Positions 1-32,437 of a DNA stretch of 32,437 nucleotides are shown here, piece by piece. The stretch's first letter is position 1; each line of letters opens with the position of its first letter. Origin of the DNA: Bacteroidota bacterium (lineage in GTDB: Bacteria; Bacteroidota; Bacteroidia; Chitinophagales; Chitinophagaceae); NCBI GenBank assembly GCA_004292605.1, contig RDXK01000110.1:1-32437 (forward strand). Direction: 5' to 3'. Below the pieces are notes generated by a model, which was not told the origin of the DNA, ran no database searches, and was given only the letters and a program-made list of their open reading frames with translations. The position numbers and the translations under genes were made by a program.

Positions 1-621
1 CGTAGGTGGAATTTCTGGTGTGGTGTATAAACTCCAACTTACGGATGCTATGCTACAAACACTCCCCAAAAAAAACGAGCCAAACACCCAATACGGAATG
101 GCGCCATGCTTACCGGTAATATATTTTTGAAAAATAAACAAGCTGATATTTGCCAAAGTAATACCGAGCCCGGTGAAAAAACTTTGACTTAAAAAACCCG
201 TTGCATGCTGGCTTGCAGGTAGCTTATCGGCTATAAAAGCTCTATAAGGTTCCATAGCGGTATTGTTAGCCGCATCTAACACCCACAAAAGCCCCACGGC
301 CATCCATAAATTGCTACTAAATGGGTAAAGAAAAAGGCATAGGCTACAAAACAAAGCACCTATAAAAAAATAGGGCTTACGGCGGCCCCAGCGTGGGTGC
401 CAAGTTTTATCGCTCATGGCCCCAATAATGGGCTGAATAATAAGCCCGGTAACGGGCCCTGCAAGGTTTAGTAACGGAATTTCATCTGGACTGGCGCCTA
501 AAAAATCGTAAATGGGGTTTACCGCACTTTGTTGTAATCCAAAACTATATTGAATGCCGAAAAAACCCACATTCATATTTATAATTTGGCTAAAAGACAG
601 TTTTGGCTTCGTTAATGCCAT
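1..621 (-). CDS. MFS transporter, SLC45/sugar-cation symporter-like (partial, N-terminal 207 aa)
   Basis: My own translation of the minus strand from an ATG at 621 gives 207 codons that stay open to the left edge, so the C-terminal half lies outside the window. The protein begins MALTKPKLSFSQI and shows alternating hydrophobic segments with short charged loops. The loop after the second segment has the SLC45/GPH-like motif RWGRRKPYFF preceded by GAMSDKTWHPRW, the usual MFS loop 2-3 signature. Family members move sucrose, maltose or related sugars with a cation across the inner membrane; the substrate here cannot be read from the sequence. The gene is divergent from yicC, with about 110 bases between the two starts. 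Family level is fairly secure; the sugar assignment is inference. Confidence 0.8.
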   Translation of the reverse strand, partial: MALTKPKLSFSQIINMNVGFFGIQYSFGLQQSAVNPIYDFLGASPDEIPLLNLAGPVTGLIIQPIIGAMSDKTWHPRWGRRKPYFFIGALFCSLCLFLYPFSSNLWMAVGLLWVLDAANNTAMEPYRAFIADKLPASQHATGFLSQSFFTGLGITLANISLFIFQKYITGKHGAIPYWVFGSFFLGSVCSIASVSWSLYTTPEIPPT

Positions 622-709
622 AGCAAGCAATGTTTATAAGGGCTTTGAAGATAAAGTATAAAATAGTTCTGTACACATTTTCTAAAAAATATTGAGCAAC
701 TTAAACCAA

Positions 710-717
710 TACCTTTG
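710..717 (+). promoter_or_regulatory. Bacteroidota -7 promoter element TACCTTTG for the yicC operon
   Basis: The octamer TACCTTTG fits the Bacteroidota -7 consensus TAnnTTTG and lies 16 bases before the ATG at 734. It falls inside the longer TTG-started reading (692), which supports the downstream ATG as the true start. I could not see a well-spaced -33 TTG. Confidence 0.6.
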
Positions 718-733
718 CACCAATAATATAGAT

Positions 734-1606
734 ATGCTGTATTCAATGACGGGTTTTGGTAGGGCGGAAAAAACCATTGGCGATAAACAATGGATGGTAG
801 ATGTAAAAAGTTTGAACGGAAAACAAATGGATATTCGGTTGGCTTTGCCCAATTATGTAAAGCCGTTTGAAATAGAAGTACGTAACACCATCACTCAAAA
901 ACTTGAAAGAGGTAGTGCAGAATGTTCTATTTACTTAAAACAAAACGCTGCCAAACCCATAGCCATTAACCAGGAGTTAATACAAGCCTATGTAGATCAA
1001 TTAAAACCCATTAGCGAAAAAATGGGTATAGGTTTAGAAGGTATAATAGCCGCCACTTTAAAAATGCCCGATGTGGTGGGCCAAGCTACTGATGTAATGA
1101 CCGATGAAGAGTGGCACCAACTACAGCAGGTGCTACAGCAAGCTTTAGATACACTGTTTATACACCGAAAAAAAGAAGGTGGCGGTATTGAAACCGATTT
1201 ATTAGGGCGTATAGCTAGCATAGAAACCAACCACCATAAAATAGTGCCCCTTGCCCTACTGCGTAAAGAGAAATTACGAGATGGATTTAAGAAGATTTTA
1301 GAAACACAGTTAGGTAGCGAAAACTACGATACCAACCGCCTAGAACAAGAGCTGATATTTTATATAGAAAAAATGGATATTAGCGAGGAGCAACAACGCC
1401 TTACCACTCACCTACAATATTTTAGAGAAGTACTAGCTAGTAAGGAGGTTTCAAAAGGTAAAAAGCTGAGTTTTATTTTGCAAGAAATAGGGCGTGAAAT
1501 TAATACTACCGGCAGCAAGGCGTACGATGCCGATATTCAAAAATTGGTAGTAGAAATGAAGGATGAATTAGAGAAAGCAAAAGAACAAATTTTAAACGTT
1601 TTATAA
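734..1606 (+). CDS. yicC: YicC family endoribonuclease
   Basis: Protein of 290 aa starting MLYSMTGFGRAEK, the typical YicC N-terminus. The reading frame extends upstream to a TTG at 692, but those 14 codons overlap a TACCTTTG promoter and are not family-like, so ATG 734 is chosen. The C-terminus carries the conserved GREINTTGSKAYDADI region of the DUF1732 domain, followed by the usual helical tail with VEMKDELEKAKEQ. E. coli YicC is reported as an endoribonuclease involved in RNA turnover; the role in Bacteroidota is inferred from homology. It is the first gene of an apparent operon: its TAA is one base before the gldH ATG. Confidence 0.9.
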   Translation: MLYSMTGFGRAEKTIGDKQWMVDVKSLNGKQMDIRLALPNYVKPFEIEVRNTITQKLERGSAECSIYLKQNAAKPIAINQELIQAYVDQLKPISEKMGIGLEGIIAATLKMPDVVGQATDVMTDEEWHQLQQVLQQALDTLFIHRKKEGGGIETDLLGRIASIETNHHKIVPLALLRKEKLRDGFKKILETQLGSENYDTNRLEQELIFYIEKMDISEEQQRLTTHLQYFREVLASKEVSKGKKLSFILQEIGREINTTGSKAYDADIQKLVVEMKDELEKAKEQILNVL

Positions 1607-1607
1607 A

Positions 1608-2078
1608 ATGGCGGTAAACCGTATATTTTTTTACATGCTTGCGTTGGTGCTTGGTTTAGCAAGCTGCCAAAAAATTCATTTGTATGAAAAAACTAAGTTC
1701 TTTGCTCAGCAGCAATGGAAAGATACCGATACAGCCCGTTTTGCAATTGATGTAGAAGATACTACGGTACTATACAATATATCTGTGGTGGTAAGGCATA
1801 CCGATGCCTACCGCTATAACAATATTTGGGTAAATGTAGTAGCTCAAGCACCCGGTGGTAAACCTACGCCACAGCTGCTAGAATTACAGTTGGCAGATAA
1901 TGCACAAGGCTGGTTAGCAAAAGGCGTAGATGATATTTACGACCATAGAATAAAAATTTCTCGTTACCCAGTGCGTTTAGCCAAAGGCACTCACCAGTTT
2001 GCCCTCAACCACGCCATGCGAGAAAACCCTTTGCAGCATATTTTACAGGCAGGCATACGAATAGAAAAAGCTGAATAA
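1608..2078 (+). CDS. gldH: Gliding motility lipoprotein GldH
   Basis: Protein of 156 aa with a lipoprotein signal peptide: hydrophobic residues 6-18 and a lipobox LASC with the acylated cysteine at residue 20. The mature part matches my memory of GldH: an early W-K-D-T segment, FAIDVEDTT, a run about Y-R-Y-N-N-I-W-V-N, then QLADNAQGWLAKGVDDIYDH, and a C-terminal GIRIEK. GldH is an envelope lipoprotein needed for gliding in Flavobacterium johnsoniae. Many non-gliding Bacteroidota also keep it, so it does not prove motility here. The start is one base after the yicC stop, and the TAA overlaps the next ATG (TAATG), which implies translational coupling with the histidine kinase. Confidence 0.85.
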   Translation: MAVNRIFFYMLALVLGLASCQKIHLYEKTKFFAQQQWKDTDTARFAIDVEDTTVLYNISVVVRHTDAYRYNNIWVNVVAQAPGGKPTPQLLELQLADNAQGWLAKGVDDIYDHRIKISRYPVRLAKGTHQFALNHAMRENPLQHILQAGIRIEKAE

Positions 2079-3061
2079 TGGCCACGTCCAAAAGTAGGTA
2101 CTCCCTTATCACCATCTCCTATTGGTTTTTGCTTACTTATATAGTGGCAGCCTTGGTGTGGTGGTTTATTTCGCTGGAAACACAAAACCATCAAATGTTT
2201 AATATGCGGCTTGCCGAATTAAATAAAGATGATCCTGCTTACTTGGAAAAACTGGCCACCATATCCAATATTCGGGAGCGAAAAACAGCCCAATATGTAG
2301 GGGAAGGGGTTACTTTTTTTGTGTTAATAGTAGTAGGTGCTTGGCTGGTGTACCGTGCCGCCCGTAAGCAAATAAAATTACAGTTACAACAGCAAAATTT
2401 TATGATGGCGGTCACGCATGAACTAAAAACACCCATAGCCGTAACTAAGCTAAATTTAGAAACCCTGCAAAAGCGAAACCTGCCTACAGAAAGTACGCAA
2501 ACCCTGCTACAGCAATCTATTCATGAAACGGATAGGCTTAATAGCCTTTGTAATAATATTCTCTTGGCCAGTCAGTTAGATGGCGATAATCCGCTCAAAA
2601 ATTTTCAGCAACTATCTTTTACACAGTTGGTGGTGCAATGTGTGCAGGAGGTAGAATTGCGTTTTCCAAAATACCAATTTAGTATACACACAGCGGCCGA
2701 TTTTCAAGTGCAGGGCGAGCATTTACAGCTACAGATGCTGGTAAATAATTTATTACAAAACGCCATAAAATACGGTGAAAAAAATGGCTCAGTACATGTT
2801 ACCGTAGAGGCGGCGGGTGGCCAAAAAGTACAATTGCTAGTAGCCGATAATGGCCCCGGAATTCCAGATAGCGAGAAGAAAAAAGTATTTGAAAAGTTTT
2901 ACAGAATAGGAAATGAAGGTACCCGTGCAGCCAAAGGAACGGGGTTAGGACTGTACTTATGTAAAAAGATTGTAGAAAATCATCACGGACAGCTTACCGT
3001 ACAAAATAACCAGCCACAAGGGTGTATTTTTACCGCCACATTACCCGGCTATGCAGTATAA
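2078..3061 (+). CDS. Two-transmembrane sensor histidine kinase
   Basis: Protein of 327 aa. A first membrane segment (about residues 12-32) and a second (about 77-93) flank a short periplasmic stretch of about 45 residues, so the sensor domain is small. There is no obvious HAMP domain, and the dimerisation helix follows directly. The H-box is AVTHELKTP with the phospho-accepting His114. The N-box is NNLLQNAIKYGE (about 223-234), the G1 box DNGPGIP (258-264), the F-box FEKFYRI (271-277) and the G2 box GTGLGL (287-292). It overlaps gldH by one base and the response regulator by 11 bases, so kinase and regulator are surely a pair. The signal is unknown; an envelope or GldH-related cue is only suggested by position. 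Confidence 0.92.
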   Translation: MATSKSRYSLITISYWFLLTYIVAALVWWFISLETQNHQMFNMRLAELNKDDPAYLEKLATISNIRERKTAQYVGEGVTFFVLIVVGAWLVYRAARKQIKLQLQQQNFMMAVTHELKTPIAVTKLNLETLQKRNLPTESTQTLLQQSIHETDRLNSLCNNILLASQLDGDNPLKNFQQLSFTQLVVQCVQEVELRFPKYQFSIHTAADFQVQGEHLQLQMLVNNLLQNAIKYGEKNGSVHVTVEAAGGQKVQLLVADNGPGIPDSEKKKVFEKFYRIGNEGTRAAKGTGLGLYLCKKIVENHHGQLTVQNNQPQGCIFTATLPGYAV

Positions 3062-3752
3062 AGGCAATATTTTATTGGTGGAAGATGAGGAGCATTTACA
3101 CAGTACCCTCAAACTTAATTTAGAATTAGAGGGCTACGCCGTAACCAGCGCTTTTGATGGTACGGAAGCGGTAAAGGCGTTTCAGCAGGAGGCTTTTGAT
3201 TTAGTGGTGCTCGATATTATGCTGCCGGAGCTAGATGGTATTGGCGTAACACAAACCATACGTGTTAGCAATACGGAATTGCCCATCTTAATTTTAAGTG
3301 CAAAAAATGCTGGTTCGGATAGGGTTTTGGGGCTCAAAAAAGGCGCCGACGATTATTTAACCAAGCCTTTTAACCTCGAAGAATTATTGCTACGCGTAGA
3401 TAAATTGATTACCAAAAACAAACGATTACTGGAAAAAGATACGGTGGGTGATTTGTTTGAATTTGGACAAAACTCGGTAGATTTTAAAGCCCTTACAGCT
3501 ACCAATTTTAGGGGAGAAAAGATAGAGTTGAGTAAAAAAGAAGCCATGCTACTAAAGCTACTTTTTGAAAACAAAAACGAAGTAGTAACCCGTGAAAAAA
3601 TTCTACAAATAGTGTGGGGGTATAATGTGTACCCTACTACCCGTACCATTGATAACTTCATCCTGAATTTTAGAAAATATTTTGAGGTAGATTCCAAGAA
3701 TCCGCTACATTTTCATAGTGTACGTGGGCTAGGGTATAAGTACGCTGAATAG
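3051..3752 (+). CDS. OmpR/PhoB-family response regulator
   Basis: Protein of 233 aa: a receiver domain (about 1-120) and a winged-helix DNA-binding domain (about 132-233). Receiver residues are E11/D12 in the acidic pocket, D55 as phospho-acceptor in VLDIMLPE, S83 and K105 (LTKPF). The C-terminal domain shows LSKKEAMLLKLL, the TTRTIDNFILNFRKYF recognition-helix region and the closing SVRGLGYKY hairpin typical of OmpR/PhoB proteins. The ATG at 3051 lies inside the end of the kinase gene, an 11-base overlap, so the two are coupled. Its last base is one position before the end of the convergent batD-like gene. Targets cannot be read from the window. Confidence 0.93.
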   Translation: MQYKGNILLVEDEEHLHSTLKLNLELEGYAVTSAFDGTEAVKAFQQEAFDLVVLDIMLPELDGIGVTQTIRVSNTELPILILSAKNAGSDRVLGLKKGADDYLTKPFNLEELLLRVDKLITKNKRLLEKDTVGDLFEFGQNSVDFKALTATNFRGEKIELSKKEAMLLKLLFENKNEVVTREKILQIVWGYNVYPTTRTIDNFILNFRKYFEVDSKNPLHFHSVRGLGYKYAE

Positions 3753-3753
3753 T

Positions 3754-5328
3754 TTATTGCTGGTTGATTTGTTTATATAAGGAAGCTAACTGCAGCCACC
3801 AATCTATAGTAGGTATTTCGGTACTTGGCGGTGCAAAACGCATGGTATTTATTTGTGTTACTAGCTGCTGCCATTGCTCCCAATCTTGTTCGGTAATATG
3901 GGGTGGTTTGTTTTTTGTTACTCGCCTTACTTGCTGCCATACATCTCTTGCATAGGCATCCGTTTGTACCGCAGCGGGAAGCTCTAGTGCTGGTAATGGC
4001 GTAGGTGCTGTGGGTGTATACGCTTGCCGCTGTATAGGTGCAGGAGTAGTAGTGGGTTTTACTTTTTTACCCTTTTGTGTAACTATGCCTATTACCACTA
4101 TTACGGCGGTTAAAACCAGAAGTAATAAAATAAATTGAAAGGGCTTATTGGTACTAGTAACAAGGCTGGTTTGCACCGCTACATCTTGCTGAATAATTAT
4201 TTTTGCAGCCGGTAGTTGCAGCTCGCTATAAGTACTATTTACGGTATTAAAATAGTGTAAACGTATGCCAGGTAAACTATCGGGTACAGGCTTTGTTTCC
4301 ACTAAAAACGGCAGCACTAATTTGCCTGCTTCAAAACTAAATTTATCCTTCTGCCATTGTATGCCCGGTACTATCGGGATACGTATATTTTCCACGGTAA
4401 ACTGGGCGGTGGTTTGCAGGCTTACACTGTACTGTCCTATATTTTGCTGTAGGCTAGCTTGTGGTTTTGCGGCAGCATAAAATTCGCCTATGGCATATTG
4501 TAGTGTATCGGTAGTAGGTAAGCTAGGTAAGGGTTTTATAAGGGCTACGGGGGCGTTTGACTGTACCGGTACATTTTGTTTACCCGCTGTAGTTTGTATA
4601 CTAAATACGGCTTCTAAAGTAGGAAGTGTAAAGTTGCCTTTGGCATTGGGCATTACGCAATAACTTGCTAGTAAAATTTTTTTCCAAACGGTTCCATTCT
4701 GTTGGTAATACTGCTCGGCAGTGTCGGTAGTAGCGGTTTGTAAACTTACATCGGCAGCACCCAATAAACGAGTATTTACTTGTGTACAAGCTACTTGGGT
4801 ATGTAGCCAATAGGTTACGGGTATTTGCTCGCCAGTGTAGTAGGTTTTGGGTTTAAAAACGGTTTGTATATATAATAATTTTTGTAAGCAAGGCAATGTA
4901 CCACAGGCGGCCACGCCGGGCAGTTGTGGCAGCAGTGGCAACTTGGCATTTTTATAGCTCTGCAGCTGCATAGTACTTACCAGCATACCGTGGGTGTGGT
5001 TCACTTGTAGTTGTGGTAGTTTTAGCGAGCCAGCAAATAAGGGCTCCACCGTGTACTGTATTTGTGCTTGTATAAATTTTTGGCCATCTATGGTGGTTCT
5101 AGTTTGGTTCCAGTCGGGCCCATTTATAATGGTGAATTGGTTGTGTAGTTTTAGTTCGCTGCCCACTATCTCGTTGGCACTTTGCACTTTATAAGTTAAT
5201 TGTAATTGTATACCATTCCATTGGCTTTTGGCTAGGTAAATGGTATCGCCAGCAAGGGCTGTAGTAGCACCCAATAGGCAAACCATACAGTAAAAAAAAT
5301 ACCTATAAAAACGGGCCAACTGCTGCAT
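3754..5328 (-). CDS. BatD-family (oxygen tolerance) membrane-anchored protein
   Basis: Protein of 524 aa. An N-terminal signal peptide (hydrophobic about 9-26, likely cut after ALA-26) is followed by a beta-rich exported part. The first repeat has LQLTYKVQSANEIVG, an NGPDW segment and TVEPLFAGSLKLPQLQV, the layout of BatD Ig-like domains; a second unit begins TYYTGEQIPVTYWL. A transmembrane helix lies at about 396-418, with a basic, proline-rich, probably cytoplasmic tail of about 105 residues. BatD proteins normally sit with BatA/B (VWA) and BatC/E (TPR) genes; none of those are next to this gene. The convergent response regulator ends one base away. Family assignment is by pattern and is moderate. 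Confidence 0.7.
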   Translation of the reverse strand: MQQLARFYRYFFYCMVCLLGATTALAGDTIYLAKSQWNGIQLQLTYKVQSANEIVGSELKLHNQFTIINGPDWNQTRTTIDGQKFIQAQIQYTVEPLFAGSLKLPQLQVNHTHGMLVSTMQLQSYKNAKLPLLPQLPGVAACGTLPCLQKLLYIQTVFKPKTYYTGEQIPVTYWLHTQVACTQVNTRLLGAADVSLQTATTDTAEQYYQQNGTVWKKILLASYCVMPNAKGNFTLPTLEAVFSIQTTAGKQNVPVQSNAPVALIKPLPSLPTTDTLQYAIGEFYAAAKPQASLQQNIGQYSVSLQTTAQFTVENIRIPIVPGIQWQKDKFSFEAGKLVLPFLVETKPVPDSLPGIRLHYFNTVNSTYSELQLPAAKIIIQQDVAVQTSLVTSTNKPFQFILLLLVLTAVIVVIGIVTQKGKKVKPTTTPAPIQRQAYTPTAPTPLPALELPAAVQTDAYARDVWQQVRRVTKNKPPHITEQDWEQWQQLVTQINTMRFAPPSTEIPTIDWWLQLASLYKQINQQ

Positions 5329-5353
5329 GAACTATTTGCTTAGTATTCGGCAT

Positions 5354-5361
5354 CAAATGTA
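5354..5361 (-). promoter_or_regulatory. -7 promoter element TACATTTG for the batD-like gene
   Basis: On the minus strand TACATTTG fits TAnnTTTG and lies 25 bases before the ATG at 5328. Only nine bases separate it from the oppositely facing holB element, so this is a compact divergent promoter. Confidence 0.5.
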
Positions 5362-5370
5362 CGTATTGCC

Positions 5371-5378
5371 TACCTTTG
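5371..5378 (+). promoter_or_regulatory. -7 promoter element TACCTTTG for holB
   Basis: TACCTTTG ends only four bases before the holB ATG at 5383. With a start site the usual few bases downstream of the motif, the transcript would begin at or next to the ATG, so holB is probably leaderless. Confidence 0.6.
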
Positions 5379-5382
5379 GCAC

Positions 5383-6597
5383 ATGCTATGGAATAATGTT
5401 ATTTGCAACCAAAGTGTGAAAGATCAGTTGGTGAGCATGGTTGAAAATAATAAACTAAGCCACGCTCTGTTGCTAGTAGGTAAGGAAGGCACCGCTGCAC
5501 TACCCCTAGCGCTAGCTTTTGCACAATATTTGGTAAGTATTCCTGCACCCGTGGCTGCGGTGGACGATTTGTTTGGCCCTGCACCCGCTGCCAGCGAAAC
5601 ACCCAGTTTTATTCATCCGGCAGATATTGCTACGCATCCGGCATCGGCTTCGGCTTTTTCTCGGGCCAGTCAGTTATTACATCCCGATTTACATATTACC
5701 GTGCCTACCATAACCCGTAAAACGGGCGAAAAACCAGTGAGCAGCCAGTTTATGGCGGAGTTTAGAAGCTTTGTACAGCAGCAGCCTTATGGCAATGTGT
5801 ACCAATGGCTTCAGTTTATTAAAGCAGAAAACAAGCAAGGAAATATCACCGCCGAGGAGTGCAACTAAATTATCAGGCGATTATCGCTCAAAAATTTTGA
5901 AAGCTTTTATAAAGTACAGTTGATTTGGATGGCGGAATACCTACACCAGGAAGGCAATAAACTGCTTAAAACCATTGAGGAACCTACCCCCAACACCATT
6001 ATTATTCTGGTAGCGGAAGATGATAGCAAGGTGCTCAACACTATTTTAAGTAGGTGTAGGCGAATTCAAGTACCAAAAATAGAAACTGCTCAATTGCAGG
6101 ATGCCCTGCAGCAGCAATTTGGTATACCCTCTACCGCGGCTCAAAATTTAGTGGCTTACGCACAAGGCAATATTAATACGGCGGTAAGTGCCGTAAAAAA
6201 TGGTGAGGTAGATAGTGAGTGGCTTCCGGCACTGCGTACATGGCTGAACATGCTAGTAAAAGGCAGCCAAACCCAGTGGCAGGAGTGGCTGGAGGTGCAG
6301 GCAAAATTAGGCCGTGAAAACCAAAAACAGTTTTTGCAGTATGTAAACCACATTTTTAGTCAGTGTTTGTACTTTCATATTAACCCTGCTTTACTACAAG
6401 TTACAGGTACCGAGGCTAAGCTGGTAGAAAAAATAGCCCTTTTTATTTCTGTGGCGGAATGTGAGGCCGCCATAGGCGAATTAGATAAGGCTGCCTACTA
6501 TATTGAACGGAATGCGAACCCAAAACTGCTATTTCATGCAGTAAGCATTAAGCTAAAGTATATTATGACGGAAAAAATTTTACTTTTGACGGAATAG
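5383..6597 (+). pseudogene. holB: DNA polymerase III delta' subunit, interrupted by one in-frame stop
   Basis: Two open stretches (5383-5865 and 5869-6597) are in the same frame and separated only by TAA at 5866-5868. Together they make one delta' protein of about 403 residues. The first part begins MLWNNVICNQSVKDQL and has the P-loop-like GKEGTAALPLALAFAQYL, then HPDLH and GNITAEECN. After the stop it continues IIRRLSLKNFESFYK and WMAEYLHQEGNKLLK, then IEEPTPNTIIILVAE and the clamp-loader SRC motif (NTILSRCRR). Delta' is an essential part of the clamp loader (AAA+ fold, no ATP hydrolysis). No frame change or missing segment is visible, so this may be a real nonsense mutation, a sequencing error, or a read-through case. 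The Cys zinc module usual between the P-loop region and HPDLH is also absent. Confidence 0.85.
5866..5868 (+). other. In-frame TAA within holB (codon 162)
   Basis: TAA stands where homologues have a residue between AEECN and IIR (from memory often Glu, Gln, Asp or similar). A single base change from GAA, CAA or AAA would explain it. Many other genes here end in TAA (yicC, gldH, the kinase, metF), so a genome-wide reassignment of TAA is excluded. Confidence 0.9.
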
Positions 6598-6796
6598 GGG
6601 TTTGGAAAATGCGAGCAAAAGCTAGCATGTGCGGTGGGAAATAGGTAAAATGTAACATAGCAATACACACTAACTTCACTTGTTTTCTCCAATAAATACA
6701 CATGATATTTGGCTTACCATGGCTTGGCAGCAAAAAAAACAGAACTCCAATTTTGTTGATGTAAACTATTGACAATCAATTTTAAATATATACAAA

Positions 6797-8233
6797 ATGG
6801 GTTGTGGTTCATGTGGTTCTGGCGGTTCTTGCGGCACGGGAAAACCCGGTGGCTGTAATAGCAATGGAGGTTGCAGCACTGGTGGCTGTAACCGTTTAAA
6901 CGTATACAATTGGCTTCAAAATATTCCTTTAGCATACCAAGATGCTGCTTGCACCGTGGTAGAAGTAAGTTTTAACCAAGGCAGTAGAAAAGAGTTTTTT
7001 AGAAACCAAACCGGTCAGTATTTTGAAAAAGGCACTTTAGTTACCGTAGAAGGTGTAGGCGGTTTTGATGTAGGTGAGGTGAGCCTGAGTGGCGAGCTAG
7101 TAAGGCTACAATTAAAGAAAGCCGGCGTTAAGGAAAACAATCCTGAAATAAAGAAAATACTACGCAAGGCTGGTGAAAAAGATATAGAACTATACAAACT
7201 GAATAAAGGCAAGCAAAAAGAAGCTTTGGCAAGAAGCCGTGCCGCTGCACGCCAGCTTAATTTAAACATGAAATTAAGCGAGGTAGATATTCAGGCGGAT
7301 GGTAAAAAAGCCACGTTTTTTTATACTGCAGATGATAGGGTAGATTTTAGAGAACTCATTAAAATATTTGCCAGCGAGTTTAAACTAAAGGTAGAAATGC
7401 GGCAGATAGGTATACGCCAAGATGCTGCTAAAGTAGGCGGTATTGGTAGCTGTGGCCGGGAGCTTTGCTGTAGTAGCTGGCTGCACGACTTTAAAAGCGT
7501 GAACACCACCACGGCACGTTACCAAAATTTAAGTATTAACCAAACCAAATTAAGTGGCCAATGTGGCCGTTTAAAATGCTGCTTAAACTTTGAACTTGAT
7601 ACGTATTTGGAAGCTTTTCATGCGTTTCCTGAAAATGCCGATGTATTGCAACTGGCCAATGGTACAGCCCATTTGCTAAAGAAGGATTTATTGAGAAACC
7701 TTTTGTGGTACAGCCTGCACGATGGTACTGGCAAACAACACCCAGTAACTATAGAGCGAGTAAAAGCCATACAGCGAATGAACCGCAATGGCGAAAAACC
7801 CGCCGAACTAGGTGCTTTAGAAACTGCAGGTGGTAAGGTAAAAGAAATAGAGCCACAGTTTGTGGATGTGGTGGGCCAAATAAGCCTACGCAGCCTAGAA
7901 CGCAACCAGCAAAAACGCCGCCGCGAAGAGCAAGACAGGCGCCGAGGCGACCAACGCAATAACAGAGATTTTAATAATAGACCCGATAATAACCGACCTA
8001 ATAACCGCTCCGATGCACGGCCCGATAACCGGCCGCCACGCCAGGCACCACCTAGAGATGCCAATGCACCAAGGCCCGATGCTGGAGCACCTAAAGCAGC
8101 AGGTACGCCTTTTCAAAACAGGCCACCAAAAGGGAACCGACCACCACAAAATGGTCCACGCCCACCAGCTAATAGGCCGCAAATAACCAAGCAGCCCAAG
8201 CCACCTGGCACGCCAGATGGTACTGCACAATAA
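6797..8233 (+). CDS. ricT: PSP1-domain protein, RicT/YaaT family
   Basis: Protein of 478 aa. Residues 1-32 are Gly/Cys-rich with six cysteines (3, 6, 12, 20, 26, 31). The PSP1 region runs from about 50 to 300, with conserved VVEVSFN, FEKGTLVTVE, VDFRELIKIFA and the cysteine signatures SCGRELCC (C219, C224, C225) and GQCGRLKCC (C256, C261, C262). In Bacillus the RicT protein forms the RicAFT complex, which carries Fe-S clusters and affects RNase Y activity; a similar role here is only inference. Residues from about 375 are a disordered tail rich in Arg, Asn, Pro and Asp. The gene follows holB after about 200 bases and may have its own promoter. Confidence 0.88.
   Translation: MGCGSCGSGGSCGTGKPGGCNSNGGCSTGGCNRLNVYNWLQNIPLAYQDAACTVVEVSFNQGSRKEFFRNQTGQYFEKGTLVTVEGVGGFDVGEVSLSGELVRLQLKKAGVKENNPEIKKILRKAGEKDIELYKLNKGKQKEALARSRAAARQLNLNMKLSEVDIQADGKKATFFYTADDRVDFRELIKIFASEFKLKVEMRQIGIRQDAAKVGGIGSCGRELCCSSWLHDFKSVNTTTARYQNLSINQTKLSGQCGRLKCCLNFELDTYLEAFHAFPENADVLQLANGTAHLLKKDLLRNLLWYSLHDGTGKQHPVTIERVKAIQRMNRNGEKPAELGALETAGGKVKEIEPQFVDVVGQISLRSLERNQQKRRREEQDRRRGDQRNNRDFNNRPDNNRPNNRSDARPDNRPPRQAPPRDANAPRPDAGAPKAAGTPFQNRPPKGNRPPQNGPRPPANRPQITKQPKPPGTPDGTAQ
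7905..8215 (+). repeat. Low-complexity coding tract (R/N/P/D-rich tail of the RicT protein)
   Basis: The last ~100 codons of the RicT-like gene encode repeated short units such as RPDNNRPNNR and RPDNRPPRQAPPR. The bias opens long spurious frames on the minus strand. It is a disordered protein tail, not a DNA repeat array. Confidence 0.7.
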
Positions 8234-8280
8234 TGGTTTTGGCGTAGCTAAAAAATGGCTTAGTGCAGCACCGTTTAGTG

Positions 8281-8288
8281 TACTTTTG
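8281..8288 (+). promoter_or_regulatory. -7 promoter element TACTTTTG for the hydroxylase gene
   Basis: TACTTTTG fits TAnnTTTG and lies 19 bases before the ATG at 8308. It supports that ATG over the GTG at 8263. Confidence 0.55.
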
Positions 8289-8307
8289 CGGCACTAAAAC
8301 AAGGGCA

Positions 8308-9078
8308 ATGGAGCTTTTGAAAACCTTTGGGTTATTTTATGCAGTGGTGTTTTTACGCTACGCAATAGTGGCTTTTGTAGCATGGCAAGTATTTTACAAG
8401 TGGAAACTGCATGCTTGGTTATACCGTAAAATTCAGCAGAAACTACCTACTAGTGCCGATGTGCGGCGGGAGCTAGCTTATTCCGCCATAACCTCGGTAT
8501 TATTTGCGGTGGTAGGCATTTTGTTTTTGTGGCAAAAAGGTCCGCTGCACCCCTACACCCAAATGTATGCAGATAGTAATGCTTATGGATGGCCTTATTT
8601 TTTGGCAGCTTTAGGGGTGATGTTAATAGTACACGATACTTATTTTTATTGGATGCACCGACTTATGCACCACCCGGCTTTGTTTAAAAAATTTCATGTA
8701 TTGCATCATAAAAGCACCAATCCCAGTCCGTGGGCGGCCTTTGCATTTCAGCCGAGTGAGGCCTTGGTGGAGGCGGGTATAGTACCTTTATTGGCTTGTT
8801 TATTACCCTTGCATGTACACCATTTTTTGGTGTTTTTTCTTATTATGATTGTGTACAATGTGTATGGCCATTTAGGATGGGAGCTCTACCCCAAAAAGCT
8901 GCTGAAACACCCAGTGGGTAAGTGGTTAAATACCAGTGTTAGTCATAACCAGCACCACCAATATTTCAAGGGCAATTATGGTTTGTACTTTACGTATTGG
9001 GATGTTTGGATGGGCACCCTGCGTAAAGATTATACCGCCCGATACACTGCTGTTACCGAAGCTAAAAAGGAAGGGTAG
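8308..9078 (+). CDS. Fatty acid hydroxylase / sterol desaturase superfamily protein
   Basis: Protein of 256 aa from ATG 8308 (MELLKTFGLFYAV). The frame extends upstream to a GTG at 8263, but that start would precede the TACTTTTG promoter. Several hydrophobic helices carry the histidine boxes of the membrane di-iron hydroxylases: HDTYFYWMHRLMHH, HVLHHKSTNPSPW, YGHLGWEL, and near the end SHNQHHQYFKGNYG followed by YWDVWMGT. The enzyme is membrane bound and should use O2 and a di-iron centre to hydroxylate or desaturate a lipid (fatty acid, sterol-like or carotenoid). The substrate cannot be told from the sequence. It stands alone, downstream of ricT. Confidence 0.85.
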   Translation: MELLKTFGLFYAVVFLRYAIVAFVAWQVFYKWKLHAWLYRKIQQKLPTSADVRRELAYSAITSVLFAVVGILFLWQKGPLHPYTQMYADSNAYGWPYFLAALGVMLIVHDTYFYWMHRLMHHPALFKKFHVLHHKSTNPSPWAAFAFQPSEALVEAGIVPLLACLLPLHVHHFLVFFLIMIVYNVYGHLGWELYPKKLLKHPVGKWLNTSVSHNQHHQYFKGNYGLYFTYWDVWMGTLRKDYTARYTAVTEAKKEG

Positions 9079-9106
9079 CAGCGTGGCTTACCATTGTGGG
9101 AAATCC

Positions 9107-9294
9107 CTAAACTGTGTGGTAATTCGAACAATAACAGTCTACAATATAATTGCCTACTATCTTTTGGCTGTCAAAATCAAACCCTCTGACTGTTTATTCT
9201 TTACTTGGTTCCAAAACAATACTTCCGATAAATTACCTGCTTGCCTCAGCTGTTTTGCTCTTTCTTTAAGATTGGGATTGTAAGGTAATTTCAT
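9107..9294 (-). pseudogene. DUF559 endonuclease-like fragment, frameshifted and truncated
   Basis: From the ATG at 9294 the minus strand reads MKLPYNPNLKERAKQL, then NLSEVLFWNQVKNKQ, the start of DUF559 (Vsr-like, PD-(D/E)XK nuclease) proteins. The open frame then drifts into SEGLILTAKR and stops. Shifting by one base near 9187-9190 restores RGFDFDSQKIVGNYIVDCYC, the expected continuation, so one T seems lost from a TTC codon. The restored frame stops at 9107 after YCSNYHTV. The catalytic second half (the EIDG region and beyond) is missing. It is a dead remnant, fused upstream in frame to a methylase fragment through a hairpin repeat. Confidence 0.7.
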
Positions 9295-9344
9295 GTAGTT
9301 TTTGGTATTTCTACCAGCTTGAATTTCGGTGGCTTGTTCTATAG

Positions 9345-9390
9345 GGCGACCACCCCGTCCTACGGACACCCCTCCGGAGGAGGGGAATTT
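9345..9390. repeat. GC-rich double-hairpin repeat (PSSGGVSVGRGG-type)
   Basis: The stretch holds two short inverted repeats: GTCC/GGAC around TAC (9356-9366) and CCCCTCC/GGAGGGG around GGA (9369-9385). It is markedly GC-richer than its surroundings. On the minus strand it translates to PSSGGVSVGRGGR and joins the methylase fragment to the DUF559 fragment without breaking the frame. From memory, similar elements are scattered in Bacteroidota genomes beside DUF559 genes; copy number must be checked in the full genome. Confidence 0.6.
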
Positions 9391-9660
9391 TTCTGGCACA
9401 AAACTTAGTCCTAATTTTTTCGCTATTTCAGTTACTATTTCTGTGTTTAGATTAGGTATTCTATTCCCCTCTTTTGGAGCGGAAGGGTTGATTGCTATAG
9501 TTTGCTGTCCGTTAGTTTCACTATAACAATATAATGGAAATAGCATGCCACCTCCACTGTAAAACAAAGATTTCATCAGCGGAAAAACCGATATTTTAGA
9601 TGGCTTGTTATTCAAATCTTTTGCTACAAAAAAAATAATTTGTGCTGTGAGCCCCCGACC
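9388..9660 (-). pseudogene. C-terminal fragment of an N6-adenine DNA methylase (type ISP restriction-modification-like)
   Basis: The minus-strand frame is open from just after the GH3 stop and reads AQIIFFVAKDLNNKP, then GGGMLFPLYCYSETNGQQT, then IPNLNTEIVTEIAKKLGL and SFVPEK. The pattern FPLYxY-(P/S)ET-NGQQT followed by PNLNTEIV and a KLGL-FVPEK segment is what I recall near the C-terminus of type ISP R-M methylases, where a DILDYIYAVLHSP segment normally follows. That continuation is absent, replaced by the repeat and DUF559 piece. No methylase catalytic domain precedes it. The only in-frame starts (TTG 9615, later ATGs) would yield a non-functional stub. Family naming is from memory. Confidence 0.55.
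9466..9487. repeat. Second hairpin-like repeat inside the methylase remnant
   Basis: CCCCTC, TTTTG, then GAGCGG forms an imperfect inverted repeat, followed by AAGGG. It encodes the NPSAPKEGNRIPN stretch, which looks like extra sequence between NGQQT and PNLNTEIV of the methylase fragment. It resembles the common Bacteroidota CCCCTC...GAGGGG repeat with one mismatch. Low certainty. Confidence 0.4.
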
Positions 9661-11166
9661 TTACAACAACTGCAAAATTTCTTCGACGTATTGGCGGTGA
9701 TTGCTTAGTCGGGGCACTTTGTGCTGGCCACCTAGCTTGCCCTTTTGCCTTAGCCATGTATGAAAAGTGCCCGCTGGGGCGGCATGTACGGTAGGTATAT
9801 CTAAAGCTATACTTCGGTATCGCTTGGCTTCGTAATCGCTATTGAGTTGTTGCAATTTGGTATCTAACAGTTCTGTAAACTTGGCTAAGTTGGCAGGGGC
9901 TTGTTCAAATTCTATAATCCATTCGTGGCCACCTTTACCTTGCTCACTAAAGTATTTGGGAGCGGCTGTATAGTCGGCTATTACCACTTGGCATTCGGCG
10001 GCGGCATAGGCAATAGCATCATCTGTATTGTTTACCATTACCTCCTCGCCAAAGGCATTCATAAACTGTTTTGTTCGTCCGCTTACTATTATGCGGTAGG
10101 GTTGCAAACTGGTAAACTGTATGGTATCGCCTACTAGGTAACGCCATAAACCACCGTTGGTAGATATTACTAGGGCATAGTTTTTATGCAGTTCCACTTT
10201 TTGTAAACCTATGGTAGTAGGGTTGGGTTTATCTATTTCTTCCATTGGCATAAATTCATAAAATATGCCGTGGTTAGTAAACAAAAGCATGCCATTAGCA
10301 TCCGGCGAATCTTGTGCAGCAAAAAACCCTTCGCTGGCATTGTACATTTCTAGGTATTGCACTTGGCTACCCAAAAGCTGCTGAAACTGCTGTTTATACG
10401 GGGTAAAGCTTACGCCACCATGTATATACACTTCTAAATTGGGCCATACATCGGTTAGCTGTTTGGCGCCTGTAATATCTAAAATTCGTTTTACTAATAC
10501 TAGGGTCCAGGTGGGTACACCGGAAATACTGGTTACATTCTCGGGTATGGTGCTATGGGCTAAACTTTCAATTTTTTGCTCCCACTCATCTAGCAAGGCA
10601 ATGGCTAAATCGGGCGTGCGTATGAGCTGACCATAAAATGGAGCGTTTTGTAGTAGTACGGCACTTAAATCGCCTAGTTGCACTTCATCGTTTAAGCTAC
10701 TTAGTTGATGGCTGCCACCTATTACCAAACCTTTTCCTGTAAGTAAATCGCTTTGTGGGCGTGCATTGTAATAAAGGGTCAACACATCCTTGGCGGCTTG
10801 AAAATGGCAGTTTTCTAAACTTTCCTTGGTGATGGGTATAAACTTGCTTTTATCGCTAGTGGTTCCACTGCTTTTGGCAAACCAGTTAGTAGGCGTGTTC
10901 CACAACATATTTTCCTCGCCTTCAATGGTTTTTTCTATATAGGGTTTTATTTCATCGTAGGTTTGAATAGGCACTGCCTCCTTAAACTTACGTACCGTAA
11001 AAAGCGATGAAAAGCCATATTTTCTACCAAAGGCAGTGTACTGGCCATGGGTAACCAAATCCTGCAGTACTTGGCGCTGGGCTTCTATGGGGTGCTGTAT
11101 CCACTCCTCTATTTGCGAGTGGCGTATGCGTAAAAGTTTTGATATGGTAGGGCTTAGTAGCTTCAT
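9661..11166 (-). CDS. GH3-family acyl-adenylating protein
   Basis: Protein of 501 aa. The ATP/AMP-binding motif SSGTTSDKSKFIP is at residues 99-111, the second motif YNASEGFFA lies in the middle, and the third GLWRYLVGDT and SGRTKQFMNAFGEEV follow, all as in plant GH3 enzymes of the acyl-adenylate superfamily. Plant GH3 proteins conjugate auxin or jasmonate to amino acids through an adenylate. In Bacteroidota the family is widespread but the substrate is unknown, so the reaction is given only as ATP-dependent acyl activation. It starts 48 bases after lptB on the same strand, so co-transcription is likely. Its stop abuts the methylase remnant, which is in the same frame. Confidence 0.88.
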   Translation of the reverse strand: MKLLSPTISKLLRIRHSQIEEWIQHPIEAQRQVLQDLVTHGQYTAFGRKYGFSSLFTVRKFKEAVPIQTYDEIKPYIEKTIEGEENMLWNTPTNWFAKSSGTTSDKSKFIPITKESLENCHFQAAKDVLTLYYNARPQSDLLTGKGLVIGGSHQLSSLNDEVQLGDLSAVLLQNAPFYGQLIRTPDLAIALLDEWEQKIESLAHSTIPENVTSISGVPTWTLVLVKRILDITGAKQLTDVWPNLEVYIHGGVSFTPYKQQFQQLLGSQVQYLEMYNASEGFFAAQDSPDANGMLLFTNHGIFYEFMPMEEIDKPNPTTIGLQKVELHKNYALVISTNGGLWRYLVGDTIQFTSLQPYRIIVSGRTKQFMNAFGEEVMVNNTDDAIAYAAAECQVVIADYTAAPKYFSEQGKGGHEWIIEFEQAPANLAKFTELLDTKLQQLNSDYEAKRYRSIALDIPTVHAAPAGTFHTWLRQKGKLGGQHKVPRLSNHRQYVEEILQLL

Positions 11167-11214
11167 GATGGGTGGGGCGTAACTACAAACTTTCTTCTGG
11201 CAGTAAGTTAGGTA

Positions 11215-12006
11215 TTAAACGGTTTCTATCAGTTTTTTTTGGGCATTCTCTCGTTCCATATCTATAATCCAATCTTTTCGGCGAAGCTCAAAATTGGTTC
11301 CTAAATACAAACGGCGTACTTGTTCGTTACCTGCTAATTCCTCTGCTGTGCCGTGTTGAAAAATTTGGCCTTCAATCAGTAAATAAGCCCTATCGCAAAT
11401 ACTTAAGGTTTCATTTACGTTATGATCGGTTATAAGTATTCCTATGTTTTTGTATTTAAGTTTAGCTACCACGGTTTGAATATCCTCCACGGCTATGGGG
11501 TCTACACCAGCAAAAGGCTCATCTAGCAATATAAATTTGGGGTCTACCGCTAGGGCACGGGCTATTTCAGTTCTTCTTCTTTCGCCACCGCTAAGGCTGT
11601 CGCCATTGTTTTTGCGTACATGGTGTAGGTTAAACTCATCTAGCAATTGTTCCAGCTTATGTTGCCTTTCTGCCTTGGTAAGTTTGGTCATTTCCAGCAC
11701 AGCCATAATATTGTTTTCTACGCTTAGTTTTCTAAACACGCTGGCCTCCTGTGGTAAATAGCCTATACCGTTTTGTGCCCTTTTATACATGGGCATTTGG
11801 GTAATATTTTCATCGTTTAAATACACGGCTCCTTCATCAGGCTTAATTAGGCCAACCACCATGTAAAAAGTAGTGGTTTTACCGGCACCATTGGGGCCAA
11901 GCAATCCTACTATTTCGCCTTGCTTTACATTTACCGATACGCTTTTTACTACCGTACGGCTGCCGTATCGTTTAATCAATTGCTCTGTATGTATTACTAG
12001 GCTCAC
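11215..12006 (-). CDS. lptB: LPS export ABC transporter ATP-binding protein LptB
   Basis: Protein of 263 aa from a GTG at 12006 ([20 protein letters not shown]). A longer frame begins at a TTG at 12048, but it would start upstream of the TACCTTTG promoter at 12022-12029, so GTG 12006 is preferred. Walker A is GPNGAGKTT (38-46), the Q-loop is in YLPQEASVF, the signature LSGGERRR at about 138-145, Walker B FILLDEP (158-164) and the H-loop H195. The 35-residue C-terminal extension after [13 protein letters not shown] is common in Bacteroidota. LptB powers lipopolysaccharide extraction from the inner membrane with LptF/G, which are not in this window. Confidence 0.92.
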
Positions 12007-12021
12007 TACAATGTATTTGCT

Positions 12022-12029
12022 CAAAGGTA
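12022..12029 (-). promoter_or_regulatory. -7 promoter element TACCTTTG for lptB
   Basis: On the minus strand TACCTTTG lies 15 bases before the GTG at 12006. It decides the start of lptB, since the TTG at 12048 would be upstream of the promoter. Confidence 0.6.
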
Positions 12030-12076
12030 ATAATACTTTATTTTGCAATGCTAAGGTTAGGCTTTAAATACAAAAC

Positions 12077-13030
12077 ATGAAAATTACGGAACATATTTCC
12101 CAAGCATCCTCCACCCTTTTATCTTACGAAATATTACCGCCATTAAAGGGTAAAACCATACAAAGTATTTACGACCATCTAGACCCGCTGATGGATTTTA
12201 ACCCCAGCTGGATAAATGTTACCTACCACCGTAGTGAAACCATGTTTAAAAAGAAGCTAGATAGCACTTTTGAAAAGGTGGAAGTGCGTAAACGCCCCGG
12301 TACCGTGGGTATTTGTGCCGCTATAATGAACCATTACAAAATAGATGCTGTACCGCATTTTATATGTGGTGGTTTTAATATGCGAGAAACCGAAGATGCC
12401 CTGATAGATTTGAATTTTTTAGGCATCGATAACGTACTGGTACTAAGGGGCGATGCTGCCAAAAACGAAGCCAGTTTTGAGCCAGAACCAGGTGGCCATA
12501 AATACGCTATAGAGTTACAACGCCAAGTGGTAAACCTAAACAATGGTGTTTACATAGATACCGATATACAAAACGGTGGTAAAACTAATTTTTGTGTGGG
12601 TACCGCCGGCTACCCTGAAAAACATTTTGAAGCACCCAATTTGGAAATAGATTTACAATACACAAAAGATAAGATAGATGCAGGTGCCGATTTTATAATG
12701 ACGCAAATGTTTTTTGACAATAAAAAGTTTTTTGAATACGTAGCTGCCTGTAAACAAGCGGGTATTAACGTGCCTATTATTCCGGGTTTAAAACCTATTA
12801 CCAATAAAAAACAATTATCTGTACTGCCCAGAATTTTTCATGTAGATATTCCTACAGAATTATCTACCGCCATTATGAAGTGTAAAACCGATGAGGAGTG
12901 TGAAATAGTGGGCACAGAATGGCTGGTGCAGCAAAGCAAGGAACTAAAAGCGGCGGGTGTGCCCGTACTGCATTACTATACACTAGGTAAACCAAAGGTG
13001 ATACGTAATGTGGTAAAAGAAATATTTTAA
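12077..13030 (+). CDS. metF: Methylenetetrahydrofolate reductase
   Basis: Protein of 317 aa. It reduces 5,10-methylene-THF to 5-methyl-THF with FAD, feeding methionine synthesis. The N-terminal strand has LSYEILPP, with E18 matching the catalytic glutamate of the (beta/alpha)8 barrel. VLVLRGD (120-126) holds the aspartate near the flavin, and DAGADFIMTQMFFDN and PIIPGLKPI are typical later motifs. The length is family-like. It is divergent from lptB, with 70 bases between the starts, and ends at a hairpin terminator shared with the convergent gene. No methionine synthase gene or riboswitch is seen beside it. Confidence 0.94.
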   Translation: MKITEHISQASSTLLSYEILPPLKGKTIQSIYDHLDPLMDFNPSWINVTYHRSETMFKKKLDSTFEKVEVRKRPGTVGICAAIMNHYKIDAVPHFICGGFNMRETEDALIDLNFLGIDNVLVLRGDAAKNEASFEPEPGGHKYAIELQRQVVNLNNGVYIDTDIQNGGKTNFCVGTAGYPEKHFEAPNLEIDLQYTKDKIDAGADFIMTQMFFDNKKFFEYVAACKQAGINVPIIPGLKPITNKKQLSVLPRIFHVDIPTELSTAIMKCKTDEECEIVGTEWLVQQSKELKAAGVPVLHYYTLGKPKVIRNVVKEIF

Positions 13031-13051
13031 GTAGCGAAAGCTACTTTTTTT
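13030..13051 (+). terminator. Rho-independent terminator after metF
   Basis: Stem AGTAGC / GCTACT around GAAA, followed by seven T. The T-tail and right arm overlap the last codons of the convergent gene ending at 13041. Confidence 0.75.
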
Positions 13052-13502
13052 GTGCCTGCACTTTAGCTATGCCTTGGGCTGTGGTAGCAAAACTACGCTG
13101 CATAGTTTTTATAAAAGCTACACTACGAAAACGTAGGGCACTCCAATCGTTGTTAACGGCTATTTGCCTTACCGGCTCTAGGTTAAAAGGCGTTAAGGGC
13201 TCCCAGCCTTTATCTCTATTAATATCGGTAGTAAAGGTTTTACTGCTGCCTTTTATATAACAAAACCAAAGTGGAACATCGTTCTCCAAAGCTAATGCAG
13301 GAAGCCATTGCTGTGCTGCCAAAACTACATCGGCCTGTGTATGTACAAACGCCAAAACAAAATCTACCCCACCAGCGGGCATCGTATAGTGCACCACCAC
13401 GTGGGCGGGCCAATCAAGCAGCGGCACTATATTTTCGGGTGCTTGCCATAGCAGTACATTGGTGGCAGTTTTGAATTGTAATTTTTGAAGCAGTGTTTGC
13501 AT
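13041..13502 (-). CDS. Conserved uncharacterised protein (DUF3052-like)
   Basis: Soluble protein of 153 aa with no signal peptide or membrane segment. The C-terminal half shows VPLWFCYIKGSSK, TDINRDKGWEPL, VRQIAVNNDWSALRFR and the closing FIKTMQR, a pattern I recall from short conserved Bacteroidota proteins resembling DUF3052. No catalytic motif is recognised and no function is offered. The N-terminal half (VDFVLAFVHTQADV) looks like an alternating alpha/beta fold. A TACTTTTA stretch at 13524-13531 on the minus strand may be its promoter. It is convergent with metF and its 3' end includes that gene's terminator. Confidence 0.65.
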   Translation of the reverse strand: MQTLLQKLQFKTATNVLLWQAPENIVPLLDWPAHVVVHYTMPAGGVDFVLAFVHTQADVVLAAQQWLPALALENDVPLWFCYIKGSSKTFTTDINRDKGWEPLTPFNLEPVRQIAVNNDWSALRFRSVAFIKTMQRSFATTAQGIAKVQAQKK

Positions 13503-13663
13503 AAAGTACTAACTGAGTGGTGGTAAAAGTAAATAAATTTTGTAGCCCACTTACCGCACGTGGTATAGCTAAACACCCGTGTACATAGGTTTATTAGCCA
13601 ATTGTACTAATTTAACTTGCTTTTGTTTGCGTGGCATGTTACATTGCTAAAAAATAGAAAAAT

Positions 13664-13981
13664 ATGATTATTACCACCACCAATGCCATAGAGGGCCAGC
13701 CTGTACAGCAATACATGGGTATAGTAACTGCACAAACCATTATTGGTGCCAATTTTTTCAAAGATATTTTTGCGGGCTTGCGAGATATTGTGGGCGGCCG
13801 CAGCGGTACTTATGAACGTGTAATAGAAGAGGCCAAGGAAACTGCCATGGCAGAACTTAGCCAAAAAGCTATGAGCCGCGGAGCCAATGCTATAATAGGG
13901 GTAGATTTAGATTTTGAAACCGTAGGTTCCCACGGCAGCATGCTTATGGTAGTAGCCACGGGTACGGCTGTACGTGTATAG
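13664..13981 (+). CDS. YbjQ/UPF0145 family heavy-metal-binding-domain protein
   Basis: Protein of 105 aa, the normal length of the family. Conserved stretches are GIVTAQTIIGANFFKD, the GGRSGTYE turn, AMAELSQKAMSRGANAIIGVD and the C-terminal MLMVVATGTAV. The family forms pentameric small proteins annotated as putative heavy-metal-binding; the biochemical role is not established. It stands alone between a 160-base gene-free stretch and a strong terminator, so it is monocistronic. Confidence 0.9.
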   Translation: MIITTTNAIEGQPVQQYMGIVTAQTIIGANFFKDIFAGLRDIVGGRSGTYERVIEEAKETAMAELSQKAMSRGANAIIGVDLDFETVGSHGSMLMVVATGTAVRV

Positions 13982-14000
13982 CAAATAATAGGTTAATAAT

Positions 14001-14035
14001 AAAGGCTAGCCCCGTACATGGGCTAGCCTTTTTTT
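14001..14035 (+). terminator. Rho-independent terminator after the YbjQ-family gene
   Basis: A 12-base stem (AAAGGCTAGCCC / GGGCTAGCCTTT) with a seven-base loop and a run of seven T. The symmetric A/T flanks would let it work on the minus strand too, for the gene ending at 14057. Confidence 0.88.
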
Positions 14036-14056
14036 AACAGTACTGGAGCCTATTTG

Positions 14057-14464
14057 TTACTCTTCATCCTCCCAAATATTACCCACTATTACTTGGGTTT
14101 GTGGTATTAGTTTAACAGCATCCAACACTTGTGTAATTCTTTTTTTGCCTTCCTCAAACTGTAGCGTTAAGGTGTCGTTCAAATCTACATCGGCTGTTAA
14201 TAAAATGGTTTTTTGCAATGTGTTATTGCGGTAATTGCAGGTATAAATTACCTCGCCATTCTGGTTGTAAATACTAAACTTGCCTTGTGTAGGGGCGTTG
14301 CTATGTAAGGTAACAGTAAAGTAATTTCCCAACTCATTTTTTTGTACAAAACGTATGTTACTGGTTTGTGGTGTTTTAATTAATTCAGCTGTGTTGGGCA
14401 CCACATTGGCTTGCACACTTAACATACTTACTAGCGCTACTAACGTAACCATTTGCTTTTTCAT
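14057..14464 (-). CDS. Small exported protein of unknown function
   Basis: Protein of 135 aa with a signal peptide (KK at residues 2-3, hydrophobic core about 5-18, likely cut after VQA). The mature part is beta-rich, with FTVTLHSNAPTQGKFSIYN and GEVIYTCNYRNNT, like a single C-terminal-type Ig or carbohydrate-binding beta-sandwich. The end is acidic (NIWEDEE). I do not recognise the family. It is probably periplasmic or surface exposed. The upstream 258 bases to 14722 hold no gene, only a weak hairpin at the far end. Confidence 0.65.
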   Translation of the reverse strand: MKKQMVTLVALVSMLSVQANVVPNTAELIKTPQTSNIRFVQKNELGNYFTVTLHSNAPTQGKFSIYNQNGEVIYTCNYRNNTLQKTILLTADVDLNDTLTLQFEEGKKRITQVLDAVKLIPQTQVIVGNIWEDEE

Positions 14465-14704
14465 TGTTTTACATTTTTATGTTTACAAGTAAAATGGTTC
14501 GCAATCGTATAAGGACAAACTTAGGGGCTTTAAAAACTACCCACTGTAAGCATTGGGTTAATTAGCAAGCTGTTAACAAGGTATCCTAAATGACTTTTGT
14601 GATAAAAATACTGGGCCGTTCCCATTATTCTACGCACAGCGATAGCATCAAATTTTATACTATATATCAACTGTATGGTTTGAGTTAGAACGAATACTGG
14701 TGTG

Positions 14705-14724
14705 AAAAGACTAGTAAAATAGTC
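14705..14724 (-). terminator. Possible terminator after the four-helix membrane protein
   Basis: Stem GACTA / TAGTC with a six-base loop and a short T-tail on the minus strand. It overlaps the stop codon at 14723. On the plus strand it is followed by AGTTTTTT, so it could act both ways. The stem is short. Confidence 0.4.
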
Positions 14725-15247
14725 AGTTTTTTGCTGATCGATTTGTACCCCAACGAAAGATAAAATAAGAGAATAGAATCAATACCGTGGATTGAATAAA
14801 CATCAAGAAACCTATAACAAATTTCACCGCTGGGCTTTGTGTAAATGCCGAAATATTTGAATTAGAAATAGTATCTGCTGTGCTCAACGCAGATAGGGGC
14901 GGATAAATGGTGAAGCCGTTTACAACAAATGGCGATACCGATTGAGTAAGGTAAGTAAGCACTACAATAAGTGTAATGCCTACCAAGGTAAGCAACCAAT
15001 TGTTTAAGTGTCGCCCAAACGATTTTCTTTTCTCTCTAATGAAATAAGTACCAAATGAGAGCAATAAAAAAAGTGGTATTACCATAAGCCATGTTGGCAA
15101 TACAAAATACGTATCGTATAAGTGGATATCTAACTCACCGTTTAAAAATGCCTTTCCAAAAAACAACGCAGTAAGTAGGATGGTGAAGGCTACTAAAGCT
15201 AGTAGCCATATCAATTCTCGTAAAGCTTGTTTGTATCTGTTTTGCAT
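14723..15247 (-). CDS. Four-helix membrane protein with a COX1-like motif
   Basis: Protein of 174 aa with membrane segments at about 11-31, 52-70, 84-104 and 142-165. Between the first two helices is LDIHLYDTYFVLPTW, strikingly like the DIQLHDTYFVV segment of haem-copper oxidase subunit I. The copper/haem-binding histidines of that subunit are otherwise lacking and the protein is far too short, so it is not an oxidase catalytic subunit. I know this only as an uncharacterised Bacteroidota family. It starts about 40 bases upstream of the end of obgE on the same strand, so it may follow that gene in one transcript. Function unknown. Confidence 0.65.
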   Translation of the reverse strand: MQNRYKQALRELIWLLALVAFTILLTALFFGKAFLNGELDIHLYDTYFVLPTWLMVIPLFLLLSFGTYFIREKRKSFGRHLNNWLLTLVGITLIVVLTYLTQSVSPFVVNGFTIYPPLSALSTADTISNSNISAFTQSPAVKFVIGFLMFIQSTVLILFSYFIFRWGTNRSAKN

Positions 15248-15287
15248 AAATTAGCAGTTTCAACAAGTGCTAAAGGTTGCGACGCTA

Positions 15288-16301
15288 CTACACCTGTACA
15301 TCGGGTTGTAAGCTTTGCCACAAAGCATCCTTCAGCGTGGTTAGTCCTTGCAGTGTAACACTAGAAATAAAAATATGCGGTATATTTTTAGGAAGTTCAT
15401 CGGCTATGGCCGCTTGCAGCTCCGCATCTAACATATCGCTTTTGCTAATGGCTATCAACCTATCTTTTAAAAGCATTTCAGCGTTATAAGCTTCCAACTC
15501 TTTTATTAAAATTTGGTATTCCTGGGCATGGTTGGCACTATCTGCCGGAATAAGAAACAGCAGTACAGCGTTCCGTTCTATATGGCGTAAAAAGCGGTGA
15601 CCTAAACCTTTGCCCTCGCTTGCACCTTCAATAATTCCGGGCAAATCGGCAATACAAAAACTTTTTCCATCGCGGTATTCCACCATGCCTAGTTGTGGCA
15701 CCAAGGTGGTAAATGCATAGTTAGCTATCTTGGGTTTTGCAGCGGTTATTACGCTTAATAAAGTGCTTTTGCCTGCATTGGGGAAACCCACCAAACCTAC
15801 ATCGGCCAACACTTTTAGCTCTAAATATTTATAGCCTTCTTGTCCGGGTTCACCGGGTTGTGCATGTTCGGGTACTTGGTTGGTAGGTGTAGCGAAATTG
15901 CTATTGCCCAGTCCACCACGGCCACCAGGTAGCCAAATAATTTCTTGCCCGTTTTCTAGAATCTCTGCCTCTACTTCGTTGGTATCGGCATTTTTAGCTA
16001 CGGTTCCCAACGGAACATCTATAATAATATCTTTTCCAAACCTTCCTGTACAGTTGTTTTTACTACCACTTTCTCCGTTTTCCGCTATTACATTTTTGTA
16101 GTAGCGTAGGTGTAAAAGCGTCCATAAATTGGCATTGCCTCGTAAAATAATATGTCCACCACGGCCACCGTCGCCACCATCGGGACCACCTTTAGCAGTA
16201 AGCTTATTTCGCATAAAGTGTTTAGCTCCGGCACCGCCATGACCACTTTTGGCAAATATGCGTATGTAATCTATAAAATTCGTGTTCTCGCTCACGCTCA
16301 A
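15288..16301 (-). CDS. obgE: GTPase Obg (CgtA), ribosome assembly
   Basis: Protein of 337 aa (TTG start at 16301; an in-frame GTG at 16295 is equally possible and would give [10 protein letters not shown]). The Gly-rich Obg fold covers about 1-165, with [12 protein letters not shown]. The G domain has G1 GFPNAGKST (172-180), switch TT at 198-199, G3 DLPG (219-222), G4 SKSD (286-289) and G5 around SSV (313-315). The protein ends soon after the G domain, so there is no OCT extension. Obg binds the 50S subunit and is essential in most bacteria. A TACCTTTG promoter lies in the short gap to the upstream paaY-like gene, giving obgE its own start of transcription. Confidence 0.95.
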
Positions 16302-16318
16302 AGTATTTTAGTAATTGG

Positions 16319-16326
16319 CAAAGGTA
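16319..16326 (-). promoter_or_regulatory. -7 promoter element TACCTTTG for obgE
   Basis: On the minus strand TACCTTTG lies 17 bases before the TTG at 16301 and 23 before the GTG at 16295, inside the gap after the paaY-like gene. Confidence 0.55.
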
Positions 16327-16339
16327 CAAGGTTATGGCG

Positions 16340-16945
16340 TTATGCATTTTTATTGGCTTGCCAAGGCTGGTACAGTTGGTTAAAATTACCTGGTTGCACC
16401 GCGGGTTCGTGATGCAAAATAGTAGGTGTACAGGGATGGGCCGTATTCATCATTTGGGCCGGTAATGCTTGGTATAAGCCTGTACCGGTAGTTTTCCAAG
16501 CTAGCATTTCATCGCTTACTTCTTTAATTTTTTTGGCAGGGTTGCCTACTATCAAACTTCTGGGTTCAAAGGTTTGCTGGGCGGCAACAAAGCTTAGTGC
16601 ACCCACTATACTTTCCTTGCCAATATGGGTATTATCCATAATTACGGCATTCATACCTATTAAGCAGTTTTGGCCAATGGTGGCACCATGTATTACGGCA
16701 CCATGACCAATATGTGCGGCAGTATGTAACGTGACCCTAACACCAGGAAACATATGTATGGTACAGTTTTCCTGCACATTACAGCCATCTTCTATCATAA
16801 TTTCACCCCAATCGCCTCGTATGGCTGCACCGGGCCCAATGTACACATGAGCACCAATAACTACATTACCCGTTACTACTGCTTGTGGATGCACAAAGGC
16901 CGTAGGGTGTACCGACGGTTTAAACCCATTGAATTCGTAAAACAT
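16340..16945 (-). CDS. paaY: Gamma carbonic anhydrase family protein, PaaY/CaiE-like
   Basis: Protein of 201 aa from ATG 16945 (MFYEFNGFKPSV). The frame runs up to an ATG at 16972, but a TATTTTTA promoter-like box lies between the two. It is a left-handed beta-helix with hexapeptide repeats (VVIGAHVYIGPGAAIRGD). The metal ligands are H64 (CTIHMF), H81 and H86 (HIGHGAVIHG). After the helix comes EVSDEMLAWKTTGTGLYQ, closer to PaaY and CaiE than to plain gamma carbonic anhydrases. PaaY is reported as a thioesterase that helps clear dead-end CoA products in phenylacetate breakdown. The paaG-paaI pair one gene away supports this naming, though the CheY-like gene intervenes. The last ~30 residues are extra. 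Confidence 0.75.
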   Translation of the reverse strand: MFYEFNGFKPSVHPTAFVHPQAVVTGNVVIGAHVYIGPGAAIRGDWGEIMIEDGCNVQENCTIHMFPGVRVTLHTAAHIGHGAVIHGATIGQNCLIGMNAVIMDNTHIGKESIVGALSFVAAQQTFEPRSLIVGNPAKKIKEVSDEMLAWKTTGTGLYQALPAQMMNTAHPCTPTILHHEPAVQPGNFNQLYQPWQANKNA

Positions 16946-16949
16946 AGTA

Positions 16950-16957
16950 TAAAAATA
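16950..16957 (-). promoter_or_regulatory. Possible -7 element TATTTTTA for the paaY-like gene
   Basis: The box is one base off TAnnTTTG and lies four bases before the ATG at 16945. If used, the transcript would be nearly leaderless. It favours this ATG over the one at 16972. Confidence 0.35.
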
Positions 16958-17124
16958 CGTGGGGACGGGCATATAGACTATGCTTGGCGGTTTTTTGGTG
17001 TTTGGCAGTAGGTGGCAATTCTATAAATCCAATGATGAGACAGGTTTTATGAACTTTGTTGTAGGTTTTAGCGTAAAGTTTAATTATTTTACACGCCAAT
17101 GAAAAACAAACAAACACGTACACA

Positions 17125-17505
17125 ATGCAAACCAACCGATTAACCTATGTAGTAGATGATGATTCCATTGTGCAATTAATTTGTAGAACTGTACTAGCTA
17201 AGTTTCCTGTTTTTTCGCCAGTAGAGGTTTTTGCAGACGGTAATTTTGCATTGGAGGCGTTGCAAAATTTGCCCTTACCAAGTTATATTTTTTTGGATAT
17301 CAATATGCCCAATTTGAATGGCTGGCAGTTGCTAGAAGCCATGAAACAAGAGCCTGCATGGCATGGTGTAGAAGTTTTTATTATCACTTCATCTATCGAC
17401 CCTGCCGACGAGGAAAAAGCCTTGCAATACCCGCAGGTGAAAGCTTTTTTGCCTAAGCCTATTACGCAGGAACGTATTACTAAATTACTTACTACCTTAT
17501 CCTAA
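17125..17505 (+). CDS. CheY-like single-domain response regulator
   Basis: Protein of 126 aa made only of a receiver domain. The acidic pocket is D11-D13 (VVDDDS), the phospho-acceptor D58 in FLDINMPNLNG, the switch position T88/S89 in IITSS, and the conserved lysine K111 in LPKPIT. There is no output domain, so it must act through protein contact or phosphotransfer. No kinase gene is adjacent, so its partner is elsewhere. Its last four bases overlap the end of the convergent paaI-like gene. Confidence 0.9.
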   Translation: MQTNRLTYVVDDDSIVQLICRTVLAKFPVFSPVEVFADGNFALEALQNLPLPSYIFLDINMPNLNGWQLLEAMKQEPAWHGVEVFIITSSIDPADEEKALQYPQVKAFLPKPITQERITKLLTTLS

Positions 17506-17912
17506 AAATGCGTTTTGGGTGTTTTATAGCAGGTGCCTTTAAATAGTGCAACAAGCTGGCTTTGGGTATTGGTAACTTCCACTAAATACAAACCTGTTTT
17601 ATTGGTTCTATTTACGGCTTTTGCTTCTGCTATTAGTACATCGCCGGTTTTTATAGCTTTAGGAAATGAAATAGAAACATCTAAGGCCACGGTTACAAAA
17701 CCATCGCTATTGCATGCAAAGGCAAACGCACTATCGGCAAAGCTAAAGGCTATACCGCCGTGGGCAGTGCCGAAGCCATTCATCATTTCTGGGCGTACCG
17801 TCATTTGTATTTTACTGTAGCCATCGGCTATGGTTAGTACTTCAATGCCTAACCATTGACTAAAGGCATCATTGGCCATCATTTTATCTACTACTTGCTG
17901 CGGTGTTATCAT
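17502..17912 (-). CDS. paaI: PaaI-type hotdog thioesterase
   Basis: Protein of 136 aa with the PaaI signature NGFGTAHGG (45-53), followed by FSFADSAFAFACNS. D60 matches the catalytic aspartate of E. coli PaaI, and the spacing of the HGG turn and this aspartate is as expected. PaaI hydrolyses hydroxyphenylacetyl-CoA and related aryl-acyl-CoA esters that arise when the phenylacetate pathway stalls. Its ATG shares one base with the stop of paaG (TAATG), so the two are co-translated. A general acyl-CoA thioesterase is the alternative. Confidence 0.85.
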   Translation of the reverse strand: MITPQQVVDKMMANDAFSQWLGIEVLTIADGYSKIQMTVRPEMMNGFGTAHGGIAFSFADSAFAFACNSDGFVTVALDVSISFPKAIKTGDVLIAEAKAVNRTNKTGLYLVEVTNTQSQLVALFKGTCYKTPKTHF

Positions 17913-18694
17913 TATTGTCCTGTAAATTTTGGCGAACGTTTTTCTACAAATGCTTGTATACCTTCTGCATAATCGGTGGTGTGTGCTGCGACGAATTGTA
18001 ACTCATCTTCCACCTGTAACTGTGCTTCAAAGCTATTGCTAACAAGGCTTTGGTTCAGGGCTTGTTTGGTTAATGCTAGTGCTTTGGTGGGTAAAGCGGC
18101 TAGGGTTTCTGCTATTTTTTTGGTTTCTTCTTGTAGTGTCTCTGCCGGAAAAACTTTGTACAGCATACCTAGCTTTTCAGCTTCCGTAGCCGAAACTTTA
18201 TCGCCTAGCATCATAAGTGCACTCGCTTTTTGAAAACCAATTAAGCGTGGTAAAGTAAAAGTACCACCACTATCGGGTATTAAACCTATTTTACTAAATG
18301 CCTGAATAAATGCAGCATTGTCGGCTGCTACTACCACATCGGCCGCAAGGGCAATATTGGCGCCGGCCCCCGCTGCTACACCGTTTACAGCCACCACAAT
18401 GGGTTTGGGTAAGGCACGCATAGCCGCTACAATAGGATTGTAATGTTCCTTTAAAATTTTTTCAAAGCCTATTTTTTCATCGCCTAAAAGTTCGCCTATA
18501 TCCTGTCCGGCACAGAAGGCTTTGCCAGCGCCCGTAATAACTATGCACCGCACTTGTGGGTTAGTGGCTAGCTGCTGCAAAGTGGCTTGTAGGTGTAAGG
18601 CCATTTCTCGATTAAAGGAGTTAAATACCTGTGGCCGGTTAAGCGTAATATAACCCACCGCACCTTCAATATTAGTAAGTAAACTTGTGCTCAT
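17912..18694 (-). CDS. paaG: Enoyl-CoA hydratase/isomerase, PaaG-like
   Basis: Protein of 260 aa of the crotonase superfamily. It has LNRPQVFNSFN, the oxyanion-hole FCAGQDIGE (60-68) and VNGVAAGAGANIALAAD (103-119). GLIPDSGGTFTLPR (137-150) places D141 at the position of the PaaG catalytic aspartate, and the usual hydratase glutamate is not seen there. This favours the 1,2-epoxyphenylacetyl-CoA isomerase PaaG over a beta-oxidation hydratase. The gene is coupled to paaI by a one-base overlap. The ring-opening partners (paaABCDE, paaZ) are not in the window, so the aromatic role is inference from motif and neighbours. Confidence 0.85.
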   Translation of the reverse strand: MSTSLLTNIEGAVGYITLNRPQVFNSFNREMALHLQATLQQLATNPQVRCIVITGAGKAFCAGQDIGELLGDEKIGFEKILKEHYNPIVAAMRALPKPIVVAVNGVAAGAGANIALAADVVVAADNAAFIQAFSKIGLIPDSGGTFTLPRLIGFQKASALMMLGDKVSATEAEKLGMLYKVFPAETLQEETKKIAETLAALPTKALALTKQALNQSLVSNSFEAQLQVEDELQFVAAHTTDYAEGIQAFVEKRSPKFTGQ

Positions 18695-18705
18695 AAATAC
18701 ATGCT

Positions 18706-20118
18706 TTGAACGAAGTTCGAGAAATATTGGGCTATTACAAACGGTTTTTATGGTTACTCGTTATTCCCATGGTTTGCGTAGCTGTAAAAATAGGATATGT
18801 ACCTATTACTAACGATGAGGCGTATACTTGGCAGCTAGTACAGCAGCAGTATTGGAAAGCTATGGTAGGCACCGCCAATACACATTGGCTCAATACCGCT
18901 TGTGTGTATGTAGGAAGTTTTTTCGGTAAGCATATAGTATGTATTCGCTGGCATTGTGCGTTGTTTTATGGTGTGTATTTGTTAGGACTATTAGCCTTAG
19001 CTAAACAAAATTTCACCGGTAAATACACCCAGTTTTTATTTGTATTGGTGGCTGGTTGTCATCCTTATATCATCGATTATGCTTGTTTAGCTCGTGGTTA
19101 TATCATAGCTATGGCTGGCGTGGTTTGGTTATTACACCTATACTTAAAAGGTTCTGTTTTTAATAGAAGTACTGCTTTGTATGCAGGTATTGCCTTGTTG
19201 GGTAATTATAGTAGTTTGTTTATAGTAATTGCTATTGTATTGTTGTATAGTACTACCACTATGCAAAAAAGGTATTGGGGTGCAATAGTACCGCTGCTAT
19301 GTAGTATCGTATTGATAGTATTGGCCGTGGTTCAGTTACTATTTATAGGTTCAAAGAACGATTTGGTGGTGGGTGGTTCTGGTAGTTTTATCTCTAGTAC
19401 TATCTACAGTTTTGTGTACGATGGTTTGTATTTACCTACGCAGCTCAATTTTAATGGATGGCAGTTATCCAAATGGGTATCGTATGTGGTTTTTATAGTA
19501 CTATTATTTGTAGCGAAGTACAGCAAAGCAGCACTCCAAAAACTATCCATCATTTTGTTATTGGTAGTAGTGCTAAGTACGGTTGCTTTTTGGGTGGCGA
19601 AAGTACCCTTTGCTATGCAGCGAGCGGCTTTAGTGTATTGGCCTTTGCTATTGGTTTGGTTGCTGCTATTAGCAGAAGAATATTTGAAAAAATTATCTAG
19701 TTGGTTTACGAAAAGTATAGCTATTATTTTTTGTATCGGTTTTATGGCATTTGTATTGCCCAAAACTAGTTTTACTTCTTGTAAAGATTGGTTGCCCGAT
19801 GCTGCTATGCCAGCTGTTTTAGCAGATATAGTTTTGCTAAGAAATGAAAATTCAGCCACGCCCATTGCCATTAACCATGTACAGTATGGAACATGGTATA
19901 ATTATTACCAATATTTACCAAAGTATGCAACCATAAAGCATTTGGGAATGGTAGATTTTAGTGGCTATCCTGTATTGGCAGATAGCACCGATAAAAAGCT
20001 TAGGATTTACCAATTTGTGTATCTGTGTAATAGAATGCCGGTACTGCAATATCCATTTAGCTATAAGGAGGTAAAACCCGTCGGTAGTTTGGGAGATAGC
20101 CGTTTACAGTTGTATTAA
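18706..20118 (+). CDS. Polytopic membrane protein, probable GT-C-type glycosyltransferase
   Basis: Protein of 470 aa. The first start is TTG 18706 (MNEVREILGYYK); an internal ATG at 18769 would cut the first helix, so the TTG is preferred but unsure. About ten hydrophobic helices are seen. After the first helix comes ITNDEAYTW, the acidic (D/E) motif in the first outer loop that GT-C transferases use with a polyprenyl-phosphate sugar. No recognisable soluble domain is present apart from the C-terminal ~130 residues, which end in RLQLY. Its start is 11 bases from the divergent paaG start. A role in cell-surface glycan assembly is inferred, given the GT39 and GT2 genes downstream. Confidence 0.65.
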   Translation: MNEVREILGYYKRFLWLLVIPMVCVAVKIGYVPITNDEAYTWQLVQQQYWKAMVGTANTHWLNTACVYVGSFFGKHIVCIRWHCALFYGVYLLGLLALAKQNFTGKYTQFLFVLVAGCHPYIIDYACLARGYIIAMAGVVWLLHLYLKGSVFNRSTALYAGIALLGNYSSLFIVIAIVLLYSTTTMQKRYWGAIVPLLCSIVLIVLAVVQLLFIGSKNDLVVGGSGSFISSTIYSFVYDGLYLPTQLNFNGWQLSKWVSYVVFIVLLFVAKYSKAALQKLSIILLLVVVLSTVAFWVAKVPFAMQRAALVYWPLLLVWLLLLAEEYLKKLSSWFTKSIAIIFCIGFMAFVLPKTSFTSCKDWLPDAAMPAVLADIVLLRNENSATPIAINHVQYGTWYNYYQYLPKYATIKHLGMVDFSGYPVLADSTDKKLRIYQFVYLCNRMPVLQYPFSYKEVKPVGSLGDSRLQLY

Positions 20119-20350
20119 CGGTAGCTTTATTAGGTGGGTAGCCGCTAAATTGTTCTGCCATGTATAAGCTATTTATGCTATAGTTTTTCTTGCCGTTTTT
20201 TGCATTGATAACAGATTGTTAAAGCTTTTGCTAGTTAGATTTTAGTGATAGTAGTCATTAAACTATCCTAGAAGTGTTCAGTCCATACACCAAATTTCCG
20301 CCTATTCCCATCTCTACTTTTTGTAATTCTTCACCAATTAATATGTGCGT

Positions 20351-21100
20351 ATGTGGTATCAAAAAGTAGTAGCTGTAGTTTTATTTTCTTTTGTTGGTTG
20401 GGCGGTAAATGCCCAATATAAATCGAGTACGTTTGAAGTAGGTGTGCAGGCGGGAACGCTGTTGTACCAAGGCGATCTCACGTTTAATCCCATGGGTAGT
20501 TACGAGTATTTAAAGCCTAGCTGGGCGGTGTATGCGTTAAAGGAAGTAGATAATCAGTTATCGTTTCGCTTGCAGTTTTCTCGTGGAAATTTTGCGGAGA
20601 ACGAGGTAGCCTATCGCTGGGTAAACCCCACTTGGAAACAAGAACGTGGCTTGCAAGTGCAAACCAAAGTTTCGGAGCTTTCGGCTTTAGCTATGTACTA
20701 TCCTTTGGGGCGAAATACAGTAGATGGTGCACGAAAAATAAATCCTTATATCATGGGTGGCTTGGGTATGGCATTCACATCTGTCAATAGAAATGCCGCT
20801 GCTTTTGATACTAGTTTTTGGGGTGGTAAAAGTGCTGTAGCCGAAGGTTTAGCGGCCGATTTAGCTACGCCTACACCCAAGCTAGTACCGGTACTACCCG
20901 TGGGTATTGGCTTGCAGTATGCCTTAGGCAATAATTGGGTATTAAGAGGCGAGGCTTTGTACAGGTTTACAGGCAGTGATTATTTAGATGGCTTTAGCAA
21001 GGTGGCCAATGCCGCTTCTAAAGATGCTTATTATACCGTGCAGTTAGGTATTGGTTACCGATTTGGAAAAAATGCCTACCGCTGCCCTAGGGTACAGTAG
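20351..21100 (+). CDS. Outer-membrane beta-barrel protein, DUF6089-like
   Basis: Protein of about 249 aa from ATG 20351 (MWYQKVVAVVLF); a GTG at 20345 would add two residues. A signal peptide ends at VNAQ. The mature part opens with FEVGVQAGTLLYQGDL, the start I associate with DUF6089 barrels, and continues in alternating beta-strand pattern through FRLQFSRGNF, INPYIMGGLGMAF and PVGIGLQYALGNNWVLRGEALYRF. The last strand QLGIGYRFG precedes a short extra tail rather than ending in the usual aromatic residue. Function unknown; possibly a small outer-membrane channel or scaffold. The 3' end overlaps the convergent GT39 gene by 14 bases. The 226-base stretch before it shows no gene. Confidence 0.75.
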   Translation: MWYQKVVAVVLFSFVGWAVNAQYKSSTFEVGVQAGTLLYQGDLTFNPMGSYEYLKPSWAVYALKEVDNQLSFRLQFSRGNFAENEVAYRWVNPTWKQERGLQVQTKVSELSALAMYYPLGRNTVDGARKINPYIMGGLGMAFTSVNRNAAAFDTSFWGGKSAVAEGLAADLATPTPKLVPVLPVGIGLQYALGNNWVLRGEALYRFTGSDYLDGFSKVANAASKDAYYTVQLGIGYRFGKNAYRCPRVQ

Positions 21101-22766
21101 CGGTGGTTTTTACAAAATAGAAAGGCTCACAAACACTTGATCGAGTAGCAGGATTTAAAAACGGTGCCGTTAATTCCGTAATGTGAAAGGTAGTGCCTGT
21201 AAGTAGTATTTGGTACGGTATTTTCCGTTGCTGTATAACGTTTAAGCCCTTGGTGCCAGTTAATATATAACTTGGTATTTCCGTTGGTAGTTCTTGTACC
21301 CGGGTAATAGGAGCCTTTGCATAGAAATGAATATTCCTTACACTAAATGGCTCTTGAAACACTATTACTTTTTGGGTGGGTATGCTCTGCTGCTGAATAA
21401 ATTTTCCTACTACATTTCCGGCTTGGTATTGCAGAATGTTGGGGTAAAAGAAACCGCTTAACAGTATATTGGTAGTTACTATAGCTACTATGCTTGCGGC
21501 CACTAAGCTGTATTTGATTGGTTTTGCAATAAGGTAAACGATTACCAAAATACCTAGAACACCAATGGATAAAACCCATACCCATACATGCGGAAAACTA
21601 AATGCCACTAAGCTGGTAGCTACGGCAATAAGTATTACATTAATACCCCACTGTATGCCTCTAAGTATTGTAAAAAGTTTATTGGTTTGGGAGGTGTATA
21701 CTACTTGTACAAAATTTTTAGCGGTAATAATAGCTATCAACGGTAGTACCACATAAATATAATGCGGCAGCTGGTATTTACTTTTGCCAAGCAGTATATA
21801 AGCTAGTATAAAACCTCCTGTGGTAATGGCTTCCTGAGTAGGTAATAGTTTTCCTTTTTGGCGAATGAACGATACTATATTACTCCCCAAGCCTGCAATA
21901 AAGAAAATCGTAAAAGGTAGTAGGCCCCATAATAGGTTTTCGAACAAAAAACTAAAGTAGGCGCCATTGTTCCATTTGCTTTCACCAGTGAGGCGACCGA
22001 AACTTTGCGTCCAATAATAAAACCTTAGTCCTGATACTTGCGATTGTGTTTCGCCTAAGCCACTGTTCACTATTTTTTCGGGATGAAGATCGAACTGCTG
22101 ATACAGTCCTATACTCATGGGCAATAGTAACAATGCTATTAGTAACAAGCCTAACAAATACACAGGCCTCCATAAAAATTGCCATTGTTTTTTCAATACC
22201 ACATCGCTACCTAAAGCAAGCACAGGTATTAATAGGCCCACAGGTCCTTTGGTAAGCATGGCCCCTGCAACACATACACAGCCCATAAAAAAATGGGTGA
22301 TAGATTTCCGTGTAAAGTAAACATGTAACTGCTGTATGGCCATCACCGTAAACGATAGTAAAATAGTATCGGTACGTACATCGTTGGTAATTAGAAAAAT
22401 AGCTTGAAAACTTGCCAGAAATAGTGCACTATGCCAAGCAATGGTTTCATTATACAATTGTTTGCCCAACAAAAAAGTAGCTCTTATTCCCAACAATAAA
22501 AACAAAAGCGATGGTAGCTTATACACCCAAGTATGGCCACCTAACACCAACATAAAAATGCTATTAATCCAAAAAAGAAAAGGTGGTTTGTCTAAATAGT
22601 CTTGCCCTTGTTCATATACCTGCAAAAAGCTTTTGCTAGTAGCCATTTCCCAGCTCATAGCTGCGTATTGACTAGCATCTTCATCCATCACGGGAATAGA
22701 TAATGCCAATAAATAGGTGCCAATAATAATGGCTAGTAAAGCGCCCAACAGGGGAATACGAGGCAT
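21087..22766 (-). CDS. GT39/ArnT-like membrane glycosyltransferase
   Basis: Protein of 559 aa with about eleven predicted membrane helices. It opens MPRIPLLGALLAII and has the catalytic-loop acidic pair in VMDEDASQYA (about 27-36), then YLDKPPFLFW, a motif shared by ArnT and protein-O-mannosyltransferase relatives. GAMLTKGPVGLLIPVLAL is another family signature. Such enzymes move a sugar from a polyprenyl phosphate to lipid A, protein or another acceptor on the periplasmic side. The acceptor is not evident. It follows the GT2 gene by two bases, which would supply the polyprenyl-phosphate sugar, so the pair probably acts as a donor-transferase unit. Confidence 0.85.
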   Translation of the reverse strand: MPRIPLLGALLAIIIGTYLLALSIPVMDEDASQYAAMSWEMATSKSFLQVYEQGQDYLDKPPFLFWINSIFMLVLGGHTWVYKLPSLLFLLLGIRATFLLGKQLYNETIAWHSALFLASFQAIFLITNDVRTDTILLSFTVMAIQQLHVYFTRKSITHFFMGCVCVAGAMLTKGPVGLLIPVLALGSDVVLKKQWQFLWRPVYLLGLLLIALLLLPMSIGLYQQFDLHPEKIVNSGLGETQSQVSGLRFYYWTQSFGRLTGESKWNNGAYFSFLFENLLWGLLPFTIFFIAGLGSNIVSFIRQKGKLLPTQEAITTGGFILAYILLGKSKYQLPHYIYVVLPLIAIITAKNFVQVVYTSQTNKLFTILRGIQWGINVILIAVATSLVAFSFPHVWVWVLSIGVLGILVIVYLIAKPIKYSLVAASIVAIVTTNILLSGFFYPNILQYQAGNVVGKFIQQQSIPTQKVIVFQEPFSVRNIHFYAKAPITRVQELPTEIPSYILTGTKGLNVIQQRKIPYQILLTGTTFHITELTAPFLNPATRSSVCEPFYFVKTTATVP

Positions 22767-22768
22767 AT

Positions 22769-23503
22769 TTATTTACTAAAAATGTTATACTTAATAATGC
22801 AATAAATGGCCCGGAAACCATCCTTCCAGTTTATTTTTTTGCCTTCAGCAAAGGTGCGTCCGTAGTAGCTAATACCCACTTCATAAATACGCACTTGCGG
22901 TACACGAGCAATTTTGGCGGTAACCTCTGGTTCAAAACCAAACCGCTGTTCCTTTAACTGCAAACCTTTTAGCATTTGTGCATTAAAAAGTTTGTAGCAG
23001 GTTTCCATATCGGTAAGGTTTAGGTTGGTAAGTGCATTGCTCATAAATGTAAGCACCTTATTACCTATACTATGCCAGAAAAATAAAATACGGTGTGCAT
23101 TGCCACCCATAAATCTACTTCCGTACACCACATCGGCAAAGCCATCTAAAACAGGTTTTAGTAGCACAGCGTATTCTTGAGGGTCGTACTCTAAATCGGC
23201 ATCTTGAATAATAATGTATTCGCCGGTGGCTTGCTGTATGCCAGTATGTAAAGCAGCCCCCTTGCCTTTATTTTTTGGGTGGTGGTAAATGTGCATACCA
23301 AACTGTGGGTTACTAGCTTGGTAGCGTGCTAGTGCTTCGGCAGTATCATCCGTACTACAATCGTTTACCACTATTATTTCCTTCTGTAAATTTTGTGGTA
23401 GTGTTACAGCTTGTACTTTATCTAAAATTCGGTGTACCGTTTTTCCTTCGTTGTACACAGGAATTACAATAGACAGTTTATTAAATTGGTTTACAGTATA
23501 CAT
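22769..23503 (-). CDS. GT2 polyprenyl-phosphate glycosyltransferase (DPM1/DPG-like)
   Basis: Protein of 244 aa with the GT-A fold of dolichyl-phosphate mannose/glucose synthases: SIVIPVYNEGKTV (11-23), VVNDCSTDDT (45-54), NKGKGAALHTGI (78-89) and the metal-binding DADLEYDPQ (101-109). There is no C-terminal membrane pair, so it is the short, peripheral type. It would transfer mannose or glucose from a nucleotide sugar to a polyprenyl phosphate on the cytoplasmic face. The ATG at 23503 is five bases after a TACCTTTG box. The GT39 gene follows two bases after its stop. Confidence 0.88.
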   Translation of the reverse strand: MYTVNQFNKLSIVIPVYNEGKTVHRILDKVQAVTLPQNLQKEIIVVNDCSTDDTAEALARYQASNPQFGMHIYHHPKNKGKGAALHTGIQQATGEYIIIQDADLEYDPQEYAVLLKPVLDGFADVVYGSRFMGGNAHRILFFWHSIGNKVLTFMSNALTNLNLTDMETCYKLFNAQMLKGLQLKEQRFGFEPEVTAKIARVPQVRIYEVGISYYGRTFAEGKKINWKDGFRAIYCIIKYNIFSK

Positions 23504-23508
23504 TAGGT

Positions 23509-23516
23509 CAAAGGTA
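23509..23516 (-). promoter_or_regulatory. -7 promoter element TACCTTTG for the GT2-GT39 operon
   Basis: On the minus strand TACCTTTG ends five bases before the ATG at 23503, so the mRNA is probably leaderless. It faces away from the TACCTTTA box at 23554. Confidence 0.6.
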
Positions 23517-23553
23517 AGTAAAGCATATTGGTAAAATTGTACCCAAGTATCTG

Positions 23554-23561
23554 TACCTTTA
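23554..23561 (+). promoter_or_regulatory. -7 promoter element TACCTTTA for the YciO-type gene
   Basis: TACCTTTA, one base off consensus, lies four bases before the ATG at 23566, again suggesting a leaderless or nearly leaderless transcript. Confidence 0.5.
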
Positions 23562-23565
23562 AAAC

Positions 23566-24183
23566 ATGAGTTTGCTGCTGCACATACATCCTGATAATCC
23601 CAATCCTCGTCATATCAATACGGTGGTGAATTGTTTACGGCAAGGCGGTGTTATTGTTTACCCTACCGATACTATTTATGGTTTAGGGTGCGATATTACC
23701 CAGCCGCAAGCCATAGAACGTATAGCCCGTATTAAGCAAGCCCAGCCACAAAAATTGCAACTAAGTTTTGTGTGTACCGATTTGAGCGATTTAAGTAAAT
23801 ACACCAAGGGTATATCTACGCCGCTGTACCGTATTTTAAAAAGTCATTTACCCGGTGCTTACACGTTTATACTCCCAGCTAGTAAGGAGGTTCCCAAATT
23901 ATTGCAAAGCAAAAAAAGTACCATTGGTTTACGTATACCCGATAACAATATTGCGTTAGATATTGTAAAGGCCCTGGGTAATCCTATACTATCGGCAAGT
24001 TTACCCGGCGAAATGGTAGAGGAATATACCGACCCGGATTTGATTTATGAAAACTTTGAAAACTTAGTAGATATAGTAATTGATGGCGGTATTGGTGGTA
24101 TGATACCTAGTACTATTATTGACTGCACTACCGATGACTACGAGCTAGTACGGCAGGGCAAAGGCCTCTGGGAATTTGAATAA
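23566..24183 (+). CDS. YrdC/Sua5 superfamily protein, YciO type
   Basis: Protein of 205 aa of the YrdC fold. It has GGVIVYPTDTIYGLGCD (27-43), then a loop IKQAQPQKLQLSFVCTDLSD, then LPGAYTFILPASKEVPKLL, KKSTIGLRIPDN and the late STIIDCT. The LSFVCTDLSDLSKY and PGAYTFIL patterns are those of YciO rather than of TsaC/Sua5, which makes threonylcarbamoyl-AMP for tRNA t6A. E. coli YciO is a poor substitute for TsaC, so t6A synthesis should not be assumed for this gene. Its stop codon lies in the terminator of the convergent gene. Confidence 0.85.
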   Translation: MSLLLHIHPDNPNPRHINTVVNCLRQGGVIVYPTDTIYGLGCDITQPQAIERIARIKQAQPQKLQLSFVCTDLSDLSKYTKGISTPLYRILKSHLPGAYTFILPASKEVPKLLQSKKSTIGLRIPDNNIALDIVKALGNPILSASLPGEMVEEYTDPDLIYENFENLVDIVIDGGIGGMIPSTIIDCTTDDYELVRQGKGLWEFE

Positions 24184-24201
24184 AAAACCCGCCGAAGCGG
24201 G
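24182..24201 (-). terminator. Rho-independent terminator for the membrane TPR gene
   Basis: On the minus strand CCCGC / GCGGG closes a TTCG tetraloop and is followed by six T. The T-tail overlaps the stop codon of the YciO-type gene on the other strand. Confidence 0.8.
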
Positions 24202-24207
24202 TGAATA

Positions 24208-24858
24208 TTAGCCAGGCATTCTGGTAATGTATTTCTCTATTTCTTTTATTTGGCTTACCACTTCAGGGTTTTTAGGATTGTTAGCTTTTGCTTTTCTAAA
24301 AAAATCTTTGGCAGCCCTAAACTCACGTTTATTCATAAAAATTTGCACCATAGCTAAAAATGCCATCGCTTCGGTTTCTTTATCGGGTATACCTACACGT
24401 ATAGCGGCCCGTATATAACTTTCGCCTTGTTTAAAATCGCTGCGTTGTAAGGCCATCATCCCCAATTGTAATTTATTGGCACCTTCGGCTTCGGGCATAG
24501 GCGAGCCAAGTTCACTACTTTTTTTCAAATGCTTTTCGGCACTATCAAAATCCTTGTTCACCATCGCTAACTGTCCTTTAATAGTAAAGTAAGTACTGCG
24601 GATGGGTTTTAAAAGTAGGTTGGGGTATTTAATAGAATCTAAAATTTGCTGTACAGTGGCCATATCGCCCTTTTCCATCGGTTCCTGAATCAAGCGTAGC
24701 GGACCGATTACAAAATGTGAGGCAATAGCTACCAACGCACCTAAATACAATATAAAGGCAGGCCAAAACCCACTTAATACATTTACTAAAATGGCCAATG
24801 CTAGGGTAAAAACACCTACGGGCAACCTATACTTGATAAGTAAATTATACAACTTCAT
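24208..24858 (-). CDS. Membrane-anchored TPR-like protein
   Basis: Protein of 216 aa. Two N-terminal membrane helices (about 11-30 and 32-52) are followed by a helical soluble domain. The latter has TPR-like spacing: GQLAMVNKDFDSAEKHLKK, then LGMMALQRSDFKQGESYI and IFMNKREFRAAKDFFRKA, three tandem units each with the small-residue/A-E pattern. It ends EIEKYITRMPG. Probably a scaffold at the inner membrane; no partner is evident. It is divergent from the PpiD-like gene, with about 155 bases between starts, and each start has its own TAnnTTTG box. Confidence 0.7.
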   Translation of the reverse strand: MKLYNLLIKYRLPVGVFTLALAILVNVLSGFWPAFILYLGALVAIASHFVIGPLRLIQEPMEKGDMATVQQILDSIKYPNLLLKPIRSTYFTIKGQLAMVNKDFDSAEKHLKKSSELGSPMPEAEGANKLQLGMMALQRSDFKQGESYIRAAIRVGIPDKETEAMAFLAMVQIFMNKREFRAAKDFFRKAKANNPKNPEVVSQIKEIEKYITRMPG

Positions 24859-24883
24859 ACTACTAGGCTTGTTTAAAGAGCCG

Positions 24884-24891
24884 CAAATATA
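24884..24891 (-). promoter_or_regulatory. -7 promoter element TATATTTG for the TPR gene
   Basis: On the minus strand TATATTTG fits TAnnTTTG and lies 25 bases before the ATG at 24858. Confidence 0.5.
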
Positions 24892-24972
24892 CAGTTTAGC
24901 CGCCGTGAACGGTAATTAGAACGGTGTAAATGGCTGTTTTTTGCACCTAACACTATCAATGCTTTATTACCT

Positions 24973-24980
24973 TATTTTTG
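24973..24980 (+). promoter_or_regulatory. -7 promoter element TATTTTTG for the PpiD-like gene
   Basis: TATTTTTG fits TAnnTTTG and lies 33 bases before the ATG at 25014, giving a short leader of roughly 25 bases. Confidence 0.5.
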
Positions 24981-25013
24981 CCAACTTCAAACAAATTGAA
25001 TCTATAAATAGTT

Positions 25014-27119
25014 ATGTCAGTTATTCAAAGTATTCGTGACAAAGCCACGTGGATTATTTCGGTGGTAATTGGGTTGGCCCTTATTGCGTTTATTATGCAA
25101 GATGCTAGTTTTAGCAGGGGCAATGTTTTTGCCGGCGGCACTACCATAGGTAAAATAAATGGCGAGAAAATAGAGAAAACCGATTTCGACGCTAAACTTA
25201 CCATGATAGAACAAATGAATGGTGGCCAAGGTCAGCGTGAGCAAATGATAGGTAGCGTATGGAATATGATGGTGCAGCAAACCATTTTAGAGCAAGCCTA
25301 CAAAAAACTTGGTTTTGAAATTGGAGGAAAGGAGTTAGGCGATATTTTGTTTGGCGATAATCCACCTCAGTGGTTGCAGCAAGCTTTTACCGACCCAGCT
25401 ACAGGTATATTTGATAAAGAAAAAGCTCGTCAGCAGTTTGCCCAATTAAAGAAAAATACAGGCGAACAAGCCAAGCAAATTGAAGAAGCTTACTTACAGC
25501 CTACCATACAGCAAGCATTGGCACAAAAATACCAAAGCCTTATCACACAAGCTATTTACGTACCAAAATGGATGGCTGAAAAAATAAATGCCGATAATAA
25601 TACTATTAGCAATATTAGTTATGCTTACGTGCCCTACAATACCATAGTGGATAGCACTGTAAAAGTAACTGATGAGGATGTAGTGGCTTATGTAAAAAAG
25701 CACGCAAGTGAGTTTGAAAAAGAAGAAGAAAGCAGAACTATTAGCTATGTAAGTTTTGATGCAGTACCTAGCAGTGCCGATAGCCAGGCCGTGTACGCTA
25801 CCGTAGCGGGTTTAAAGGCTGAGTTTGAAACTACTACCGATGCCAAAGCATTTGTGGTGGCCAAAGCCAGCGATATACCTTATTTAGATGCCTTTACTAC
25901 TAGCAGCAATATAAAAGTACCCAATGCAGATGTTATTAAAGCATTGCCAGTAGGTACCGTTTATGGTCCTTATTTGGATGGTAAAAACTTTACTTTGGCT
26001 AAAATGATTGCCAAACGCAGTTTGCCAGATAGCGTAAAAGTGCGTCATATTTTAATCAATACGGCTCAGGGTGCTACACCTACCTTGCCGGATAGCATTG
26101 CTAAAAAAAGAATTGATAGTATACAACAAGCCATTGCTGGTGGTGCCGATTTTAATAGCATGGTAGTAAAATATTCCGACGATCCGGGAAGCAAGCAAAA
26201 AGGTGGTGAGTACGATTTTACCAGTACACAGTTTGCCACCCTATCAAAAGAGTTTGCTGAAGTAGCTTTTTATGGCAATACTGGCGATAAAAAAGTAGTG
26301 AAAGTAGAAAACAGCCAATACAGCGGTTACCATTATATAGAGGTAGTAAGCCAAAAGAAAATAGAGGAAGCTTATAAAGTAGCTTATGTATCAAAAGCCA
26401 TTAATGCAAGCAGCGAAACCACCAATGGTGCTGTAAACGCTGCATCGCAGTTTGCGGCTGCCGCAAAAGATAAAAAAGCTTTTGACGAGCAAGCTACTAA
26501 ATTGGGTAAATCACCATTACCTACTGGCGATATTTTGAAAAACGATTTTCAAGTAAATGGTTTAGGTAGCAATAGAGCTTTTGTACGCTGGGTGTTTGAT
26601 CACAAAGTGGGTACCGTAAGTGAGCCTACCGAGTTTGGAGAGCGTTATATAGTAGCCATTATTACCAATGTAAATGAAGCAGGTTTAATGAATGCTACGG
26701 CTGCCCGCCCTACGGTAGAAAGCTTTATACGTGGCGAAAAAAAGGCCCAGAAAATATTAGAAACCTTTAAAGGAAATAGTGTAGAAGCGTATGCAGCTGC
26801 GGGCAAAACTACCGTAATGCGTGCCGACAGTATTAGCTTCCAAAGTGGTTTTATACCAGGTGTAGGTACCGAGCCTAAAGTATTGGGTGCTGCCTTTAAT
26901 AAGGCGTTTACCGGTAAAGTAAGTGAGCCTATTTCAGGTGCTACAGGCGTATTTGCTATACGTGTAGAAAATATTAGTGCTAAACCTAATTTAGGTGGTA
27001 GCATAGATGATCAGCGTAAGGCTATGGAAAATAACACTCGCCAGCAAGTAGGCTACCGCAGTTTAGATGCTCTGCGTAAAGCTGCTAAAGTGGTAGATAA
27101 CCGTTACAATTTTTACTAG
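25014..27119 (+). CDS. PpiD/SurA-like membrane-anchored peptidyl-prolyl isomerase
   Basis: Protein of 701 aa. A single N-terminal membrane helix (about 13-30, WIISVVIGLALIAFIM) anchors it, followed by a SurA_N-like domain with GKINGEKIEKTDFD. The parvulin domain runs from about 340 to 455: VKVRHILINT, IAGGADFNSMVVKYSDDPG, GGEYDFTSTQF and YHYIEVVSQKK. After it come a long helical segment and a second, degenerate module ending in VVDNRYNFY. The topology is that of PpiD, a periplasmic chaperone at the SecYEG exit that helps fold outer-membrane proteins. The gene is alone between its promoter and a strong terminator. Confidence 0.88.
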   Translation: MSVIQSIRDKATWIISVVIGLALIAFIMQDASFSRGNVFAGGTTIGKINGEKIEKTDFDAKLTMIEQMNGGQGQREQMIGSVWNMMVQQTILEQAYKKLGFEIGGKELGDILFGDNPPQWLQQAFTDPATGIFDKEKARQQFAQLKKNTGEQAKQIEEAYLQPTIQQALAQKYQSLITQAIYVPKWMAEKINADNNTISNISYAYVPYNTIVDSTVKVTDEDVVAYVKKHASEFEKEEESRTISYVSFDAVPSSADSQAVYATVAGLKAEFETTTDAKAFVVAKASDIPYLDAFTTSSNIKVPNADVIKALPVGTVYGPYLDGKNFTLAKMIAKRSLPDSVKVRHILINTAQGATPTLPDSIAKKRIDSIQQAIAGGADFNSMVVKYSDDPGSKQKGGEYDFTSTQFATLSKEFAEVAFYGNTGDKKVVKVENSQYSGYHYIEVVSQKKIEEAYKVAYVSKAINASSETTNGAVNAASQFAAAAKDKKAFDEQATKLGKSPLPTGDILKNDFQVNGLGSNRAFVRWVFDHKVGTVSEPTEFGERYIVAIITNVNEAGLMNATAARPTVESFIRGEKKAQKILETFKGNSVEAYAAAGKTTVMRADSISFQSGFIPGVGTEPKVLGAAFNKAFTGKVSEPISGATGVFAIRVENISAKPNLGGSIDDQRKAMENNTRQQVGYRSLDALRKAAKVVDNRYNFY

Positions 27120-27142
27120 TAATATAAATAACTGTTGTAAGG

Positions 27143-27171
27143 AAAAGCCCACCCAAACGGTGGGCTTTTTT
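27143..27171 (+). terminator. Rho-independent terminator after the PpiD-like gene
   Basis: Stem AAAAGCCCACC / GGTGGGCTTTT with a five-base loop and a run of six T, 24 bases after the stop. Confidence 0.9.
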
Positions 27172-27259
27172 ATGTGCAAACCATATTATATATTATTTAA
27201 CACTATGTGTCGCACCATTTCGGTTGGCTATCGTTGTAAAAGGCTAAAAACCTTGCAAC

Positions 27260-27949
27260 ATGAAAAAATTACTCTCCGGCTTTTTTGTAATGGCCGCTTT
27301 GGCCAATTTGGCATCTTGTACCGATAATAACAACACCACACTCACTCCCAATGCCCAGGTGAAAGTGGTACATGCTTCCCCCGATGCTCCCAATGTAGAT
27401 GTTACGGCCAATGGTAACAGTGTGGTAAATAATTTAGCGTTTAGGGGCAGTACACCGTATGCACAGCTAGCCCCGGGGCAAGTAAATATTCAGGTGAGGC
27501 CTACGGGTTCTACTACGGCTGTAATTAATGCCACCGTACCTTTATTGGCGGGCACTTCGTACTCGGTTTTTGCTATTAACCCGGTAGCTAGCATTGGCGC
27601 TGCGGTAACCGTAGATGATTTGGCTACGCCAGCACAAGGCAGGGCACATGTACGCTTTTTTCATTTTAGTCCGGGTGCACCAGCAGTTACCGTGGGTGTA
27701 GTAAACGGACCAGATTTATTTACCAACCGCAGTTTTAACGATCAAAATAGCACCACTTCATTACAAGCTTTTACACCTGTAAATGCTGGTACATATAATT
27801 TGGCCGTTCGTTTGGCCAGTGGTGGCACAGTGGTGCTCAATGTACCCAATGTAAATTTAGAGGCGGGTAAAATATATACTGTATATGCCCGTGGTATTGT
27901 AGGCAATGCTACTACACCATTAGGTGCCGATATTATAGTACATAACTAA
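27260..27949 (+). CDS. DUF4397 lipoprotein
   Basis: Protein of 229 aa with a lipoprotein signal peptide; the lipobox LASC places the acylated cysteine at residue 20. The mature part opens with KVVHASPDAPNVDV and later repeats the theme at ARGRAHVRFFHFSPGAPAV-like spacing (VRFFHFSPGAPAV), so it contains two related beta-sandwich units, as usual in DUF4397 proteins. The second unit ends GKIYTVYARG. It is probably anchored in the outer membrane. Function unknown; the family is common in Bacteroidota surface proteins. It is monocistronic, with its own terminator. Confidence 0.85.
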   Translation: MKKLLSGFFVMAALANLASCTDNNNTTLTPNAQVKVVHASPDAPNVDVTANGNSVVNNLAFRGSTPYAQLAPGQVNIQVRPTGSTTAVINATVPLLAGTSYSVFAINPVASIGAAVTVDDLATPAQGRAHVRFFHFSPGAPAVTVGVVNGPDLFTNRSFNDQNSTTSLQAFTPVNAGTYNLAVRLASGGTVVLNVPNVNLEAGKIYTVYARGIVGNATTPLGADIIVHN

Positions 27950-27974
27950 TGCCGTATAGGTTTTGTACAAAGGG

Positions 27975-28012
27975 CTGCCCATTTCCCATCACTAGGAAAT
28001 GGGCAGTTTTTT
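27975..28012 (+). terminator. Rho-independent terminator after the DUF4397 gene
   Basis: Twelve-base perfect stem CTGCCCATTTCC / GGAAATGGGCAG, eight-base loop, then six T. Confidence 0.9.
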
Positions 28013-28044
28013 AAATATGTTCGGTGGTAGTGAATAGCCCACAC

Positions 28045-28075
28045 AAAAAAGCCGCTTGCTACAGGCAAACGGCTT
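28045..28075 (-). terminator. Rho-independent terminator after glutamine synthetase
   Basis: On the minus strand AAGCCGTTTGC / GCAAGCGGCTT (one G-U pair) closes a five-base loop and is followed by a run of T. It lies about 22 bases after the stop of the convergent gene. Confidence 0.88.
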
Positions 28076-28097
28076 TCTTAATTTTAACACCACACTA

Positions 28098-30290
28098 CTA
28101 CTTTAAAAATAGCATTTCACGGTATTTAGGTAAGGTCCATGCAGCATCGGCCACCAATAGTTCTAACTTATCTACATGGTAGCGGATATCATCAAAAAAC
28201 TTATCCTTTACCTCTTCGCAGTAGGCAATGGCTTTAGCACGGCTACTTTCTAAATTGTTAGCCACTTTTCTAGCTTCTACCATAGCATCCACCAATGTAT
28301 ACACTTGCTGTATATGCTCACTAATTTCAGCTAAGATGGTTTTTTGACTGGCATAACTGCTTTCAGGCAGGCCGGCTTTTTGTAAACCCACCACGTTTTC
28401 TAACAAACTGTTTTGGTAAGTAACTGCCGCGGGGATGATATGGTTAATGGCTAAGTCGCCCATCACTCTTGCTTCTATCTGTACTTTTTTAATATACTTT
28501 TCTAATTCTATTTCATGGCGTGCCTCTAATTCAGAATGGCTGTAAACACCCAAGCTTTCAAATAAATGAGCACTTTTTTCGGTAACCATAGCATCTAATG
28601 CTAAAGGCGTAGTTTTTACATTGGGTAATCCACGGCGGGCAGCTTCATCGGCCCACTCTTGGCTATATCCATCACCTTCAAACAATACATCTTTGCTTTC
28701 AATAATATAGCGTTGCAAAGTGTGCATAATGGCTAATTCCTTCTTTTCACCCTTTTCCATTAAGCCATCTACTTCCTTTTTAAAGGTTTTCAAAGTATCG
28801 GCCATAATAGAGTTTAAGGTAGTCATGGCATTGGCACAGTTGGCAGCACTACCTACGGCCCTAAATTCAAACTTATTACCGGTAAATGCAAAAGGCGATG
28901 TGCGGTTTCTATCCGTATTATCTAACAATAATTCTGGGATACTGCGGTGAATATCTAGCTTTAAAATGGCTTCATCTTGCTCATCAAATTTTTCACCCAC
29001 ACGCTGTTCTACATCTTCCAAAACCTTGGTTAAATACTGACCGATAAATACCGATATAATAGCCGGCGGAGCTTCGTTGGCACCCAAACGGTGATCGTTT
29101 CCTGCACTGGCAATACTTGCCCGCAATAGCGATGAATAATCTTTTACGGCTTTGATGGTATTTACAAAAAAGGTAAGGAACATTAAATTGGTTTTAGGCG
29201 TTTTGCCTGGGGCCAATAAATTCACACCCGTATCGGTAGCCATGCTCCAGTTATTGTGCTTACCACTACCGTTAATGCCAGCAAATGGTTTTTCGTGCAA
29301 TAGTACACGTAGGCGGTGGCGGCGGGCTACACGGTCCATAATATCCATTAGCAAAGTATTGTGGTCTACAGCCACGCTTACTTCTTCAAAAATAGGAGCA
29401 CATTCAAACTGGCCGGGGGCCACCTCGTTGTGGCGGGTGCGTAAGGGTATACCTAACTTGTAGCTTTCTTGCTCAAAATCTCTCATAAAACTATACACAC
29501 GCTCCGGAATGCTACCAAAATAATGGTCTTCTAACTGCTGACCTTTAGCGGGTGATGCACCAAATACGGCACGGCCAGTTTGCACCAAATCGGGTCGGGC
29601 ATTAAACATGGCTTCATCTACCACAAAATATTCCTGCTCCCAGCCAAGGGTAGCGGTTACTTTGGTTACATTTTTATCAAACAAATTGCATACTTCTACG
29701 GCATGTTTGTTCAAAACCTCCAAGGCTTTTAAAAGCGGTGCTTTGTAATCTAAACTTTCGCCAGTGTAGCTAATGAATATGGTAGGAATGCACAAGGTTT
29801 TGCCATGACCAATTTCCATAATAAATGCTGGAGAAGAGGGGTCCCATCCGGTATAACCACGGGCTTCAAAAGTGGCTCTTAAACCACCATTAGGAAAGCT
29901 AGATGCATCTGGCTCCTGCTGTACCAAGGCTGCACCATCAAATTCTTCAATGGCAGTACCATCGCTTTTAATGGTAAAAAAGCTATCGTGTTTTTCCGCA
30001 GTGGTACCTGTAAGTGGCTGAAACCAGTGTGTAAAATGGGTTACACCCTTACTTTCTGCCCAGGCTTTTAAACCATTGGCTATTTGGTTGGCTACTGTTC
30101 TATCTATTTTTTTACCGCCTTTTACACTTTGTGCTAAACTTTTAAAAGCTTCATCGCTCAAATACTCCCGTGCTACTTTTAAGGTAAACACGTTTTCGCC
30201 AAAAATGGCGGTTACTTTAGTGGTGGTTTGTACATCTACCACTTTCGATGCATCGCTGATTTGCGAAATAGCTTGAAACCGTAAACTCAT
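28098..30290 (-). CDS. glnN: Glutamine synthetase type III
   Basis: Protein of 730 aa from ATG 30290 (MSLRFQAISQIS). The frame opens 14 codons earlier at 30332, but that extension is not family-like. It makes glutamine from glutamate, ammonia and ATP. The length of about 730 and the N-terminal KVTAIFGENVFTL set it apart from the ~470-residue type I. Seen motifs include THWFQPLTGTTAEKHDSF, TLGWEQEYFVVDE, NEVAPGQFECAPIFEE and the ATP/glutamate site EKPFAGINGSGKHNNWS, then NDHRLGANEAPP. No GlnK/AmtB genes are near. A degenerate TTGCTTTG box about 20 bases upstream of the start may be its promoter; no NtrC-type site is visible. Confidence 0.95.
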   Translation of the reverse strand: MSLRFQAISQISDASKVVDVQTTTKVTAIFGENVFTLKVAREYLSDEAFKSLAQSVKGGKKIDRTVANQIANGLKAWAESKGVTHFTHWFQPLTGTTAEKHDSFFTIKSDGTAIEEFDGAALVQQEPDASSFPNGGLRATFEARGYTGWDPSSPAFIMEIGHGKTLCIPTIFISYTGESLDYKAPLLKALEVLNKHAVEVCNLFDKNVTKVTATLGWEQEYFVVDEAMFNARPDLVQTGRAVFGASPAKGQQLEDHYFGSIPERVYSFMRDFEQESYKLGIPLRTRHNEVAPGQFECAPIFEEVSVAVDHNTLLMDIMDRVARRHRLRVLLHEKPFAGINGSGKHNNWSMATDTGVNLLAPGKTPKTNLMFLTFFVNTIKAVKDYSSLLRASIASAGNDHRLGANEAPPAIISVFIGQYLTKVLEDVEQRVGEKFDEQDEAILKLDIHRSIPELLLDNTDRNRTSPFAFTGNKFEFRAVGSAANCANAMTTLNSIMADTLKTFKKEVDGLMEKGEKKELAIMHTLQRYIIESKDVLFEGDGYSQEWADEAARRGLPNVKTTPLALDAMVTEKSAHLFESLGVYSHSELEARHEIELEKYIKKVQIEARVMGDLAINHIIPAAVTYQNSLLENVVGLQKAGLPESSYASQKTILAEISEHIQQVYTLVDAMVEARKVANNLESSRAKAIAYCEEVKDKFFDDIRYHVDKLELLVADAAWTLPKYREMLFLK

Positions 30291-30449
30291 ATTTTTAAGT
30301 TTTGAAGCGGCAAAGCAAGGCAAAAAAATCAATTATGGCAATTAAAAACCGATAGAAATGCGAATTACTGCTGTAAAAAAGATGAAATAAGAGCGGTTGT
30401 TCATAAAAAATTAACAATACGCCTGAAATAATTGTAGATATTATTTTAT

Positions 30450-31688
30450 TTAATGTAATCGGCGAAGCCAAATTTGAAACAGCAAAAGCCACTCCAGCCA
30501 GCTACGGTACCGCACTATGGCACCGGCCACGGGTACGGTATAACCGATGAGTAAAACATTGATAATAATTACCACCCACAGTAAAGCGGAAACAGCCGTA
30601 GAACTTTGGGAGCGTTTGCGAGTAAGGGCAACACCACAAAACCCTAAAAATAGTATGTGATAAATGGCTGCCACCACATTAGAAAACTGCGTACTTATAG
30701 GAACCATAGGAGCTAGCAAAGTATTTTTTATGGCATAGGGAATGGCTGTAATAAAAAAGCCAGCACCATCTGCAGCAGGTAGGAACAGGGCACTACCGGA
30801 TGCTTGGGCCAAGGCCATAAATGCCCGACTGCGATCCATTATTTTCTCCAAAAAATTTACCGGGTACGGCCACCAAACTGTATTGATGGCTAACAATACC
30901 GTAACAGCGGAAAGCACCACTAATACGGTAAAGCTAGTACGCCAGGCCAAACGGTTTTGTAGCAAAAATGCAGCAAAACCTACCACCAAACTTACCGCCA
31001 CAAACTGCCGTAGGGCAAAGCACAGTACCAACGCCAGCATACAAGTAGCTATATACTTGCCTCTATGTGTGGCCGCATATTGTGCCATGCTATACAGGCA
31101 GGCCATAGCCGCTAGTACAGTAACACCATCCTTCATGATACCGCTATTCCAAAATAGGAAGCTGGGTGTATAAAAACACAAGAGATATAGGAATTTGCGG
31201 GCCTCCGCAGTGGGTTGGTACAGTTTGCCTAATTTATACAACCATACACTGGCTGGGAAACATAGCGAAGCGTACAGTAAGGCATTAATATAATAATTAC
31301 CACCACTGAAAGCGTGTAAAATAGCTACGAGTTTTATGAGCAAATTGTGCTGTAAATCCTTAGCAAAGGAGTTTTGCTGATGAAAAATAGTGTCCGTGGC
31401 TGATGCATAACCATGGTCCAAAATATCTTTCCGTAAAAACTGTATGGGATTGGTTTTGAGCAATTGGTATTCCTTCCAGCCTTCGGTGTGGTAGTACCAA
31501 GTATCAATCAATGCCCCGTTAGCGTAGTGCAGAAAAAAGTAGCCAAACAGGCAAGCTGCTACAATTTTTAGGGTTAGGGCTGCCGCAATTTGCAAACCTG
31601 TGAAGTGTTTTTTACAAAAATGCACCGCCAAGGCTACTACTAATGCATAGTAACCTAAAAATGCCAGCCATGATGCAAACGGATACAT
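30450..31688 (-). CDS. Polytopic membrane protein of unknown function
   Basis: Protein of 412 aa with about nine or ten hydrophobic helices. After the second helix is a hydrophilic loop with DTWYYHTEGWKEYQLL and a stretch around FLRKDILDHGY; a middle loop has FWNSGIMKDGV. It ends VAGAIVRYRSWLEWLLLFQIWLRR. The layout, and the closing PVxGAIVRYR segment, recall membrane proteins of polysaccharide or glycan assembly in Bacteroidota, but no catalytic motif is clear and I do not name a family. It is separated from glutamine synthetase by about 160 bases and from the XRE gene by about 77. Confidence 0.65.
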   Translation of the reverse strand: MYPFASWLAFLGYYALVVALAVHFCKKHFTGLQIAAALTLKIVAACLFGYFFLHYANGALIDTWYYHTEGWKEYQLLKTNPIQFLRKDILDHGYASATDTIFHQQNSFAKDLQHNLLIKLVAILHAFSGGNYYINALLYASLCFPASVWLYKLGKLYQPTAEARKFLYLLCFYTPSFLFWNSGIMKDGVTVLAAMACLYSMAQYAATHRGKYIATCMLALVLCFALRQFVAVSLVVGFAAFLLQNRLAWRTSFTVLVVLSAVTVLLAINTVWWPYPVNFLEKIMDRSRAFMALAQASGSALFLPAADGAGFFITAIPYAIKNTLLAPMVPISTQFSNVVAAIYHILFLGFCGVALTRKRSQSSTAVSALLWVVIIINVLLIGYTVPVAGAIVRYRSWLEWLLLFQIWLRRLH

Positions 31689-31765
31689 AGCCGCAAACTA
31701 AGTAAATTAATGCTGGTAAATAGTAGCCTTTTCATGAGTTTGTAGAACATACGTATTGTAGCATG

Positions 31766-31966
31766 TTAGTCGCCTTCCTCTAATATAAAAATTTCATGAA
31801 CCGAGGTTTGAAATAATTGAGCCATTTTTAGCGAAAGCAAAGTGCTAGGCACATATTTATTGGTTTCAATAGCGTGGATGGTTTGGCGAGTAACACCTAA
31901 TTTTTGGGCCAATTGTTCCTGCGTAATATTGGCTATGGCACGCTGAACTTTTACGGTATTACGCAT
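31766..31966 (-). CDS. Small XRE-family transcriptional regulator
   Basis: Protein of 66 aa from ATG 31966 (MRNTVKVQRAIANI). The helix-turn-helix is ITQEQLAQKLGVTRQTIHAIE, and the rest is a short helix, MAQLFQTSVHEIFILEEG. It belongs to the minimal XRE type that is only a DNA-binding domain. The frame opens earlier at 32002, but ATG 31966 overlaps the end of the upstream membrane-protein gene by eight bases, which shows coupling. Such small regulators often pair with a membrane protein that senses a signal or is itself controlled. The target here is probably its own operon. Confidence 0.85.
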   Translation of the reverse strand: MRNTVKVQRAIANITQEQLAQKLGVTRQTIHAIETNKYVPSTLLSLKMAQLFQTSVHEIFILEEGD

Positions 31967-32432
31967 GAGTTTTACTAAAATTTGGTTGTAAGTACAATAC
32001 AAAATGAAACCGAAACAAGTAAAACAAGAGCACGGTAAACATATTGTAGATCATGATTTGCAAAAAAGCAACATCATAAATCACCAGAAAACATACAATC
32101 AATAAAATATAGTTTACCAACACCGCCCACTGAAGCGATTGTAGCCGAACCCTTGCCACATATTCATCTTCCTGTTTTTCAGCCGAAAAGCCAATTAGTA
32201 AGCAAGCAGCTATAAACCCAACACCCGCTACCGTAATGGTAGTATTGGCTTGTTTTAATTCAAACCATTGTTGGTTAAATAATTGGTCGGGTATTATGCT
32301 CAGCACCGTGGTGCGTAGCCAACTTATTTCTACATCAAAAAATAGTGCTGCTATGCCTAGCGCTAGAAACGGAGCAAACATGTATAGCCCTATTTTTTTG
32401 TAAAAATGGGGCAATAGAAAATATGGCTTCAT
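31959..32432 (-). CDS. Small four-helix membrane protein paired with the XRE regulator
   Basis: Protein of 157 aa with hydrophobic helices at about 15-32, 66-82, 103-119 and 121-142. It has no recognised catalytic motif. Its stop lies eight bases inside the XRE regulator gene, so both are made from one message. Pairs of a compact membrane protein and a minimal XRE protein are common in Bacteroidota and Firmicutes; the function is usually unknown. The ATG at 32432 is five bases from the window end, so its promoter is outside. Confidence 0.7.
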   Translation of the reverse strand: MKPYFLLPHFYKKIGLYMFAPFLALGIAALFFDVEISWLRTTVLSIIPDQLFNQQWFELKQANTTITVAGVGFIAACLLIGFSAEKQEDEYVARVRLQSLQWAVLVNYILLIVCFLVIYDVAFLQIMIYNMFTVLLFYLFRFHFVLYLQPNFSKTHA

Positions 32433-32437
32433 GTATA

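Follow-up and report, generated by a model that had tools for sequence, protein, structure and literature searches.

The holB locus

The stretch of DNA that we analysed (the window) is one whole contig of 32,437 bases (C294). It is one of the 331 contigs of a draft genome that totals 2.97 Mb and is 98% complete and 0.16% contaminated. The frame at positions 5383–6597 on the forward strand is holB, the gene for the delta' subunit of DNA polymerase III, and it contains one in-frame TAA (Table 1). The reading frame is thus interrupted, and the identity of the gene rests on the remaining sequence.

Table 1. Features of the holB locus, with positions in the window
Feature	Position	Strand	Remarks
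holB (delta'), first part, 161 codons before the in-frame stop	5383–5865	+	PF13177 positions 3–44
In-frame TAA, codon 162	5866–5868	+	Sense codon in 29/29 relatives' loci and 80/80 named loci
holB remainder, 242 codons in the same frame and natural stop	5869–6597	+	PF13177 positions 91–160; conservation undiminished
PSP1-domain protein gene	6797–8233	+	PF04468; same neighbour near holB in relatives

The two halves of the gene match separate portions of the PF13177 domain (161 profile positions), each over the cut-off of 27 bits, with scores of 27.9 bits for the upstream half and 67.5 bits for the downstream half (5869–6594). For either half, the highest-scoring NCBIfam model is TIGR00678, the holB family (28.6 bits upstream and 85.6 bits downstream); the halves were scored separately and each lies below the cut-off of 180.6 bits, which is one for the whole protein. 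All 242 codons past the TAA are free of stops, whereas none of 3000 first-order Markov sequences of the same composition stays open over this length. An earlier note, made from the letters of the window, had described a single in-frame TAA inside an otherwise intact holB and a family match that resumes past it. Both descriptions are borne out, since the two halves match the family within one frame and the downstream half contains no further stop.

For comparison, we used 80 named holB loci, which are the best 80 of at least 518 relatives and carry titles that include Chitinophagaceae, Sediminibacterium and many metagenome assemblies. To judge by such titles, the studied bacterium is probably a member of the Chitinophagaceae. 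A tblastn search of these loci, each taken with up to 1.5 kb of flanking sequence, finds a PSP1 match near holB in 70 of the 80 and no match to the upstream neighbour (3754–5328, reverse strand). Because both halves match PF13177 and the PSP1 neighbour is shared with relatives, the locus looks like an ordinary holB locus. In sequence, length and PSP1 neighbour, the studied gene is like the known holB (PF13177, TIGR00678) of Chitinophagaceae and their relatives; it differs from theirs in having an in-frame TAA at codon 162, where they have a sense codon.

Codon 162 in relatives

A second set for comparison consists of 29 aligned relatives. Here, 36 relatives were matched, and seven without a locus were left out (six with holB and one with a weak match only). 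At least one contig occurs in both sets. At the codon 162 site, the 29 relatives have Asp (14), Glu (11), Asn (2), Ala (1) and Ser (1), and the 80 named loci have Asp (31), Glu (29), Gln (10), Ala (4), Asn (2), Arg (2), Tyr (1) and Ser (1). Asp or Glu therefore occupies the site in 25 of the 29 relatives and 60 of the 80 loci. The comparison of this codon in relatives, which the earlier note had proposed, thus yields a sense codon in 29 of 29 and 80 of 80 cases and a stop in neither set, and the aligned parts of the 80 named loci have no internal stop at all. Since the residue at the site varies among relatives, the site appears to be free of strict constraint.

The congener G001, the sole other genome in the genus search, has a holB that is 48% identical and carries a sense codon at the site. 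In genome G004, a TGA is the last aligned codon of the holB match, and in G031 a TAA lies outside the aligned part of an 80-residue holB stretch. A scan of genome contigs that used only the N-terminal half of holB as query found no relative.

We also searched the genomes of the family with a 261-residue holB query. At E 1e-25 or better, 142 of 147 genomes match, three of them covering the query only partly. Within the aligned part of the query, an in-frame stop is present in two of the 142, namely, this genome and G127; among the 129 good-quality genomes, this one is the only case. Both stop-bearing genomes are fragmented (2 of 60 genomes with at least 100 contigs versus 0 of 82 with fewer), a contrast that is too small to carry much weight.

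G127 is a 69%-complete draft, and its in-frame TAA falls within the same 43-residue stretch of holB (G127:C78:8554–8682, reverse strand). This stretch makes up 43 of the 261 residues, which puts the chance of two stops lying so close at about one in six. The site context E-C-x-codon-I is present in 105 of 109 relatives' loci, and contig C78 of G127 has no match to the corresponding pattern E-C-x-stop-I, so that the TAA of G127 is very probably a different codon from codon 162.

Conservation past the stop

The studied gene was compared with its relatives at conserved alignment columns on either side of the TAA. At columns shared by 85% or more of the relatives, it agrees at 22 of 24 positions before the stop and at 43 of 48 after it; with the limit set at 70%, the corresponding counts are 28 of 34 and 62 of 80. 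The drop in agreement across the stop (0.02 to 0.05) lies inside the spread of the 29 relatives when these are tested alike, and codon scores are gene-like on either side of the TAA. To an equal degree before and after the stop, many relatives in the same family have a better-conserved holB, which marks the studied gene as that of a diverged lineage.

In conserved columns, open frame and codon score, there is no sign of decay past the stop. Since the coding frame is undecayed, the TAA either arose recently, is not real or is passed over in translation.

Reading of UAA in the host genome

TAA is a common terminator in this genome, as the earlier note had remarked for the window: it ends 298 of the 423 open frames that are 250 codons or longer. 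Matches over the cut-off exist for both release factors, RF1 and RF2. In the RF2 match there are two stops, both upstream of the main frame and at the usual frameshift site. We take the motif, a Shine–Dalgarno-like AGGAGG before CTTTGAC, to be that of the programmed frameshift of prfB; it is found on contig C90 (L108, about 12062–12130, forward strand). prfB and holB are alike as conserved genes of this genome that are broken by an in-frame stop, but translation of prfB changes frame at a slip site, whereas holB keeps one frame throughout.

The tRNA survey scored 150 of 169 first-look candidates and covers the content of the draft. It yielded 33 tRNA matches, all of which were assigned, and none has an anticodon that reads UAA. 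An altered genetic code was accordingly rejected on stop usage, tRNAs and release factors. An RNA signal for read-through was rejected as well: the fold around the stop is like that of shuffled sequences (z-score of −0.28, with 79 of 200 shuffles folding as well or better), and no stimulating structure is apparent in it.

These data bear on the reading in which UAA is passed by programmed or constitutive read-through, owing to a suppressor tRNA, an altered code or a recoding signal, and both a full-length and a short delta' are made. An intact and conserved frame past the stop is what such a mechanism would leave, and the in-frame TAA of G127 falls within the same 43 residues of holB. Nevertheless, none of the three marks of programmed read-through that we looked for is present here, be it a stop conserved in relatives (none in the 29 and 80 loci), a suppressor tRNA or reassigned code, or a stimulating RNA structure; RF1 and RF2 are present, TAA ends most long frames, and the contig of G127 lacks a site pattern that nearly all relatives' loci share in its sense form. 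We consider read-through, which the earlier note had listed among its readings, to be very improbable. A wider version, in which some Chitinophagaceae tolerate a read-through UAA in the middle of holB and produce short and full-length delta', with this genome (G000) and G127 as independent cases within the same stretch, would be more improbable still.

Copy number and clamp-loader partners

A protein search of the host genome returned the holB studied here and one weak match, which lies in an open frame of 628 residues and is probably dnaX, a name that we infer. A second holB, suggested in the earlier note, was thus not found by this one search of a 98%-complete assembly. holA gives one match over the cut-off, which is free of stops, and three weaker matches.

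A plain pseudogene accompanied by an intact second holB elsewhere would explain the stop, and the copy could fall in the part that a 98%-complete draft is missing. Set against this, the search gave only the present gene and the probable dnaX, and the downstream neighbour is that of an ordinary holB locus; we regard a second copy as hardly to be expected.

holB is normally an essential gene, and loss of delta' is lethal in E. coli. The complex tau3-delta-delta' is described as the core or minimal clamp loader, with delta' included (PMC3290774, section 8). One reduced symbiont is listed in PMC2175510 as lacking holA, holB and dnaX together, a case that differs from the host genome here.

In-frame stops elsewhere in the genome

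We read about 890 kb of the host genome (61,888 Ns included) against a comparison set of 772 open frames, which were taken from the relative G023 (38 stretches). Taking the best non-overlapping match per place, with the E-value limit loosened from 1e-15 to 1e-10, we obtained 146 homologous segments that comprise 48,369 residues and contain three stops. Two of these lie in the first residues of the alignment and probably precede the start, and we therefore judge the holB TAA to be the sole stop inside a gene among the 146 segments. Before overlap filtering, the best alignments (E limit 1e-15) contained 47 stops; those inspected outside holB, among the matches listed, were taken for antisense shadow frames. 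Frameshifted homologous pairs were not found against the G023 frames, where six pairs share a query and none is adjacent in different frames.

Two further scans used the sequence of the host itself. The first found 1030 stops with an open frame on both sides; the stops of holB and of a second gene, on contig C289, are among the 45 listed; about 29 junctions, mostly with a start codon directly after the stop, rank above them. The second scan, by codon score, found 539 stops after gene-like sequence; 60 open codons follow in 62 of these cases, and 38 of the 62 look coding in the same frame. In three of the 38, holB included, the first possible start is at least 17 codons away, and holB alone of these three scores clearly past the stop. 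The C289 stop is absent from the 38.

The C289 stop is a lone in-frame TAA (L132:1551–1553, forward strand) in the gene for a secreted protein of 494 + 596 codons, which carries a T9SS C-terminal sorting domain. Partial matches to this protein are present in 3 of 60 other family genomes, in open frames of 1142, 717 and 401 residues, and none of the three reaches the position of the stop.

Origin of the stop

The stop in holB is lone and undecayed, the gene is single copy and its product belongs to a core complex. On these grounds, we prefer the explanation that the TAA is a wrong or minority base in the draft consensus rather than new biology, and give it a probability of roughly 0.66. A base-calling error, low coverage or a strain mixture would have introduced the TAA into the consensus of a fragmented assembly, which is probably metagenomic in origin. 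In the living population, the product of holB would then be a single, normal protein of 404 residues that serves as delta' in the clamp loader. That one holB was found, and that holA is single over the cut-off and uninterrupted, supports this explanation. So do the open frame of the probable dnaX, the sense codons of the aligned relatives at the site and the rarity of such stops in this genome. Against it, the assembly is not visibly rich in errors and yields no frameshifted homologous pair, the TAA on contig C289 may mark a real pseudogene, and on both sides of the stop the conservation of this holB is below that of many relatives in the family.

Sporadic nonsense calls are a known blemish of draft assemblies. 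The holB stop is like them in being single, in the intact frame and conservation around it and in its occurrence in a fragmented draft. It differs from established cases in that the error, a base that is not the true or the major one, is here what we infer. Our literature search on sporadic nonsense calls in draft assemblies returned nothing.

The second-best reading is a real and very recent nonsense mutation in the sequenced strain or in some of the population; it might be tolerated thanks to a low level of natural read-through, to internal restart or to a copy in the 2% of the genome that the assembly misses. The second lone TAA, on contig C289, indicates that real nonsense changes may occur in the strain, and in-frame start codons lie 17 and 20 codons past the holB stop. 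However, a protein that ended at the TAA would lack the second half of PF13177 and everything after it, delta' is part of the minimal clamp loader as described in the cited section of PMC3290774, the sequence past the stop has not decayed and the search found no second copy. We therefore consider such a mutation unlikely, albeit far from negligible. Perhaps the same start codons, a putative TTG at 5920 and a putative ATG at 5929, would allow restart and thus two working proteins, but the cut falls within the PF13177 domain.

From the list of readings in the earlier note, an error or strain mixture and a recent nonsense mutation fit best, while a second copy and programmed read-through are left unsupported. 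If the TAA were real and fixed, the bacterium would either live without an intact delta' or read UAA as sense, and both would be remarkable. Our analysis points instead to a wrong or minority base and hence to an ordinary blemish of a draft genome. Its main use is as a warning for annotation, in which this holB would be split in two.

A remnant on the same contig

Further along the window, on the reverse strand at about 9105–9615, lies a remnant whose recognisable reading changes frame near 9190, so that it looks frameshifted. The open reading frame 9157–9615 within it has no Pfam match; by eye, the remnant resembles what we take to be a DUF559-type endonuclease gene.
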